This document shows positions 1 through 64,000 of a stretch of DNA of 64,000 nucleotides, one piece after another; within the stretch, counting starts at the first letter, position 1; the number at the start of each line of letters is the position of its first letter. This DNA comes from Paramagnetospirillum caucaseum (GTDB taxonomy: Bacteria > Pseudomonadota > Alphaproteobacteria > Rhodospirillales > Magnetospirillaceae). The notes below the pieces were generated by a model, which made no database searches, was not told the DNA's origin, and was given only the letters and a program-made list of their open reading frames with translations. The position numbers were made by a program, and so were the translations under genes. The stretch spans positions 1 through 64,000 of the forward strand of contig NZ_AONQ01000009.1 of NCBI RefSeq assembly GCF_000342045.1, given 5' to 3'.

Positions 1-453
1 ACCCTGGGCGGCCGGCCCCCCGGCCGGCCGGTGGACCACCTGGGCAACGTCAACGTGGCCGACACGGCCAAGGCGTTCGGCGCCAGCCGCATGGTCCTGG
101 TCACCTCGCTGGGCTGCGGCGACAGCCGGGCCTACGCCTCCGAGCGCCTGCTGGACGCCATCGGCGAGGTGCTGCTGGCCAAGACCCAGGCCGAGGATCA
201 CCTGCGCGCCTCGGGCGTTCCCCATGTGATCGTCAGGCCGGGCGGGCTGGTCGGCGACCCGCCCACCGGCCAGGGCGCCCTTTACGGGGATGCCCGGGTT
301 CACGGCCGCATCACCCGCCCGGACCTCGCCGCCGTGCTGCTGCCCTGCCTGACCGACAGGCTGGTGCTGGGCCGCACCCTGTCGGCCATCGACCGCACCC
401 GGCTGGCGGCGCCCGACGACACCGTCGAGTTCCGCCTGACCGCGGCGGCCTGA
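1..453 (+). CDS. NAD(P)-binding short-chain dehydrogenase-like protein, 5' partial
   Basis: The frame is open from base 1, so the start lies outside the window; the GTG at 31 is only an internal codon. About 150 residues remain. They resemble the C-terminal half of the NAD(P)H-binding (atypical SDR, NmrA/YwnB-like) family: a VLVTSLG strand, a run of the type KTQAEDHLRASG around a helix, and a VIVRPGGLVGDP segment, which in the family follows the cofactor-binding core. The GxxGxxG motif would lie upstream and cannot be seen. The gene ends 14 bases before an ABC exporter on the same strand, so the two may be co-transcribed. Substrate unknown; enzyme class is a family-level inference. Confidence 0.6.
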   Translation, partial: TLGGRPPGRPVDHLGNVNVADTAKAFGASRMVLVTSLGCGDSRAYASERLLDAIGEVLLAKTQAEDHLRASGVPHVIVRPGGLVGDPPTGQGALYGDARVHGRITRPDLAAVLLPCLTDRLVLGRTLSAIDRTRLAAPDDTVEFRLTAAA

Positions 454-467
454 GGGGAGATGCACCC

Positions 468-2327
468 ATGAGGGGCTCGCCCTCCCTGTCGCCCCTGTCG
501 GGATCCGCCGCCGCTCCGGGTTCGGAATGGCGGGCCTTCGGCCGTCTGCTGCCCTTCCTGTGGCCGGCCGGACAGGCGGTGCTGCGCGCCAGGGTGGTGA
601 TCGCCCTTCTCCTGATGGTGGCCGCAAAGGCCGCCACCATCTCGGTGCCCCTGCTCTACAAGGAGGCAGTGGATTCCCTGGGCGCGGCGGGGCAGGCCGC
701 CATGGGCTGGGCCGCCGTGCCGGTGGGCGTCCTGGCGGCCTATGGCGCGGCACGGGTGCTGGCCTCGCTGTTCACCGAGCTGCGCGACTTCGCCTTCGTG
801 GCGGTGGGTCAGCGGGCCATCCGCACCGCCGCCCTGGAGGTGTTCCGCCACCTCCACCGCCTGTCGCTGCGCTTTCACCTCGACCGCCGGGCCGGCGGGC
901 TGGCCCGCTCCATCGAGCGCGGCACCAGGGGGGTGGAATACCTGCTCAACTTCATGCTGTTCAGCATCCTGCCCACTATCGTCGAGATCGTGCTGGTGGC
1001 GGTGGTGCTGGCCCGCCTCTATGACGGCGTCTTCGCCGCCGCCACCGTGGCCACCATCCTGGCCTACATCGTCTATACCTTAGGCGTGACCGAGTGGCGG
1101 ACCAAGTTCCGCCGCGCCATGAACGAGTGCGATTCCGAGGCGGCGTCGCGTTCCATGGACTCGCTGACCAATTTCGAATCGGTGAAGCATTTCGGCAACG
1201 AGGAGCACGAGGCCAGCCGCCTGGACCACGCCCTGACCCGCTTCGAGCGCGCCGCCATCGTCAGCAAGAGCACCATGTCGCTGCTCAACATCGGCCAGGG
1301 GCTGATCATCGCCGCCGGTCTGGTGACGGTGACGCTGCTGGCCGGGCGGGGCTATGTGGAAGGCTCCATGACCATGGGCGATTTCATCCTGGTCAACGCC
1401 TATGTGATCCAGCTCTACCTGCCGCTCAACTTCCTGGGCTTCGTCTACCGCGAGGTCAAGCACGCCCTGGCCGACATCGAGGCCATGCTGGGCCTGCTGG
1501 CCTGTCCCCCGGAGGTCGAGGACCGCCCCGGCGCCCGGCCGCTGGTGCTTTCGGGCGGCGAGGTGCGCTTCGAGGCGGTACGCTTCGGCTACGATGCGGA
1601 GCGCGGCATCCTCAACGGCGTCGATTTCCACATTCCGCCCGGCCATACCGTCGCGGTGGTCGGGCCGTCGGGCGGCGGCAAGAGCACCATCTCGCGGCTG
1701 CTGATGCGCTTCTACGACGTGGACGGCGGAGGCATCCTGATCGACGGCCAGGATATCCGCCAGGTGACCCAGGGGTCCTTGCGCGCCGCCATCGGCATCG
1801 TCCCCCAGGACACCGTGCTGTTCAACGACACCGTCCGCTACAACATCGCCTATGGCCGCCCCGGCGCATCCGCCGACGACGTCGAGCGGGCGGCGCGGCT
1901 GGCCCGCATCCACGACTTCATCGTCTCGCTGCCCCAGGGCTACGGCACCAGGGTGGGCGAACGCGGCCTGAAGCTGTCGGGCGGCGAGAAGCAGCGCGTC
2001 GCCATCGCGCGGACCATCCTCAAGGCTCCGTCCCTCTGGATCTTCGACGAGGCGACCAGCGCGCTGGACAGCCATACCGAGCGGGAAATCCAGGATTCCC
2101 TGCGCGCGGCGTCGCATAACCGCACCACCCTGATCGTCGCCCACCGGCTGTCCACCGTGGTCGACGCCGACGAGATTCTGGTGCTGGACCAAGGCCGCAT
2201 CGTCGAGCGCGGCCACCATTCCCGCCTTCTGGCCATGGACGGGGTCTATGCCGCCCTGTGGCGGCGGCAGCAGCGCCCGGAACAGGATTTCGACGACCTC
2301 CCCGAACTTGCCCAATGCGGAGCATGA
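468..2327 (+). CDS. Atm1/HMT1-type ABC exporter, fused permease and ATPase
   Basis: A 619-residue half-transporter: an N-terminal six-helix exporter membrane domain (about residues 30-330) followed by an ATPase domain. Walker [10 protein letters not shown] lies near residue 399, the signature LSGGEKQR near 503 and Walker B with the D-loop ([12 protein letters not shown]) near 525. The long N-terminus and the motif spelling fit the ABCB6/ABCB7/HMT1/Atm1 group, which exports glutathione-linked sulfur or metal compounds from the cytoplasm and supports Fe-S assembly or metal tolerance. The ATG at 468 follows a GGGGAG ribosome-binding site at good spacing. It sits four bases upstream of exbB, which suggests an iron-related operon. 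Class certain; substrate inferred. Confidence 0.85.
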
Positions 2328-2331
2328 CGCC

Positions 2332-3024
2332 ATGAACACCCCCCTTCCCGCCCTGCCGCACGGACTGACGCCCTGGGGCATGTTCCTGTCGGCGGACATG
2401 GTCGTCCAGGCGGTGATGGTCAGCCTCGCCCTCGCCTCGGTGGTCACCTGGAGCATCGGCCTGGCCAAGGTGGTGGAACTGCGCCGCCATGGCCGCCGCC
2501 TGGGACGGCTGCTGGACGTCCTCGGCCGCTCGCGCAGCCTGGCCGAGGCGACCCAGGCCGGCGACGCCGCCGGGCCGGTGGCCGCCGCCCTGGCGGAAAT
2601 GGCCGAGTCCGCCGGGCTGCCCCCCGACGGCGTCCGCGAGCGGGCGGCGTCCCGCCTCGCCCAGTTGGAAGCCGATCACGGACGGCGTCTGGCGGCGGGG
2701 ACCGGTTTCCTCGCCACCATCGGCTCGACCGCCCCCTTCGTCGGCCTGTTCGGCACGGTGTGGGGCATCATGAACAGCTTCGTCGGCATCTCCAAGGCCC
2801 AGGCCACCAGCCTGGCGGTGGTGGCGCCGGGCATCGCCGAGGCGCTGCTGGCCACCGCCCTGGGACTGGCGGCGGCCATTCCGGCGGTGGTGATCTACAA
2901 CCTGCTGGGTCGCGCCATCGCCGCCCGGCGGGCCGATCTGGCCAAGGCCTCGGGCGCGATCTTGCGGCTGCTGGGCCGCGACCTCGACCGTGGGCGCGCC
3001 TCGTTCCGCCAGGCGGCCGCGTGA
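2332..3024 (+). CDS. exbB: ExbB/TolQ-family proton channel subunit
   Basis: A 230-residue inner-membrane protein of the MotA/TolQ/ExbB family. With ExbD it converts the proton gradient into force on TonB, driving outer-membrane receptors for iron complexes. Three hydrophobic segments are visible, and the family hallmark [17 protein letters not shown] sits in the second half. An in-frame start at 2248 exists, but it overlaps the exporter gene and adds a non-conserved tail, so the ATG at 2332 is chosen. The stop overlaps the exbD start by one base (TGATG), indicating coupled translation. A TolQ role is less likely because exbD and tonB follow and no tolA or tolB is present. Confidence 0.88.
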
Positions 3025-3446
3025 TGGCCGGCGGGTTCGAGCCCGGCGGCGATGCCGGCGAGATGCACGAGATCAACGTCACGCCGTTCATCGACGTGAT
3101 GCTGGTCTTGCTGATCATCTTCATGGTGGCGGCGCCGCTGGCCACCGTCGACACCGACGTGGACCTGCCGGGCTCCACCGCCGCCCGCCGCGAGACGCCG
3201 GACAAGCCGGTGACCCTGACCCTGACCGCCGACCGCTCCGTCCGGGTCGATGGCGTCCCGGTGGCGCCCGAGGCCCTGGGCGGCGCCCTGGACGGGCTGA
3301 CCGGCGGCAACCGCGAGACGCGGATTCACCTGAAGGCCGACCGCAGCGTCGATTACGGCTCCATGATGGGCCTGCTCGACCGGCTGCGCGGCGCCGGCTA
3401 CCTGAAGGTGGCGCTGGCCGGCCAGGAAGGCGGAGACAACCCGTGA
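3024..3446 (+). CDS. exbD: ExbD/TolR-family biopolymer transport protein
   Basis: A 140-residue protein with one N-terminal membrane helix carrying the conserved acidic residue of the family, within [18 protein letters not shown] at about residues 19-36, then a periplasmic domain. It partners ExbB to energise TonB. The start overlaps the exbB stop by one base and its own stop overlaps the GTG of tonB, so exbB, exbD and tonB form one translationally coupled unit. Confidence 0.9.
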
Positions 3447-4141
3447 GCACCGTCCCGGCGGCCCAGCCGGAAGTCCGGCCGATCCTGCTGTCCGCCCCGC
3501 TGGTGGCCGCCGCCCACGCGGCGCTGCTATGGGCCGCCATGGGGTGGACGGCGCCGCTTCCCGTGGCGGTTCCCGCCCCCTCCTTCGCCATCGACCTGGA
3601 GGCCGCCGCCGTCCCAACCCCGCCCCAGCCTCCCCAGCCCCAGGCGGAGCCCCCCCAGGCCAGGGCCGAACCGCCCCCGCCGCTCCCCCGCCCGGTTCGC
3701 AAGTCCGCCGCGAAGCCGGCCGCCGCCGCCCCATCGGTTCCGGCCGCCGAAAGCGCCCAGGCGGCCGAACCGGTCGCCGTCCAGGCCCAGACCGAGACGA
3801 CGACCGCCGCCACTCCGCCGTCCGCCGCGCCCTCCGTCCCTGCCGTGCCCCAGGCCGAGCTGGCGCGCTGGCAGGGCGTGCTGCTCGCCCATCTGGAGCG
3901 GCACAAGCGCTATCCCCGCGACGCCTGGATGCGCCGCCAGGAAGGGGCCGCCACCATCCGCTTCGTCATGGATTCCTCGGGCCGGGTGCTGTCCGCCGTG
4001 CTGGAACGGGGCAGCGGCGTCGAATCCCTCGACCACGAGGGCCTCGCCCTGATCGAACGAGCCCAGCCCCTGCCGCGCCCGCCAGGCGGCAGCGGCGACC
4101 GGATCGACCTGGCGGTGCCGGTCCGCTTTCAGCTTCGCTAA
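3443..4141 (+). CDS. tonB: TonB energy-transducing protein
   Basis: A 232-residue protein starting at GTG 3443, overlapping the exbD stop (GTGA). A single N-terminal anchor (about residues 12-30) is followed by a proline- and alanine-rich periplasmic spacer full of PQPP/PPPP runs. A C-terminal TonB domain (about 145-232) follows, with the typical HLERHKRYPRDA and ATIRFVMDSSGRV segments. The family transmits force from ExbBD to TonB-dependent receptors for siderophores, haem or cobalamin. No receptor gene lies in the window, so it may serve receptors encoded elsewhere; the IsdG-like gene downstream hints at haem. Confidence 0.88.
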   Translation: MSTVPAAQPEVRPILLSAPLVAAAHAALLWAAMGWTAPLPVAVPAPSFAIDLEAAAVPTPPQPPQPQAEPPQARAEPPPPLPRPVRKSAAKPAAAAPSVPAAESAQAAEPVAVQAQTETTTAATPPSAAPSVPAVPQAELARWQGVLLAHLERHKRYPRDAWMRRQEGAATIRFVMDSSGRVLSAVLERGSGVESLDHEGLALIERAQPLPRPPGGSGDRIDLAVPVRFQLR

Positions 4142-4166
4142 TCCCCCCCTTCATAAGGAGTTCCGT

Positions 4167-4475
4167 ATGTTCATCGCGATGAATCGCTTCAAGGTGGTTC
4201 CCGGCCAGGAACAGACGTTCGAGACGGTATGGCGCACCCGCGAGACGCGCCTGCCCGAGATGGACGGCTTCGTCAATTTCAAGCTGCTGCGCGGCCCCAG
4301 CACCCAGGACCACACGCTGTTCGCCTCGCATACACTCTGGAAGTCCAGGACGCATTTCGACGGCTGGGTGGAGTCCCAGGCCTTCGGCAAATCCCATCAG
4401 GGCGACGGCCGCCTGTCGGGCATCGTCCTGGGCCACCCGGAATTCGAAGGATTCGACATTCTGCAGGAGCTTTGA
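4167..4475 (+). CDS. IsdG/ABM-like monooxygenase, possible haem-degrading enzyme
   Basis: A 102-residue protein of the antibiotic-biosynthesis-monooxygenase dimeric ferredoxin fold. It begins MFIAMNRFKV, then has a central acidic helix and an F..H..W pattern (FASHTLWKSRTHFDGWVESQ). The asparagine near residue 6, the tryptophans and the histidine in GKSHQG resemble the arrangement of IsdG/HmuD-type enzymes, which open haem to release iron. It lies 25 bases after tonB, consistent with iron acquisition, but other ABM proteins act on quinones. An AAGGAG ribosome-binding site precedes the ATG. Fold fairly sure, haem substrate inferred. Confidence 0.65.
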   Translation: MFIAMNRFKVVPGQEQTFETVWRTRETRLPEMDGFVNFKLLRGPSTQDHTLFASHTLWKSRTHFDGWVESQAFGKSHQGDGRLSGIVLGHPEFEGFDILQEL

Positions 4476-4564
4476 GGCGAAAGCGTCGTCCGCCATTATC
4501 CCGGTTGTGGAGCGGCCCGTTCAGGTTATCCTGCTGGGCCTGTTTCCGAAGTGGAGGACCGCCG

Positions 4565-4996
4565 ATGCTTGTTTCCGAAATCCTTGCCAAGAAGGGCAAC
4601 AAGATTTTCAAGATCCTGCCGTCCAAGGCCATGATCGAAGCCGTCCAGGGTATGGCGGCCTTCAAGGTGGGGGCGGTGCTGGTGGTGGACGAAAAGGGCG
4701 GCACGCTGGGCATCTTCACCGAGCGCGACGTCACCCGCTGCCTGGCGGCCCATGGCGCCGCCGTCCTGGAGAACCCGGTGGGCGACCACATGACCCGCAA
4801 TCCGCTGACCTGCCAGGGCAGCGACACCGTCGCCTCGGTGATGAGCACCATGTCCACCCATCACTTCCGTCACATGCCGGTGATGGAGAATGGCCAGCTG
4901 AAGGGCATCGTCTCGATCCGCGACCTGGTGTCCAACAGCCTGGAGCGCGCCGAGTTCGAGGCCGAAGCCATGCGGGCCTACGTCACCGCAGGGTGA
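4565..4996 (+). CDS. Tandem CBS-domain protein
   Basis: A 143-residue protein made almost entirely of two CBS motifs: about 15-70 (with VGAVLVVDEKGGTLGIFTERD) and 80-140 (with MPVMENGQLKGIVSIRDLV). Stand-alone CBS pairs bind adenosine nucleotides and act as energy sensors or regulators of partner proteins; the partner here is unknown. The ATG at 4565 follows GGAGGA at good spacing, so the longer in-frame extension is rejected. The last codons and the stop lie inside the first copy of a 28-bp tandem repeat, so the C-terminal residues (VTAG) are encoded by repeat sequence. Confidence 0.8.
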   Translation: MLVSEILAKKGNKIFKILPSKAMIEAVQGMAAFKVGAVLVVDEKGGTLGIFTERDVTRCLAAHGAAVLENPVGDHMTRNPLTCQGSDTVASVMSTMSTHHFRHMPVMENGQLKGIVSIRDLVSNSLERAEFEAEAMRAYVTAG

Positions 4997-5080
4997 CAAA
5001 ATATTGATCACCACCGCAGGGTGACAAAACAATGATCCCCACCGCAGGGTGACAAGGCGACAGCCCTCACCGCAGGGGGA
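4984..5080. repeat. 28-bp tandem repeat between convergent genes
   Basis: The core CACCGCAGGGTGACAA starts at 4984, 5012 and 5040, and a decayed copy (CACCGCAGGGGGA) starts at 5068; the period is exactly 28 bases. The outer parts of each unit diverge. The array begins inside the end of the CBS gene and runs to the last base before the purC stop. Each unit pairs GGTGA with a following TCACC only weakly, so a terminator role is uncertain. Confidence 0.85.
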
Positions 5081-6058
5081 TCAGGGGAAGTACCGCGCCA
5101 GATTGCGTCGAATGCGCTCCTTCACCGTCTCGGCGGTGGAGGGTGCTTCGAAGGCCTGGCCGGTCACCGTCTCGAACAGCGCGATATACTTGGCCGAGAA
5201 TTCCACCAGGGTGTCGTCGGGGATCACCGGGATGGGCTGGGTATAGGGATCGCAACGCGAAGCGATCCAGATGCGCAGGAATTCCTTGTCCAGGCTTTCC
5301 GGCTCCTCGCCGCGCGCGTGGCGCCCGGGATAGCTGTCGGCCCGCCAGTAGCGGCTGGAATCGGGGGTGAGGATTTCATCGGCCAGGGTGATCTTCCCCT
5401 CGCCGTCCACCCCGAACTCGAACTTGGTGTCCACCAGGATCAGGCCGTGCCGGGCGGCGATCTCGCGGCCGCGGGCGAACAGCGCCAGGGACAGCCGCGC
5501 CAGTTCGTCCCACTGGGCCTGGGACAACAGGCCGCGCCCGACCACCTCTTGCGGCGAGACCGGGGCGTCGTGCCCGCCAACGTCGGCCTTGGTGGTGGGG
5601 GTGAGGATGGTGGCCGGCAGCTTGTCGTTCTTGACCATGCCGTCGGCGAAGTCCAGGCCGTACATGCTGCGCCGCCCGGCCTTGTACATGGACCAGATGG
5701 AGGTGTCGGTGGAGCCGGTAAGGTAGTCGCGCACCACCATCTCGATGGGCAGCATGTCCAGGCGGCGGCCCACCACCACGTTGGGATCGGGATACTCGAT
5801 CACGTGGTTGGGGCAGATGTCTCGGGTCGCCTCGAACCAGAAGCGCGCCGTCTGGGTCAGCACCTGGCCCTTGAACGGCACCGCCGCCAGTACCTGATCG
5901 AAGGCGCTCTGGCGGTCGGTGGAGATCAGGATGCGCCGTCCGTCCGGCAGGTCGTAGTTCTCGCGCACCTTGCCCCGGTAGTAATTGGGCAGTTCGGGGA
6001 ACTCGGCTTCGGTAAGCACGCCGGGGATGGCGGCGCGGATCGCGGCGGCGGAGGGCAT
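5081..6058 (-). CDS. purC: Phosphoribosylaminoimidazole-succinocarboxamide synthase
   Basis: A 325-residue SAICAR synthase, which joins aspartate to CAIR in an ATP-dependent step of purine synthesis in the cytoplasm. Recognisable segments are RGKVRENYDLPDGRRILIST with DRQSAFD near the N-terminus, VVRDYLTGS in the centre, LILVDTKFEFG and the metal-site region LADEILTPDSSRYW. The length is that of the longer, Ade1-like form rather than the roughly 240-residue E. coli form. The start at 6058 is divergent from the aromatic-type transporter operon; its 3' end faces the CBS gene across a tandem repeat. Confidence 0.93.
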   Translation of the reverse strand: MPSAAAIRAAIPGVLTEAEFPELPNYYRGKVRENYDLPDGRRILISTDRQSAFDQVLAAVPFKGQVLTQTARFWFEATRDICPNHVIEYPDPNVVVGRRLDMLPIEMVVRDYLTGSTDTSIWSMYKAGRRSMYGLDFADGMVKNDKLPATILTPTTKADVGGHDAPVSPQEVVGRGLLSQAQWDELARLSLALFARGREIAARHGLILVDTKFEFGVDGEGKITLADEILTPDSSRYWRADSYPGRHARGEEPESLDKEFLRIWIASRCDPYTQPIPVIPDDTLVEFSAKYIALFETVTGQAFEAPSTAETVKERIRRNLARYFP

Positions 6059-6155
6059 GTCCAGGCATCCATGAGAAAAGAGGCTGCCTTTATCGCATTC
6101 CCGGGGGCCGGGAGCAAGGGAACGGCCCGGATTTCAAATCCTTTACCGATTTTAT

Positions 6156-6172
6156 TGTTGTGCAGCACAACA
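6156..6172. promoter_or_regulatory. 17-bp perfect palindrome, candidate operator
   Basis: TGTTGTGCAGCACAACA is a perfect dyad with a single central base. It lies in the 229-bp divergent region between purC and the binding-protein gene, about 115 bases before the latter. A loose promoter (TTGTTG at 6155, TTATGC 16 bases later) would overlap it. It is typical of a dimeric helix-turn-helix repressor site; the regulator is unknown. Confidence 0.5.
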
Positions 6173-6287
6173 GTTTTTATGCCCAACAATGCCTCTTGAC
6201 GAACGCGGGCGACTGCCTCACAGTCGTGTTCATCAAAGTCGCCGCAGAGCGACCCAGGAGGCTTTCGAACGCGAAAGGGACGTCCCA

Positions 6288-7541
6288 ATGTCTGACAACA
6301 CCACGAGTCTGTCCGCGTCACGGACCATTACCCGCCGTCAGTTCACTACGGCCGCGGCGGCCGGCGCCTTGGTTACCACCACCGGATTGCCGTTGCGCCC
6401 GGCCCGGGCGGCGACGCCGCTGAAGCTGGGCGTGCTGCTGCCCCGTTCCGGCCATCTGGCCCTGATCGGCCAGGCTTGCCAGCGCGGCGCCGAGATCGGC
6501 CTGCCCATGCTCAAGGACATGGGTTATTCCGTCGAGCTGATGAACGCCGACACCGAATCCAACCCGGACGTGGGGCGCACCCAGGCGGAAAAGCTGATCC
6601 GCGAAGGCGCCAACATGCTGATGGGAGCCTTCGATTCGGCCACCACCCTGGCCATCGCCGGCGTGGCCGAGCAGAAGGGCGTGCCCTTCGTCGTCAACAT
6701 CGCCGCCGAACCCAAACTGACCGAACAGGGCTTCAAGTACACCTTCCGCAACTTCCCCTCCGCCGGCATGCTGGGCAAGGGCGGGCTGCTGCTCTACAAG
6801 GACATGTTCGCCGCCACCGGCGTGACGCCCAAGACCGCCGTCCTGCTGCACATCAACGACAGTTTCGGCATGGCCATGCTGGGCGGCATCAACGCCCTGA
6901 TGCCCAAGCTCGACATGCCGTTCACCATCGTCGAGACCATCGCCTACGACCCCAAGGCCCGCGACCTCTCCATCGAGGTGTCCAAGGCCAAGGCGGCCAA
7001 GGCCGATTTCGTCATGACCGTCACCCGCCTGAACGACGCCATCCTGCTGGTCCGCGAAATGGTCAAGCAGCAGGTGGAGACCATGGGGATCACCTCCCCC
7101 GGATCACCCGGCATGTACGACAAGCAGTTCGTGAAGGCACTCGGCAAATATGCCGAATACTGCTCGGTCAACATTCCCTGGTTCGATCCCAAGCAGGAGA
7201 TGGCCAAGACCCTGGAAAAGACCTTCGAGAAGGCCTTCCCCGAGGAAAGCTTCGACCTCAACGTCGGCTTCACCTTCGAGGCCGTGCTGATCGCCGCCGA
7301 TGCCCACAAGCGGGCCGGCAGCAATGATCCGCAGGCGCTGACCGAGGCGCTGCGCGCCACCAACCTGGCCAAGCGGGCCATGATCGGCGGGCCGATCAAG
7401 TTCGAGGCCAACGGCCAGAACATGAACCTGCGCTCGGCGGTGGTGCAGAACCTGGGCGGCAAGCCGACGGTGGTTCTGCCCACCGAATCCTCGGAGGCCA
7501 AGCTGGTCTTCCCCATGCCGGCGTTCAAGGGCCGCACCTAA
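6288..7541 (+). CDS. Periplasmic substrate-binding protein of a LivHMGF-type ABC transporter
   Basis: A 417-residue type-I periplasmic binding protein (Leu/Ile/Val-binding or aromatic-binding subfamily). It starts with a twin-arginine-like signal, TRRQFTTAAAAGALV, cleaved near an A-R-A-A site around residue 40. The mature part begins TPLKLGVLLPRSG, the usual family opening, and holds the two-lobe pattern. The ATG at 6288 is chosen because the upstream extension breaks the signal. It is the first gene of an operon with livH-M-G-F, a feruloyl-CoA-synthetase-like ligase and an acyl-CoA dehydrogenase, so an aromatic acid is a more likely ligand than an amino acid. The ligand is inference. Confidence 0.85.
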   Translation: MSDNTTSLSASRTITRRQFTTAAAAGALVTTTGLPLRPARAATPLKLGVLLPRSGHLALIGQACQRGAEIGLPMLKDMGYSVELMNADTESNPDVGRTQAEKLIREGANMLMGAFDSATTLAIAGVAEQKGVPFVVNIAAEPKLTEQGFKYTFRNFPSAGMLGKGGLLLYKDMFAATGVTPKTAVLLHINDSFGMAMLGGINALMPKLDMPFTIVETIAYDPKARDLSIEVSKAKAAKADFVMTVTRLNDAILLVREMVKQQVETMGITSPGSPGMYDKQFVKALGKYAEYCSVNIPWFDPKQEMAKTLEKTFEKAFPEESFDLNVGFTFEAVLIAADAHKRAGSNDPQALTEALRATNLAKRAMIGGPIKFEANGQNMNLRSAVVQNLGGKPTVVLPTESSEAKLVFPMPAFKGRT

Positions 7542-7580
7542 AAAAGCCGTACGATCGGCAATGCTTGGCGGGGAGCCGGG

Positions 7581-8450
7581 ATGGACGCCACCTTCTTCAT
7601 GAACGTGATCAGCGCCGGTCTTTTGACCGGCCTGGTCTACGGCCTGATGGCCCTTGGGCTATCGGTCATCTTCGGCGTCATGCGCGTGGTCAATTTTGCC
7701 CATGGCGACATGATGGTGGTGGCGATGTACGCCGCCTTCCTGCTCTTCACCAAGCTGGGGATCGAACCGGTCCCCGCGCTGCCTCTGGTGGCCGGCGGCC
7801 TGTTCGTCGTCGGCTACCTGCTGCAGCGCTTCCTGATCAACCACTTCCTCGAAGTCACCGAGCACATCCAGTTCCTGCTGCTGCTCTCGGTGGCCATGAT
7901 CATCACCAACGTGGTCCTGATGGTGTTCGGCCCCGACGCCCGCAACATCCAGCTTGACGCCAGCTTCGAGAGCTACAGCCTCGGCGGCCTGGTGCTGGAC
8001 AAGGTCCGCGTCATCGCCGCCTTCACCGCCGGCGGGGTGGCGTTGCTGCTGTGGGCCTTCTTCCGCTACACCACCACGGGAACCGCCATCCGCGCCTGCG
8101 CCGACAATCCGGTGGGGGCGCGGGTGGTGGGCCTGGACGTGGAGAAGCTCTACGCCATCACCTTCGGCATCGGCACCGCCTGCGTCGGCGCCGCCGGCTG
8201 CCTGCTGCTGCTGCTGGTGGACGTGCACCCGCACCTGTCGTCGGATTACACCCTGCTGGGCTTCATCATCGTCATCCTGGGCGGACTGGGCAGCCTGGGC
8301 GGCGCCCTGCTGGGCGGCATCCTGGTCGGCCTGTCCGAGGCGCTGTCGGGCGTGCTGATCGCCCCCAGCCTGAAAAGCATGTTCAGCTTCGGCCTGCTGA
8401 TCCTGGTCCTGCTGCTGCGTCCGCAAGGCATCCTGGGGAAGAAGCCATGA
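7581..8450 (+). CDS. livH: LivH-type ABC transporter permease
   Basis: A 289-residue membrane protein with about eight hydrophobic segments and the family marker GLVYGLMALGLSVIFGVMRVVNFAHGDMM near the N-terminus. The coupling region GTAIRACADNPVGARVVGLDVEKLY contacts the ATPase subunits, and GLGSLGGALLGG sits near the end. It forms the membrane channel with the next gene. A GGGGAG-like site precedes the ATG, and the stop overlaps the next start (ATGA). It belongs to the uptake operon headed by the binding protein at 6288. Confidence 0.9.
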   Translation: MDATFFMNVISAGLLTGLVYGLMALGLSVIFGVMRVVNFAHGDMMVVAMYAAFLLFTKLGIEPVPALPLVAGGLFVVGYLLQRFLINHFLEVTEHIQFLLLLSVAMIITNVVLMVFGPDARNIQLDASFESYSLGGLVLDKVRVIAAFTAGGVALLLWAFFRYTTTGTAIRACADNPVGARVVGLDVEKLYAITFGIGTACVGAAGCLLLLLVDVHPHLSSDYTLLGFIIVILGGLGSLGGALLGGILVGLSEALSGVLIAPSLKSMFSFGLLILVLLLRPQGILGKKP

Positions 8451-9436
8451 GCGCCCTGTTCCAAGACCGCCGCGCGGTCCTGCTGCTCGGCCTGCTGGCG
8501 ATCCTCGCCCTGGCCCCGCTGGCGGCGGGCGACTACCTGCTGTCCATCCTGATCACCGTGCTGCTGCAGGCCTATCTCGGCATGAGCTGGAACGTCATGA
8601 TGGGCTTCGCCGGCCAGTTCTCCCTGGGCCACGCCCTCTATGTCGGCCTGGGGGCCTATGCCGGCGGCGCCCTGTTCGTCCATTACGGCACCCCGCCGTG
8701 GATCGGCGCCATCGCCGGCATGGCGGTCTCGGCCGCCGTCGGCGCGGTGATCGGCACGCTGGGCTTCCGCTTCAAGGTGATGGGCGTCTATTTCGCCCTG
8801 CTGACCATCGCCTTCGCCGAGTTCACCCGCGTGCTGTTCGACCATTGGGGCTGGGTGGGCGCCTCGTCGGGGCTGTTCCTGCCCCCCGCCCCCAACAACA
8901 GCCCGGACAATCTGTGGCTGCTGCGCGGCTCGACCACCATGTTCTACTACGTGATCCTGGGGATGACGGCGGCCGCCTTCTGGTTCAGCCGGGCCCTGCT
9001 GATGCGCCGTATCGGCTATTACTGGCAGGCCATCCGCGAGGACCAGGACGCCGCCGACGCGCTGGGCATCGACGTCTTCAGGAACAAGATGATCGCCGTG
9101 CTGATCTCGGCGGCCATGACCAGCCTGGGCGGCGTGTTCCTGGCCTTCTTCAACAACAACCTCTACCCCGAGAGCATCTTCTCCATGCACCGCTCCATCG
9201 AGCTGATGCTGGGGACCATCATCGGCGGAATCGGCACCCTGTTCGGGCCGATCCTCGGCGCCGTGGTGCTGACCGCGCTGGGCGAGCTGCTGACCGAGTT
9301 GGGCGCCCATATCGGTATCGACGGGGTCAAGCAGATCGCCTACGGCATCTGTCTGATGCTGATCCTGGTCTTGAAGCCGGGCGGGCTGTGGCCGTGGCTG
9401 CGCAAGCTGCTGCGCCTGGAGGGGGACGGACGATGA
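8447..9436 (+). CDS. livM: LivM-type ABC transporter permease
   Basis: A 329-residue permease that pairs with LivH. The N-terminal half has MSWNVMMGFAGQFSLGHALYVGLGAYAGG, the family signature; the coupling loop AIREDQDAADALGIDVFRNK follows the middle, and GGIGTLFGPILGA is near the C-terminus. About nine hydrophobic stretches are visible. The ATG overlaps the livH stop by four bases; a longer upstream reading of the same frame lies entirely inside livH and is discarded. Confidence 0.9.
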   Translation: MSALFQDRRAVLLLGLLAILALAPLAAGDYLLSILITVLLQAYLGMSWNVMMGFAGQFSLGHALYVGLGAYAGGALFVHYGTPPWIGAIAGMAVSAAVGAVIGTLGFRFKVMGVYFALLTIAFAEFTRVLFDHWGWVGASSGLFLPPAPNNSPDNLWLLRGSTTMFYYVILGMTAAAFWFSRALLMRRIGYYWQAIREDQDAADALGIDVFRNKMIAVLISAAMTSLGGVFLAFFNNNLYPESIFSMHRSIELMLGTIIGGIGTLFGPILGAVVLTALGELLTELGAHIGIDGVKQIAYGICLMLILVLKPGGLWPWLRKLLRLEGDGR

Positions 9437-10166
9437 ACGCTCCCACTCCCATGCTCACCGTCGACAACCTGGGCAAGAGCTTCCGCGGCCTGCGCGCCGT
9501 CAACCAGGTGGCCTTCTCGGTGCCGCGCGGCGACATCGTCGCGCTGATCGGCCCCAACGGGGCGGGCAAGACCACCACCTTCAACCTGATCGCAGGCGCC
9601 CTGCCGCCCAGCGACGGCACGGTGGTGCTGGACGGCGAGGACATCACCGGCCTGGGCCAGGCGGCCATCTGCCGCGCCGGCGTCGGCCGTACCTTCCAGA
9701 TCGTCAAGCCCTTCGCCGGGCTGACGGTGGAGGAGAACGTCATGGTCGGCGCGCTGCGCCATGACAACGGCGACGTGGAGAAGGCCCGCGCCGCGTCGCG
9801 GGCCATCCTCGACCTGCTGGAACTGGGCGACCGCGCCAAGGACCCGGCCCAGACCCTGACCCTGCCCGACCGCAAGCGGCTGGAAGTGGCCAAGGCCCTG
9901 GCGACGCGGCCCAAGCTGCTGCTGCTCGACGAGGTGATGGCCGGCCTGCGCCCGGTGGAATGCGACCGCATGGTGGCCATCCTCACCGGCCTCAACAAGG
10001 AGACCGGGCTGACCATCCTGCTGATCGAGCACGTCATGCGCGCCGTGATGGCGCTCTCCGACCACGTGGTGGTGCTGCACCACGGCGAGAAGATCGCCGA
10101 GGGCACGCCCGCCGAGGTCACCAGCCACCCCAAGGTGCTGGAATGCTATCTGGGAGAGGATCACGG

Positions 10167-10170
<4 letters not shown>
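9433..10170 (+). CDS. livG: LivG-type ABC transporter ATPase
   Basis: A 245-residue cytoplasmic ATPase with Walker A GPNGAGKTT at about residues 40-48, Walker B LLLLDEVMAGLRP and the switch histidine in LLIEHVM. The signature motif is unusual: LTLPDRKRLEVAKAL, where the family normally has LSYGxQRRLE, so the LSGGQ serine-glycine core is replaced. Many LivG homologues of aromatic transporters have this kind of variant. The start overlaps livM (ATGA) and the stop overlaps livF. It energises uptake together with LivF. Confidence 0.88.
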
Positions 10171-10874
<704 letters not shown>

Positions 10875-10932
10875 GGACTCCGCGGGGACGACAAAAAGAA
10901 GCGGTCCTTTGAAGGCGGCTAGGGAGGTCACT

Positions 10933-12771
10933 ATGAATTCGGTTGCCTGGGCACCCATCAATTTCGCGCCCGCGCGGGTGGAAGTGGAAAAGCTGGACGA
11001 CGGCGCCTTCATCATCCGTTCGCCGGACAGCCTGAAGCCGTTCTCGCGCTGCCTGGGCGACCTGCTGGTCCACTGGGCCGACCGCATCCCCGACCGGACC
11101 TTTCTGGCCCAGCGGGCCGGCGACGGCTGGCGCAGGGTCACCTGGAAGCAGGCGCTTTCCATGGTCGAGGCCATCGGCCAGTCCCTGCTGGACCGCGGGC
11201 TGAACCGCAACCGGCCGGTGATGATCCTGTCGGACAACAGCATCGACCACGCCCTGCTGGCGCTCGCCGCCATGCATGTGGGCGTGCCGGTGGCGCCCAT
11301 CTCGCCGGCCTATTCCCTGGTCTCCCAGGACCATTCCAAGCTGCGCTACATCGCCGATCTGCTGAAGCCCGGCCTGGTCTACGCCGCCGACGGCGCCCGC
11401 TTCGCCGACGCCCTGGTGATCCCGGAACTGGCCCGCGTCGAGGTGGTGACCAGCATCAATCCCATCGCCTGCGGCGTGACCTTCGACACCCTGCTGGGCA
11501 GCACCCCCGGCCCCGAGGTGGAGAACGCCTTCGCCGCCGTGCGGCCCAATACGATCGCCAAGATTCTGTTCACCTCGGGCTCCACCGACATGCCCAAGGG
11601 GGTGATCAACACCCAGAAGATGCTGTGCTCCAACCAGCAGGCCATCCGCCAGGCTTGGCCCTTCCTGCTGGAGAGCCATCCGGTGCTGGTGGATTGGCTG
11701 CCCTGGAACCACACCTTCGGCGGCAACCACAATTTCAACCTGGTGCTGCGCCACGGCGGGACCCTGTACATCGACGAGGGCAAGCCCATGCCCGGCCTGG
11801 TGGAGAAGACCGCCGCCAACCTCAAGGAGATTTCGCCCACGCTGTACTTCAATGTGCCGCGCGGCTTCGACATGCTGATTCCGCTGCTGGAGAAGGACGA
11901 GAACCTGCGTGCCAGCTTCTTCAAGAACCTGAAGATCATCTTCTATGCCGGCGCGGCCCTGCCCCAGAACCTGTGGGAGAAGATGGAGCAGCTCTCCATC
12001 CGCACCCTCGGTTACAAGGTGCGCATGATCTCGTCCTGGGGCTCCACCGAGACCTCGCCGGCGATTACCAGCGTGCACTTCGACATCTCCCGCGCCGGCA
12101 TCATCGGGCTGCCCATGGCCGGCTGCGAGGTCAAGATGATCCCCAACGGCGGTAAGCTGGAGATGCGCATCAAGGGCCCCAACGTCACGCCGGGCTATTT
12201 CAAGCGCGCCGACCTGACCGCCAAGGCCTTCGACGAGGACGGCTGGTACATCATCGGCGACGCCGGCAAGCTGGCCGATCCCGACGATCCGTCCAAGGGC
12301 ATCGTGTTCGACGGCCGCGTCGCCGAGGACTTCAAGCTGACCTCGGGCACCTGGGTGCATGTTGGGGCGCTGCGCCTCGCAGTGATCGACGCCGCCGCGC
12401 CGGTGCTGCAGGACGCGGTGATCACCGGCCACGACCGCGGGGAGGTGGGCCTGCTGGGCTTCGCCAGCCTGCCCGGCTGTTTGCGCCTGTGCCCCGACGC
12501 GGCGCCCGACACGCCCCTGAAAGAGCTGATCAAGCGTGCCCCCGTGCGCGAGAAGATGCTGGCCGCCATGAAGGCCCTGGCCGCCGAGGGCAAGGGCAGT
12601 TCGCACCGCATCGCCCGCGCCATCCTGATGGATGCGCCGCCCTCCATCGACGCCAACGAGATCACCGACAAGGGCTACATCAACCAGCGGGCCGTGCTGA
12701 CCAACCGCGCCCAACTGGTGGAGAAGCTCTACGCCCCCGGTGACGATCCCGACCTCATCCGGATGGGTTGA
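10933..12771 (+). CDS. fcs: Feruloyl-CoA-synthetase-like aryl/acyl-CoA ligase
   Basis: A 612-residue member of the ANL (AMP-forming ligase) family. The phosphate-binding loop FTSGSTDMPKGVINTQ lies near residues 213-228, followed by MLCSNQQA, a combination typical of feruloyl-CoA synthetases. SWGSTETSPAI forms the adenine-binding motif, GWYIIGDAGKL carries the hinge-side aspartate, and the C-terminal catalytic lysine is likely in EITDKGYINQRAV. It would make the CoA thioester of a (hydroxy)cinnamic or related aromatic acid with ATP. The ATG at 10933 has the ribosome-binding site AGGGAGG; the upstream ATG at 10909 does not. It lies between the uptake genes and an acyl-CoA dehydrogenase. Exact substrate inferred. 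Confidence 0.75.
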   Translation: MNSVAWAPINFAPARVEVEKLDDGAFIIRSPDSLKPFSRCLGDLLVHWADRIPDRTFLAQRAGDGWRRVTWKQALSMVEAIGQSLLDRGLNRNRPVMILSDNSIDHALLALAAMHVGVPVAPISPAYSLVSQDHSKLRYIADLLKPGLVYAADGARFADALVIPELARVEVVTSINPIACGVTFDTLLGSTPGPEVENAFAAVRPNTIAKILFTSGSTDMPKGVINTQKMLCSNQQAIRQAWPFLLESHPVLVDWLPWNHTFGGNHNFNLVLRHGGTLYIDEGKPMPGLVEKTAANLKEISPTLYFNVPRGFDMLIPLLEKDENLRASFFKNLKIIFYAGAALPQNLWEKMEQLSIRTLGYKVRMISSWGSTETSPAITSVHFDISRAGIIGLPMAGCEVKMIPNGGKLEMRIKGPNVTPGYFKRADLTAKAFDEDGWYIIGDAGKLADPDDPSKGIVFDGRVAEDFKLTSGTWVHVGALRLAVIDAAAPVLQDAVITGHDRGEVGLLGFASLPGCLRLCPDAAPDTPLKELIKRAPVREKMLAAMKALAAEGKGSSHRIARAILMDAPPSIDANEITDKGYINQRAVLTNRAQLVEKLYAPGDDPDLIRMG

Positions 12772-12803
12772 CCTTAAAGCGTCATCCCGATCCATATGAA
12801 ATT

Positions 12804-12875
12804 CGTCATCCCGCAAGCGCTATCCGGGATCCAGGAGCCGCTTCCCCTGGATCCCGGCTCAAGGCCGGGATGACG
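12804..12875. repeat. Palindromic intergenic element with GTCATCCCG/CGGGATGAC ends
   Basis: The outer arms CGTCATCCCG (12804-12813) and CGGGATGACG (12866-12875) are inverted. Inside, CCGGGATCCAGG (12824-12835) pairs perfectly with CCTGGATCCCGG (12846-12857) across a ten-base loop. The wording (GTCATCCCGG..CCGGGATCCAG) is that of dispersed palindromic repeats common in alphaproteobacterial intergenic DNA. It lies between the ligase and dehydrogenase genes and would fold strongly in the mRNA. Confidence 0.8.
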
Positions 12876-12898
12876 AGAGAAAGCCCAGGGACAAGACC

Positions 12899-14563
12899 AT
12901 GATCGATTATCGCACTCCCCTTAGCGACCTGCTGTTCGCTCTCCGCCATGGGGCCGGGGCCGCCCGCCTGCCCCATTGGGACGACGAGACCGCCGAGACC
13001 GTGCTGACCCACGCCGCCGCCATGGTCGACGGAATCATCGCGCCGCTCGACCCGGTGGGCGACATCGAGGGCACAAGGCTGGTGGACGGCCGCGTGGTGA
13101 TGCCCCAGCCCTTCGTCGACGCCTACCGCCAGTTCGCCGGCGACGGCTGGCAGGGCCTCGCCGTGCCGGAGGAGGACGGCGGCCAGGGCCTGCCCCATAT
13201 CCTCGCCTCGGCCCTGTCCGAAATGCTGTCGGGCGCCTGCATCACCTATCAGATGGTGCTGTCCCTGGCCCATGGCGCCATGCGGACCCTGGCGGCCAGC
13301 GGCTCGGAAGAACAGCGCAAGACCTGGATTCCCCGCCTCGCCGCCGGCGAGTATCTCGCCACCATGTGCCTGACCGAGCCCCAGGCGGGCTCCGATCTGG
13401 GTCTGGTGCGCACCATGGCGACGCCCCAATCCGACGGCTCGTGGAGCATCTCGGGTGGCAAGATCTTCATCTCGGGCGGCGACCAAAACCTGACCCAGGG
13501 CCGCATCATGCATCTGGTGCTGGCCCGCACCCCCGACGCGCCGCCCGGCGTCAGGGGCCTCGCCCTGTTCCTCTGCCCGTCCCTGCTGCCCGACGGCTCG
13601 CGCAACCCCATCCAGGTGGTGCGGCTGGAAGAGAAGATGGGCATGCACGCCTCGCCCACCTGCCAGGTGGCCTTCGACGGCGCGCGGGCCGAGATCATCG
13701 GCGCGCCGGGCGAGGGGCTGGCCCGCATGTTCACCATGATGAACGCCGAACGCCTGGACGTGGCGGTGCAAGGGGTCGGACTGGCCGAGGTGGCGCTGCA
13801 GCGCTCCCTGGCCTACGCCAACGAGCGCAAGCAGGGCCGCGCCGGGAAGGACACGGGTCCCGACATCATCGCCAGACACGGCGACGTGCGGCGCATGCTG
13901 CTGGCCCAGATGGCCCTGGCCATGGGGTGCCGCGCCATGGTGATGCGCACCCTGGTCGACCTGGAACTGGGCGACCGGCCGGCCCTGATGGAGCTGATGA
14001 CCCCGGTGTGCAAGGCCTTCGCCACCGAGGCCGCCATGGAGGCCGCCGATCACGCCATCCAGGTGCACGGCGGCTACGGCTTCCTGCGGGAATACCGGGT
14101 CGAGCAGATCCTGCGCGACGGCCGCATCACCCGCATCTACGAAGGTACCAACGGCATCCAGGCCGCCACATTGGCCGGGCGGGTGATCCGCCTGGACAAC
14201 GGCAAGGCGCTGTCGGAATTCAAGGCCGAGGTCGAGGCCGCCATGGCGGTCGCCTCCCCCGCCTTCGCCCAGGGACTGGGCCGGGCGCTGGCCGCCTGGA
14301 ACGAGGCCGGCCCCCTCCTGCTGGCCCGCAAGGATATCGGCCTGACCGCCACCGCCTATATGCGGCTGACCGGATTAGTCGCCTTTGGCTCGGCCTGGGC
14401 GCGGCTGGAGGCGGCGGCCGGGCATGCCGCCAACCCGGCGCGCATCCGCGCCGTGGCCGCTTTCGTCCGCGACTGGATGCTCCCCGAGGCCTGTCATCTG
14501 GCCGAAATGTGCCGAAATCCGTCGGAACTCGGGTCTTTACCCGATGAGGTGTTCATCGCTTGA
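12899..14563 (+). CDS. Acyl-CoA dehydrogenase family flavoprotein
   Basis: A 554-residue protein, longer than the usual 380-400 residues and similar in layout to the large acyl-CoA dehydrogenase group (DmdC/AidB-like). It has the flavin and substrate segment MCLTEPQAGSDLG at about 160, GGKIFISGGDQ, and the C-terminal family signature VHGGYGFLREYRVEQILRD with RITRIYEGTNGIQ. The base is probably a glutamate in YEGT. It would oxidise an acyl-CoA at the alpha-beta position, plausibly the side chain of the thioester made by the upstream ligase. A hairpin CTGGGG-AAAAC-CCCCAG follows at 14570-14586 without a T-run. Confidence 0.85.
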   Translation: MIDYRTPLSDLLFALRHGAGAARLPHWDDETAETVLTHAAAMVDGIIAPLDPVGDIEGTRLVDGRVVMPQPFVDAYRQFAGDGWQGLAVPEEDGGQGLPHILASALSEMLSGACITYQMVLSLAHGAMRTLAASGSEEQRKTWIPRLAAGEYLATMCLTEPQAGSDLGLVRTMATPQSDGSWSISGGKIFISGGDQNLTQGRIMHLVLARTPDAPPGVRGLALFLCPSLLPDGSRNPIQVVRLEEKMGMHASPTCQVAFDGARAEIIGAPGEGLARMFTMMNAERLDVAVQGVGLAEVALQRSLAYANERKQGRAGKDTGPDIIARHGDVRRMLLAQMALAMGCRAMVMRTLVDLELGDRPALMELMTPVCKAFATEAAMEAADHAIQVHGGYGFLREYRVEQILRDGRITRIYEGTNGIQAATLAGRVIRLDNGKALSEFKAEVEAAMAVASPAFAQGLGRALAAWNEAGPLLLARKDIGLTATAYMRLTGLVAFGSAWARLEAAAGHAANPARIRAVAAFVRDWMLPEACHLAEMCRNPSELGSLPDEVFIA

Positions 14564-14786
14564 TGATTCCTGGGGAAAACCCCCAGCGATTCGGGACAGG
14601 ACCGTTGTATTGTTGCGGAAAACCCGACACATTGCTTAACTCCCCGCTGGCCGGAAACCCACCTGTGACAGGGTTTTCAGCCTGGGGTTCGGGTTTCGGC
14701 CGGACGGCGTCCTTGCAACAGAGTTGTTGACGTCCGCAACGGTCGTGTCATTTTCAACCGGTCACGACAATTCCATTGGGGGTCTC

Positions 14787-15062
14787 ATGAACAAGCAGGA
14801 TCTGGTGAACAAGGTTGCCGAGCTCAGCGGTCTGTCCAAGGCTGCTGCCGACAACGTGATCGACGCGACCTTCGCCGCCATCACCTCGGCGCTCAAGGCC
14901 GGCGACGATGTCCGCCTGGTCGGTTTCGGTTCCTTCTCGGTGACTCAGCGCGCCGCCAAGGAAGGCCGCAATCCCCGTACCGGCGCCACCATCAAGATCG
15001 CGGCCTCCAAGGCCCCGAAGTTCACCGCCGGCAAGGGCCTGAAGGACGCCGTCAACGGCTGA
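14787..15062 (+). CDS. hup: HU-family DNA-binding protein
   Basis: A 91-residue histone-like protein beginning MNKQDLVNKVAELSGLSK, with the arm motif GRNPRTGATIKI and end APKFTAGKGLKDAVN. HU dimers bend and compact DNA and assist replication, repair and recombination. It has its own 223-bp upstream region and is followed by a strong terminator, so it is a single-gene unit placed between the aromatic operon and the convergent hcr operon. An extra in-frame upstream stretch to 14724 is not conserved in the family. Confidence 0.95.
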   Translation: MNKQDLVNKVAELSGLSKAAADNVIDATFAAITSALKAGDDVRLVGFGSFSVTQRAAKEGRNPRTGATIKIAASKAPKFTAGKGLKDAVNG

Positions 15063-15090
15063 TCCCTTCGCCCCAAGGGTGAAACGCCAA

Positions 15091-15118
15091 GGCCCCCGGA
15101 AATCTCCGGGGGCCTTTT
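15091..15118 (+). terminator. Rho-independent terminator of hup
   Basis: GGCCCCCGGA (15091-15100) pairs perfectly with TCCGGGGGCC (15105-15114) over a four-base loop AATC and is followed by TTTTGCGTTTTC. This is a strong intrinsic terminator 28 bases after the hup stop. Confidence 0.9.
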
Positions 15119-15140
15119 GCGTTTTCGGGCAGTCGAGAGG

Positions 15141-15159
15141 TGCGGGCGGGACGCCCGCC

Positions 15160-15160
<1 letters not shown>
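15141..15160. repeat. GGGCGGG-ACG-CCCGCCC hairpin, first copy
   Basis: TGCGGGCGGGACGCCCGCCC forms a seven-bp GC stem with a three-base loop and reaches the xdhC stop codon. The identical 20-mer occurs at 43746-43765, also between convergent genes. Flanking GAGAGGT (15135) and ACCTCTC (15163) extend the dyad. It probably ends or protects the hcr operon transcript. Confidence 0.7.
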
Positions 15161-16203
<1,043 letters not shown>

Positions 16204-16207
16204 GGCG

Positions 16208-17182
16208 CTACTTCCCGTTCCAGAGGTCGTCCATCTGCTTGCGGGCGACCGCCAGCAGCACCCGGCGGCGGTACTTCACCCCGGCCACCGTGGTCTTGAG
16301 GACGTTGGAGACCTTGCGCACCGCCTGGACCAGAGCCTCGGCGGTCTCGTCGTTCCACGGGCGTCCCCACAGGGCGTCGGCGGGAACCATCAGCGGCGCC
16401 GAATTGGTGCCGGTGATGGCGACACGCAGGCCGGCGATGACGTTGCCGTCACGCTTCAGGGCCACCGCCACCCCGGCCAGGGGGAAGTCGATGGCGTCGC
16501 GCACGCGGACCTTGAAATAGGCGGTCACCCAGCCGGTGGCGGGCGGCACCAGCACGGCGGCCAGCACCTCGCCGGCTTCCAGGGTCAGGTGCTCGGCCCC
16601 GCTTTCCCGGAACAGGTCGGCCAGGGCGACCTGACGCAGGCCCTTGGGCCCGACGATCTCGGCCGAGGCGTTCAAAACCATCAGGGCCGGGGCCACGTCG
16701 CCGTGATAGGTGGCGTAGCAGCGGTCGGACTTGACCACCACATGGCACTTGTCGCCCTCGTATTTGAGGCAGAAGCCGTTGCCGGACCGCCACCACTCGG
16801 ACTGGTTATAGAACACGCAGCGGGTGTCCTGGCACAGATTGCCGCCCAGCGTCGCGGCGGCGCGATGGCTGGGCCCGGCCACCAGCGAGGCAGCATGGGC
16901 GACGGCCGGCCAGGATTCCAGGATGCGGGCATCCTCGGCGATGGCTTCGAGGGTGGCGCCGGCCCCCAGGCGAAGGGTACCGTCGGCCCCCACCGAAACG
17001 GCGGCGAAGCCGTTGATGCCGGTGAGGTCCACCAGGGTCTCGGGACGCCCCAAGCCGCGGCGCAGGTTGGGCAGCAGGTCGGTGCCGCCGGCCAGGGGCT
17101 CGGCCCCCGGAGTGGCCAGGGCGGCCACCGCGTCGCTCAACGAGGCGGGGCGCAGGGTCCGGAAATCGGGAAGGATGTTCAT
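16208..17182 (-). CDS. hcrB: 4-hydroxybenzoyl-CoA reductase, FAD and [4Fe-4S] subunit
   Basis: A 324-residue FAD-binding subunit of the xanthine oxidase family (flavin motifs [11 protein letters not shown] near residues 29-39 and TLGGNL near 111). It carries an insert absent from ordinary family members, with cysteines at 122, 138, 146 and 155. That spacing is, from memory, the one described for the extra [4Fe-4S] cluster of the Thauera aromatica enzyme, the hallmark of 4-hydroxybenzoyl-CoA reductase. The enzyme removes the para-hydroxyl group of 4-hydroxybenzoyl-CoA with ferredoxin to give benzoyl-CoA under anoxic conditions. The start overlaps the hcrA stop by four bases. Confidence 0.88.
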
Positions 17183-19488
17183 TCTGCGGCTTCCTTCGCG
17201 TCAAGCAGTTCGGTGATGGTCTCGGGGCTCAAGGGGAACTTGGTGGAGCGCACCCCCACCGCCTCGTAGACCGCCTCGTGCACCGCCGGCAGGAAGCCGG
17301 CCAGCATGCCCTCGGACGCCTCCTTGGCGCCGAACGGCCCGTTGGGGTCCAGACTTTCGACGATGATCACCTCGATATCGGGGCTTTCCGCCATGGTCGG
17401 CACCCGGTAGTCGAGGATGTTGCCGTGCATCATCTTGCCGTCTTCCCAGCGGGTTTCCTCGGACAGGGCCTGGCCCATGCCCATCCACACGCCGCCCTGG
17501 GTCTGGCCCTCGACGGCCAGCGGATTGAGGGCCTTGCCCACGTCCACCGCCACCCACACCTTGTGGGCGGTGACCCGGCCGGTGATCTCGTCGACGCTGG
17601 CCTCGACCACTTGCGCCGCGTAGCAGAAGCCCATGGTGGCGCCGATGGCGCTGCCCCTGATCTTCTTGTCGCCCTGGAACTCGGTCGGGCAGGTATAGGT
17701 GCCCTTCACCGTGATGGTGCCGGTGTCGATCAGCGCCGCCTTGACCACGTCCTGGAAGGTCAGGCCGGGGTCCTGGCTGCCGGAGACCATGAACACCTCG
17801 TCGATGACCTCGATGTCCTCCTCGCGGGCGTCCAGCTTCTTGGCCGCCGCCTTGACCAGGACGGCCTTCAGCTCCTCGGCCGCCGAGATGGAGGCGTTGC
17901 CCACCATGAAGGTGACGCGCGACGAGTACGAGCCGTTGTCCTTGGGGGTCAGCGCGCTGTCGGCCGAGATCACCCGGATGCGGGAAAGCCGCACGCCCAG
18001 CACCTCGGCCGCCACCTGGGAGGCCATGGTGTTGGAGCCCTGGCCGATATCGGCGGCGCCGGTCAGCAGGGTGATGCCGCCGTCGAAGTCGAGCTTCAGG
18101 TTGACGGTGGCGTGGGGCTCGCCGGTCCAGTGCTTCGGCGTCGAGGTGCCCGACACGAAGTGGGACAGCGCGATGCCCAGGCCCCGGCCCTTGGGCAGCT
18201 TGCCCTTGCGGGCATCCCAGCCCGAGGCCGCCTTGACCTTCTCCAGGCATTCCGGCACGCCGTAGCTCATCACCTTCTGGGCGTAGAGCGTGGTGTAGGG
18301 AATCTGCGGCAGCATGTTGAGCTCGCGGATACTGAACGCGTCGATGCCCAGTTCCTCGCCCATCTCGGTCAGCAGCGCCTCGAAGGCGGCGCGGGTGTCC
18401 ACCGTGCCGTGGCCGCGCATGGCGCCGCAGGGCGGCGTGTTGGTGTAGACACGCCAGGCGTCGTGCTTGATGGCCGGGATGTGGTAGAGCCCGTGCATCA
18501 GCGCGCCGGTGTAGAGGATGGTGATGATGCCGTAGCCGGCATAGCCGCCGCCGGCCTGGGTGGCCTCCAGGGCCAAAGCGGCGATCTTGCCGTCCTTCTT
18601 CAGGCCGATCCTCATCTTCACTTCCGTCCACGGACGGCCGCGATGGGCGATGAAGGTCTCTTCCCGCGTCTGGATCAGGCGCACATTGCCCTTGGCCTTG
18701 CGGGCCAGCAGGCCGGCGATGATCTCGAAGTGCAGGCACTCGGTACGCGCCCCGAAGCCGCCGCCCAGGAAGGGCTTGATCACCCGGATGCGGGCCGAAT
18801 CCATCTGCAGGCAGGCCGCCACCTTGAGGTGCACGTAGTACGGCACCTGGGTGGTGGTGTTGAGCGTCAGCATGTCGCGGACGGGATCGTATTCCGCCAG
18901 GGTGGCGTTCAGTTCCATGTGGACGTGGTTGACCTCGGCGAAGGTGTAGACCTTCTCGCGGATCAGGTCGGCCTCACTGAAGGCGGCCTCCACGTCGCCG
19001 AACTCGGCGTGCACTTCGCGCAGCACGTTGTTGGGCTTGTCGTCGTGGATGGCGACGGCGCCTTCCTTCATGGCCGCCTTGGGCGTCATGTAGGCGGGCA
19101 GCACCTCGTACTCGACCTTGATCAGCCCCAGGGCCTTTTCGGCGGTCAGTTCATCGATGGCCGCGACGGCGGCCACTGGATCGCCGCGATAGCGGACCTT
19201 GTCCTGGGCCAGCGGGTATTCGTTTTCGGCGATGGGCAGCACGCCATAGGGGACCGGCGTTTCGACGCCCGTGCAGACGGCGAACACGCCATCCAGCGCC
19301 TCGGCCGCCGAGGTGTCGATGGAGACGATGCGGGCATGGGCCACGGGACTCCTGAGGATGCGCCCCACCAGGGCGTCGGGGGCGGCGATGTCGGCGGTGT
19401 ACTTGGCCTTGCCGGTCACCTTCTCGACGCCGTCGACCAGGGGCGTGCGGGCGCCGACCGTACCGTTCTTGGGGAATCTCGGGCTCAT
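17179..19488 (-). CDS. hcrA: 4-hydroxybenzoyl-CoA reductase, molybdopterin subunit
   Basis: A 769-residue large subunit of the xanthine oxidase family, with an N-terminal aldehyde oxidase a/b-hammerhead domain (about 20-125) followed by the molybdopterin-binding domains. Visible motifs are GGGFGAR near 235, PCGAMRGHG near 355, [13 protein letters not shown] near 480 and the active-site-region [11 protein letters not shown] with [11 protein letters not shown] near the end. The ATG at 19488 is used because the longer frame runs into hcrC in another reading. It overlaps hcrC upstream and hcrB downstream, each by four bases. With HcrB and HcrC it forms the dehydroxylating enzyme. Confidence 0.88.
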
Positions 19489-19973
19489 TCGGCCGCCTCC
19501 TGACAGGAGCAGCGCGCCTTGGCGGCCACTTCCACCGATTCGATGATCTTCACATAGCCGGTGCAGCGGCACAGATTGCCGGCCAGCGCATCCTTGATCT
19601 GATCCCGGTTGGGATTGGGATTCTTGCGCAGCAGCGCCTCGGAGGCCATCAGCATGCCCGGGGTGCAGAAGCCGCACTGGGTGCCCAGCTTCTCGTGGAA
19701 GGCGGCCTGCAGCTTGGAGATGGTACCCTGGGTCGCCAGGCTTTCCACCGTCTCCACCTTTTTCCCGGCCACCTGGTGGGCCAAGGTCGAACAGGCCAGG
19801 CGCGGCCGGTCGTCCACCAGCACGGTGCAGGCGCCGCACTCGCCGCCGTCGCAGCCCTGCTTGGTGCCGGTGAGGTTGGTCACCTCGCGCAGGTAGTCGA
19901 GCAGCAGCATGTTGTCGGGCACCAGATCCTCGCGGGCACGGCCGTTGAGGGTCAATCTGAGGATGCTTTTCAA
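19485..19973 (-). CDS. hcrC: 4-hydroxybenzoyl-CoA reductase, [2Fe-2S] subunit
   Basis: A 162-residue small subunit with the plant-type ferredoxin cluster cysteines at 41, 46, 49 and 61 ([10 protein letters not shown]) and the second, family-specific cluster CGFC..CRCTG in the C-terminal half. It passes electrons between the flavin/4Fe-4S subunit and the molybdenum site. It is the first structural gene after the MarR regulator (35-base gap) and overlaps hcrA. The C-terminal tail with CSCQE is slightly longer than usual. Confidence 0.9.
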
Positions 19974-20008
19974 GGTCTTCCTCCCTCGGAAGCTTTGGGT
20001 CTTGTTGT

Positions 20009-20476
20009 TCAGTACAGACGCTTGAGCAGGCTGATCAAAAGGCGCCGATCGCCCTCGGACAGTCCGGCGGAAAAATCCAGGTCCTGGCGGACCACTCCTT
20101 CCTCGATGCGGCGCAGCGCCAATTTGCCCTCGGGCGTCATGCGCAGGTGGTAGGAGCGGCGGTCGTTGGGGGCGGCGTCGCGGCGGATCAGCCCCTTGTC
20201 CTCCAGGGCGTTGACCACCTTGACGATGGACGAGCGGTCCACCTCCATCACCTCGGCCAGACGGCTCTGGGTCAGGCCGGAATTGTTGGCGATCACCTGC
20301 AGCATGCCGTAGAGGCCGGGCGTGATGCCCTCGGCGGCGGTGACGGTCTGGGCGAAATGCTTGAAGGCCGCCACCTGGGCACGGCGCAGGTGAAACCCCA
20401 GCTCGTCGGTCATGGGACCGAAGGAGGTTCCCCTTCCCTCGTCCTGTTCGGCGGCGATGACCTGACTGCCCGACAT
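20009..20476 (-). CDS. MarR-family regulator of the hcr operon
   Basis: A 155-residue winged-helix repressor. The recognition-helix region is [32 protein letters not shown] and the wing carries the family [14 protein letters not shown]. MarR proteins of aromatic catabolism (BadR, CouR, HbaR-type circuits) respond to aryl-CoA thioesters. It is the first gene of the operon hcrCAB-xdhC, so it is probably autoregulated and senses a pathway CoA ester. Two dyads lie in its 95-base promoter region. An internal Met at about residue 22 (MTDELGF) is an alternative start. Confidence 0.85.
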
Positions 20477-20506
20477 GGCGATACCCTCATTCCAATTCCG
20501 GGCATT

Positions 20507-20521
20507 GTTGACCAGGTCAAC
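20507..20521 (-). promoter_or_regulatory. Palindrome GTTGACC-A-GGTCAAC, candidate MarR operator
   Basis: A perfect 15-bp dyad 31 bases upstream of the marR-type start. Size and symmetry fit a MarR dimer site, and its place between the promoter region and the ATG would block transcription of marR-hcrCAB-xdhC. Assignment is by position. Confidence 0.55.
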
Positions 20522-20535
20522 GACTTTGGCAACAA

Positions 20536-20558
20536 GATTGTTTACCTAGCAAACAATC
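20536..20558 (-). promoter_or_regulatory. Inverted repeat GATTGTTT-N7-AAACAATC, candidate operator
   Basis: Perfect eight-base arms (20536-20543 and 20551-20558) separated by ACCTAGC, 14 bases beyond the first palindrome. The sequence is AT-rich within a GC-rich genome and probably overlaps the -35 region of the marR promoter. It may be the primary operator, with the 20507 dyad as an auxiliary site or a site for a second regulator. Confidence 0.5.
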
Positions 20559-20571
20559 GCGGCGATATCGT

Positions 20572-20958
20572 TCACGTCGCCAGTTCCTCCAGGATCGGGC
20601 ATGCGGGATGATCGTCGCCGCAGCAGCGGGTGGTGAGGTCCAGCAGGGTGCGGCGGATGGTATCCAGTTCGGCGATCTTGCGCTCGATGTCGGCCACATG
20701 CTTCAGGGCGATGGCCTTGACGTCGGCGCTGGCCCGCGAGCGGTCGCGCCACAGTTCCAGCAGCCCGGCCACGTTCCCCACCGAAAAGCCCAGCGAACGC
20801 GCCCGGTGGATGAAGCGCAACGTCTCCACCTCGTTGGCGGTATAGGCGCGGTAGCCAGCGGCGGTGCGCCCCGCCGCCGGGATCAGGCCGACGGATTCGT
20901 AATAGCGGATGGTCTTGGCCGAGACGCCGGAGCGCCGTGCCGCCTCGCCGATGTTCAT
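20572..20958 (-). CDS. cueR: CueR-type copper-responsive MerR regulator
   Basis: A 128-residue MerR-family activator: helix-turn-helix MNIGEAARRSGVSAKTIRYYES, coiled dimerisation helix, and a C-terminal metal loop CCGDDHPACPIL. The two key cysteines, eight residues apart, match the Cu(I)/Ag(I)/Au(I) loop of CueR and not the mercury pattern of MerR. It is encoded downstream of copA and overlaps it by four bases, so it is co-transcribed with its target. A matching dyad with a 19-bp spacer lies in front of copA. Confidence 0.88.
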   Translation of the reverse strand: MNIGEAARRSGVSAKTIRYYESVGLIPAAGRTAAGYRAYTANEVETLRFIHRARSLGFSVGNVAGLLELWRDRSRASADVKAIALKHVADIERKIAELDTIRRTLLDLTTRCCGDDHPACPILEELAT

Positions 20959-23129
20959 TTCATCCTCCAGCGCCGCAGCAACAGGGAATTGCTCACCACC
21001 GACACCGAGGACATGGCCATGGCGGCGCCGGCGATCACCGGGGTCAGCAGGCCGAGCGCCGCCGCCGGAATGGCCACCACGTTGTAGGCGAAGGCCCAGA
21101 ACAGGTTCTGGCGGATTTTCGACGTGGTGGCGCGCGAGATGGCGATGGCCTCGGGCAGACGAGCGGGGTCGCCCTTGACCAGGGTGATGCCCGCCGCCTG
21201 CATGGCCACGTCGGTACCGGTGCCCATGGCGATGCCGATATGGGCGGCGGCCAGGGCCGGGGCGTCGTTGATGCCGTCACCCACCATGGCCACCACCTTG
21301 CCCTCGTCCTTCAGGCGGCGGATTTCCGCCTCCTTGTCCTCGGGCAGCACCTCGGCCAGCACCCGGTCGACCCCGGCGGCGCGGGCCACCGCGGCGGCCG
21401 CGCGGGCATTGTCGCCGGTCAGCATCACCGCCCCGATGCCCATCGCCTTCAGCCGCGCCACGGCGCCGGCCGCGCTGGTCTTGACGGGATCGGCCACCGC
21501 GACGAAGCCCAGCATGCGCGCTCCTTCCGCCACCCACATCAGGGTGCGGCCCTGAGCCTCCTCGGCCTCGGCGGCGGCGGCCAGCGGACCCGGAACGATG
21601 CCACGCTCGGCCATCAGCCGGCGGCTGCCGATCAGCAGGGCACGGCCCTCGACCTCGGCCTCCAGCCCCCTTCCGGGCAGGCTGCGGAAGGCGCCGAGCG
21701 GCGAAAGGGACGTACCGGCGGCGGCCAGCAGGGCGCGGGCCAGGGGATGCTCGCTGCCCTGCTGGGCGGAAGCGGCAAGGCGCAGCAGGCCGGCCCCGTC
21801 GCCGTCGGCGGCCCTGACCGCCGCCACCGCCGGGCGGCCCTCGGTCAGCGTCCCGGTCTTGTCGAACACCATCACCTGGACCTTGTGGGCCAGTTCCAGC
21901 GCCTCGGCGTCCTTGATCAGGATACCGTGCCGCGCCGCCAGCCCGGTGCCGACCATGATGCCGGTGGGGGTGGCGAGGCCGAGCGCGCAAGGGCATGCGA
22001 TGACCAGCACCGACACCGCCGCCACGAAGGCGGTCTGCAGGTCGCCGGCCAGCAGCCACCAGCCGAGGAAGGAAGCCAAAGCGATCGCCGTCACCACCGG
22101 CACGAACACGGCGGAGATGCGGTCCACCAGCTTCTGCACCGGCGCCTTGGCCGCCTGGGCGCCCTGGACCATGCGGATGATGCGGCTGATGGTGGATTGG
22201 GCCCCGACCCGGATCGCCGCGACCCGCAGCAACCCGTCGCCGTTGACCGAACCGGCCACCACCTCGTCGCCGGGACCGCGCGGCACCGGCAGGCTTTCGC
22301 CGGTGATCAGCGATTCGTCCATCTGGGACTCGCCGTCCACCACCTTGCCGTCGACGGGAGCGCGCTCGCCGGGGCGGATCAGCACCACCTCGCCCACCGC
22401 CACCAGAGCGGCGGGAACCTCGATGACCAGTCCGTCGCGCTCGACCCGCGCGGTGTCGGGCTTGAGGCGCATCAGGGCGCGGATCGCCCCGGCGGCGGAG
22501 CGCTTGGCGCGGCCTTCCAGCAGCTTGCCCAGCAGCACCAGGGTGATGACCACCGAAGCGCCTTCGAAATAGAGATTGCCGTGATGGGCGTCGCCGGCCA
22601 CCACATGCCAGGCCGACAGGCCGAAGGCGGCGGAGGTGCCCAGCACCACCAGCACGTCCATGTTGCCCACCCCGCCCTTCAGCGAGGCCCAGGCGCCGGT
22701 ATAAAAGCGCGCCCCGATCCAGAACTGCACCGGCGCCGCCAGCAGCAGCTGGATTTCCGCCGGAATCATGATGTGCAGCCCGGCCATGTCCAGCACCATC
22801 TGCCCGACCAGCGGCAGGGTCAGCAGGGCGGAAATGATCAGCAGGCGCAGATGGCGGGCCGATTCGGCGGCATGCTCGGCCTCCTCCCGGTCCAGGTCCT
22901 CGTCGCCCTGTTGGGCGAGATCGGCCTGGAAGCCGGCCTTGACGATGGCCGAGACCAAATCCTCCGGCCGCGCCCTGCCGCCGTCGAAACGGATGTCGGC
23001 GCGCTCGGCCGCCAGGCTGACCAGCGCCTGCTCGACGCCGTCCACCTTGCCCAACACCCGCTCCAGGCGGGTGGAACAGGCGGCGCAGGTCATTCCCTTC
23101 ACCGGCAACGACAGGCTTTGACTGGTCAT
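20955..23129 (-). CDS. copA: Copper-exporting P1B-type ATPase
   Basis: A 724-residue Cu(I) pump of the inner membrane. One N-terminal heavy-metal domain has GMTCAACSTRLE (about 14-25), followed by eight predicted membrane helices. The transmembrane metal site is CPC in VIACPCALGLATPTG, the phosphorylation site DKTGTLTEG, with the HP motif SEHPLA and GDGINDAPALA hinge. P1B-1 helix residues MSSVSVV are near the C-terminus. It exports excess cytoplasmic copper. Its promoter shows a CueR operator and the regulator gene overlaps its 3' end. Confidence 0.92.
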   Translation of the reverse strand: MTSQSLSLPVKGMTCAACSTRLERVLGKVDGVEQALVSLAAERADIRFDGGRARPEDLVSAIVKAGFQADLAQQGDEDLDREEAEHAAESARHLRLLIISALLTLPLVGQMVLDMAGLHIMIPAEIQLLLAAPVQFWIGARFYTGAWASLKGGVGNMDVLVVLGTSAAFGLSAWHVVAGDAHHGNLYFEGASVVITLVLLGKLLEGRAKRSAAGAIRALMRLKPDTARVERDGLVIEVPAALVAVGEVVLIRPGERAPVDGKVVDGESQMDESLITGESLPVPRGPGDEVVAGSVNGDGLLRVAAIRVGAQSTISRIIRMVQGAQAAKAPVQKLVDRISAVFVPVVTAIALASFLGWWLLAGDLQTAFVAAVSVLVIACPCALGLATPTGIMVGTGLAARHGILIKDAEALELAHKVQVMVFDKTGTLTEGRPAVAAVRAADGDGAGLLRLAASAQQGSEHPLARALLAAAGTSLSPLGAFRSLPGRGLEAEVEGRALLIGSRRLMAERGIVPGPLAAAAEAEEAQGRTLMWVAEGARMLGFVAVADPVKTSAAGAVARLKAMGIGAVMLTGDNARAAAAVARAAGVDRVLAEVLPEDKEAEIRRLKDEGKVVAMVGDGINDAPALAAAHIGIAMGTGTDVAMQAAGITLVKGDPARLPEAIAISRATTSKIRQNLFWAFAYNVVAIPAAALGLLTPVIAGAAMAMSSVSVVSNSLLLRRWRMK

Positions 23130-23161
23130 GGCTGGGTCCTCGGCTGGCGATTCATGGACCC

Positions 23162-23192
23162 AGTGTTGACCTTCCCGTCACTGGAAGGTCAA
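23162..23192 (-). promoter_or_regulatory. CueR-dependent promoter of copA-cueR
   Basis: On the minus strand the -35 TTGACC (complement of 23187-23192) and the -10-like AACACT (complement of 23162-23167) are exactly 19 bases apart, the overlong spacing that MerR-family activators correct by twisting DNA. The spacer carries the dyad GACCTTCC-N7-GGAAGGTC (23168-23190), nearly the textbook CueR box. The expected start of transcription is about 25 bases before the copA ATG. Confidence 0.85.
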
Positions 23193-23207
23193 CACCTGTT
23201 TTCGCCG

Positions 23208-24887
23208 TCAGGCGGTCTTGACGCCCGTCAGGAAATTGGCGACGACGCCCCGGAGCGAATCCGCCTGGCGGTTGACCGCCTGGACCGAAGTCAGCACCGT
23301 GGTGGCCACCGAACCGGTCTCCTCGGCGGCCTGGGTGACGCCGCCGATATTGGCCGACACCTCCTGGGTGCCCGAGGCGGCCTGCTGGACGTTGCGGGCG
23401 ATTTCCGCCGTGGCGGCGCTCTGTTCCTCCACCGCCGAGGCGATGGCCGCCGAAATCTGGTTGATCTCCTCGATGCGCTTGACGATGCCGCCGATGGCGT
23501 CCACCGCCTGGAGGGTGGCCTCCTGCACGGCGGAAATCTGCTGGCTGATCTCCTCGGTGGCGCGGCCGGTCTGGTTGGCGAGGTGCTTGACCTCGCCGGC
23601 CACCACCGCGAAGCCCTTGCCGGCATCCCCGGCCCTGGCCGCCTCGATGGTGGCGTTGAGGGCGAGAAGGTTGGTCTGGCTGGCGATGTCGTTGATCAGC
23701 TTGACCACGTCGCCGATGCGCGCCGAGCTTTCCGCCAGGCCGTTGACCGTCTGGTTGGTCCTGGCGGCCTCGTCGGCGGCGAGGCGGGCCACCTGCGAGG
23801 ATTGAGTGACCTGACGGCCGATCTCGTGGATGGAGGCGGCCAGTTCCTCGGCGGCCGACGCCACGGTCTGGACGCTGGACGACGCCTCCTCGGTGGCGGC
23901 GGCGACCAGCACCGCCTGCCGGCTGGTCTGCTGCGCCGTGGCGCTCATGGCCTGGGCCGCCTGCTCCATGTCGTGGGAGGCCGCGGACACCTCACCCAGC
24001 ATGCGCGAGACGGCATTGTCGAAATCGCGGGTAAGATTCTCGACAGCGCGGCCGCGCGCCACGTTGCGCTCCTGGGCGGCCTTCTGCTCCGCCTCGAGCT
24101 GTTCGCTGCGGATCATGTTGTCCTTGAAGGTCTGCATGGCCGCCGCCATGCGCCCCACCTCGTCGGTCCGCCCCTGAGCCGGAATGACCACCGACAGGTC
24201 CTTGTCGGCCAGGCGGTTCATGGCGGCGGTCATGGCGATGATGGGAGTCGCTATGCTGTTGCGCAGCATCAGGCCGAACGCCACCACCAGGGTGATCACC
24301 GCCGCCACCGCGCCGATCATGACCGCCCGCGACCAGGAATAAAGGGCGGCGGCGGTTTCGGATGCCCCCTTCGCCCCTTCCGCGTTGATCTGCACCGCCT
24401 TGGCGGCATGCATCTGGGAATCGGCATAGAGTTTCACGTTGGCCAGCACCATGTCGCGGGCGGCGTCGTTCTGGTTCTGGCGGGAAAGCTCCAGCACCTT
24501 GGCGGCCATGGCGTCGTAATCGGCCATCACCTTGGTCCAGGCTTCGTAATTGGCCCTTTCCTCCGGCGTGGCCAGGAGCTTGGCGTAACGCTCCTTGGCG
24601 GCCCTGAAGTCCTTGACCTGGGCTTCCAGAAGCCGTTCGACCTCGACCATCTGCTTGTCGTCGGTGGTCAGGATATGGCGGAACGTGGTCGCCCGTTGCT
24701 TGCCCAGCAACCCATCGACCTCGCGGGCCGCGCCGAGCCCCGGCAGCCAGTTCTCCGCGATATCGAGGGTCGCCAGGTTCATGGTCGCCAGGCGATTGAT
24801 GGCGAAGGCCGACAGGCCGATCACCACGATGAGAACCAGCCCGAAGGCGATCAGCAGTTTCTGGGCGACGTTGAAACGGTCAAGCAT
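23208..24887 (-). CDS. Methyl-accepting chemotaxis protein
   Basis: A 559-residue transmembrane receptor. A membrane helix (about 10-30) is followed by a periplasmic four-helix-bundle-type sensor (about 35-185), a second helix (about 190-212), a HAMP domain (RNSIATPIIAMTAAMNRLADKDL) and a cytoplasmic signalling domain with the kinase-contact tip LALNATIEAARAGDAGKGFAVV. The ATG at 24887 gives a proper N-terminus; the longer open frame is untranslated leader. No che genes are nearby, so it works with a central array. The ligand cannot be read from the sequence. Confidence 0.92.
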   Translation of the reverse strand: MLDRFNVAQKLLIAFGLVLIVVIGLSAFAINRLATMNLATLDIAENWLPGLGAAREVDGLLGKQRATTFRHILTTDDKQMVEVERLLEAQVKDFRAAKERYAKLLATPEERANYEAWTKVMADYDAMAAKVLELSRQNQNDAARDMVLANVKLYADSQMHAAKAVQINAEGAKGASETAAALYSWSRAVMIGAVAAVITLVVAFGLMLRNSIATPIIAMTAAMNRLADKDLSVVIPAQGRTDEVGRMAAAMQTFKDNMIRSEQLEAEQKAAQERNVARGRAVENLTRDFDNAVSRMLGEVSAASHDMEQAAQAMSATAQQTSRQAVLVAAATEEASSSVQTVASAAEELAASIHEIGRQVTQSSQVARLAADEAARTNQTVNGLAESSARIGDVVKLINDIASQTNLLALNATIEAARAGDAGKGFAVVAGEVKHLANQTGRATEEISQQISAVQEATLQAVDAIGGIVKRIEEINQISAAIASAVEEQSAATAEIARNVQQAASGTQEVSANIGGVTQAAEETGSVATTVLTSVQAVNRQADSLRGVVANFLTGVKTA

Positions 24888-25128
24888 GAACGTGACCCCT
24901 TGAATACGGGGGCGGCTCCGGCGGCCCTCGCCGGCACTCCCCTGACTTAAGGAATAGTCTCCCCAAGCAACTGGGCATGGCCGATGGAATTGGCAAGCCC
25001 CGCGCCGGCCGGCGGGGAAAAGCGCGGCGATCATCCCGCCGGAACCGCCTTGGCAGTTGACAGAACCGCCCGTCCGAGTAGGTTTCTTGCCATCCGACTG
25101 AATTGAAGCCGTCAGCCAGGGTGGGGGG

Positions 25129-26043
25129 ATGGAGTACTTTCTCCAGCAATTGATCAACGGATTGACCCTGGGCGCCATCTACGGTCTGGTCGCCCTTGGT
25201 TACACCATGGTTTACGGCGTGCTGGGCATGATCAATTTCGCCCACGGCACCATCTACATGGTGGGCGCGTTCATTTCACTGATCACCTTCCTGGCCGCCA
25301 CCACGGTGCTGGGCACCTCGGTGCCGCTGGCCCTGGTGCTGACCCTGTTCGCCGCCATGGGGCTGACCGCCCTGTGGGGGTGGAGCGTCGAGCGGGTGGC
25401 CTATCGCCCGTTGCGCGCCGCGCCGCGTCTGGCGCCGCTGATCTCGGCCATCGGCGTCTCCATCGTCTTGCAGAACTTCGTCGCCCAGGCCCAGGGGGCG
25501 CGGGCCAAGCCGCTGCCGCCGGTGTTCCGGGGCGGCGTCACCCTGATGGACAGCGGCGATTTCGTGGTCAGCCTCAGCTGGATGCAGATGGTCATCATGG
25601 CGCTGACGCTCGGCCTGATGGCGGCGTTCACCTGGGTGATCACCCGCACCGCCCTGGGCCGCGCCCAGCGGGCCTGCGAGCAGGACATGAAGATGGCCTC
25701 GCTGCTGGGTATCGACGTGGACCGGGTGATCTCCACCACCTTCGTCATCGGCGCCGGGCTGGCCGGGGTGGCCGGCATGATGGTCACCCTCTATTACGGG
25801 GTGATCGACTTCTATATCGGCTTCCTGGCCGGCATCAAGGCGTTCACCGCCGCCGTGCTGGGCGGCATCGGCTCGCTGCCCGGTGCCATGCTGGGCGGCT
25901 TGCTGATCGGCCTGATCGAGGCGTTCTGGTCGGCCTATTTCTCCATCGAGTACAAGGACGTCGCCACCTTCTCCATCCTGGTGGCGGTGCTGGTGTTCCG
26001 CCCCACCGGCCTGCTGGGGCAGCCGGACGTGGAGAAGATCTGA
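25129..26043 (+). CDS. livH: LivH-type branched-chain amino acid ABC permease (second set)
   Basis: A 304-residue permease starting [40 protein letters not shown], the classic LivH N-terminus, and containing [24 protein letters not shown] as ATPase coupling loop and [17 protein letters not shown]. It is closer to canonical branched-chain amino acid systems than the first set. A TTGACA box at 25057-25062 with a poor -10 17 bases later may be the promoter. No binding-protein gene precedes it; the upstream gene is a divergent chemoreceptor. Confidence 0.9.
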
Positions 26044-26044
26044 C

Positions 26045-27285
26045 ATGGGGGGCAAGGCCCGCGCCCTGGCTGTGGACGCCGCCCTCGGCGGGCTGGTGGC
26101 CGCCGCCATGGCGCTGCCCATGCTGGGCGTGCGGCTGGAGGACGGGGCCACCGGCCTTTCCCTCGGCGGCCGCTTCGACTGGGTGTTGTGGGCGGCGGGC
26201 ATCGTGGCCGGCGGGCGGCTGCTGATCGGCGCGCTCCGCCTGACCCTGGCCGGCAGGGGGCCCAGCCTGCCGGCGCCGCCGCGCGCCCTGATAACCTATG
26301 TGGGCTGGGCCATGGTGGCCTTCGCCCTGATCCTGCCCTTCCTGCCCTTCGCCGGGCGCAACATGGTGGACAAGGCCACCCTGGTGCTGATCTACGTCAT
26401 GCTGGGCTGGGGCCTCAACATCGTGGTGGGACTGGCCGGCCTGCTGGATCTGGGCTTCGTCGCCTTCTACGCCGTCGGGGCCTATTCCTACGCCCTGCTG
26501 AGCCAGACCTTCGGCCTGTCGTTCTGGCTCTGCCTGCCCCTGGCCGGAATGCTGGCCGCCGGGTTCGGGCTGGTGCTGGGCTTCCCGGTGCTGCGCCTGC
26601 GCGGCGACTACATCGCCATCGTCACCATGGGCCTGGGCGAGATCATCCGGGTGGTGCTGCAGAACTGGCAGGACGTCACCGGCGGCCCCAACGGCATTTC
26701 CGGCATCGAGCGCCCGTCGTTCTTCGGCCTGTCGTTCAAGATGGTCCCGCCCGAGGGAAGCCGCGGCTTCGCCGAATTCTTCGGCCTGGACTACTCCGCC
26801 GACCACCGGGTGATCTTTCTCTACTTCCTGATCCTGGCCCTGGCGCTGCTGACCAATCTTTTCACCCTGCGCATCCGCCGCCTGCCGGTGGGCCGCGCCT
26901 GGGAGGCGCTGCGGGAAGACGAGATCGCCTGCCGCTCGCTCGGCATCAACCCCACCACGGTCAAGCTGTCGGCCTTCGCCACGGGGGCCATGTTCGCCGG
27001 CTTCGCCGGGTCGTTCTTCGCGACACGGCAGGGCTTCATCAGCCCGGAAAGCTTCACCTTCCACGAATCGGCGGTGATCCTGGCCATCGTGGTGCTGGGC
27101 GGCATGGGCAGCCAGATCGGCATCGTGCTGGCCGCCCTGCTGCTGGTCGGCCTGCCGGAATGGTTCCGCGAGCTGCAGCAGTTCCGCATGCTGGCCTTCG
27201 GCGGCGCCATGGTGCTGATCATGCTGTGGAAGCCGTCGGGACTGCTGTCGACCCGTGAGCCCGCCATCCGCTTAAAGGACGCCCC

Positions 27286-27289
<4 letters not shown>
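26045..27289 (+). CDS. livM: LivM-type branched-chain amino acid ABC permease (second set)
   Basis: A 414-residue permease, with an N-terminal extension of about 100 residues holding two or three extra hydrophobic segments, as in E. coli LivM. The core contains [31 protein letters not shown], then [20 protein letters not shown] and the coupling loop [18 protein letters not shown]. The ATG follows the livH stop by one base and its own stop overlaps livG (ATGA), so livHMGF are translated as a unit. Confidence 0.9.
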
Positions 27290-28804
<1,515 letters not shown>

Positions 28805-28808
<4 letters not shown>

Positions 28809-29131
28809 TCACCTCGCTTCCCGTCTTCGCCGGCCTGACCCTCATCCTGTTCGGCGGCTGCGCCTTCATGACCGGCCAGGCCCTGGCCGCCACCTGGCGG
28901 CCCCTGTGGCAGGTGATCCCCTATGCCCTGATGCTGGGCGCCGCCGACCGCTTCCTCGGCTTCGCCCTGTTCGGCGGCGAACTGCTGTCGCTTGCCGGCT
29001 GGCTGCTGGACAGCGCCGTGCTGGCCGCCATCGGGCTGCTGGCCTGGCGCCGGACCCTGGTCCGCCGCATGGCGGAGCAATATCCCTGGCTCTACGTCCG
29101 CACCGGGCCGTTCAGCCTGCGCAAGCTCTGA
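28805..29131 (+). CDS. Small membrane protein linked to the Liv transporter (DUF6867-like)
   Basis: A 108-residue protein with three hydrophobic segments (about 5-27, 38-58 and 62-85) and a basic C-terminal tail RRTLVRRMAEQYPWLY. Its start overlaps livF (ATGA), so it is made in step with the transporter. I recall small membrane proteins of this type (DUF6867) next to liv genes in alphaproteobacteria; no function is known. It could be an accessory or quality-control subunit. It ends one base from a convergent gene, without a visible terminator. Confidence 0.7.
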
Positions 29132-29132
29132 C

Positions 29133-30467
29133 CTACTCGGCGGGCTCCACCCGGTTGCGGCCCGTGGCCTTGGCGCGGTAGAGCGCCGCGTCGGCGCGGC
29201 CCAGGCAGGCCTCCAGCCCCTCGCCCGCGCCCACCTTGCACTCGGCGACACCGAAGCTGGCGCTGAGCGTGATGGGCTCGCCGCCGCTGACCGGCACCTG
29301 CAGCCCGGCGAGGCGGATGCGCAGGCGCTCGGCCACCACCAAAGCGGGGTTCAGCGCGGTCTCGGGCAGGGCGATGGCGAATTCCTCGCCGCCCATGCGG
29401 CCGATGATGTCCTGGTCGCGCAACAGGTCGCGGGCCATGACCACGAAGGATTTCAGCGCCTCGTCGCCCGCCGCGTGGCCGCGCTGGTCGTTGATGCGCT
29501 TGAAGTGGTCGAGATCGATCATCAGCAGCGACAAAGGCCGGCCATAGCGGCCGGCGCGCTGAATTTCCGCCGCGGTGCTCTGCATGAAATGCCGGCGGTT
29601 GCAGGCCTCGGTGAGGAAATCGGTGGTGGCCAGCTGCACCAGTTCCTTCTGGACGCAGGCCCGCTCCAGCGCCAGCCCGACCCGGCGAGCCAGTTCGCGC
29701 ACCAGCTCGCGCTCGGAGGTGGAAAAGGCCTCGTCGCCCTCGGCGGGCGGCGTCTCGGTCCAGCAGATCTCGATGCGCCCGGCCGGGCGCGAGCCGGCGA
29801 ACACCTGGGCCTCCAGGCGGCAGGCGGTTTCCACGAAGCCGGGGGTTTCGACAATGCCGCTGGGCAACAGGCCGGTCATGCAACTGAGACGGACGCCGAT
29901 GGTGTCGGGCTTCAGCCAGGCGGAAGGCGCCTTGGCCACCACCTGCTCCAGCGCCACCTGCAGCGGCAGTTCGGGCGATTCCAGGATGCGCGACACGCCG
30001 TACATGCAGTCGATCTGCCGCATGCGGCGTTCCAGCTGGCGGTTGGCCTCCAGCGCCGCGTCGCGGGCCTCGCGCACCAGGATCTCGGCGCGCTTCCGGT
30101 GAATGGCGTAGCGGAAGGAGCGCGACAGGGAGGCGGCGTCGAGCTTGGCCTTGAGCAGGTAGTCCTGGGCGCCCTGCTCCAGCGCCATCAGCGCCTGCTG
30201 GTCGTCGTCGTGGTTGGTCAGCACCACCACCGCCAGTTCCGGCGCCGCGCCGCAGAAGCGCCGCACCGTCTCGTCACCCACCGAATCGGGCAGCGTCAGG
30301 TCGAGAAAGACCACGTGGTAGCGCTTGCGCTGGATGAACTCCAGCGCCGCGGCCAGCGAAGCGGCATGATCCACCTTGACGTTGGGGACCTTCTCCAGCT
30401 CGGCGAGGGTCAGCAGGGCCTGGGTCGGAGAATCCTCAACCAGCAGAGCGAACATGGTTTCCGACAA
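29133..30467 (-). CDS. Response regulator with GGDEF (diguanylate cyclase) output
   Basis: About 444 residues: an N-terminal receiver domain (about 5-122; ALLVEDSPTQ acidic pocket, VVFLDLTLPDS phospho-Asp, lysine in DYLLKAKLD), a central GAF-like sensor (about 140-275) and a GGDEF domain (about 285-440). The active site reads GGEEF with the inhibitory site RxxD (RDQD) just before it, so it should make cyclic-di-GMP with product inhibition. The longest frame starts at TTG 30467; the ATG at 30455 (MFALLVEDS) is an equally good start. No partner kinase is adjacent. Confidence 0.88.
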   Translation of the reverse strand: MSETMFALLVEDSPTQALLTLAELEKVPNVKVDHAASLAAALEFIQRKRYHVVFLDLTLPDSVGDETVRRFCGAAPELAVVVLTNHDDDQQALMALEQGAQDYLLKAKLDAASLSRSFRYAIHRKRAEILVREARDAALEANRQLERRMRQIDCMYGVSRILESPELPLQVALEQVVAKAPSAWLKPDTIGVRLSCMTGLLPSGIVETPGFVETACRLEAQVFAGSRPAGRIEICWTETPPAEGDEAFSTSERELVRELARRVGLALERACVQKELVQLATTDFLTEACNRRHFMQSTAAEIQRAGRYGRPLSLLMIDLDHFKRINDQRGHAAGDEALKSFVVMARDLLRDQDIIGRMGGEEFAIALPETALNPALVVAERLRIRLAGLQVPVSGGEPITLSASFGVAECKVGAGEGLEACLGRADAALYRAKATGRNRVEPAE

Positions 30468-30634
30468 GGCGCAGCGATCCCCCGAATTGGCCGACCCGCC
30501 CGGCCCGTTCCGCTGATACTAACCGCCTACGCCGGTTTGCGGAAGCGTGATGCGTGGTACACGGGAATGCCATATCATCGCCCCAATTCCGGGTGATTCT
30601 GTCATCGGTTCCCTTCTCCTCGAGGACGTCCGCC

Positions 30635-31264
30635 ATGCGCCGCCTGCCCGCCCTTGCCTCCGCCCTCGCCGCCGGACTGGCCCTCTCGGCCTGCCAGAGC
30701 GTGGACAATTCCGCCGGAAGCCCCAGCGTCTACATCGACCCCGGCAGCGTCGGGCCGGTCAAGGGCGTCGGCATCGAATCCCAGGACATCATCGGCATGA
30801 CCGACCAGATGATGCGCGACATGCTGGCCCAGCCCCGCCTGGCCAACGCCCAGGCGGCGCCCAACGTCATCATCGATTCCGAATACTTCCACAACGAGAG
30901 CTCGTCGCGCCTGAACAAGAACTCCATCACCGACCGGCTGCGGGTGGGCCTCAACCGCGCGGCGGCCGGCCGCATGCAGTTCGTCGGGCGCCACTACGCC
31001 GACATGGTGGCCAAGGAGCGCGAGCTGAAACGCCAGGGCGTGGTGGACAAGGCGACCCTGCCCGCCGCCCGCGCCCCCAAGGGCGGCGACTACCGCCTGG
31101 GCGGCCGCATCACCTCGCTCGATTCCCGCGATCCCAAGAGCGGCATGATGCAACGCTACAACCAGATCGTCTTCGAGATGGTCGACCTGGAAAGTTCGGA
31201 AATCGTCTGGAGCGGTATCTACGAATTCGCCAAGGCCGCCCAGGACGACATCATCTATCGCTAG
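30635..31264 (+). CDS. lpoB: LpoB-like penicillin-binding-protein activator lipoprotein
   Basis: A 209-residue outer-membrane lipoprotein with a signal peptide and lipobox LALSAC (Cys near residue 20). A mature domain follows with QDIIGMTDQMMRDMLAQPRL, KNSITDRLRVGLNRAAAGRMQFVGR and a late GRITSLDSRDPKSGM..YNQIVFEMVDLESSEIVWSGIYEF. This is the LpoB/CsgG-related fold, whose E. coli member activates the peptidoglycan synthase PBP1b. The ATG at 30635 starts the signal sequence; an upstream in-frame ATG at 30554 adds nothing conserved. It leads a four-gene envelope operon with a YcfL-like gene two genes down. Confidence 0.8.
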   Translation: MRRLPALASALAAGLALSACQSVDNSAGSPSVYIDPGSVGPVKGVGIESQDIIGMTDQMMRDMLAQPRLANAQAAPNVIIDSEYFHNESSSRLNKNSITDRLRVGLNRAAAGRMQFVGRHYADMVAKERELKRQGVVDKATLPAARAPKGGDYRLGGRITSLDSRDPKSGMMQRYNQIVFEMVDLESSEIVWSGIYEFAKAAQDDIIYR

Positions 31265-31283
31265 CCCCGAGGGGAACATTCCC

Positions 31284-32660
31284 ATGGCCGCCCGGCCTTC
31301 CTGGTTAAGCGTAGTGGTGGTCGCCGGACTGGCGTCGGGCTGCGTCACGGCGCGCGAGCAAGAGACCAGCCCGACCCCCGCCGTGGTCCGCGCCTATCTG
31401 GACGACAAGCCCGCCGAACTGCACCGCCATTTCGCCGTCGCCCTGGCGCAAGGGGATCGCAACAGGGTGCTCAATCACATGCGCCTGGGACTGGCCGCCT
31501 TCGCCCTGGGCCGGGACCGATTGGCCGAGCAATTGCTGGACGACGCGCTGGCCGGAATCGAGGCCGTCTACGCCGACAACGAGGAGGCCAGGAAGGCGCG
31601 CGGCCTGTGGACCGGGGAGACCGTCAAGGACTTCAAGGGCGAGCCCTACGAGCGGGTCATGGCCTATTACTATCGCGGCCTGCTCTACATGAAGGCCGGT
31701 GATTACGAGAACGCGCGGGCCAGCTTCAAGGGCGGCCTGCTGCAGGATGCCTTCGCCGAGGAGGACCAGTACCGCGCCGATTTCGCCCTGATGCCCTTCC
31801 TGCAGGGCTGGGCCGCCCATTGCTCGGGCAACCAATCCCTGGCCGCCGAGGACTTCAAGGAGTTCCGCGCCCTCAACAAGGATGCGCCGCTGCCCCGCGA
31901 CAAGGACAACGTGCTGGTGCTGGTGGAAACCGGCAGCGCCCCGGTCAAGATTTCCGACGGACCGCGCCTGAAGATCAAGCGCAGCGGCGCCACCGAGACC
32001 GCCCGCATCTCCTGGGCCGATCCCGAGCATCCCAAGGACCGTTCCGCCGGCGACGCCATCCTGCTCGAGGATATCTTCCGCCAGGCCTCGACCCGGGGTG
32101 GACGGCCCTTCGATTCCATCCTGGAGGGCAAGGCCGAGTACAAGGACACCGCCGACACGGTGGGCAACGTCGCCCTGATCGGCGCGGCGGTGGCGGCCAA
32201 GGTGGCCACCGAACGCCCCCGGCGCCGCGAGACCAAGGAACAGCGGGAGGTCCGCCAGCAGGCCCAGGCCGGCGCCGCCATGATCGGACTCGGCCTCGCG
32301 GTGGTCGGCGGGCTGTCCAAGCTGTTCGCCCATTCCATCGAAGCGCAGGCGGACACCCGCTATTGGGACAACCTCTCCGACCGGGTCCAGGGGCTGACCC
32401 TGGCCCTGCCCGACAAGGTCGCCACCCTGTCCGTCGAGTTCCAGTCGCCGGGCGGCGCCCCCCTGGAGGCGGTGGAGAGCCCCATCCTGCGCGCCGGCAA
32501 GTGCGGTCTGGTCTGGGCGCGGCACGGCCAGACGGTTCCCCGCAATCCCCGCGCCCCCAACAGCGTTCCCCCCGACGTGATGGCCTCGCCCATCGTCCTT
32601 CCGGCGGCGGAGGCCAAGCCCGCCGTCATGGAAGCCAAATCCAAGGAGTCACCCCAATGA
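31284..32660 (+). CDS. TPR-like lipoprotein (COG3014-type)
   Basis: A 458-residue lipoprotein: lipobox LASGC puts the lipid on Cys20. The first half (about 40-200) is helical with TPR-like repeats (MRLGLAAFALGRDRLAEQLLDDAL, YYRGLLYMKAGDYENARASFKGGL). A glycine/alanine-rich hydrophobic stretch (about 292-325) interrupted by a charged RPRRRETKEQ segment follows, then a beta-rich C-terminus with alanine/proline tail. I recall COG3014-type lipoproteins beside LpoB-like genes; function unknown, presumably in envelope growth. The stop overlaps the next start (ATGA). Confidence 0.7.
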   Translation: MAARPSWLSVVVVAGLASGCVTAREQETSPTPAVVRAYLDDKPAELHRHFAVALAQGDRNRVLNHMRLGLAAFALGRDRLAEQLLDDALAGIEAVYADNEEARKARGLWTGETVKDFKGEPYERVMAYYYRGLLYMKAGDYENARASFKGGLLQDAFAEEDQYRADFALMPFLQGWAAHCSGNQSLAAEDFKEFRALNKDAPLPRDKDNVLVLVETGSAPVKISDGPRLKIKRSGATETARISWADPEHPKDRSAGDAILLEDIFRQASTRGGRPFDSILEGKAEYKDTADTVGNVALIGAAVAAKVATERPRRRETKEQREVRQQAQAGAAMIGLGLAVVGGLSKLFAHSIEAQADTRYWDNLSDRVQGLTLALPDKVATLSVEFQSPGGAPLEAVESPILRAGKCGLVWARHGQTVPRNPRAPNSVPPDVMASPIVLPAAEAKPAVMEAKSKESPQ

Positions 32661-33124
32661 AGCGCCTGCTCGTCCCCGCCTTCGGCCTGCTGCTGCTCGG
32701 CGGCTGCGCCTCCCTGGACCCGGCCCCCCATTGCGACATGTCCCGCGTCGCCGGCCAGCGCGACCTGGTCGCCGGCCCCGCCATGGTCGAGGGCGAGACA
32801 TCGCCGCTGAAGGAGATGCCCATGAACTCGGTGAGCATCACCGACCCCAACATCATCCGGAAGCTCTACGTGCGTTCCATCGCCGCGCGGCGCACCGGGA
32901 CGGGGACGGTGGAGGTGGTGGCCCAGGTGGTCAACTGCACCGACTTCCCCCTGAACGCCGAGGCCCGCACCCAGTTCTACGCCAACGACGGGGCGGCGTC
33001 CGAGCCGGTCAGCGCCTGGCGGCGCCTCCAGCTTCCGGCGCGCACCTCCAACACCTACCGCGAACTGTCCCTGGGCGACAAGACCGTGGACGGCTACATG
33101 ATCGAGATGAGGGAAGGCAAATGA
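32657..33124 (+). CDS. ycfL: YcfL-like lipoprotein
   Basis: A 155-residue lipoprotein with lipobox LLLGGC (Cys near 17) and a C-terminal domain (about 60-150) like YcfL/DUF1425: IRKLYVRSIAARRTGTGTVEVVAQVVNCTDFPLNAEARTQFY. In E. coli ycfL sits beside lpoB, so the pairing here supports a shared role in peptidoglycan-synthase control. It overlaps both neighbours by four bases, giving one coupled unit of lipoproteins. Confidence 0.7.
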   Translation: MKRLLVPAFGLLLLGGCASLDPAPHCDMSRVAGQRDLVAGPAMVEGETSPLKEMPMNSVSITDPNIIRKLYVRSIAARRTGTGTVEVVAQVVNCTDFPLNAEARTQFYANDGAASEPVSAWRRLQLPARTSNTYRELSLGDKTVDGYMIEMREGK

Positions 33125-34269
33125 TCACCCGTCTCCTGGCCGTTTCGGCCCTCGCCCTGCTGGTCCCGCTCATGGCGGAGGCCCAGACCGTCGGCGCCAA
33201 GGTACCACCCTACCAGGCCCCGGCCAAGGCCGCCCCTCCGGCACGCGACGGCGGCGAGGCTTTGGACGCGGCGGCGCCCCGGCCCAACCCGTTCAAGCCG
33301 CAGGACGACGTCATCGACCGCTTCCGCGACGCCTACGCCCAGGGCGGGCGGCCGCGTCTGGCCATCTGGTGGAACCGGCAGCTGTCGGACACCCTGGCCC
33401 AGTGGTATTCCGAGACCCGCACCGTCACCGCCGACAAGAGCAGCAATTCCACCGAGGGCGACCTTTCCCTCAAGCAGTCGGGGGCCAAGCAGAGCGTCAC
33501 CGAGACCCAGCGCCGCGCCGGCGATTCGGCCGAGCGCCCGGCGCGCGACGAAACCTGGGACTGGGAGTTCCAGGACGGTTTCCTCTCCCCCTTCCTGCAG
33601 GCCGACGCCAATGTGGTCGACCGCACCATGATCACCCGCATCATGGGGGCGGGGGCCGAGGAGATCGATCCCAAGACCGTGGAAGTAATGGCCATGCAGG
33701 GCATGGCCGATGTGATGGTCGAGGTGCTGGTGGCCGATTCCGCCCGATCCACCACCGGCTACGAGCTGCGCGCCCGCATCCTGGATGTCAAGAGCGGCCG
33801 GGTGCTGGCCATGGTCAACAGCCGGGCGCTGAAGGAATGGCAGAAGACAGACAAGGCCGCCGCCACCTCCAGCGGCTTCGAGTTGCCCGACGAGGACGAC
33901 GAGAGCTTTGGCCCGGAACGCGCCGACCAGCGCTACAAGGCGACCTCGTCCGGCTTCGAGCGCAAGCGCAAGCCGCCCAAGCTGGCGGTGATCGCCCACA
34001 ACCTGGCCACCAACGTGATGAGCGCCATGCTGCCGCGCCTGGAAGGCGGCGCGGTTCCCGTCGCCAAGACCACCGATCCGGCCGCCCCCACGCCCATCAC
34101 TCCGCCGCAGGCCGCCAAGCCGGCGCCCAACCAGAGCGCCGTGCCACTGCCCGACGTGGAGGCCAAGCCGCTGCCCGCCCCGGACAAACCGGCCAAGGTG
34201 GAAGCCCAGAACGTCGAAACGGGGCCGGCGGCCGAAGAACCGCCCATGCCCCGTCCGACGAAGCAGTGA
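33121..34269 (+). CDS. Secreted protein of unknown function in the LpoB cluster
   Basis: A 382-residue protein with a signal peptide (MITRLLAVSALALLVPLMAEA). A proline/alanine-rich linker precedes a central domain (about 55-265) with WWNRQLSDTLAQWYSE, ADANVVDRTMITRIMG and a YELRARILDVKSGRVLAMV strand pair that recalls the CsgG/LpoB fold. An eight-residue element, KATSSGFE/AATSSGFE, appears twice (near 247 and 279) around an acidic DEDDE run. The C-terminal 90 residues are proline-rich and low-complexity. It overlaps the YcfL-like gene by four bases and closes the operon. I do not recognise a family with certainty. Confidence 0.6.
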   Translation: MITRLLAVSALALLVPLMAEAQTVGAKVPPYQAPAKAAPPARDGGEALDAAAPRPNPFKPQDDVIDRFRDAYAQGGRPRLAIWWNRQLSDTLAQWYSETRTVTADKSSNSTEGDLSLKQSGAKQSVTETQRRAGDSAERPARDETWDWEFQDGFLSPFLQADANVVDRTMITRIMGAGAEEIDPKTVEVMAMQGMADVMVEVLVADSARSTTGYELRARILDVKSGRVLAMVNSRALKEWQKTDKAAATSSGFELPDEDDESFGPERADQRYKATSSGFERKRKPPKLAVIAHNLATNVMSAMLPRLEGGAVPVAKTTDPAAPTPITPPQAAKPAPNQSAVPLPDVEAKPLPAPDKPAKVEAQNVETGPAAEEPPMPRPTKQ

Positions 34270-34276
34270 TCAGGAT

Positions 34277-34636
34277 CTACTGGCAGTCGGAAACCGCTAC
34301 CCTGCAACCCTTGCCGCAGGCTTCCAGCGCGTTGCTCTTGGCCTCGCCCTCGGTGCTGCCCCAGCCCACGCCGGTGTAGTCCTTGGACGTGGCATAGGCG
34401 CCGCAGGTATCGTAACGCACCGCCACCTTGCAACTGCTGTTGCCGGCCTTCTTGCACTCGCGCACCGCGTCGATGCCGGCCTCCTCGCGGGTGGAACCGG
34501 TACCGACGCCGTAGCCCACCTCGCTGGCCTTGGTCGCGTCGGCGTCGTCGACGGCGATGGCGCCCGCCGCGCGGGCGGCGGGGTTTCCCAGCAGCAGGCC
34601 GAGAGCCAGCGTAGCGGCGAAGAATGATTTCATCAT
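34277..34636 (-). CDS. Small secreted cysteine-containing protein (DUF4189-like)
   Basis: A 119-residue exported protein. After a signal peptide (about 1-24) come two similar halves, GTGSTREEAGIDAVRECKKAG..CKVAVRYDTCGAYATS and GWGSTEGEAKSNALEACGKGCRVAVSDCQ, each with paired cysteines. The pattern G.G.ST...A...AL..C resembles DUF4189. The disulfides suggest a stable periplasmic or surface protein. Two ATG codons (34636, 34633) follow AAAGGGG. It is convergent with the lipoprotein operon and seems monocistronic. Function unknown. Confidence 0.7.
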   Translation of the reverse strand: MMKSFFAATLALGLLLGNPAARAAGAIAVDDADATKASEVGYGVGTGSTREEAGIDAVRECKKAGNSSCKVAVRYDTCGAYATSKDYTGVGWGSTEGEAKSNALEACGKGCRVAVSDCQ

Positions 34637-34685
34637 GATGCCCCTTTCGTGTTGATCCGGAGTCACGTTGGGAGGGGGCGGCAGG

Positions 34686-34720
34686 AATTAAAGGCAGGGC
34701 GGAATAAATTCCACCCTGCC
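34686..34720 (-). terminator. Terminator-like hairpin after the radical SAM gene
   Basis: On the minus strand GGCAGGG-T-GGAA pairs with TTCC-G-CCCTGCC (34693-34720, one mismatch) around a short loop, then TTTAATT. It sits 12 bases after the radical SAM stop. The T-run is interrupted, so termination may be partial. Confidence 0.6.
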
Positions 34721-34731
34721 GGACATCAGTT

Positions 34732-36111
34732 TCAGCAGCCGAAGGCGAAGGCGGTTTCCGTGCCGTCGTCCCAGCCGTCCCACATGTAATCCGGGGCGAT
34801 GCCGTCGGCGATCAGGCGGAAGGCGTACTGGGCCTGATCCAGATAGAAGCCGCAATAGGCCCCGATCTCCTCCATGCCGCCGTTGGCCTCGTGCGCCTCG
34901 GCGGGACAGGGCGAGCCGCAGAAATGCCGCACCGGACAGGTGGAGCAAGCCTTGATGTCCTCGACCTTGCGCCCCGTCACCAGCTTGAAGGCCGGGCTTT
35001 CCAGCACGTCCTCGACCTTGTCGGTGAACAGGTTGCCGCCGGCGAAGGCCGGCAGGCCGATGAACTCCGAGCACGGGAACAGCGAGCCGTCGGGGGCCAG
35101 GGCGAAGAACGACCGGCCGCCGCCGCAGGGCGAGATGTCGCACATCAGCCGCCGCGCGGTGGGGGCCAGGATGGAGATCAGGATATTGACGAAATTGGCC
35201 ACCACCAGCTTGCGCCCGGTTTCCCGGTAGAGCTGGTGGGTGCGGTCGAGCGCCGCCAGATAGGCCTTGGACACCGCTTGGTCCTCGGCCCAGGCGTTCT
35301 GTCCGCCCGGCTGGGTGCAGCGGACCACGTTGAGCATGCAGGCCGGAACCTCCTCGGCGTGGAGGAATTCCACCATCTCGGTCAGCTGCCCCAGATTCTC
35401 GCGGTTCATGGTGCAGATGACGTTGAAGCCGGCATAGCCCCTGAGCCTGCGGATAGCGTCCACCGTGGACTGGAAGACGCCGTCGCCGGTCCAGCGCTTG
35501 CGGGAACGGTCGGCCACCTCGGCGACGGGAGCGTCCAGCGACAGGCCGATGCCGCAGCCGCGCGACGTCAGGAACGCCACCGCCGCGTCGTCCAGCAGGG
35601 TGGCGTTGGTCTGCACCCCGAAGCGGAAGCGGTCGGAATAGAGGTCGATGGCCTCGAACATGGCGTCGCGGTTGAGCAGCGGCTCGGCGCCGTGGAAGAT
35701 GATCTGCGGCTTGCGGCCTTCGGGTACCGTACGGCGGAAATATTCGTCGAGCCGCGCCATGGCGTCGAGCAGCTTCTCGCGGCTCATATGCTCGCCGGTC
35801 TTGCGCATTTTCGGCGGAATGTAGCAGTACGAGCAGTCGAGGTTGCAGCGTTCCGTCGGATTGAAATAGACCGCCGAGGGCTTCAGGTGAAAGCGCAGCA
35901 TGTCCATCTCGCGGGCGAAATCGTCCCGCTTGGCGCGCCAGTCGCGTTCCAGCGCGCCGTCGTCCAGGACCTTGTCCATCTCGTCCTTGCGCACCAGCGC
36001 CCAGAAGGCGTTGTCCGCGTCGATCAGGGCGGTGTAGTCGGCATGGCCGATCTCGAACCGCTGGAGGCCGTCGGGAAGACGGCCCCCAAGGATGGGGGCC
36101 GCCTGATTCAC
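34732..36111 (-). CDS. Radical SAM/SPASM peptide-modifying enzyme (CbpB-like)
   Basis: A 459-residue radical SAM enzyme. The SAM-binding [4Fe-4S] motif CxxxCxxC lies at Cys89, 93 and 96 (ERCNLDCSYCYIPP); the GAEP motif and Q-T-N-A-T strand of the barrel follow. A C-terminal SPASM region (about 330-430) with CDISPCGGG, LFPCSEF, CSTCPVRHFCGSPCP and AYCGF would hold two auxiliary clusters. SPASM enzymes commonly form thioether or C-C links in ribosomal peptides. The start is GTG 36111, whose GTGA overlaps the stop of the 43-residue peptide gene, a precursor-maturase arrangement. I recall an NCBIfam group named CbpB for such an enzyme but cannot verify membership. The protein ends in Gly-Cys. Confidence 0.8.
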   Translation of the reverse strand: MNQAAPILGGRLPDGLQRFEIGHADYTALIDADNAFWALVRKDEMDKVLDDGALERDWRAKRDDFAREMDMLRFHLKPSAVYFNPTERCNLDCSYCYIPPKMRKTGEHMSREKLLDAMARLDEYFRRTVPEGRKPQIIFHGAEPLLNRDAMFEAIDLYSDRFRFGVQTNATLLDDAAVAFLTSRGCGIGLSLDAPVAEVADRSRKRWTGDGVFQSTVDAIRRLRGYAGFNVICTMNRENLGQLTEMVEFLHAEEVPACMLNVVRCTQPGGQNAWAEDQAVSKAYLAALDRTHQLYRETGRKLVVANFVNILISILAPTARRLMCDISPCGGGRSFFALAPDGSLFPCSEFIGLPAFAGGNLFTDKVEDVLESPAFKLVTGRKVEDIKACSTCPVRHFCGSPCPAEAHEANGGMEEIGAYCGFYLDQAQYAFRLIADGIAPDYMWDGWDDGTETAFAFGC

Positions 36112-36239
36112 CGCGTCACCTGCCCGGGCTTCACCTGCTTGTCCATCAGGACGTAATGGGACAGGCCGGTGCCCTCGGCATCGCAGGTCTTGCGGCTGGC
36201 GATGACGGCGGGGCGGGGTTTGGTTTCAGTCCTGGTCAT
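36108..36239 (-). CDS. 43-residue candidate modified-peptide precursor (CbpA-like)
   Basis: A short gene read from the complement of 36239 down to 36108: MTRTETKPRPAVIASR, then KTCDAEGTGLSHYVLMD, then KQVKPGQVTR. A basic leader precedes a core with one cysteine (residue 19), three glycines and an aromatic HYV. The ATG has the ribosome-binding site GAAGGA nine bases upstream. Its stop overlaps the radical SAM start (GTGA), which fixes the frame and couples translation. The cobalamin riboswitch lies just upstream. I recall precursor peptides with a related GLSHYVLMD core paired with CbpB enzymes. Product and activity are unknown. Confidence 0.75.
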   Translation of the reverse strand: MTRTETKPRPAVIASRKTCDAEGTGLSHYVLMDKQVKPGQVTR

Positions 36240-36336
36240 GGCGATAATCCTTCACGTTAGCCAAAGGGGCTGTCGGCCAAGACGCGGATGCGCCTTCGCC
36301 GAAACCCTTTGCCATCGGATTCCGCCCCTCGTTCAA

Positions 36337-36502
36337 CCATGTCCAGCAGGTCTTCTGGCTCTCGGATCAGCCACGGAAACCACGCCTTCCCGGCTTTCGC
36401 CAGTGGCTGGGGCGCAAAGCGCCCCCGTGGTCCGTGTCCCCGATTACAGCGGCGGGACCGCCACGGAATTTCACCGTGTTCCGGGATGCAGGACGAACAT
36501 GG
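36337..36502 (-). promoter_or_regulatory. Cobalamin (B12) riboswitch
   Basis: Read on the minus strand: P1 arms CCATGTTC (36495-36502) and GGACATGG (36337-36344) pair fully, counting one G-U. Inside lie GGTGAAATTCC, the highly conserved GGCGGTCCCGCCGCTGTAA (36444-36462), AGCCACTGG (36400-36408) and the B12 box AGCCAGAAGACCTGCTGG (36343-36360). This is an essentially complete class-I cobalamin aptamer. A long stem (CAAAGGG/CCCTTTG, 36262-36311) follows before the peptide start and may be the expression platform; no T-run is seen, so control is probably translational. A -35-like TTGACG is at 36525-36530. Confidence 0.93.
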
Positions 36503-36540
36503 CTCTACAATGCCGCAATGGAGACGTCAAGCTCCGGCGG

Positions 36541-36569
36541 TTGTCGGCAGGAATGGGGCCTGCTATCGT
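36541..36569 (+). promoter_or_regulatory. Candidate sigma-70-type promoter of argC
   Basis: TTGTCG (36541-36546) and TATCGT (36564-36569) are separated by 17 bases and lie 34 bases upstream of the argC ATG. The match is moderate; the position, just upstream of the divergent riboswitch transcript, is suitable. Confidence 0.45.
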
Positions 36570-36602
36570 CCGCTCCCCCATGGTCAAGAGAGTAGGGTCA
36601 TC

Positions 36603-37643
36603 ATGAAGGACGTTTCGGTCGCCATCCTGGGAGCCAGCGGCTATACCGGTGCCGAGCTCGTGCGCCTGCTGGCGCTGCATCCCTCCTTCAAGATCAAGGT
36701 GATGACCGGCGACCGCAAGGCCGGCCAGTCCATGGACTCGGTGTTTCCCCATCTGGGCGGCCTTCAGCTTCCCGATCTGGTCGCCATCGACCATGTGGAC
36801 TTCACCAGCGTCGACGCGGTGTTCTGCTGTCTGCCCCACGGCACCACCCAGGAGGTGATCGCCGCCCTGCCCGCTTCGGTCAAGGTGGTGGATCTGTCCG
36901 CTGATTTCCGGCTGTTCGACGTGGACACCTACGCCCAGTGGTACGGCCACGAGCACCGGGCGCCCGAGTTGCAGAAGCAGGCGGTCTACGGCCTGACCGA
37001 ACTGGCCCGGGACGCGGTCGCCAAGGCGCGGCTGGTAGCCAATCCCGGCTGCTACCCCACCTCGGTGCAGCTGCCGCTGATCCCGCTGCTCCAGGCCGGG
37101 CTGATCGAGGCCGCCGACATCGTGATCGACGCCAAGTCGGGCGTGTCGGGCGCCGGGCGCGCCGCCAAGGAGGCCAACCTCTACACCGAGGTGACCGAAG
37201 GCATGCACGCCTATGGCGTGGCCAGCCACCGGCATTCGCCGGAGATCGAACAGGGCCTGTCGCAAGCCGCCGGCGCCCCGGTGCTGGTCAGCTTCACCCC
37301 CCACCTGATCCCCATGAGCCGGGGCATGCAATCGACCATCTACATGAAGGCCAGGAACGGGGCCAAGGCCGCCGACCTGCGGGCCCGGCTCGCCGCGGTC
37401 TACAAGAACGAGCCCTTCGTGCGCGTGCTGCCCGAGGGCGTGGTGCCCCACACAAGGCATGTGCGCGGCTCCAACCACTGCCTGATGAGCGTCTTCGACG
37501 ACCGGGTGCCGGGACGGATCATCATCACCTCGGTGATCGACAATCTGGTCAAGGGCGCGTCGGGCCAGGCGCTGCAGAACATGAACCTGATGTTCGGCCT
37601 GCCCGAGACCTTGGCGCTGGCCCAGCAACCCATGTTCCCGTGA
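36603..37643 (+). CDS. argC: N-acetyl-gamma-glutamyl-phosphate reductase
   Basis: A 346-residue enzyme that reduces N-acetylglutamyl phosphate to the semialdehyde with NADPH in arginine synthesis. The N-terminal nucleotide motif is ILGASGYTGAELVRLL, the catalytic cysteine lies in NPGCYPTSVQLPL (about residue 147), and HRHSPEIEQ and HTRHVRGSNHC are family segments. The ATG at 36603 begins the Rossmann strand; an open frame extending further upstream crosses the riboswitch region on the other strand and is not coding. It is followed after 8 bases by a gamma-carbonic-anhydrase-like gene. Confidence 0.95.
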   Translation: MKDVSVAILGASGYTGAELVRLLALHPSFKIKVMTGDRKAGQSMDSVFPHLGGLQLPDLVAIDHVDFTSVDAVFCCLPHGTTQEVIAALPASVKVVDLSADFRLFDVDTYAQWYGHEHRAPELQKQAVYGLTELARDAVAKARLVANPGCYPTSVQLPLIPLLQAGLIEAADIVIDAKSGVSGAGRAAKEANLYTEVTEGMHAYGVASHRHSPEIEQGLSQAAGAPVLVSFTPHLIPMSRGMQSTIYMKARNGAKAADLRARLAAVYKNEPFVRVLPEGVVPHTRHVRGSNHCLMSVFDDRVPGRIIITSVIDNLVKGASGQALQNMNLMFGLPETLALAQQPMFP

Positions 37644-37651
37644 GGACAGCG

Positions 37652-38170
37652 ATGAGTGACAATATCCTTCCCTTCCAGGGCGTCAGCCCGACCATCGCGC
37701 CCGACGTGTTCGTCGCCCCCACCGCCACGGTGATCGGCGACACGGTGATCGGCGCCGGCACCTCGGTGTGGTTCAACTGCGTCATCCGGGGCGATGTGCA
37801 CGAGATCCGCATCGGTGAACGCACCAACATCCAAGACGGCACCATAATCCACGTCACCGGCGGCAAACTGGGCACCTATATCGGCTCGGACATCACCATC
37901 GGCCATGGGGCCATCCTGCACGCCTGCACCCTGGAAGACGCCTGCTTCGTCGGCATGGGCGCCGTGGTGCTGGACGGCGCGGTGGTGGAATCGGGGGCCA
38001 TGGTGGCGGCGGGCGCGGTGGTGACGCCGGGCAAGCGCGTCAAGGCGGGCGAATTGTGGGGCGGCAACCCCGCCAAGCTGCTGCGCCGCCTCAGCGACGA
38101 GGAAATCGCCTTCTTCCCGGTCTCGGCGGAAAAATACGTCGAACTGGCCGCCAAGTACTTCAAGGCCTAG
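37652..38170 (+). CDS. Gamma-carbonic-anhydrase-like hexapeptide-repeat protein
   Basis: A 172-residue left-handed beta-helix protein of the gamma-carbonic anhydrase/YrdA group. It has repeated hexapeptide turns (ATVIGDTVIGAGTSVWFNCVIRGDVHEIRIG) and the probable metal histidines in RGDVHEI, TIIHVTGG and IGHGAILHAC, then a C-terminal helix EEIAFFPVSAEKYVELAAKYF. It may bind zinc and hydrate CO2 or act on CoA-linked substrates; most bacterial members are uncharacterised. It lies directly after argC. Confidence 0.85.
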   Translation: MSDNILPFQGVSPTIAPDVFVAPTATVIGDTVIGAGTSVWFNCVIRGDVHEIRIGERTNIQDGTIIHVTGGKLGTYIGSDITIGHGAILHACTLEDACFVGMGAVVLDGAVVESGAMVAAGAVVTPGKRVKAGELWGGNPAKLLRRLSDEEIAFFPVSAEKYVELAAKYFKA

Positions 38171-38180
38171 GGGCCTTCCC

Positions 38181-39716
38181 ATGGCGAAGAAGGGCAAGTC
38201 CTCCGGCAGTGGTCTGATGACCGCCCTGACTCGGCCGCTGGCCGCCCTCGGGCGGCTGGTGGGCGGCGGCAGGCCGGCGGGCGAGGAACCGGTCGCCCTG
38301 CCCAGGGAAACCTCCTCATCGTCGCTGGTGGACGATTCCTTCACCATGGCGCTGGAAGGGCTGCTGGCCGAGGATGACGGCCAGTACCAGACCAAGCTGC
38401 ACCTGATCTCCCTGGTGGAGTTCCACGAGGCGGTGGGCGACAAGTGGTCCCGCATCGCCGAGAAGGTGATGCTGATCGCCGAAGGGGTCATCAATCTCCA
38501 CCTGGGGGCCGGCAACGTCTATGGCCGCAAGGGCTCGGACCTGTTCGTCCTGGTGTTCCGCGCCACACCGCCCGCCGAAGCGCGGCGCCGCGCCGTGCGC
38601 ATCGCCCAGGAACTGGGGACAAGGCTGGTGGGCAGCCAGTTCACCGGCCACGACCGCCCCCTGGCCCTGGCGGCGGAGATATCCCTGGCCGACGCCCTGA
38701 ACGATGACGGCGAACTGGACCTGGAGGCCCTGGCCGCCGCGATCACCGAAACCCGCGCGGTGATCGCCGGGCAAACGGAGCCCCTTCGCGGCCCCATCGC
38801 CCCGGGCGGCGATGCCGCCCCCCGGCGCGGCAAGGAACCGCAATGGGCGGCCATGGAAGCGGCGGCGCGCGACAGGGGCGATCCCAACTGGCAGAGCGCC
38901 GCCGTGGAGCGCGCGCCGGCCGGCGGCCCCGCCCCCGGCCTGGACGCCACCCCGCCCCTGCCGGGCGACGCGGCCCTGTCCCTGGTCTGGCGCCCCACCT
39001 GGATGGAGGAGGGCGAGGTGATCGGCGCCTACCGCGCCCAGGTGCTGCGCGTCGACCAGCCGGGCGAACCGGCCTATGAGGGCTCGCGCGCCTATCCCGC
39101 CGCCGACGGCGAATCCATCCCCAGGCTCGACCGTTTCGTGGCCGGCGCGGCGGTGCGCGGCATCAAGGCGGCCATGGCCGACGGCAGCACCGCCCGCATG
39201 GTGGTGCCGTTGCACTGGGGCTCGCTGGGCACCAGCGCCCGCCTGTCGGTGCTGGGCCCCTTCGCCGACATTCCCGAGGTGGTCCGCAACCAGGGACTGA
39301 TCATCGACCTGTTCGGCCTGCCGGCCAATCTGGCTCCCATCGCCCTGTCCGAGGCGGTCACCGCCATCCGTCCCCTGTGCCGCGAGATCATGATCCGCGT
39401 GCCGCTCACCCATCCGGCGTTGGACCGCGCCGCCCTGGCCGGGGTGTCCATGGTCGGCGTCGACCTCGCCGAACTTCCCAATGCCGACAAGACCGACGAC
39501 GACCACCTGCTGGCCGCCCTGCAGCAGGTGCGGCGCGAGGCCGCCGCCGCCGGCCTCGCCGTCTGCGTCTGGGGCGTCCGGCGGCGCAAGGTGGTGGTGG
39601 GCACCGTGCTGGGCGGCTTCGCCATGATGAACGGACCCGGCCTGATGAAGGACCTGCCCCGCCCGGCCAAGGTCCTGCCCGCCCCCCGCTCGCGCTTCGC
39701 CGCCGGGCCGTCGTGA
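38181..39716 (+). CDS. Unknown protein, possibly degenerate GGDEF-EAL signalling protein
   Basis: A 511-residue cytoplasmic protein with a basic, low-complexity N-terminus (1-50). Residues about 65-180 (LISLVEFHEAVGDKWSRIAEKVMLIAEGVINLHLGAGNVYGRKGSDLFVLVF) follow the secondary-structure rhythm of a GGDEF domain, with GRKGSDLF where the GGDEF loop would be, so catalysis is not expected. After a disordered linker, residues about 260-500 have the strand-helix rhythm of a TIM barrel like EAL (VWRPTWMEEGEVIGAYRAQVL, NQGLIIDLFGLP, LAGVSMVGVDLAELP) but no EAL motif. This reading is tentative. The stop overlaps the next gene (GTGA). Confidence 0.5.
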   Translation: MAKKGKSSGSGLMTALTRPLAALGRLVGGGRPAGEEPVALPRETSSSSLVDDSFTMALEGLLAEDDGQYQTKLHLISLVEFHEAVGDKWSRIAEKVMLIAEGVINLHLGAGNVYGRKGSDLFVLVFRATPPAEARRRAVRIAQELGTRLVGSQFTGHDRPLALAAEISLADALNDDGELDLEALAAAITETRAVIAGQTEPLRGPIAPGGDAAPRRGKEPQWAAMEAAARDRGDPNWQSAAVERAPAGGPAPGLDATPPLPGDAALSLVWRPTWMEEGEVIGAYRAQVLRVDQPGEPAYEGSRAYPAADGESIPRLDRFVAGAAVRGIKAAMADGSTARMVVPLHWGSLGTSARLSVLGPFADIPEVVRNQGLIIDLFGLPANLAPIALSEAVTAIRPLCREIMIRVPLTHPALDRAALAGVSMVGVDLAELPNADKTDDDHLLAALQQVRREAAAAGLAVCVWGVRRRKVVVGTVLGGFAMMNGPGLMKDLPRPAKVLPAPRSRFAAGPS

Positions 39717-41122
39717 CCAGGACGGAAATCCGGGCGGCGCTCGCCACCCTGGCGATCATCGTCGTCATCAACGGTGCGGTGGCCTGGGCGGTGTTCCGCT
39801 GGCCCTGGGCCACCGACGCGGCCGGGGCCGCCCTGCTCCTCTACCTGGCGCTGGAATGGCCATCTATTTCCCGAGGCGGGCGCAAAATGGCCACCGCCGC
39901 CCTGGCGGCCGCTCTGGCGGCCTTGGTCCTGCTGCCCCAGGCCGTGCCGGTGCTGCGCCATGGCCTGGCCGAGGCCGCCTTCATCGTCGGCCTGTTCACC
40001 ACGCTCGGCATGCTGCGCGACAGCGCCCAAAGCTCGCGCCTGATCCGCCGCTGCGGCGAGCAGATGGTGCGCCAGCGTCCGGGACGGCGCTATGCGGCGC
40101 TCAGCCTGGGCAGCCACCTGATCTCGCTGGTGCTCAATTTCGGCGTACTGGCCCTGCTCGGCGTGATGGTCGCCAAGGGCAACACGCTGAGTGCCGCCAA
40201 CGGCGACGAGATCGTCAAGGGCATCCGCAAGCGCCGCATGATGACCGCCGTCATGCGCGGCTTCGCCATGATGACCGTGTGGTCGCCGCTGGCCGTGTCG
40301 TTCACGGTGATCGAGCAGGCGGTGCCGGGGCTGGTCTGGTGGCGGCTGCTGCCCTTGCAGGTGACCCTCTCCCTTATCCTGATGGGCTGGGGCTGGGCGC
40401 TGGACCGCATGGATTTCCCGCCCCATACCCGGCGCCTGCCCCATCATCCGCACCGGACCGATTTCCGGCCCATCCTCAGCCTGACCGCCCTGGTGGCGGC
40501 CATCGTGGCCGGCGCCGTCGCCATGGCCGAGGTGCTGGACGCCCGTCTGGTGGTGGGCGCCATGATCGTCGTGCCGCCCTCGGCGGCAATCTGGCTCTAC
40601 CGGCAGCAATCGGGGCCGCCGCGGCCCCGCGCGGCGCTCACCGCCCGGCTGTTCCTCCGCCGCCTGGGCGTCAGCCTGCCCAATTTCCGTTCCGAGGTGG
40701 CCATGCTGGGCGGCGCCATGTTCCTGGGCGTCGTGGTCGCCGCCTTCGTCGCGCCCGAGGACATGGCGCGGGCCATCGCCCTGATCCCCCTGCCGCCCAT
40801 CGCCCTGGCCGTGCTGATCGCCTGGGGAGTGATGGCGGCGGCCCATGCGGGCATCTCGCAACTGGTCACCGTCACCCTGGCGGGCAGCGCGCTCGGCAGC
40901 CTGGCCCAGGCCGGCATCAGCCCGCAGGTCATGGCCAGCGGCCTGCTGGGCGCCTGGGCGCTGTCCATCTGCACCACCCCGGTGGGAGCGGCGGTGATGT
41001 CGGTGGCCCGCGTCGCCGAAGTGCCGGTCAAGGTGGTGTCGCGTACCTGGAACCGCCGCTTCGTTCTGGTCGGCGCCCTGCTTCTCGCGGTATGGATGGT
41101 CATCCTGTCCCTGGTTCTGTGA
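39713..41122 (+). CDS. Polytopic inner-membrane protein, possible transporter
   Basis: A 469-residue protein with about 11-12 hydrophobic segments. The two halves are separated by a charged loop (about 235-260, PPHTRRLPHHPHRTDF). The segment AHAGISQLVTVTLAGSALGSLAQ in the second half and the re-entrant-like SICTTPVGAAVMSV recall ion-transporter-superfamily proteins, but I do not recognise a family. It starts at GTG 39713, overlapping the previous gene by four bases, and its stop overlaps the GTG of the AsmA gene, so the three are coupled. Confidence 0.6.
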   Translation: MTRTEIRAALATLAIIVVINGAVAWAVFRWPWATDAAGAALLLYLALEWPSISRGGRKMATAALAAALAALVLLPQAVPVLRHGLAEAAFIVGLFTTLGMLRDSAQSSRLIRRCGEQMVRQRPGRRYAALSLGSHLISLVLNFGVLALLGVMVAKGNTLSAANGDEIVKGIRKRRMMTAVMRGFAMMTVWSPLAVSFTVIEQAVPGLVWWRLLPLQVTLSLILMGWGWALDRMDFPPHTRRLPHHPHRTDFRPILSLTALVAAIVAGAVAMAEVLDARLVVGAMIVVPPSAAIWLYRQQSGPPRPRAALTARLFLRRLGVSLPNFRSEVAMLGGAMFLGVVVAAFVAPEDMARAIALIPLPPIALAVLIAWGVMAAAHAGISQLVTVTLAGSALGSLAQAGISPQVMASGLLGAWALSICTTPVGAAVMSVARVAEVPVKVVSRTWNRRFVLVGALLLAVWMVILSLVL

Positions 41123-43743
41123 GGCCGCCCTTGTCCCGCCTGCCGGTCAGCCCGCCCGCCGCCATCGCCGCCGCCATCGCGGCCGGCGGGCTGGCGCTCG
41201 TCCTGGCCGCCCCCGTCCTGATGGACGGCGATGCCTGGCGGGGGCGCATCGAGGCCGAGGCCTCCGCCCTCGCGGGCCGCAAGGTCACCGTCGCCGGCCC
41301 CATCACGCTGCGCATCCTGCCCTCGCCCGCCGTGACCCTGGCGGCGGTGGCGGTGGAGGATGCCGCCGCCCTCGACCGGGTACGCCTCGGCCTGTCGCTG
41401 GGCGCCCTGCTGGCCGGGCGGCCCGAACTGGACGACATCCGCATCGAGGGGGGCCGCATGGGTCCCCTGGACGGGCTGACGCTGCGCGCCTCGGCAACGG
41501 GCGAGGCCTTCACCCTCGGCGGCGGCGGCCGGCTGTGGGGCAAGCCCGCCACCCTGGAGGCCAGCGGCCGCCGTCCAGGTGGCGCGCTGAAAGCCACCCT
41601 AACTCTGCCCACCTTGGAAAGCAGCGCCGGCTTCGAGGGCACCATCGGCAAGGGCGGCCTGAACGGCAAGCTCGAGCTGTCCCTGGCCTCCCTGTCCCGT
41701 ACCGCCGGATCGGACCAGTTGCCCGACGCCCCCCTTTCCGCCCAGGCCGGATTGCGGCTGTCGCCCGACGAACTGGTCGTTTCGGACCTGGGGGTGATTC
41801 TGGGCGAGTCCACCATCACCGGCAGCGTGGTGGCCAGCCTGACCGGCGCCCCCGCCTTGATGGACATCGCGCTGCGGGCCGACAGCTTCGACCTGGATGC
41901 CCGGCGCACCCCCGCCCCGGCGGCGGTCCCGGTGCCCGCCAAGGTCCCCGCCTCCGTCGCCACATCACCGCAAGCGCCGCAGCCGCAGGCCGCGCCCGCC
42001 GCCTCCCAACCCTTCGAACTGCCGCACAATCTGGCGGCCAATCTGGATTTCGGCATCGGCCGCCTGATCTGGCGGGGCCAGACCGTCTCCAACATCCAGC
42101 TCAATGCCCTGCTGGAGGGTGGACGCCTGACCCTGTCCCAGGCCTCGGCGAGGCTTCCCGGCGGCGGGGCGGTCAAGCTGACCGGCGCCCTGGCCACCCC
42201 CGAGGGCCGCCCCCGTTTCGATGGCGAACTGAAGGCCGACAGCCGCAACCTCCCTGAACTGCGTAAGTTGTTGGGGCTCGGTTCCGCTGCCACCCCCGTC
42301 AAGGCGCGGCTGGAAAGCAAGGTGCGGCTGGCCGACAACCGCCTGTCGCTCAACGCCCTGACGCTCGACCTGGACGAGCGGCGCATCACCGGCATGGTCG
42401 GCGCCGGTCTGATGTTGCCCATGCCGCTCAAGGCCGAATTGGGCCTGTCCGGCCTGGCCTTCGGCTTCGACGGCACCCTGGACGGCGGAAAGGTGGCGGG
42501 CGACGCCTCGCTGCGGGCCGCCGGCTACGCCCAGGCCATCCGCGCCGTCGCCCCCGGTTACCGCCCGCGCGGCAACGGCGAACTGGCCATCACCAGCCGC
42601 ATCGAGGGCGGCGACGGCCTGCTGACCTTCAACGACCTTCGGGCCAAGGCCGGCGACGCCGCCATCAGCGGCACGGCCAGCCTCTCCCTCGGGGAACAGC
42701 CCAGACTGACCGCCAGCCTGTCGGGAAACGCCATCGCCCTCGACCCGTTCCTGGCCGCCGAGGGCAAGGACAAGGCCGAGGAGCCCAAGCCCCGCCGCCG
42801 CGCAGGCCATGCCGCGCCGCCGCCGCCGCCCGTGGTGCCGGCGGCGGCCTCGTCCGATACCGGATGGTCGCGCACGCCCCTCGACCTGGGCTGGCTGCGA
42901 GACCTGGACGCCGACCTCAGCCTGGACGCCAAGGCGCTCAGCCTGTCCGGCTGGCGCCTCGACCAGCCCCGCCTCCATGTGGGGCTGACCAGGGGCGTCG
43001 CCGACCTCGACCGCCTGTCGGGCCGCCTGCTGGGCGGCGAACTGGCCGCCGCCGCCCGTCTGTCCGCCAATGCCGTGACCCTGTCGGCCAGCCTGAGCGG
43101 GGCCGATCTCGCCCAGGTCAAGCCCGCCTCGGGCGGATTGCGGCTGGAGAAGGGGCGGATGGCGGGCGAGATGCGCCTTGCCGCCGCCGGCACCTCGCCC
43201 GCCGCCCTGGTGTCATCGCTGGCCGGTAACGGCCGGTTGGAGGTGGCCGACGGCGAGGTCAGCGGCTTCGATCTCGCCGCCATGGATTCCCGCATGCGCA
43301 ACATCGAAAATCTGGGCAGCCTGCTGGGGCTGGTCCAGGCCGGGCTGTCGGGAGGACGCTCGCGCTTTTCCAGCCTGTCGGGCACCTTCGCCGCCGACCG
43401 GGGGATCGTCGCCAGCCGCGACCTCGCCCTGGTGGCCGAGGGCGGCGGCGCCACCGGCATCGCCACCATCGATCTGCCCAAGGAAACCATTTCCTCGAAG
43501 TTCGCCTTCAGGCTGGCCGCCCCCGACGCCCCGGCGCTGGGGCTGCGGCTGGAGGGCCGGCTGGCCGCTCCGGTCAAGGCCGTCGACGTCAACGATCTGC
43601 AGCGCTGGCTGGTGGAAAAGGGCCTGGGCAAGGCCTTCAATCCCAAGGGCGCCGGAGAGAACTCCGACGCCCCCAGGAAATTCAAGGCCGGCGACGCGCT
43701 GCGCGGCCTGTTCTCGACCTTCGGCAGGAAGAAGGCGGAGTAG
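41119..43743 (+). CDS. AsmA-family protein
   Basis: An 874-residue protein with an N-terminal membrane anchor (PPAAIAAAIAAGGLALVLAAPVLM) and an AsmA domain beginning GRIEAEASALAGRKVTVAGPITLRILPSPAVTLAAV. Long beta-repeat regions are broken by a proline/alanine linker near residues 268-300 and another near 555-575. The C-terminus matches AsmA_2 (GRLEVADGEVSGFDLAAMDSRMRNIENLGSLLGLVQAG). AsmA-like proteins are long lipid-channel-like proteins linked to outer-membrane lipid transport. The start is GTG 41119 or TTG 41131. Confidence 0.85.
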   Translation: MRPPLSRLPVSPPAAIAAAIAAGGLALVLAAPVLMDGDAWRGRIEAEASALAGRKVTVAGPITLRILPSPAVTLAAVAVEDAAALDRVRLGLSLGALLAGRPELDDIRIEGGRMGPLDGLTLRASATGEAFTLGGGGRLWGKPATLEASGRRPGGALKATLTLPTLESSAGFEGTIGKGGLNGKLELSLASLSRTAGSDQLPDAPLSAQAGLRLSPDELVVSDLGVILGESTITGSVVASLTGAPALMDIALRADSFDLDARRTPAPAAVPVPAKVPASVATSPQAPQPQAAPAASQPFELPHNLAANLDFGIGRLIWRGQTVSNIQLNALLEGGRLTLSQASARLPGGGAVKLTGALATPEGRPRFDGELKADSRNLPELRKLLGLGSAATPVKARLESKVRLADNRLSLNALTLDLDERRITGMVGAGLMLPMPLKAELGLSGLAFGFDGTLDGGKVAGDASLRAAGYAQAIRAVAPGYRPRGNGELAITSRIEGGDGLLTFNDLRAKAGDAAISGTASLSLGEQPRLTASLSGNAIALDPFLAAEGKDKAEEPKPRRRAGHAAPPPPPVVPAAASSDTGWSRTPLDLGWLRDLDADLSLDAKALSLSGWRLDQPRLHVGLTRGVADLDRLSGRLLGGELAAAARLSANAVTLSASLSGADLAQVKPASGGLRLEKGRMAGEMRLAAAGTSPAALVSSLAGNGRLEVADGEVSGFDLAAMDSRMRNIENLGSLLGLVQAGLSGGRSRFSSLSGTFAADRGIVASRDLALVAEGGGATGIATIDLPKETISSKFAFRLAAPDAPALGLRLEGRLAAPVKAVDVNDLQRWLVEKGLGKAFNPKGAGENSDAPRKFKAGDALRGLFSTFGRKKAE

Positions 43744-43745
43744 GA

Positions 43746-43765
43746 TGCGGGCGGGACGCCCGCCC
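43746..43765. repeat. GGGCGGG-ACG-CCCGCCC hairpin, second copy
   Basis: Identical over 20 bases to 15141-15160. It lies between the convergent AsmA and TrpB2 genes, three bases after the AsmA stop, and could act as a bidirectional transcript end. Confidence 0.7.
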
Positions 43766-43771
43766 GGCGCC

Positions 43772-45130
43772 TCACCCCACCTTGGGCAGTTCCGCCAGGG
43801 CCGCCTTGAGGTCGGCCTCGGCGTAGGTGTTGTCCTTCAGCTTGCCGGCAAAGAAGTCGGTATAGGCCTGCATGTCGAAATGGCCGTGGCCCGACAGGTT
43901 GAACAGGATGGTCTCGGCCTTGCCTTCCGCCTTGCAGCGCAGCGCCTCGTCGATGGCGCCCTTGACGGCGTGGGACGATTCCGGGGCCGGCACGATGCCC
44001 TCGGCGCGGGCGAACTGCACGGCCGCCGCGAAGCACTCGGTCTGGTGATAGGAGCGGGCCTCCATCAGGCCCAGTTCCTTGACGTGGCTGACCATGGGGG
44101 CCATGCCGTGATAGCGCAGGCCGCCGGCATGGGAGCCCGGCGGCATGAAGGTGGCGCCGAGCGTGTGCATCTTGACCAGCGGGGTCAGCTTGCCGGTATC
44201 GCCGAAATCATAGGCGTAGAGGCCCTTGGTGAGCGTCGGGCACGAGGCCGGCTCGACGCCGATGACGCGGGTCTTGCCGCCCTTGAGGTTCTCGCGGATG
44301 TAGGGAAAGGCCAGGCCGGCGAAGTTGGAGCCGCCGCCGGTGCAGGCGATGACGACGTCGGGATGATCGTCGGCCATCTCCATCTGCATCATGGCTTCCT
44401 CGCCGATGATGGTCTGGTGCAGGCAGACGTGGTTGAGCACGCTGCCGAGCGCATATTTGGTGTCGTCGCGCGAGGCCGCCACTTCCACCGCCTCGGAGAT
44501 GGCGATGCCGAGAGAGCCGTTGGAATTGGGGTCCTTCTCCAGGATCGAGCGGCCGGCATGGGTCAGGTTGGACGGGCTGGCGATGCACTTGGCGCCATAG
44601 GTCTCCATCAGCGCCCGGCGATAGGGCTTCTGGTCATAGGAGACCTTGACCATGAACACCTCGACCTCCAGGCCGAACAGCGAGCCGGCGAAGGCCATGG
44701 ACGACCCCCACTGCCCGGCGCCGGTCTCGGTGGCGATGCGCTTGACGCCTTCCTGCTTGTTGTAGAAGGCCTGGGGGACCGAGGTGTTGGGCTTGTGGCT
44801 GCCGGCCGGGCTGACGCCCTCGTACTTGAAGTAGATCTTGGCCGGCGTTCCCAGCGCCTTTTCCAGGCGGCGCGCCCGGACCAGCGGGCTGGGACGCCAC
44901 AGGCGATAGACCTCGCGCACCGGCTCGGGGATGTCCACCCAGCGCTCGGCGGTCACCTCCTGGGCGATCACCGCCATGGGAAAGATGGGGGCCAGGTCGG
45001 CGGGGCCGATGGGCTGGCCGGTGCCGGGATGCAGGGGCGGCGGGGCCGGCACCGGCAGATCGGCGTTGAGGTTGTACCAGGCTTTGGGCAGGCGATCCTC
45101 GGACAGCAGGTACTTGGTGCTCTCAGTCAT
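43772..45130 (-). CDS. trpB: TrpB2-type tryptophan synthase beta-like enzyme
   Basis: A 452-residue PLP enzyme. The Schiff-base lysine lies in SPAGSHKPNTS (about residue 112), the catalytic region ATETGAGQWGSSMAFAG follows, and the phosphate loop is CTGGGSNFAGLAFP. Length, the extra N-terminal region and the motif spelling fit the TrpB2 group, which makes tryptophan from indole and serine, or uses phosphoserine, and often occurs away from trpA. No trp genes are adjacent. AAAGGGGAGAGG precedes the ATG. Confidence 0.9.
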   Translation of the reverse strand: MTESTKYLLSEDRLPKAWYNLNADLPVPAPPPLHPGTGQPIGPADLAPIFPMAVIAQEVTAERWVDIPEPVREVYRLWRPSPLVRARRLEKALGTPAKIYFKYEGVSPAGSHKPNTSVPQAFYNKQEGVKRIATETGAGQWGSSMAFAGSLFGLEVEVFMVKVSYDQKPYRRALMETYGAKCIASPSNLTHAGRSILEKDPNSNGSLGIAISEAVEVAASRDDTKYALGSVLNHVCLHQTIIGEEAMMQMEMADDHPDVVIACTGGGSNFAGLAFPYIRENLKGGKTRVIGVEPASCPTLTKGLYAYDFGDTGKLTPLVKMHTLGATFMPPGSHAGGLRYHGMAPMVSHVKELGLMEARSYHQTECFAAAVQFARAEGIVPAPESSHAVKGAIDEALRCKAEGKAETILFNLSGHGHFDMQAYTDFFAGKLKDNTYAEADLKAALAELPKVG

Positions 45131-45231
45131 GGCAGCGCTCCCTCTCCCCTTTCGGGATGTAGTATTGTGGGTACGGTTTTACGCCCGGACGGCGCCGTTG
45201 CAAAGAGTGTGTGGAGAAGTGAATTTTCCGC

Positions 45232-45260
45232 TTGCGCCGGTCCGGTGTTCGACCTATAAA
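45232..45260 (+). promoter_or_regulatory. Promoter of tRNA-Lys
   Basis: TTGCGC (45232-45237) and TATAAA (45255-45260) are 17 bases apart, and the tRNA begins 44 bases downstream of the -10. The -10 is the best sigma-70-like hexamer seen in the window. Confidence 0.65.
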
Positions 45261-45303
45261 GCGGCCCTCCGGCGGGGGCTGCGGCTGAAACCGGAAACAC
45301 TGA

Positions 45304-45379
45304 GGGCGTATAGCTCAGTTGGTAGAGCAGCTGACTCTTAATCAGCTGGCCGTAGGTTCGAGTCCTACTGCGCCCACCA
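45304..45379 (+). tRNA. tRNA-Lys (anticodon CTT)
   Basis: A 76-base cloverleaf: acceptor GGGCGTA pairs with TGCGCCC (one G-U). The D-arm contains AGCTCAGTTGGTAGAGC, the anticodon stem GCTGA/TCAGC encloses loop CTCTTAA with anticodon CTT at 45337-45339, and the T-arm has GGTTCGAGTCC. The discriminator is A and CCA is encoded (45377-45379). CTT reads AAG, the preferred lysine codon in this GC-rich genome. Confidence 0.97.
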
Positions 45380-45384
45380 AATTC

Positions 45385-45417
45385 AACCCCCGGAAAGCCT
45401 GGCTTTCCGGGGGTTTT
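45385..45417 (+). terminator. Rho-independent terminator after tRNA-Lys
   Basis: A perfect 14-bp stem (AACCCCCGGAAAGC, 45385-45398, with GCTTTCCGGGGGTT, 45402-45415) and a three-base loop, ending in TTTT, six bases after the tRNA. Confidence 0.92.
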
Positions 45418-45440
45418 GGTTTGTGGAACAGACGCGAACG

Positions 45441-45470
45441 AGTCTGACGGTTTTGTCTGACTGTCAGACT
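45441..45470. repeat. Clustered GTCTGAC/GTCAGAC palindromes after the nor operon
   Basis: GTCTGAC-T-GTCAGAC (45455-45469) is a perfect 15-bp dyad. A further AGTCTGAC at 45441 can pair alternatively with GTCAGACT (45463-45470). It lies just beyond the last small frame of the nor operon and may form its transcript end, although no long T-run follows on the minus strand. Confidence 0.5.
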
Positions 45471-45471
45471 C

Positions 45472-45573
45472 TCAGTTCCGATCCTGTTCGCGTTCCAGCC
45501 GCTTGGCGGCGGCTGCCGACGCCAGTTCGGAGGTGCGCACCAGGTAGCGGTCGAGGATCTGCTCGACGCTCAT
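45472..45573 (-). CDS. Putative 33-residue peptide at the end of the nor operon
   Basis: A short frame from ATG 45573: MSVEQILDRYLVRTSEL, then an alanine run, ending RLEREQDRN. It would form one amphipathic helix. It begins 18 bases after norF on the same strand, but the ribosome-binding site is poor. Composition looks protein-like; there is no other support. Confidence 0.35.
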   Translation of the reverse strand: MSVEQILDRYLVRTSELASAAAAKRLEREQDRN

Positions 45574-45591
45574 GGGGAAAAAGGCTGCCGA

Positions 45592-45888
45592 CTATCGGCT
45601 CAAGGCGGCCAGATAGAGGGCGAGGCAGGTACCCAGCACCGTTAGCAACAGGCCGTTGAACAGCCCTTGCCAGCCGCTACCCGCTCGCCGCAGGTCGAGG
45701 AAGTGGTCCAGAACCTGCCGCGCCTTGATGAAGGAGGCGACCAGGGCCACCACCACCGAAAGCAGGCTTGTCCGCTGACCGGGCGGGCTCAGCATGGCTG
45801 CCACTACCGATACGATGGTCAGCCCGGCCAGGATCATCCAGGCGTGGTCGAGGCGGCGCGCCCAGACGCTGTGGGTTTCCTTGCTCAT
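45592..45888 (-). CDS. norF: NorF-like small membrane protein (cytochrome oxidase subunit IV-like)
   Basis: A 98-residue protein with three hydrophobic helices (about 15-35, 42-60 and 75-96) and the motif FIKARQVLDHFLDLRRAGSGW, typical of NorF and COX4-like small subunits. NorF supports full nitric oxide reductase activity without being part of the purified enzyme. The ATG at 45888 overlaps the norE stop (ATGA), which selects it over longer upstream readings. Confidence 0.82.
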   Translation of the reverse strand: MSKETHSVWARRLDHAWMILAGLTIVSVVAAMLSPPGQRTSLLSVVVALVASFIKARQVLDHFLDLRRAGSGWQGLFNGLLLTVLGTCLALYLAALSR

Positions 45889-46448
45889 CGCAGCAGATAC
45901 ACCAAGGGAAAGAGAATCAGCCAGACCAGATCGACCATGTGCCAGAAGGCGGCACCGGTCTCCAGATTTTCGGTGGTGTTCTTCCAGCCGACGATGGCCA
46001 GGATGATGATGCCCATCACCACATGGGCGGCATGAAAGCCGGTGGTGAGGTAGAACAGGGTCCAGAAGGTGTCGGTCTCGATCCCCAGTCCCTGGGCCGC
46101 CTTGTCGGCATATTCGAACCCCTTGACCACCAGGAAGGCGAGCCCCAGCGCCCCAGCCCCGGCAAGGCGTCGGCGCGAGCCGCCGATGTCTCCGGTCGAC
46201 CGGAGCCGGACCGCATGGGCGGCCAGCCAGCCGCTGGTGACCAGGATCAGGGTGTTGAGACCGCCCAGCGGAATGGACAGGGCCGATTGCCCGGCCAGGA
46301 CCATCTGGGGGTGGAGCAGGCGTACCGCCGCGAAACCGACCAACAGCGCGCCGAACACCAGCAATTCGCTGAGGATCAGCACCCACATCAGGGGATTGCC
46401 GGGTAGCTCGGACAGGGCGCCCCAGCCGCCTTCGCCATTCTCGCTCAT
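45885..46448 (-). CDS. norE: NorE, cytochrome c oxidase subunit III-like protein
   Basis: A 187-residue, five-helix membrane protein of the oxidase subunit III family, with ILSELLVFGALLVGF, KGFEYADK, FYLTTGFHAAHVVMGI and a C-terminal WHMVDLVWLILFPLVYL. Within nor clusters this is NorE, needed for maximal nitric oxide reductase activity. It overlaps norD upstream and norF downstream by four bases each. Confidence 0.88.
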   Translation of the reverse strand: MSENGEGGWGALSELPGNPLMWVLILSELLVFGALLVGFAAVRLLHPQMVLAGQSALSIPLGGLNTLILVTSGWLAAHAVRLRSTGDIGGSRRRLAGAGALGLAFLVVKGFEYADKAAQGLGIETDTFWTLFYLTTGFHAAHVVMGIIILAIVGWKNTTENLETGAAFWHMVDLVWLILFPLVYLLR

Positions 46449-48334
46449 GCCACCAACTGCCGATAGATCTTGGGAAGCGCCGCTGACAGATGGGCCAGAT
46501 GGCCGATGATGGCGTAATGGCCGCGCCCGAACAGGTGGGGGAAATAGCCCTGGGCCTTGCGGTCGATGGTGACGCCGAATACCGCCAGTCCCTTGGCGCG
46601 GGCCTCCAGCACCGCCTTCCTGGTGTCCTCGACGCCGTAGCGGCCTTCGTAATGATCGACGTCGTTGGGCTTGCCGTCGGTCAACAGCAGCAGCAGGCGG
46701 TGACGCTCGGGCCGCTCCTCCAGCCGGGCAACCGAATAGCGGATAGCGGCACCGATGCGGGTGTAATAGCCGGGACGCACGGCGCCGATGCGACGCATGG
46801 CCTTGTCCCCGAACGGCTCGTGGAAGTCCTTGACCACATCGACCTTGACCCAGTCGCGCTTGCGGGACGTGAAGGTGGCGACGGCGAAGGGATCGCCGCA
46901 GGCGGCCAGTCCATGGGCGAACACGGCCAGGGCCTCCTTCTCCACGTCGAGAACCCGGCGGTTGTCGATCCAGGCGTCGGTGGACAGCGAGGCATCCACC
47001 AGCACCATCACTGCCAGATCACGCTCCTGGGCGCGGTGCTGCAGCCAGACCCGATCCGAGCCGTTGCCGCTGGCCGCCAGATCGGCCCGCGCCCGGACCA
47101 GGGCGTCGGTATCCAGTTCCTGCCCGTCAGCCTGGGCGCGCAGCAGCATGGGCCGCGTGCGCAGCGCCTCGAATTGCCGCTTCACCGCCCGGATATGGCG
47201 GCGCACGGCATCGTCGGGTTCCCAGCCCTCGCCCTCCTCGGCGGCCGGGCCGACCAGCACCGAGCAATGATCGTGGTGATAGGCGTTGGTTCGCCAATCC
47301 CATTCGGGCAGCAGGAACGAGCCGGTCAGACGACTGGTGTCGGTGGCCGAGGGCGGCAGGTCCAAGTCGAATTTCAGCTTGGTGGCCGCCTTGCGCGAAT
47401 GCCTGGACAGGGTGATGGCATCCAGATCCTCGGCGGCCTTTCGGGCCTCTTCCTCGTCGGTATCGTCGGCGGTGCGGTTGACGTTGACCATGTCGGCCAT
47501 GGCCAGGATCTTCTCGAAGCGATTGAGAATCAGCGAGTCCTTGCGGTCGGCATTGTCCTCGTCGCGGCGTTCGGCCTTGCGGCGGACCTGATCCTCTCCT
47601 TCCTCGCCCCCGGTTCCCATCTCGGGCTCGGCATCGTCGGGCGGCAAGGCGCCGGACAGGCCGGGCCGGCATTCGCCCCACAGCGGCACCGGCAGGAAGG
47701 GCCGGTAGTCACGGGGCGCCTGGGCGGGCAGTTCGGCAAGCGCCGCGTCGGGATCGGCCAGCAGCGCCCGCACCATGGCCTCCACCTCGGCTTCCATACC
47801 CGACAGGCGGCGTTGGGGGCGAACCTCCGCCAAGGCCGCGCAAAGGGCGCCATGGCGGGGCCGCAGACCGGGAAACCGCTCCAACACTGCCCGGGTGGTC
47901 CGTGCCGCCTGGGCGATACGGGCCAGATCGGCGGCCAGGGGGTCATCGGGCGGCAACGAAGGCTCCAACACCGCGAAATAAGCCGCCAACCAGACATAGA
48001 GGTCACGGTTCAACTGGGCCGAGGGAAATAGCGCCATGGCGGGCGGCAAGGACAGGCTGGTTTCATCGCGGGTCGCGGCGACCAGCCGCTCGGTCTCCAT
48101 GCCGATGCGCTGGCGAAAGCTGAGGCGATGCCCCGAATCCCGCGCCGCGGCGCTGGCGATCTGGAGCCCCCGGTCGCCACCCACTCCACGGAAAAACACC
48201 GCGAGGCGGGGCCGCATGGATTCCAGGGTGACCTCGGCTTCGGGGAAGGACGGCCAACTGGCCTTCTCGCCCACCCAGCGATGCCACAGGGTGCCGACCC
48301 GTTCCTCCAGTTCCAGGATGGACAGCCAGCTCAT
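46445..48334 (-). CDS. norD: NorD, von Willebrand factor A protein for nitric oxide reductase activation
   Basis: A 629-residue cytoplasmic protein. The C-terminal third is a VWA domain with a MIDAS-like DASLSTD (in VMVLVDASLSTDAW), then YYTRIGAAIRYS and LLLTDGKPNDVDHYEGRYG. The middle is acidic and charged. NorD works with the AAA protein NorQ to activate the NorCB complex, probably by inserting the non-haem iron. The ATG at 48334 overlaps the norQ stop; the longer frame reads through norQ out of register. Confidence 0.9.
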   Translation of the reverse strand: MSWLSILELEERVGTLWHRWVGEKASWPSFPEAEVTLESMRPRLAVFFRGVGGDRGLQIASAAARDSGHRLSFRQRIGMETERLVAATRDETSLSLPPAMALFPSAQLNRDLYVWLAAYFAVLEPSLPPDDPLAADLARIAQAARTTRAVLERFPGLRPRHGALCAALAEVRPQRRLSGMEAEVEAMVRALLADPDAALAELPAQAPRDYRPFLPVPLWGECRPGLSGALPPDDAEPEMGTGGEEGEDQVRRKAERRDEDNADRKDSLILNRFEKILAMADMVNVNRTADDTDEEEARKAAEDLDAITLSRHSRKAATKLKFDLDLPPSATDTSRLTGSFLLPEWDWRTNAYHHDHCSVLVGPAAEEGEGWEPDDAVRRHIRAVKRQFEALRTRPMLLRAQADGQELDTDALVRARADLAASGNGSDRVWLQHRAQERDLAVMVLVDASLSTDAWIDNRRVLDVEKEALAVFAHGLAACGDPFAVATFTSRKRDWVKVDVVKDFHEPFGDKAMRRIGAVRPGYYTRIGAAIRYSVARLEERPERHRLLLLLTDGKPNDVDHYEGRYGVEDTRKAVLEARAKGLAVFGVTIDRKAQGYFPHLFGRGHYAIIGHLAHLSAALPKIYRQLVA

Positions 48335-49113
48335 GCGAAGATGGCCTTGACCACCTCTTCCAACCCGGCCTTGACCTCGGAATCGTCGGACAGGGGCTCG
48401 ACCATGGTGACCTGGACGGCGTCGCGTACCGCCAGCCCGGCCTGTATCAGGGTGGCGCAATAGACCAGCAGGCGGGTGGAGACGCCTTCTTCCAGGTCAT
48501 GGCCCTTCAAGGCCCGCAGCCGTTGGGCCAGCAGGATCAGCGGCTGGACCTTGCCCTCGTCCAGGCCGGATTCCTCGGCGACCACGCGGCGCTCCAGTTC
48601 GGGGGCGGGGAAGTCGAATTCGATGGCGACGAAGCGCTGGCGGGTCGAGGGCTTCAGCTGCTTCAGGACGTTCTGGTAGCCGGGATTATAGGACGCCACC
48701 AGCATGAATTCGGACGGCGCCGCCAGCATCTCTCCGGTCCGTTCCAGCGGCAGGATGCGCCGGTCGTCGGTCAGCGGGTGCAGCACCACGGTGGCGTCCT
48801 TGCGGGCTTCGACCACCTCGTCGAGATAGCAGATGCCACCACCGCGCACCGCGCTGGTCAGCGGCCCGTCGGTCCACACCGTATCGCCGCCCTTGAGCAG
48901 ATAGCGCCCGGTGAGGTCGGCGGCGGTGAGGTCGTCGTGGCAGGAGACGGTGAAGAGTGGCCGCCCGAGACGCGCCGCCATGTGGGCGACGAAACGAGTC
49001 TTGCCGCAGCCGGTGGGGCCTTTCAGCAGCAGCGGCAATTGGTGCCGCCAGGCCAGCTCGAACAGGCCGCATTCATTGCCTTGGGGCAGGTAGAAGGGCA
49101 ACGGGGATAACAT
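48331..49113 (-). CDS. norQ: NorQ, MoxR-type AAA+ ATPase
   Basis: A 260-residue ATPase: Walker A LLLKGPTGCGKTRF (near 30-43), Walker B GGGICYLDEVVEAR, sensor 1 LVASYNPGYQ and a PSTRQRFVAIEFD arginine-finger region. NorQ (also called CbbQ/NirQ) remodels NorCB with NorD. The ATG at 49113 follows CGGAG seven bases upstream and lies directly after a terminator-like hairpin that separates norCB from norQDEF. Confidence 0.9.
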   Translation of the reverse strand: MLSPLPFYLPQGNECGLFELAWRHQLPLLLKGPTGCGKTRFVAHMAARLGRPLFTVSCHDDLTAADLTGRYLLKGGDTVWTDGPLTSAVRGGGICYLDEVVEARKDATVVLHPLTDDRRILPLERTGEMLAAPSEFMLVASYNPGYQNVLKQLKPSTRQRFVAIEFDFPAPELERRVVAEESGLDEGKVQPLILLAQRLRALKGHDLEEGVSTRLLVYCATLIQAGLAVRDAVQVTMVEPLSDDSEVKAGLEEVVKAIFA

Positions 49114-49124
49114 GAATTTCTCCG

Positions 49125-49160
49125 AAGAAAAATGGGGCGGCGGCAACGCGCCGCCGCCCC
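49125..49160 (-). terminator. Intrinsic terminator/attenuator between norB and norQ
   Basis: On the minus strand GGGGCGGCGGC (49150-49160) pairs perfectly with GCCGCCGCCCC (49134-49144) around a five-base loop, then ATTTTTCTTC. It lies 8 bases after the norB stop and 20 before the norQ start. It should reduce transcription of norQDEF relative to norCB. Confidence 0.85.
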
Positions 49161-49168
49161 GCTCTCAC

Positions 49169-50509
49169 TTACTCGGCCGGCTGGGCAATCGCCGCCCCGG
49201 CCCGCTTGCCGCCGGGAACCGCCAGCGACCAGACGATCAGGACGACGCCCACCAGGGTGGCGACGCCCGCCCCCAGACGCATCCAGTAGAACAGGCCCAG
49301 TGCGTCCTGCACCTCCATGAAGCCCATGCCCATCACCCGTTGGAGATGGGTCTGCACCACGCCGGCGAAGGTCAGTGCGAAGGTCATGAAGGTCACGCCC
49401 GACGAGGTGACCCAGAAGCCCCACATGTTGAGCACCTGGTTATAGGGCTCGCGCTTCAACAGGTTGGGCATGGCGTAGGTGAACATGGCGATGTTGAGCA
49501 TCACATAGGCGCCGTAGAAGGCCAGATGCCCGTGGGCCGCCGTCACCTGGGTGCCGTGGGTCACGTAGTTGATGGGAGCCAGGGTATGGAGGAAGCCCCA
49601 CACGCCGGCGCCGAAGAAGGCGAAGACCGAGCAGCCCAGCGACCACAGCAGCGCCGCCTTGTTGGGATGCGTGCGGCCGCCCTTCCACACCATCATGAAG
49701 GTGAAGACCACCATGGCGAAGAACGGCGCTACCTCCAGGGTGGAGAACACGCTGCCGATCCACTGCCAGTAGGCCGGCATGCCGATCCAGTAGTAGTGGT
49801 GGCCGGTGCCCAGGATGCCGGAGAACAGCGCCAGGCCGATGATGACGTACAGCCACTTCTCGACCACCTCACGGTCCACGCCGGTCATCTTGATCATCAG
49901 GAAGGCCAGCACGGCGGCCATGACCAGTTCCCACACGCCTTCCACCCACAGATGGACGACCCACCACCAGAACACCTTGTCCAGGATCAGGTTGGACGGG
50001 TTGTAGAGCGAGAACAGGAAGAACACCGCGATGCCCCACAGCCCCAGCAGCAGGACGTTGGTGATGGCGGTCTTGCGGCCCTTCAGCACCGTCATGGTGA
50101 CGTTGTAGAGGAACATCAGCGCCACCACGACGATGGCCAGCTTGATCCACAGGGGCTGTTCCAGGAACTCGCGGCCCTCGTGAATGCGGAACAGATAGCC
50201 CACCACGGCGGCGGCTGCGCCGATCAGGAACAGCCAGAACTGCAGGATGGCCAGTTTGGGGCTATGCAGTTCGGTCTCGGATTCTTCCGGGATCAGGTAA
50301 TAGGCGCAGCCGAAGAAACCCATCAGCAGCCACACGATCAGCGCGTTGGTGTGGATCATGCGGGCGATATTGAAGGGCAGCAGCTCGGACAGCGTGTTGG
50401 GGGCCACCACGATGGTGCCCAGGATCACGCCGAACAGCACCTGGGCCACGAACAGACCGAGCGCTCCGGCAAAGTAGTAGAGCGCGACTTTTTGCGATTC
50501 GTATTTCAT
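49169..50509 (-). CDS. norB: Nitric oxide reductase large subunit NorB
   Basis: A 446-residue, 12-helix haem-copper-oxidase homologue that reduces two NO to N2O with electrons from NorC. Histidine ligands are visible in MIHTNALIVW, WWWVVHLWVEGVWELV, TGHHYYWIGMP and AAHGHLAFYGAYV; the glutamate-rich positions near EGVWE belong to the FeB site. It has the short, cytochrome c-dependent (cNor) form without the quinol-oxidising extension. It lies 18 bases after norC. Confidence 0.95.
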   Translation of the reverse strand: MKYESQKVALYYFAGALGLFVAQVLFGVILGTIVVAPNTLSELLPFNIARMIHTNALIVWLLMGFFGCAYYLIPEESETELHSPKLAILQFWLFLIGAAAAVVGYLFRIHEGREFLEQPLWIKLAIVVVALMFLYNVTMTVLKGRKTAITNVLLLGLWGIAVFFLFSLYNPSNLILDKVFWWWVVHLWVEGVWELVMAAVLAFLMIKMTGVDREVVEKWLYVIIGLALFSGILGTGHHYYWIGMPAYWQWIGSVFSTLEVAPFFAMVVFTFMMVWKGGRTHPNKAALLWSLGCSVFAFFGAGVWGFLHTLAPINYVTHGTQVTAAHGHLAFYGAYVMLNIAMFTYAMPNLLKREPYNQVLNMWGFWVTSSGVTFMTFALTFAGVVQTHLQRVMGMGFMEVQDALGLFYWMRLGAGVATLVGVVLIVWSLAVPGGKRAGAAIAQPAE

Positions 50510-50527
50510 CTCTCTTGCTCCCCCTTT

Positions 50528-50977
50528 TTAACCGGAAACCTTGGGCGGCCAGTTCTGGGTGTTGACTTCGCTGGTCCACTTGAAGAAGTCGACCAGATCG
50601 TCCAGCTCCTTCTCGGTCAGGTCGAACTTGGGCATCTGCCGCCGGCCTTCGATGCCGGTGGGCATGCTCTTGATCCAGTTCTTGATGGCGTCACGACCGG
50701 CCTGGGCATCCTCGCGCCCACCGAAGCGCACCCAGACATTGCCCAGTTCGGGGGCGTAATAGGCGCCCTCGCCCATGATGGTGTGGCAGTCGATGCAGGC
50801 GTGCTTTTCCCAGACATGCTTGCCCCCCGCCACGGAAGCGGTGACGGGATGGGACTCGGACATGGCGTTGACGGTGCTGACGCTGTGCGCCACCAATCCG
50901 ACAAAGACGATGAAAAAGAAGGCCGTGCCGCCATAAAAGATATTTCTGGCGGCGGATTTTGTTAGCACTTCCGACAT
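50528..50977 (-). CDS. norC: Nitric oxide reductase cytochrome c subunit NorC
   Basis: A 149-residue membrane-anchored cytochrome. One N-terminal helix (about 12-34) is followed by a haem site CIDCH near residues 63-67 and the axial methionine in MPKFDLTEKE (about 114). It takes electrons from soluble cytochromes or azurin-like proteins and passes them to NorB. The ATG at 50977 has the ribosome-binding site GGAGGAG; it begins 14 bases after the regulator gene stop. Confidence 0.94.
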   Translation of the reverse strand: MSEVLTKSAARNIFYGGTAFFFIVFVGLVAHSVSTVNAMSESHPVTASVAGGKHVWEKHACIDCHTIMGEGAYYAPELGNVWVRFGGREDAQAGRDAIKNWIKSMPTGIEGRRQMPKFDLTEKELDDLVDFFKWTSEVNTQNWPPKVSG

Positions 50978-50991
50978 TGCGCTCCTCCGGT

Positions 50992-51807
50992 TCAAACGTT
51001 TCGGAAATTCCGATAGGCGGCCAGTTGCTTGTGCTGGGCCGTACTTCCGTCCTGGGTCGCCACCCCGAGTTCCCCCTCGAGCAGGCGGCGCAGGGCCGAA
51101 ATGTCATTGAGAATGATGGTGTTGCGGTTACGCCGCTCGACGCCGGCCTCGGCCAGGCGGGTGAGCGAGCGGGCGAAGTGGGCCGCCGTCATGCCCAGCT
51201 GGCCGGCGATGGCCTTCTTGGGGATGTCCAGCACGAAGGACTGGTCGGCGCCGGCCTGATCCGCCTGGTCCAGCAGGAAGGCGGCCAGACGCTGCACCCC
51301 GGTCAGGCAGCGCTGGGCCATCAAGGCATTGGCCAAGGTCTGGGTGTTGGCGGCGACCAGGCCGAGAAAGGCGTTGGCCATGGCGCCGTTGCGCTCCAGC
51401 GCGATCAGGACGTCACGCCTCGGCAGTTTCATAATCACCGGCGCGGCCATGGCCTCGGCGCTGAACATATGGCGGCGGGAAAACAGATCGGCCACGCCCA
51501 GAATGCCGGGAGCGCTGATGCCATCGACGATGACGCCGTCCGGCCCCAACAGGACCACCGTGCCGCGCAGCACCACGTAAAGGGCGTCGGCGGAAGCCTG
51601 AACGTCGAACAGCCGCGTGGTTTCGGTGAACGTCAGAACCTCGGCCCCGGCCACCAGATCCGCCAGTTGGTTCGGCGAAAGCAGGGTGAAGGGGGGGACT
51701 TGCCCCAACCGCTCCAGGGCCTGCCGCTCCGGACGCCGGCGCGGCCAATGGTCGAAGACAGGAGGTGGGGCGCGCCCTCCTGCGGATAGCGCATCGCTCA
51801 ATCTCAT
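50992..51807 (-). CDS. Crp/Fnr-family regulator, NNR/DNR-like
   Basis: A 271-residue regulator with an N-terminal cyclic-nucleotide-type sensor domain (about 45-160), a dimer helix, and a C-terminal winged helix (KKAIAGQLGMTAAHFARSLTRLAEAG). The N-terminal cysteines of oxygen-sensing FNR are absent, so it fits NO-sensing DNR/NNR proteins that switch on nor and nir genes. It begins at ATG 51807 after AAGGAG. It is encoded directly upstream of norC on the same strand, so it likely controls this operon through an FNR-type box. Confidence 0.85.
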   Translation of the reverse strand: MRLSDALSAGGRAPPPVFDHWPRRRPERQALERLGQVPPFTLLSPNQLADLVAGAEVLTFTETTRLFDVQASADALYVVLRGTVVLLGPDGVIVDGISAPGILGVADLFSRRHMFSAEAMAAPVIMKLPRRDVLIALERNGAMANAFLGLVAANTQTLANALMAQRCLTGVQRLAAFLLDQADQAGADQSFVLDIPKKAIAGQLGMTAAHFARSLTRLAEAGVERRNRNTIILNDISALRRLLEGELGVATQDGSTAQHKQLAAYRNFRNV

Positions 51808-51922
51808 GATCCTTTGCTCCTTCTGGGGAGCCCTCGCCACAGCCGAATCCGCTCACACCGCCAGGTGGAGGTCGGACATCGGCAGGCAGGGGAACCCGGT
51901 CACATTCGCAAGCGAAACAAGC

Positions 51923-52327
51923 TCAGGCGAAGGGCGGCGGAGCACGGGACGGGCCGTCGCCGGGTTGGCGACGGGAGGGGGGAAGGGTCTGGGATTGGAA
52001 TGCCGCCCCGATGGGCACGGCCAGGGCCAATCTTGAAATGAACTCGCCTTGCGGAGCGGTGAAAAACTGGAAGGCGGCAGGAACGCAATGCTGGCAATGG
52101 GCGGCCTTCACCTGGCCGCCATCGGCCTTGTCCTTGGAGCAGACGGAAGCGGCAAGGTCGGCCAGAACCCGGTCGGCGGCATTGTCCAGGGTGGCGGCCG
52201 AAACGATTCCGCCGTCACCGCCTCCCATGCCGACGGCGCTGGTCATCCACTGCACCGCCAATCCGGCAACCAGCAGACCGACCAACAGACGCGACAGCAC
52301 GGCGTATTTCAGGACGGAGCGTTTCAT
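51923..52327 (-). CDS. DUF2946-like small exported protein with HCQHC motif
   Basis: A 134-residue protein with one N-terminal membrane segment or signal (about 10-30), an SVC..KAAHCQHCVP metal-ligand-like centre (about 63-83), a hydrophobic end of the domain and a basic, proline-rich tail PPSRRQPGDGP. This layout matches DUF2946, found near copper and denitrification genes. A similar protein is encoded at 63274-63669, at the far end of the copper block. The promoter carries an FNR/NNR box 35 bases upstream of the ATG. Confidence 0.65.
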   Translation of the reverse strand: MKRSVLKYAVLSRLLVGLLVAGLAVQWMTSAVGMGGGDGGIVSAATLDNAADRVLADLAASVCSKDKADGGQVKAAHCQHCVPAAFQFFTAPQGEFISRLALAVPIGAAFQSQTLPPSRRQPGDGPSRAPPPFA

Positions 52328-52798
52328 GGCCCACAGGATAGTGAACGACAGAAAAAGAATATTTGATTTCGGTCAATCACAAAGATTAAGTAAATTGACT
52401 CACCTATGATTTCGTTGACTTTGGTAAAGAATGCCTGCCACACACAGGCCGTGTTACACAAATTAAACCTAACAACTTATTAATTGAGAATCGTATAAAT
52501 CAATTATGGCGCAACTATCATTGTATTTACTTAATAAAAAACACGAATCTTGAATATACATGGTTTTTATTTTAACCACCGCCAAGCATCCGACACAAAT
52601 GCGTTCCGTCGGTCGAAAAGTCCGCCGGACCGTCGCTGTCTGGGCGGAGACCTTACCCTGCCGGCCACAATCGGCCAGCAGGACTTGGCCGCGCCGGCAA
52701 GGAGGCGTGATCCGGGAAATGCGCCTTGCCGTTCTCCTGGCGGCGTCATTGCTGCGTCATGATAGGCGAAGAGTGGTGGAGGCGGTCCAAGGGGGAGG
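52328..52798. other. 471-bp intergenic region with an AT-rich core
   Basis: From about 52335 to 52580 the sequence is strikingly AT-rich compared with the rest of the window. It holds the FNR-type box, a weaker box at 52415 and a dyad TAATTGA-N12-TCAATTA (52481-52506). The remaining 220 bases return to normal composition and I see no convincing gene there; a 108-codon open frame from 52560 overlaps the ATP-grasp gene end and has no recognisable content. Confidence 0.7.
52363..52376 (-). promoter_or_regulatory. FNR/NNR-type box TTGAT-N4-GTCAA
   Basis: TTGATTTCGGTCAA matches the FNR-family consensus TTGAT-N4-ATCAA at nine of ten positions. It is centred 42 bases upstream of the DUF2946-like start and could drive that gene, the regulator and nor. 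A weaker half-matching site, TTGACTTTGGTAAA, lies at 52415-52428. Confidence 0.7.
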
Positions 52799-53989
52799 TC
52801 AACCCTGCCGGACGGCTGGCCCAGCCGTGAAGACCGGCGCGAAGCCGCCGCCCGGCGTGCGGAAATTGGTGGCCTGGCCCTCGTAGAGGCGGGCCGCCAA
52901 TTGGACTACGCGGCCGGCCCAAGCATTGGCCCGCAGGTCCATCTTGAGGCTGGTGCCGATGTGCTCGACCGCCAGCCGCGGCGGCGGGATATAGTGCTGC
53001 GCCACATAGGGAGAAGTCAGGATGGTGGGCCAGGTGGAACGCGACAGCTTCTCGCCGCGATAGACCGCCTTGCCGGCATGGCCCTTGGCGGGCTTGAAGA
53101 ACCAGCGCTTGCGATCGCCCCACAGTTCCTCGGCATTGGCGGCGGTGACCGGGACAGTGGGCGGAACGATGCGGGCGACGGTGGCGGCGATGTCGGAGCG
53201 CACCCCGATGGCCCGTAGGGCGGACTCGTCACTGAGCAGGGCCAGCACCCGCTTGTCGGAATACAGAAAATGGGCGCGCGGATCGGGCGTGACCACCGTC
53301 CGCCCCTCCCGCCACGCCTCGGCCAGCACCGCATGGGGCGAGAAGTTCAGGCTAAAATCCACCAGACGGTTATAGACCATGTCCACCGTATCGGGGTGGA
53401 ACTGGCCGGGGTCGAGGATCTCCGCCGGGATACCGGCCCGCCGGAACAGGTGCTGGTAGAGTTGGAACTCGGGCTCCAGGTATTGGCTGGCCGGATCGTC
53501 GTCGATGATCGCCACCCGGCCCAGCGGCCGGTCGCCACGCTGGCGCTCCCATTCGTCGCGGAAGGCATCCAGAGCGAAGCCCTCCACCTCGGGGGGCTCC
53601 CCCAGCTCGGGGCGGCAGGCGGCCATGGCGCGGGCCTGGGCGGCCACCGCCAGCATGCCGCCGGGATTGGTGTTGATCTCGATCAGCCGCGGTCCGTCCG
53701 GGGTCAGGTGAAAGTCGAAGCCCAGCATCCAGCCGCCCAGGCCATGATCGGGCAGGCCGTCGCCCCGGGCGATCTCCAACGCCGCCGCCACCAGCGACGG
53801 CGTCGCGAAGACGATGTGAAGCGCCCACACCGCCTGCTCCACCCGCTCGGCCTCGTGGCGCGGCAGAACGACGGCGCAAGGCGACAGCAATCCCCGGCGG
53901 CCGCGCAGGGCGTGGCTCAGGCCGGCATCGGCGATGTCTGCCTCCAGCGCCGCCCACATCCGATCTTCGGGGACGGAAACAGCCTTCAC
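52799..53989 (-). CDS. ATP-grasp-like protein coupled to NosL
   Basis: A 396-residue protein starting at GTG 53989, overlapping the nosL stop (GTGA). The N-terminal part has LGFDFHLTPDGPRLIEINTNPGGML (about 110-134), the acidic/asparagine metal-binding strand typical of ATP-grasp ligases. Later come YNRLVDFSL, FLYSDKRVLALLSDE, and KRWFFKPAKGHAGKAVYRG (about 295-313), a lysine/glycine loop like the ATP-grasp nucleotide clamp. The order of motifs suggests a circular permutation, as in glutathionylspermidine-synthase-type folds. It should ligate an unknown acid and amine. It is the last gene of the copper block. Confidence 0.6.
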   Translation of the reverse strand: MKAVSVPEDRMWAALEADIADAGLSHALRGRRGLLSPCAVVLPRHEAERVEQAVWALHIVFATPSLVAAALEIARGDGLPDHGLGGWMLGFDFHLTPDGPRLIEINTNPGGMLAVAAQARAMAACRPELGEPPEVEGFALDAFRDEWERQRGDRPLGRVAIIDDDPASQYLEPEFQLYQHLFRRAGIPAEILDPGQFHPDTVDMVYNRLVDFSLNFSPHAVLAEAWREGRTVVTPDPRAHFLYSDKRVLALLSDESALRAIGVRSDIAATVARIVPPTVPVTAANAEELWGDRKRWFFKPAKGHAGKAVYRGEKLSRSTWPTILTSPYVAQHYIPPPRLAVEHIGTSLKMDLRANAWAGRVVQLAARLYEGQATNFRTPGGGFAPVFTAGPAVRQG

Positions 53990-54474
53990 TTGGGTGAGCC
54001 CTTGTCGAGCCCCCTCAGGATCTCGGCGCCGACCTGATCGAAGGTCAGGATACGCTTGCCCTTGTGGTCGGCCATGAACTCGTCGGCGTCCTGCCTGGAG
54101 GCCAGCGGCACCAATTCGTGCCCCATGGGTCCCAGCACGTCGGAACCGATCACGAAGAACGCCCCACGAGCATCCAGGGTCTTCACCCCGTAATAATCGG
54201 TCACCGCCACGATGGCCAAATCGCCGGGACCATGGCCGGGGGCGTAGCTGCCCATGTCGCGCATGAACTTGAACAGGTCCTTGGCGCCGTCGAAATAGTG
54301 GGTATGACCATCCTTGAACACCACGGCGGCGACCCATTCGGGATATTTGGCCACGAACATGCCGCAAACCGGACAGACGCTGTTGGGACCGGGCGGCGCC
54401 ACCACCACCTCTGCCGCCTCCGTCTTGGCGGCGAACAGGAACAGTGACAGCAACAGGACGCAGATCAGGCGCAT
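53986..54474 (-). CDS. nosL: NosL-family copper chaperone
   Basis: A 162-residue exported protein: signal peptide (about 1-20; MRLICVLLLSLFLF), then the NosL signature CPVCGMFVAKYPEWVAAVVFKDGHTHYFDGAKDLFKFM, where the CxxC-GM pattern and the methionine bind Cu(I). NosL delivers copper to nitrous oxide reductase. No lipobox cysteine is clear at the cleavage site, unlike many NosL lipoproteins. The ATG at 54474 has AGGA upstream. A terminator-like hairpin separates it from the second NosL-like gene. Confidence 0.82.
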   Translation of the reverse strand: MRLICVLLLSLFLFAAKTEAAEVVVAPPGPNSVCPVCGMFVAKYPEWVAAVVFKDGHTHYFDGAKDLFKFMRDMGSYAPGHGPGDLAIVAVTDYYGVKTLDARGAFFVIGSDVLGPMGHELVPLASRQDADEFMADHKGKRILTFDQVGAEILRGLDKGSPK

Positions 54475-54486
54475 GACGATTTCCTG

Positions 54487-54517
54487 GAAAAACGGGGAGG
54501 CCAAGGACGGCCTCCCC
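54487..54517 (-). terminator. Intrinsic terminator inside the copper operon
   Basis: On the minus strand GGGGAGGCC (54509-54517) pairs with GGCCTCCCC (54494-54502) around a six-base loop, then GTTTTT. It lies 8 bases after one NosL-family gene and 12 before the other, so it probably lowers expression of nosL and the ATP-grasp gene. Confidence 0.8.
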
Positions 54518-54525
54518 CACCGGGT

Positions 54526-55125
54526 TCAGCCCTTGTGATGCATCTCGCTCATCATCTTCTTGCGGCGTTCGTCCCGCTTCATGCGGATCATCATGGTGTC
54601 CTCGGCCATGCCCATGTAGGTCATCATCAGGGCCTTGTCGAAATTCACCACTTCGCCGTCCCCCTTGGCCGCCTCGGCGGCGACCTTGGACGCGAAGGAG
54701 GTCTTGGCCTTCTTGCTCATGACGTTGCGATGCCCGCCACCGATGACGTAGGTGGCCGCCTCGGCATTTGTCATGGGCTTCAGAGCCTCGCCCGAACCGT
54801 TGTCGGGAGCGTAGATGGCCTTGGGCGCGCGGTCCAGGTTGACCGCCAGCGACACGGCAGCACAGTGCAGCGAGCAGGTTCCATCCACCAGATCATCCGA
54901 GTAATGCACCAGATGGCGGCTGAAGTGATACTCCTTGCGGTCCATGCCGCAATAGGGGCACTTCGGGTACTTGGTCAGTTCATCCACCAGAGGCGCGGCA
55001 TCCTTGGGTTTCTTCGGGATGAACTGCACCGGCGTGCCGTCGCCCTCGGCGGCCTCGGCGGGAACGACGATTGTGGCGGCCAGACCCAAGGTCGTACCAG
55101 CGGCCAGAAATTTACGACGGTTCAT
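54526..55125 (-). CDS. NosL-domain protein with twin-arginine-like signal
   Basis: A 199-residue protein starting MNRRKFLAAGTTLGLAATI, a Tat-type signal. Its NosL-like domain reads KCPYCGMDRKEYHFSRHLVHYSDDLVDGTCSLHCAAVSLAVNL (about 56-98), with more cysteine and histidine ligands than the neighbouring NosL. A lysine/methionine-rich C-terminus follows (MMTYMGMAEDTMMIRMKRD, KKMMSEMHHKG), plausible for Cu(I). Likely a periplasmic copper carrier. Confidence 0.75.
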   Translation of the reverse strand: MNRRKFLAAGTTLGLAATIVVPAEAAEGDGTPVQFIPKKPKDAAPLVDELTKYPKCPYCGMDRKEYHFSRHLVHYSDDLVDGTCSLHCAAVSLAVNLDRAPKAIYAPDNGSGEALKPMTNAEAATYVIGGGHRNVMSKKAKTSFASKVAAEAAKGDGEVVNFDKALMMTYMGMAEDTMMIRMKRDERRKKMMSEMHHKG

Positions 55126-55148
55126 TCTGTTCTCCTCTCCAAGACAAC

Positions 55149-55838
55149 TCACCAGTTGGATAAATTCTTCATCACCGTGAAGAAGCGCAGGCCCTGCATC
55201 AGGGTCTCCACGCCCAGCACGATGACCACGATGGCCGCCCCCTTGAGCAGCCAGCCGCGCGCCGCTGCGCCCAGCCGCCCCAACATCAGGCTGACGAACA
55301 GCATGGACGGCAGGGTGCCGAGCCCGAAGGCCAGCATCAGCGCCCCGCCCTGCCAGACCTGCGGCGCGGCGCTGGCCTTGACCGCCACGGCAAGAGTCAG
55401 GGCGCAGGGCATCAGCCCGTTCATCAGCCCGGCCAGGGCCGCACCGCGCACGGGTCCCTGGGCGCTGGCGGCGAAGTAGTATTTCCCGAAAGCCGCCATG
55501 GGGACGCCGATCAGCGGCAACCGGCGGGGCAGCCAACCCAGGATGTCGAGGCCGAGCGCGATGACCACCAGTCCGGCGACGATCTGGAGGATGCCCTGGA
55601 CCTTGCCGACGATGCCGGTGGAGACCAGGGCGAGGCCCAGGGCCGCCGCGAGGATGCCCACCAGCACATAGACCGAGACCCGCGCCCCGTGATAGGCCAG
55701 GGCCGGAACCGCTCCCTTGCCGGCCTCGCCCATGCGCACGAAGCAAGCTGAAACCAGCGAGCCGCACATGCCGACGCAATGGCCGCTGCCCAGGATGCCG
55801 GCCATGAAGGCGAGCGTGTAGTCGAGTTCGCCTTCCAC
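55149..55838 (-). CDS. TauE/SafE (UreH_2)-like membrane protein with CVGMCG motif
   Basis: A 229-residue, six-helix membrane protein with GILGSGHCVGMCGSLVSACF near the N-terminus and GLMNGLMPCALTLAVAVKA in the second half. The paired cysteine elements in membrane helices are as in the CcoS/SafE/DsbD-like group tied to copper import for cytochrome cbb3 and related enzymes. The start is GTG 55838, directly abutting the P-ATPase stop with AAGGA at proper distance. It would move copper or reducing power across the membrane. Confidence 0.78.
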   Translation of the reverse strand: MEGELDYTLAFMAGILGSGHCVGMCGSLVSACFVRMGEAGKGAVPALAYHGARVSVYVLVGILAAALGLALVSTGIVGKVQGILQIVAGLVVIALGLDILGWLPRRLPLIGVPMAAFGKYYFAASAQGPVRGAALAGLMNGLMPCALTLAVAVKASAAPQVWQGGALMLAFGLGTLPSMLFVSLMLGRLGAAARGWLLKGAAIVVIVLGVETLMQGLRFFTVMKNLSNW

Positions 55839-58247
55839 CTACTTGTCCTTCTGCAGCCGCAGCGAATTGGTCACCACCGACACCGAGGACAAGGCCATGG
55901 CCGAGGACGCCACCATGGGACTGAGCTCGCCCAACGCCGCGCCGGGAATGGCGATGGTGTTGTAGCCCATGGCCCACACCAGGTTCTGGCGGATGATCCG
56001 CATGGTCTTGCGGGAAAGCTCGATCATCTCGGCCACCTTGGCGATGTCGCCATTGACCAGGGTGACGGGGGCCGCCTCGATGGCTACGTCGGTGCCGGTG
56101 CCGATGGCGAAGCCCACATCCGCCGCCGCCAGGGCGGGAGCGTCGTTGATGCCGTCGCCGATCATGCCCACCGATTCGCCCGCCGCCCGCAGTTCGGCGA
56201 CGATCTCCTGTTTCCGGGCCGGCGAGGCCTGGGAGACCACCTCGGGAATACCGATCTCGGCGGCGATGTGATGGGCCGCCGTCGCCACGTCGCCGGTCAC
56301 CATGATGGTGCGGATGCCCAAGTCGTGCAGGCGGGCGATGGCCGCCGCGGAAGTCGGACGCGGCCGGTCGGAAATGCCGAACAGGGCGGCAAAGGTCCCG
56401 TCGATGGCGGCCAGCACCGGAGTCTGGCCGTCGAGGGAAGGAACCTGGACCGCCACGCCCTCTTCCGCCAGATAGGAGGCACTGCCCACCAGCACCACAT
56501 GCCGGCCGATGCGGGCTCGGATCCCTTTGCCGATCTCGGCGTTGAAGTCGTCGGCCGGCCTGGGCTCGATGCCGCGCAAACGGGCGTAATCCACCACCGA
56601 GCGGCCGAGGTGATGCTCGGACCCCGTTTCGGCGGCGGCCACCAGGGCCAGAACCTCACTTGCGTCGAAGCCGGGCCGGACGGCGAAATGAGAGACCACG
56701 GGACGGCCTTCGGTCACCGTGCCGGTCTTGTCGAACACTAACACGGTCAGGCCCGAGGCGGTTTCCAGCGCCTCGCCGTTGCGGATATAGATGCCGCGCC
56801 GCGCCGCCTGGCCAGTGGCGGCCATGATGGCGGTGGGGGTGGCCAGCCCCAAGGCGCAAGGGCACGCGATCAGCAGCACCGAGACAGCATTGCCCAAGGC
56901 GGTGGAGAAGCGCGCTCCTCCGGCGATCCAGGTCGCGAAGGTCACCCCCGCCACCACCACCACGCCCGGAACGAAGACCGCCGAAACCCGGTCGGCCATG
57001 CGCTGCACGGGAAGTTTGGTGGCCTGGGCGTGATCGACCATGCGCACGATGCCGGCCAGTACGGTGTCCTGGCCCACGGCACTGGCCCTCATACGGAAGC
57101 TTCCCGCCCCGTTGATGCAGCCGCCGGTCACCGGATCGCCGGGTCCCTTGACCACCGGCATGCTTTCACCGGTGACCATGGATTCATCCAAGGTGGTGCG
57201 GCCGCCGGTGACGCTGCCGTCCACCGGCACCCGTTCGCCGGGACGCACCAGCAGGATGTCACCGACCATCAGGTCATCGACCGGCACCACCACTTCGATC
57301 TCGTCGCGGATCAGGGTGGCTGTGGGAGGTTGCAGATCGAGCAGGCGGCGGATGGCGTCGCCGGCCTTGCCCTTGGCGCGCTCCTCCAGCCAGCGGCCCA
57401 GCAGCACGAAGGAGACGATGCCCGCCGCCGCCTCGAAATAGAGATGATGCCGGCCGGCCAACAGAGAGGACACCGAGTGGCCATAGGCCGACCCGGCCCC
57501 CAGGGCGATCAGGGTATCCATGTTGGCGGTACGGTTCCTGGCCAGCTTGGCGGCGCGGGTAAAGAACTGACGCCCCGCCCCCAGCACTACCGGGGTGGTG
57601 AGCGCAAATTCCACCACATGCCAGAACCGCGAGCGCGGCATGGCCATGCCGATGACCATCACCGGCAGGCTGAGCAGGCAGGCCCCGATGGCGCGGCGCC
57701 GGGCCTCCTTCACATGCCGGCGCTCGCGCTCGACGATCATCTTACGCTGGGAAAGGGTGTCCATGGGCCGCGCCTCGTAGCCCAGCGCCCTGATGCGGGC
57801 TTCCAGCGCCGGACGGTCCAGGCGGCCGACCACCGTGGCGGTGGCGGTACCGTAATTGACGCTGGCCGAGCGGATGGCCGGATCACGGCTCAGGCTCATC
57901 TGGATCAGGGCGGCGCACGACGCGCAGGTCATGCCCTCCACCGCCACGCTGATTTCTCCGACCGCGCCCTCATCGCAATGGGTGGAAGTCGGCGCCTGCT
58001 TTGGCGCACGGGCCAAATTCCCAGCCACGGTGTCGACCAGCCGCAGCAGGTTGTCCACCGGGATCGCCTTCGGATCGAAGCGCACCGCCAACGACGCCAA
58101 ACAGGGAACCACCCGCACATCCTTGATGGCGGCGTGCTTGCGCAGCAGGATTTCCAGCAGGCAAAGCCGCTCGGCCTCGCCCTTCAGCGCCGGGACCACC
58201 ACCCGGACCCGGCGCCGCAGTTGGTGGACGACCTGGATGGCGTCCAT
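55839..58247 (-). CDS. Copper-type P1B ATPase with degenerate first metal domain
   Basis: An 802-residue pump. An N-terminal ferredoxin-like domain (about 1-70) lacks CxxC, and a second one has GMTCASCAALIQ (about 93-104). Eight predicted membrane helices follow, with LIACPCALGLATPTA, the phosphorylation site DKTGTVTEG, SEHHLGR in place of the usual SEHPLA, and GDGINDAPALA. The CPC motif marks a Cu(I)/Ag(I) P1B-1 pump. Its place among NosL and thioredoxin-like genes suggests it supplies copper to a periplasmic enzyme (FixI/CtpA type), unlike the detoxifying CopA at 20955. Confidence 0.88.
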   Translation of the reverse strand: MDAIQVVHQLRRRVRVVVPALKGEAERLCLLEILLRKHAAIKDVRVVPCLASLAVRFDPKAIPVDNLLRLVDTVAGNLARAPKQAPTSTHCDEGAVGEISVAVEGMTCASCAALIQMSLSRDPAIRSASVNYGTATATVVGRLDRPALEARIRALGYEARPMDTLSQRKMIVERERRHVKEARRRAIGACLLSLPVMVIGMAMPRSRFWHVVEFALTTPVVLGAGRQFFTRAAKLARNRTANMDTLIALGAGSAYGHSVSSLLAGRHHLYFEAAAGIVSFVLLGRWLEERAKGKAGDAIRRLLDLQPPTATLIRDEIEVVVPVDDLMVGDILLVRPGERVPVDGSVTGGRTTLDESMVTGESMPVVKGPGDPVTGGCINGAGSFRMRASAVGQDTVLAGIVRMVDHAQATKLPVQRMADRVSAVFVPGVVVVAGVTFATWIAGGARFSTALGNAVSVLLIACPCALGLATPTAIMAATGQAARRGIYIRNGEALETASGLTVLVFDKTGTVTEGRPVVSHFAVRPGFDASEVLALVAAAETGSEHHLGRSVVDYARLRGIEPRPADDFNAEIGKGIRARIGRHVVLVGSASYLAEEGVAVQVPSLDGQTPVLAAIDGTFAALFGISDRPRPTSAAAIARLHDLGIRTIMVTGDVATAAHHIAAEIGIPEVVSQASPARKQEIVAELRAAGESVGMIGDGINDAPALAAADVGFAIGTGTDVAIEAAPVTLVNGDIAKVAEMIELSRKTMRIIRQNLVWAMGYNTIAIPGAALGELSPMVASSAMALSSVSVVTNSLRLQKDK

Positions 58248-58942
58248 CACTTCTTCACCAGCTTGGGCACCGCGCCCTTGCGGTAACGCACCAGCAGGAA
58301 GGTCAGGTAGACCACCGTCATCCACTGGTAGCGGAAAGCCCACGGCCGGGGCAGCCACTGGCCGATGATGCGGTCCCAGTGGCTCCGGATCAGGTAGAAG
58401 GCCACCAGATCGTTGAGGAAGTGGATGATCCATTCCTGCACATCGACCCCACCGGGCACCGGCTTGCCGGTCTTGATGGCGACGATCTTGGAGACCACGT
58501 CGATCTTGGCCCTGAGGTCGTCATAGCGGCTACGAACCGCGCGGACCGGAGCGCTGTCCTTGATGCGGTCCAGCCATCCCGGCGGCACCACCTCCCCCTC
58601 CATGACCATGGGAACCGAGGGCGGCGGCACGGCGGCGTCCATGTCCACGGCCTCGGTCACCAGGGCCGCCAGGGCCTTGGCGATAGGGGCGATGCCGCAG
58701 ACATCCTCCATGTAACGGATGGAGAGCTTGCCCGCGCCCGGAAAGACATGGACGCGGTAAACGCCCTCGATCCGCCCCAGCCCCTCTTCCAGCACCAGGG
58801 CCGCCCCGGGTGTGCGAAGGGCATCGGGCAGGTCGAAGCGGATGTGCCCATCCGAGCGATAGCGCACGGTCATCGCCTGCCACAGCGCCTTGGCGCGGGC
58901 CTCGCGGGCGGCCTTGGCCGCCTTCCCCCTTCCACCGATCAT
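58247..58942 (-). CDS. HMA_2-like membrane-anchored protein
   Basis: A 231-residue protein. A basic N-terminus precedes a ferredoxin-like domain (about 25-95, RFDLPDALRTPGAALVLEEGLGRIEGVYRVHVFPGAGKLSIRY) with the fold rhythm of heavy-metal domains but no CxxC, as in HMA_2 proteins. A proline-rich linker and one or two C-terminal hydrophobic segments (about 175-220) follow. It overlaps the P-ATPase by one base, so it is probably its partner. Confidence 0.65.
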   Translation of the reverse strand: MIGGRGKAAKAAREARAKALWQAMTVRYRSDGHIRFDLPDALRTPGAALVLEEGLGRIEGVYRVHVFPGAGKLSIRYMEDVCGIAPIAKALAALVTEAVDMDAAVPPPSVPMVMEGEVVPPGWLDRIKDSAPVRAVRSRYDDLRAKIDVVSKIVAIKTGKPVPGGVDVQEWIIHFLNDLVAFYLIRSHWDRIIGQWLPRPWAFRYQWMTVVYLTFLLVRYRKGAVPKLVKK

Positions 58943-58958
58943 AGCCGCAGCCTCCCCG

Positions 58959-59252
58959 CTATTCCTTGGCCTTGGCTTCCTCGGCCTCGCGGGTCTCCTC
59001 GACCAGATCGGCCAGGTTCTCCTTGGCGTTCAGCACCATGTCCTTACCCATGTCGCTGGCCTTGGCCACGGCGGCGGTGATCTCCTTCCTGTACTTGAAG
59101 CCGAGATAGCCGATGGCGATTCCCGCTCCCAGCATCACCACCGGATGCCCGAGAAGACGTCCGAACAGGCTCTTGCCCGCCACATATCCCACAGCCATGA
59201 CGGCCCCCTTTCCAAGTTCGTGTCCAAGATGGTTGGTTTCGTTGCTCATCAT
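58959..59252 (-). CDS. Small glycine-rich membrane protein (DUF5132-like)
   Basis: A 97-residue protein from ATG 59252 (or 59249). A glycine-rich hydrophobic segment (AVMAVGYVAGKSLFGRLLGHPVVMLGAGIAIGYLGF, about 15-52) precedes a charged amphipathic helix ending in an EETREAEEAKAKE tail. It overlaps the stop of the 54-residue metal-binding gene. I recall small DUF5132-type proteins beside HMA_2 proteins and metal ATPases; function unknown. Confidence 0.65.
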   Translation of the reverse strand: MMSNETNHLGHELGKGAVMAVGYVAGKSLFGRLLGHPVVMLGAGIAIGYLGFKYRKEITAAVAKASDMGKDMVLNAKENLADLVEETREAEEAKAKE

Positions 59253-59413
59253 TTTCCGTCCCCTTTTTCCTTCACGGCATCCGGGTTCAGCATCACCCAG
59301 ATGCCCCGGCAGCCTTCGCAGCAGAAGGCCATGTCCTTTTCCCCGGCCTTCAAGTGTAGGCCGTCCTTCGGTACCGGCAGACCGCAAAGGTCGCAGGTCT
59401 CCGCCTCGCTCAA
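59249..59413 (-). CDS. 54-residue metal-binding protein (P-ATPase metal-binding-domain type)
   Basis: A short gene from TTG 59413, whose TTGA overlaps the stop of the TlpA-like gene; GGAGGA lies seven bases upstream. The protein begins MSEAETCDLCGLPVPKDG and continues with MAFCCEGCRGIWVML, a CxxC-GLPVP...FCC-x2-C pattern. That is the N-terminal metal-binding domain normally fused to some copper P-ATPases (PF12156-like), here free-standing. Its stop overlaps the next ATG. The close coupling on both sides and the motif make it convincing despite its size. Confidence 0.8.
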   Translation of the reverse strand: MSEAETCDLCGLPVPKDGLHLKAGEKDMAFCCEGCRGIWVMLNPDAVKEKGDGK

Positions 59414-59898
59414 AGCAGTTCCTCCACCTTGCGGCGGAAGGTGGCCTCGTCGGTCTCGCCCAGGATGCGGCCCTTGACCTTGCCGTCGCGCCCCACGAAC
59501 AGGGTCATGGGCAGGCCGGTGACGCCATAGGCCTTGGTCACCTTGGAGCCGGGGTCGAGCAGGACCGGATAGGTGACGCCCAGCTTGGCGATGAAATCGG
59601 CGATGTCGCCTTTCTCCTGCCCGGCATTGACCGCCAGCACCTCGAATCCCTTATCGCGAGACTGGCTCCAGACGGCCTGGATCATCTTCATCTCGTCCTT
59701 GCAAAACGGACACCACGTCGCCCAGAAGCGCAGGACCACAACCTTGCCGGCCAGTTGGGCGGGATAATCCACCGCCGTTCCATCCAGCGTGCTCAGCTTG
59801 AAGGCCGGCGGCGCGTCGCCCACATGGGGGGCCTTGGCCCCGCCCTCGCCGCAGGCGGACAGCAGCAGCAGAACGGCCAGGAAACGGAATGCTCTCAT
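59410..59898 (-). CDS. TlpA/ResA-like thioredoxin lipoprotein
   Basis: A 162-residue exported thioredoxin-fold protein with lipobox LLSAC (Cys near 16). The active site is WATWCPFCKDEM (CxxC near 59-62), and the cis-proline lies in VTGLPMTLFVGRDGKV. Such proteins keep cysteines of copper sites or haem sites reduced in the periplasm. It overlaps both neighbours by four bases. In this operon its likely targets are the cysteines of NosL-like or CuA-type proteins. Confidence 0.85.
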   Translation of the reverse strand: MRAFRFLAVLLLLSACGEGGAKAPHVGDAPPAFKLSTLDGTAVDYPAQLAGKVVVLRFWATWCPFCKDEMKMIQAVWSQSRDKGFEVLAVNAGQEKGDIADFIAKLGVTYPVLLDPGSKVTKAYGVTGLPMTLFVGRDGKVKGRILGETDEATFRRKVEELL

Positions 59899-60929
59899 GG
59901 CTGGCCTCCCAGGATGGACAAGAGCCGCTCGGGCTCGATCAGGATCAGGTGCGAGCGGACGATCAGCCACAGCGCCACCGCCCCGAACAAGGCAAACCCG
60001 GCCATGGACGAACCGACACAGCGGCGCATGATCCGGGGCGCCGCCTCGGCCAGGCTGGCCAGGCTGGCGGCAGGTTGGGCGATCCCGCCCCCCACCCCCA
60101 GGACGGCGGCGGCGAACAGCGGCAGATAGAGGGCATAGCCCACATGACCGTACTCGCCCTTGAGAATGCAGAAGGGGCAATGGTGGTGGGGCAACTCGTA
60201 GACATAGACCGAGATCGCCGCCACCACCGCCTCCATGGCGACGACGAAGGCGACGAGGGAGAGGACGGCGTAGGCCACCGCCCCCTTGCCGGTGGCCAAA
60301 GCCCGGCGGCCGGCCGCCATCACCAGGATCAGCGCCACCGCCAGCCCGGCCAGGGAGGCTTCGGGGGCGATGGCCGCCAGCTTGTCGCTGGTGACCTGGG
60401 TCGCGCCGGAAAACAGGGTGGAGCAGCAAGACGCGATCACGTCGGCGCGCAAGCCCAGGAAATAGGCCAGTTGTACCCCCGCCGCCGCCGCCATCAGCGG
60501 CGCCAGGGCCATCAGCGCCCCGTACTTGACCCGCACCAGGGGATAGTCGAAGCCCCGGCTGTCCACATGGTTCAGCACCAGCCAGGCGCTGGCGGCAAAG
60601 AAGACGGCGATCCTGAGATAGAGGGTGGGAAAGCCGAAATCATTGACGTTGAGCGTGCCCACCGCGCACATGGCGCCGACGAACAGCGAGGACATGCGGT
60701 CGGCGTTGAACACGAACAGTATCAGCGACGCCAGTTCGGACAGCAGCACCACCACCAGCAGGGTGGAGACCAGATAGGTGCGTTTTTCCATCTCCAACTG
60801 GGCCTCGGACCCGCTGGCGGTGTCCCAGCGGCGCATCACCCGTACCGCGAACGGTACCGAGGCGGCCACCATCAGGGTACCCACCAGGGAAGCCAGCAGC
60901 AGGGCGATGATGGCCGGCTGGAACAGCAT
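59895..60929 (-). CDS. Polytopic membrane protein with HHHCPFCILK motif
   Basis: A 344-residue protein with about eight hydrophobic segments. In the second half, before a membrane segment, it has ELPHHHCPFCILKGEYGHVGY (about 241-261), a CxxC flanked by three histidines, and a CC pair (near 188). The CPFC motif and the position recall VKOR/DsbB-type redox proteins, but the histidines also suit metal binding. It may renew the neighbouring TlpA-like protein or carry copper. Family not recognised with certainty. Confidence 0.6.
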   Translation of the reverse strand: MLFQPAIIALLLASLVGTLMVAASVPFAVRVMRRWDTASGSEAQLEMEKRTYLVSTLLVVVLLSELASLILFVFNADRMSSLFVGAMCAVGTLNVNDFGFPTLYLRIAVFFAASAWLVLNHVDSRGFDYPLVRVKYGALMALAPLMAAAAGVQLAYFLGLRADVIASCCSTLFSGATQVTSDKLAAIAPEASLAGLAVALILVMAAGRRALATGKGAVAYAVLSLVAFVVAMEAVVAAISVYVYELPHHHCPFCILKGEYGHVGYALYLPLFAAAVLGVGGGIAQPAASLASLAEAAPRIMRRCVGSSMAGFALFGAVALWLIVRSHLILIEPERLLSILGGQP

Positions 60930-61606
60930 CAGCGCGCCTCCACCAACTCGCCGTCGCGCAAGCTGACCACATGGTCGACCACCGCCGTATCGCAGACCAG
61001 GGGATCGTGGCTGGTCATCAACACGGTCTTGCCCGAGGCTTTCAGGGTCTCAACAATGCCGAGAAACTGCTTCGAGCGCTCGCTGTCCAGATTGGCGGTG
61101 GGTTCGTCGGCGATGATCACCTCGGGATCGTTGATCAGGGCCCGGGCGATGGCCACCCGCTGGGCCTCGCCGCCCGACAGCCATTCGGCGTTGGACTGGG
61201 CCTTGGCATGGATGTCGAGGCTTTGCATCAGGCCATGCGCGCGGGCGGCCAGTTCCTTGCGGTCGACGCCCAGGGGATAGGCCGGGATCATGACGTTCTC
61301 CAGCGCGCTGATACCCTTCAGCAGATTGAACTGCTGGAACACGAAGCCGAAGGTGGAGCGGCGGATATCGGTCAGGAACCGTTCAGGCAGGCCGGAGATG
61401 TCGCGGTCCTTCAGCCGCACCCGCCCCGAGGTCGGCCGGGCCAGGCAGCCCACCAGGGTCAGCAACGTGGTCTTGCCCGAACCCGAGGGGCCACGGAACA
61501 CCGTCACTTTGCCTGCCTTGACCGACAAGTCGATGCCCTTCAGGGCCCAGAACTCGTTGGACTTGCCCTGGTTGAAGGCTTTTCTTACGTCGCTGAGATG
61601 GATCAT
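60929..61606 (-). CDS. LolD/MacB-type ABC ATPase
   Basis: A 225-residue ATPase: Walker A GPSGSGKTT (near 39-47), signature LSGGEAQRVAIARAL, Walker B VIIADEPTANLD, H-loop TSHD. The family works with FtsX-like permeases in mechanotransmission or lipoprotein export. It overlaps the permease stop by four bases. A role in extracting or maturing a periplasmic protein, like NosF in nos clusters, is an inference. Confidence 0.88.
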   Translation of the reverse strand: MIHLSDVRKAFNQGKSNEFWALKGIDLSVKAGKVTVFRGPSGSGKTTLLTLVGCLARPTSGRVRLKDRDISGLPERFLTDIRRSTFGFVFQQFNLLKGISALENVMIPAYPLGVDRKELAARAHGLMQSLDIHAKAQSNAEWLSGGEAQRVAIARALINDPEVIIADEPTANLDSERSKQFLGIVETLKASGKTVLMTSHDPLVCDTAVVDHVVSLRDGELVEAR

Positions 61607-62736
61607 CGCATCACCGTATCGGGATCGACGATCGCCGCCCGCCAGATGGGCACCACCGTGGCGATGGTGTAGGGAAACACCGTGAAGAAGAACAGGGTCG
61701 CCACCTGCAACTCGTCGACAAAGGGCGCCAGCTTGTATTTCGGGTACAGTACCGCCCAGCCCTTCAACACCGGCTCGAACAGCCCGGCGCCGAAATGGAA
61801 GACGTGGGCATAGGCCAGCAGGTAGCCGACCAGGAAGGCCGACAGCGACACCACCAGGCCCTCAAGCATCTTGAGGCGGATGACGTCGCCGGTTTCCCAG
61901 CCCACCGCCTTCAAGATGCCGATCTCGCGCCGCTCCTCCGCCGACAGGCCCGAGGCCTTCTCCCACGAGAAGATGGCGAAGGCCAGGATCGAGCCGGCCA
62001 GCAGCACCAGCAGCATGCCTTCCCGCCAATCGAACACCGATTCGTAGGTGCGCAATATCTCGTCACGCAGAATGATACGGGTGTCGGGCAAAGCGGCGTC
62101 GATCTTCTCGGCGATCTTGGTCACCTCGCGCGGGTTGCGCACCGAAATGGCCAGATCGGTGAACAGTCCCGGAGCGATGCCGAACAGACGGCGGAAATCC
62201 TCTTCCGCCACCAGGAACAGATCGGTCGAGACCAGGGCGGAGTCCCGCGAGATGGCGCTTTCCACCTTGAACTGCACCAGGGAACCGTCATGGGCGCGAA
62301 AACTCATCAGGTCGCCGGGATCGGCGCTCCTCACCCGCACCACCCCGTCGCCGATCACCACCTTGCCCGGCTCGATGCGGGGATTGGTGGGAACCATCAA
62401 AGTGTAATTGGCCGCGGCGGCCGGATCGAACAGGTAACCCCACAGCCGCCCCTCCGCCGATTGCACGCCCCGGATGCCCTTGATGGCGTCGAGATGGCGG
62501 GCGGGAATCAGATCGTGCCGTCCGGCCACCATGCGCTGGACCAGCACCTCCGGACTCTTGGCCAGCACGGTGGCGGCTTCGCGGCGGATGGCGTGGGAGA
62601 ACAGCATCACCGAGGCCAGCAGGAAAACGATGGCGGTATAGACCGCCAGCATGCCCAGCGTCTTGCCCCGGCGCCGCGACAGCGACGACAGGCTGAAATC
62701 CAGCAGGTTGCGCTGCTTGTTGAGCCAGCCCCTCAT
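61603..62736 (-). CDS. FtsX/LolE-like ABC permease
   Basis: A 377-residue permease: one N-terminal helix (about 25-48, GMLAVYTAIVFLLASVMLFSHAI), a large periplasmic domain (about 50-225) and three C-terminal helices with MLLVLLAGSILAFAIFSWEKASGLSAEERREIGILKAVGWETGDVI, the FtsX/MacB-type coupling region. It pairs with the ATPase gene downstream. No lipoprotein-release genes are nearby, so a dedicated role in this operon is likely. Confidence 0.82.
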   Translation of the reverse strand: MRGWLNKQRNLLDFSLSSLSRRRGKTLGMLAVYTAIVFLLASVMLFSHAIRREAATVLAKSPEVLVQRMVAGRHDLIPARHLDAIKGIRGVQSAEGRLWGYLFDPAAAANYTLMVPTNPRIEPGKVVIGDGVVRVRSADPGDLMSFRAHDGSLVQFKVESAISRDSALVSTDLFLVAEEDFRRLFGIAPGLFTDLAISVRNPREVTKIAEKIDAALPDTRIILRDEILRTYESVFDWREGMLLVLLAGSILAFAIFSWEKASGLSAEERREIGILKAVGWETGDVIRLKMLEGLVVSLSAFLVGYLLAYAHVFHFGAGLFEPVLKGWAVLYPKYKLAPFVDELQVATLFFFTVFPYTIATVVPIWRAAIVDPDTVMR

Positions 62737-63029
62737 GGCCGCCCCCTCGGCATGGGCGGCGGCAACAACGATCCAGTGGGGAAATGATCCATGGCGAAGG
62801 GATGATCCTGAAAGGCGGAATGCAGGTCGGCCTGGCTGGGATGGCGGGTGTAGCGGGCTTCGGTGAACAGCACGAGATCGGTCAGGCCCAACTTTTCCAC
62901 CATCTCCGCCTTGGCGTGCAGCGCGGGAGCCGCGCGAGAAAGCCCCAAAGCGGCATCGGCAAAGCTGCCCCCCAGCAGGACCAGCAGCACCGCGGACAAG
63001 ATCAGGAACCCATCGGACTTTCGCAGCAT
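62733..63029 (-). CDS. Small membrane-anchored protein of unknown function
   Basis: A 98-residue protein with an N-terminal helix (about 8-28) and a periplasmic part of about 65 residues. The latter has the conserved-looking DLVLFTEARYTRHPSQADLHSAFQDHPFAMDHFPTGS, rich in histidine and phenylalanine with a proline-rich end. Histidines and methionine may bind a metal. It overlaps the FtsX-type gene by four bases and the preceding 62-residue gene by one. Confidence 0.6.
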   Translation of the reverse strand: MLRKSDGFLILSAVLLVLLGGSFADAALGLSRAAPALHAKAEMVEKLGLTDLVLFTEARYTRHPSQADLHSAFQDHPFAMDHFPTGSLLPPPMPRGRP

Positions 63030-63217
63030 CAGACTCTGGCCGCCGCCTTCATCAGAACCACGCGCAGCGCGCCGGTCAGGCTGGGGCCGACGCCCAGGCT
63101 CTGCGACAGGGCGGGAACCAGAATCAGGGATGCGACGGTCAGGCCGGTACCCAGCACCAGCGATCCCAGGCCGATCTCATTGGTCTTGGCCGTGCTTTTG
63201 ACGGTGGAAGTGCTCAT
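63029..63217 (-). CDS. 62-residue single-helix membrane peptide
   Basis: A small protein from ATG 63217, preceded by GGAGGA. A polar N-terminus (STSTVKSTAKTNE) is followed by one hydrophobic stretch (LGSLVLGTGLTVASLILVPAL, about 17-37) and a basic end MKAAARV. It overlaps the next gene (TGATG) and therefore belongs to the operon. Function unknown; possibly a small subunit of the FtsX-type system. Confidence 0.6.
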   Translation of the reverse strand: MSTSTVKSTAKTNEIGLGSLVLGTGLTVASLILVPALSQSLGVGPSLTGALRVVLMKAAARV

Positions 63218-63273
63218 ATCTCGTCCTCCAATCTCCATGACAGACGGAATCGGCCGAGGCCGACCCGAAGGGG

Positions 63274-63669
63274 TCAGGAGAAAGAGGGCGGACCGCGCTG
63301 AGGATGGGGGAGATGGCCGGGATTATCCGGCGCCCCGCCATCGACAGGCGGGATAAGGGTGAACAGCGCCACCGGCGTAGGAGCCACGCTCCACACCAAT
63401 TCAGGAGCCATCAGCTTGGCGCTGGCGTGAATCTGGCAGAATTGGCAGTGGTCATGCACCGCCTTGGCCGGGGCCGGAGCGGTATCGGCCGTGCCGGAAT
63501 GGCAGATGGATGCCGCCAGTTCCTGATCGATGGAAAGAGCGGCCTGGGCCGGGCCCAGCGGCAACAGAATCTGCAGCACCAAGGCAAGCGCGCCCGCCCA
63601 AGCGGCAAACCGCCCAAGGCAGCTCCCCCGCTTCGCAACCGCCGATGCTTTACCCTGGGCCGGAACCAT
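63274..63669 (-). CDS. DUF2946-like small exported protein with HDHCQFC motif
   Basis: A 131-residue protein: N-terminal hydrophobic segment (about 22-44), ASICHSG, then AVHDHCQFCQIHASAKL (about 70-86), followed by a hydrophobic stretch and a proline-rich tail. It is the second DUF2946-like protein of the window and, read on the minus strand, the first gene of the copper block. A TATACT -10-like box lies upstream. The tail PHPQRGPPSFS resembles the proline-rich tail of the paralogue at 51923. Confidence 0.65.
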   Translation of the reverse strand: MVPAQGKASAVAKRGSCLGRFAAWAGALALVLQILLPLGPAQAALSIDQELAASICHSGTADTAPAPAKAVHDHCQFCQIHASAKLMAPELVWSVAPTPVALFTLIPPVDGGAPDNPGHLPHPQRGPPSFS

Positions 63670-63729
63670 TTAACCCCGCGTTGCCGCCGTGGACAGTATA
63701 GGAATTTCTAATGTAGCACACGCCTTTGA

Positions 63730-64000
63730 ACCAAATCCACTGCGCTCATCCCGAGCGCTTCCGGCACAGCACCGCTGTCGATCTTGGACCGCTTGCGCGA
63801 GCGCGAGAAGGAGAAGGCGCGGATTGAAGCCGAACTGTCGGCGCAGCCGGTCGATGAGGGCGTCATCGCCATGATGCCCAATCTGGCTGAGGTCTATGCC
63901 CGCAAGGTGGCCGATCTCGCCGATGCCCTCAACGCCCCCGAGATCAAGGCGGAGGCGACGGAAATGATCCGCCAGTTGATCGACAAGGTTGTGATGATCC
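63730..64000 (+). pseudogene. Truncated serine recombinase, C-terminal remnant (runs off the window)
   Basis: From about 63775 the + strand reads SILDRLREREKEKARIEAEL, then MPNLAEVYARKVADLADAL and EATEMIRQLIDKVVMI. This is the C-terminal coiled and zinc-ribbon-adjacent segment of large serine recombinases of phage and transposon type. The frame is closed upstream by a stop at 63727-63729 and no catalytic domain precedes it, so the gene is 5'-truncated; its end lies outside the window. It suggests a decayed mobile element beside the copper block. Confidence 0.7.

Follow-up and report, generated by a model that had tools for sequence, protein, structure and literature searches.

An unlisted 43-residue reading frame lies directly in front of a radical SAM/SPASM enzyme gene in the stretch of Paramagnetospirillum caucaseum DNA analysed here (64,000 nucleotides in all, hereafter the window). 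The question that it raises is whether the two genes encode a peptide and its maturase and, if so, what the modified peptide would be for. The original prediction, drawn up from the letters alone, took the frame for a RiPP precursor gene and gave related pairs the names CbpA and CbpB, with no lead on function. Such a lead now comes from a riboswitch at the head of the operon and from the gene context.

The cbpAB operon in the window

The short frame is a real gene, which starts with ATG. An NCBIfam HMM search of its translation, the check proposed at the outset, matched TIGR04164 over residues 12–36, spanning the whole model (positions 1–25 of 25), and the product of the following gene matched TIGR04163, also over the full model (764.1 bits; positions 1–428 of 428) (Table 1). 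These are the CbpA and CbpB families, whose NCBIfam names agree with those in the original prediction, and the organisation of a RiPP precursor followed by a SPASM maturase is thus supported by two curated models. At these scores the window pair clearly belongs to both families, which had already been named. As far as can be read from names, calling the models cobo_pep and rSAM_cobopep suggests that their builders knew of a cobalamin link.

On the minus strand a riboswitch aptamer that ends 88 nt before the cbpA start is followed by these 88 nt, within which two overlapping hairpins can fold, then by cbpA (43 codons) and cbpB (459 codons). As had been predicted, the cbpA stop overlaps the GTG start of the SPASM gene, with 4 nt shared between the TGA of the one and the GTG of the other. 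The ribosome-binding site claimed for the short frame held up in part: a GAAGG 9 nt 5’ of the ATG is plausible, but not strong. Downstream of cbpB, Pfam identifies a DUF4189 protein, and the gene upstream of the pair is one that we take, by eye, to be argC-like; within these annotated flanks, as predicted, no adjacent exporter or protease was identified. The DUF4189 protein is disfavoured as a partner of cbpAB, its relatives flanking cbpB in only 3 loci when neighbouring genes were clustered by BLAST.

Table 1. Features of the cbpAB operon, in window coordinates.
Feature	Position	Strand	Evidence
Cobalamin riboswitch aptamer RF00174	36328..36512	(-)	cmscan 75.2 bits vs gathering score 31.5; model 1-189 of 189
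Candidate expression platform, hairpins A and B	36267..36324	(-)	ViennaRNA folds of chosen segments
cbpA, 43-aa RiPP precursor	36108..36239	(-)	TIGR04164 59.8 bits, cut-off 35
Conserved core codons C19 to M32, CDAEGTGLSHYVLM	36144..36185	(-)	53-locus comparison
cbpB, 459-aa radical SAM/SPASM enzyme, presumed maturase	34732..36111	(-)	TIGR04163 764 bits, cut-off 375

CbpB contains the Pfam domains Radical_SAM (PF04055) and SPASM (PF13186). The cysteines of its CX3CX2C motif (C89, C93 and C96) are invariant in 42 CbpB sequences, as are C324, C329, C347, C389, C392, C398, C402 and C420. We take the cysteine spacing to resemble the pattern in SPASM enzymes whose two auxiliary clusters are fully ligated, such as the anaerobic sulfatase maturase, and by this analogy the eight further cysteines are predicted to be the ligands of two auxiliary iron–sulphur clusters. 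The nearest solved sequences are 5wgg, presumably the SCIFF maturase CteB, 4k36/4k37 (anaerobic sulfatase-maturating enzyme) and 9gm3 (ChlB). CbpB has its radical SAM and SPASM cysteines in common with DynA (dynobactin), PapB (ranthipeptide), CteB (SCIFF) and the anaerobic sulfatase maturase. Its scores against the next-best models, DynA (129.6 bits), PapB (117.9 bits) and sulfatase maturase (107.3 bits), are all far under the respective cut-offs, and the product of CbpB therefore cannot be read from these enzymes.

Among the matches listed in searches of the open-access literature, we found no paper on the function or product of CbpA/CbpB or on a RiPP dedicated to cobalt. The pair is not named in excerpts of PMC5682303, PMC9600662, PMC9062424, PMC9549626, PMC3766115, PMC7689651 and PMC12452194. 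Two points are apparently new here: the pair is linked, in two phyla, with the import and the insertion of cobalt, and clade B, described below, has a precursor type of its own.

Distribution of cbpB and conservation of the precursor core

In the home order, 26 of 297 genomes have a TIGR04163 match over the cut-off, and no score falls between 672 and 111 bits; a draw of 398 genomes from the phylum contains 11 such genomes, one of which is the home genome. One carrier each was found among 199 genomes of the order of Rhodoblastus and among the ten genomes of the family of G008, a home-order carrier, and 14 of 198 Nitrospirota genomes have the enzyme, one of them in two copies. Named relatives are found in a Phaeospirillum MAG (95%), a Telmatospirillum MAG, Rhodoblastus acidophilus and a Nitrospirae MAG, and a plasmid of Methylovirgula sp. 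HY1 carries a copy of 67% identity that is annotated cbpA/cbpB. A class-wide search with the precursor model TIGR04164 returned only the home genome (1 of 385), and one query for viral carriers found none. With L004 and L043, and likewise L005 and L052, counted once as the same places, this gave 53 non-duplicate cbpB loci, 28 of them alphaproteobacterial, 10 from other classes of Pseudomonadota and 15 from Nitrospirota. In the CbpB tree a long branch with support of 100/100 splits 12 Nitrospirota rows (clade B) from all others, three further Nitrospirota rows falling outside this clade. The clade B enzymes are 40–44% identical to the window CbpB, and those of L100 and L096 pass TIGR04163.

A CbpA frame lies 5’ of cbpB in all 53 loci; a homologous locus lacking the frame, which would have spoken against the pairing, was not among them, and a chance reading frame is rejected on the same count. 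It had also been predicted that Cys19 and a GLSHYV core would be conserved. Cys19, Gly25, Leu26 and His28 are invariant in 53 of 53 sequences, but the remaining residues of that core alternate, position 27 being S or T, position 29 Y or F and position 30 V or I; position 31 is likewise L or M, which gives the pattern C-x5-GL[ST]H[YF][VI][LM]. Counted from Cys19 as 0, C0, G+6, L+7 and H+9 are identical and positions +8, +10, +11 and +12 take one of two residues, with the extra residue of one row omitted from the count. The 53 loci contain 33 distinct cores. Positions +1 to +3 after the cysteine are variable and acidic residues are not kept, and the N-terminal part also varies, as judged from an alignment of 29 of 43 rows (the invariance counts cover all 53). 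The core is under purifying selection, with pN/pS values of 0.137, 0.126 and 0.054 for three groups that contain 13, 14 and 12 rows (together 39 rows out of 43), synonymous changes standing far above replacement changes. Across all six frames of the 64-kb window there is a single copy of the core motif, and nine control loci without cbpB (76,097 bases) have none.

Some precursors of clade B depart from the curated model. Two of the 12, those of L100 and L096, were scanned against NCBIfam and gave no match with E up to 10, so that TIGR04164 misses at least these two, and the Nitrospirota form extends the family beyond the reach of the current precursor model. The CbpA frame of L099 was missed by the core pattern search and recovered by a wider pattern.

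From this conservation, Cys19 and the GL[ST]H[YF] segment are the candidates for modification by CbpB. PapB-type thioethers have an acidic partner residue. Because acidic residues are not conserved in CbpA, their positions varying among the 53 loci, a PapB-type thioether from cysteine to an acidic residue is unlikely, and a cross-link in CbpA, if there is any, probably differs from the PapB type. No signal peptide is apparent by eye in CbpA.

A cobalamin riboswitch leader

The RF00174 riboswitch at the head of the operon had no place in the original prediction. Of the 53 cbpB loci, 38 have a same-strand cobalamin riboswitch immediately upstream, with 134–307 nt (median 166) between the aptamer end and the core Cys codon. 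All ten loci from other Pseudomonadota classes have one. That a riboswitch or cobalt/B12 genes would be found near these ten loci was an expectation written down beforehand.

The 15 loci without a direct riboswitch are the 12 of clade B, L053 (in G008), L038 (on the Methylovirgula plasmid) and L093, whose sequence begins 133 nt before cbpA and is too short to show one. Thirteen of them lie among cobalt/B12 genes, namely the 12 clade B loci and the one in G008, which precedes cobS-cobT. Upstream of cbpA in G008, cmscan with E up to 10 returned nothing; the same search upstream of the plasmid copy found no riboswitch. The plasmid scan did return two matches to RNA families of eukaryotes, both scoring far under the respective gathering thresholds. 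In clade B no riboswitch stands directly before cbpA in any of the 12 loci, and six have one at the head of the operon. As for the other six, the riboswitch of L099 stands some 7 kb upstream, those of L007 and L103 follow cbpB, none was found in the stretch scanned of L102 and L106, and the operon of L097, counted here as without a head riboswitch, is cut by its contig.

Between aptamer and cbpA in the window, ViennaRNA folds of chosen segments, from which the coordinates follow by arithmetic, predict hairpin A (about 36300–36324) and hairpin B (about 36267–36307). The two overlap in GGGTTTCG and would therefore be mutually exclusive. The sequence pattern of this candidate platform was present in 27 of 30 loci tried (the exceptions are L060, L062 and L038); the extent of the hairpin overlap varies among loci and is small in L058 and L063. 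A run of T follows hairpin B in L094, L095 and L053.

By analogy with the usual direction of control in this riboswitch class, we infer that cbpAB is repressed by B12. Plentiful B12 would act through the leader to shut the operon off, and CbpA would be made when B12 is short. A leader of this kind is not what would be expected of an antimicrobial or signalling RiPP, a role that many other SPASM-modified peptides have as antibiotics or signals. Antibiotic peptides usually diversify, whereas the CbpA core is nearly fixed across two phyla, and no genes for export or immunity were identified; we give this reading very little credence.

Cobalt and B12 gene context and the proposed role of CbpA

The three cobalamin riboswitches found in the home genome precede cbpAB, a CbiM/CbiQ cobalt importer (whose CbiO and CbiN are tentative assignments by eye) and an OprB-family porin. 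Among the 26 home-order carriers, eight have exactly two riboswitches and G008 lacks any; in the other 17 the number ranges from 3 to 17, and further targets are annotated in the home genome and, for one target, in G213, where it is again an OprB porin. In the eight genomes with two, the riboswitch that does not belong to cbpAB lies before cbiM in G110, G140, G190, G255, G275 and G195, before a CbiM-domain protein in G070 and before a NicO Ni/Co transporter in G146. These counts come from stricter filters that may miss weak extra riboswitches, the riboswitch at cbpAB in G110, G195, G146 and G070 was taken from separate scans, and the G275 assembly is 79% complete. The change of importer type among these genomes, with the pairing to cbpAB maintained, is notable in itself. 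Riboswitches precede cobalt importers in non-carriers too, 7 of 11 non-carriers with a single riboswitch having it just before cbiM, so the shared regulon is suggestive, not proof.

A further association is seen in the clade B Nitrospirota. The L100 operon consists of a riboswitch, a PF13557 beta-barrel protein, CbiM, a 115-aa frame, CbiQ, CbiO, cbpA, cbpB, CobO, CbiD, methylases and CbiG; the 115-aa frame, in the place of CbiN, had no match, and no transporter was identified apart from the cobalt importer CbiM-Q-O. Relatives of the L100 CbiQ and CbiO lie upstream of cbpAB in 8 of the 12 clade B loci, and relatives of cobalamin or cobalt genes lie alongside in all 12. The remaining four comprise L102 with CobD and CbiX, L099 with relatives of a tetrapyrrole methylase and CbiD, and L007 and L103 with relatives of a methylase and CbiG. 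These neighbours were assigned by BLAST clustering, except in L100 and for one gene each of L096 and L102, which were scanned with HMMs. In L102, cbpA begins 8 or 17 nt after cbiX, depending on the start chosen.

In G008, where no cobalamin riboswitch was detected anywhere in the genome, cbpAB is followed by dnaJ, cobS and cobT. CobS and CobT are subunits of the cobaltochelatase. The CobT assignment is backed by two matching CobT Pfam models and by an NCBIfam score of 757.6 bits, just under the cut-off of 759.05. As listed by eye, the alphaproteobacterial loci other than that of G008 have no cobalt-specific neighbours of cbpAB, and the annotated surroundings of the Methylovirgula plasmid copy hold no cobalt gene; that copy lies near pqqADE.

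Taken with the riboswitch, this context leads us to propose that cbpAB encodes a B12-repressed, probably cytosolic RiPP that helps in the acquisition or delivery of cobalt for B12 synthesis, a reading to which we assign a probability of roughly 0.56. CbpB would modify the invariant C-x5-GL[ST]H[YF] core. The modified peptide would then most probably act in the cytosol, since we saw no exporter of its own, no protease and no signal peptide either beside the window pair or within the annotated L100 operon. There mature CbpA could retain imported Co(II), or carry it from the importer towards the chelatase. That the modified Cys/His core binds cobalt directly is a guess, to which we give somewhat less than even odds; a single Cys and a single His offer few ligands for binding Co(II) tightly. 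It is also only tentatively, and against the odds, that we would call CbpA/CbpB the first cobalt-dedicated ribosomal peptide system, that is, a radical-SAM-matured, cytosolic and B12-switched metallophore or chaperone found in two phyla and in both CbiX and CobNST pathways. The route by which scarce cobalt reaches the corrin ring is only partly understood. If the proposed role is true, a B12-switched RiPP amid cobalt-import and B12 operons would be a new kind of player in cobalt supply; it would also give a named family a testable role and point to a radical SAM reaction at a short core that hardly varies.

The L100 cbpB frame overlaps the next frame, a cobA/CobO-type adenosyltransferase, and CbiD and methylases come next, so the modified peptide might instead serve a step of corrin assembly or adenosylation, for example as a redox-active peptide cofactor for the reduction of Co(II) to Co(I). 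PQQ is an example of a redox cofactor that is a RiPP. The proximity of cbpAB to pqqADE on the Methylovirgula plasmid and the highly conserved core would fit a cofactor. However, no CobO was listed by eye beside cbpAB in the alphaproteobacterial loci, and the theme that recurs across lineages is cobalt import and insertion; on balance we regard a role in corrin chemistry as unlikely, though it deserves some weight.

Another possibility is raised by the outer-membrane proteins under the same control, namely the OprB porin in the home genome and G213 and the PF13557 beta-barrel that comes first in the L100 operon. CbpA could be a cobalophore, secreted through a general exporter and taken back in through these proteins. 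No cobalt-specific outer-membrane receptor had been confirmed according to excerpts of a 2021 review (PMC7689651). Secretion is at odds with the absence of any identified exporter or protease at the window pair and in the annotated L100 operon, and with the lack of a signal peptide visible by eye in CbpA, and we consider a cobalophore improbable.

The riboswitch by itself would also be consistent with a bypass of some B12-dependent process, switched on when B12 is short in the manner of B12-independent isozymes; isozymes of B12-dependent enzymes are known cobalamin riboswitch targets in excerpts of PMC3766115. A bypass would not be expected inside the cobalt-import and B12 operons of Nitrospirota or before cobS-cobT in G008, however, and in eight genomes the detected riboswitch regulon consists, apart from cbpAB, of cobalt import. 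This makes it highly improbable in our view.

A peptide that supplies cobalt, as we propose, can be compared with known systems. Methanobactins and bufferins are modified, Cys-bearing peptides in copper acquisition or protection; they are copper-binding and associated with MNIO enzymes, and bufferins have Sec signal peptides (excerpts of PMC12452194). In contrast, the partner of CbpA is a radical SAM enzyme, and inspection of CbpA by eye shows no signal peptide. Cobalt is not mentioned in the main text of PMC12452194. A further comparison is with CobW, a cobalt metallochaperone serving the late B12 pathway according to excerpts of PMC7689651; the step that it serves, cobalt supply for B12, is the one proposed for CbpAB, and CobW is a GTPase.

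We compared the 26 home-order carriers with 31 non-carriers for genes of the B12 pathway. CobN scored over its cut-off in 26 of 26 carriers against 28 of 31 non-carriers, and CobW gave the same figures. Because CobN is present in all 26, the carriers probably insert cobalt themselves and make B12 from cobalt, and because CobN and CobW are also found in 28 of the 31 genomes without the pair, CbpAB looks like an accessory, optional addition that takes the place of neither CobW nor a chelatase in these genomes. For CbiM the counts over the cut-off were 21 of 26 among carriers and 17 of 31 among non-carriers, a weak link that is confounded by kinship. Six of the 14 Nitrospirota carriers were scanned with the CobW model, and none of the six gave a match. 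The idea of CbpAB as a substitute for CobW was rejected, CobW being present in all 26 home-order carriers. CbiX represents the early and CobNST the late pathway of cobalt insertion. A tie of CbpAB to one type of chelatase was likewise rejected, as CobN accompanies the pair in the 26 home-order carriers and CbiX in the Nitrospirota operons examined.

Outer-membrane proteins linked to the cobalamin riboswitch

In the Nitrospirota cobalt operon, a PF13557 beta-barrel gene is the first after the riboswitch and lies directly 5' of cbiM. Clustering assigned relatives of the protein at clade B locus L100 to five further loci (L096, L098, L101, L104 and L105), and we consider it a candidate for a further cobalt channel. 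A cobalamin riboswitch also precedes an OprB-family porin gene at one locus of the home genome (L066) and one of genome G213 (L151), and this porin could possibly be an outer-membrane path for cobalt. According to a 2021 review, no cobalt-specific outer-membrane receptor is confirmed (PMC7689651).

Unusual copies and leaders of cbpAB

The Methylovirgula plasmid pHY1 carries cbpAB ~2 kb from pqqA-pqqD-pqqE, which is likewise a RiPP cofactor operon, and no riboswitch was detectable at this plasmid cbpAB. A single Nitrospirota genome, G678, contains two clade B copies of cbpAB (L007 and L103), each with a riboswitch on its 3' side; at L007 the next frame after the riboswitch is receptor-like, as judged by eye. 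Genome G008 retains the two-hairpin platform and its T run 5' of cbpA without a recognised cobalamin aptamer, and RF00174 had no match in this genome. This leader is perhaps a decayed sensor or a different one.

Other neighbours of cbpAB

The DUF4189 protein of the window likely has a signal peptide, as judged by eye, and has relatives in two further loci of the set. An HD-domain protein and its relatives lie amid B12 methylases in several clade B operons.

Coordinates of features at and around cbpAB and the riboswitches
Feature	Location	Strand	Remark
PF13557 beta-barrel protein	L100:4242-5018		Pfam match
Riboswitch before OprB-family porin (L066)	home genome C7:68359-68610		
cbpAB and pqqA-pqqD-pqqE region	L038:9822-14771		Methylovirgula plasmid pHY1
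Two-hairpin platform with T run	L053:8100-8282		G008, upstream of cbpA
DUF4189 protein gene	window 34277-34666	(-)	65 nt downstream of cbpB
HD-domain protein	L096:13388-14176		about 262 aa
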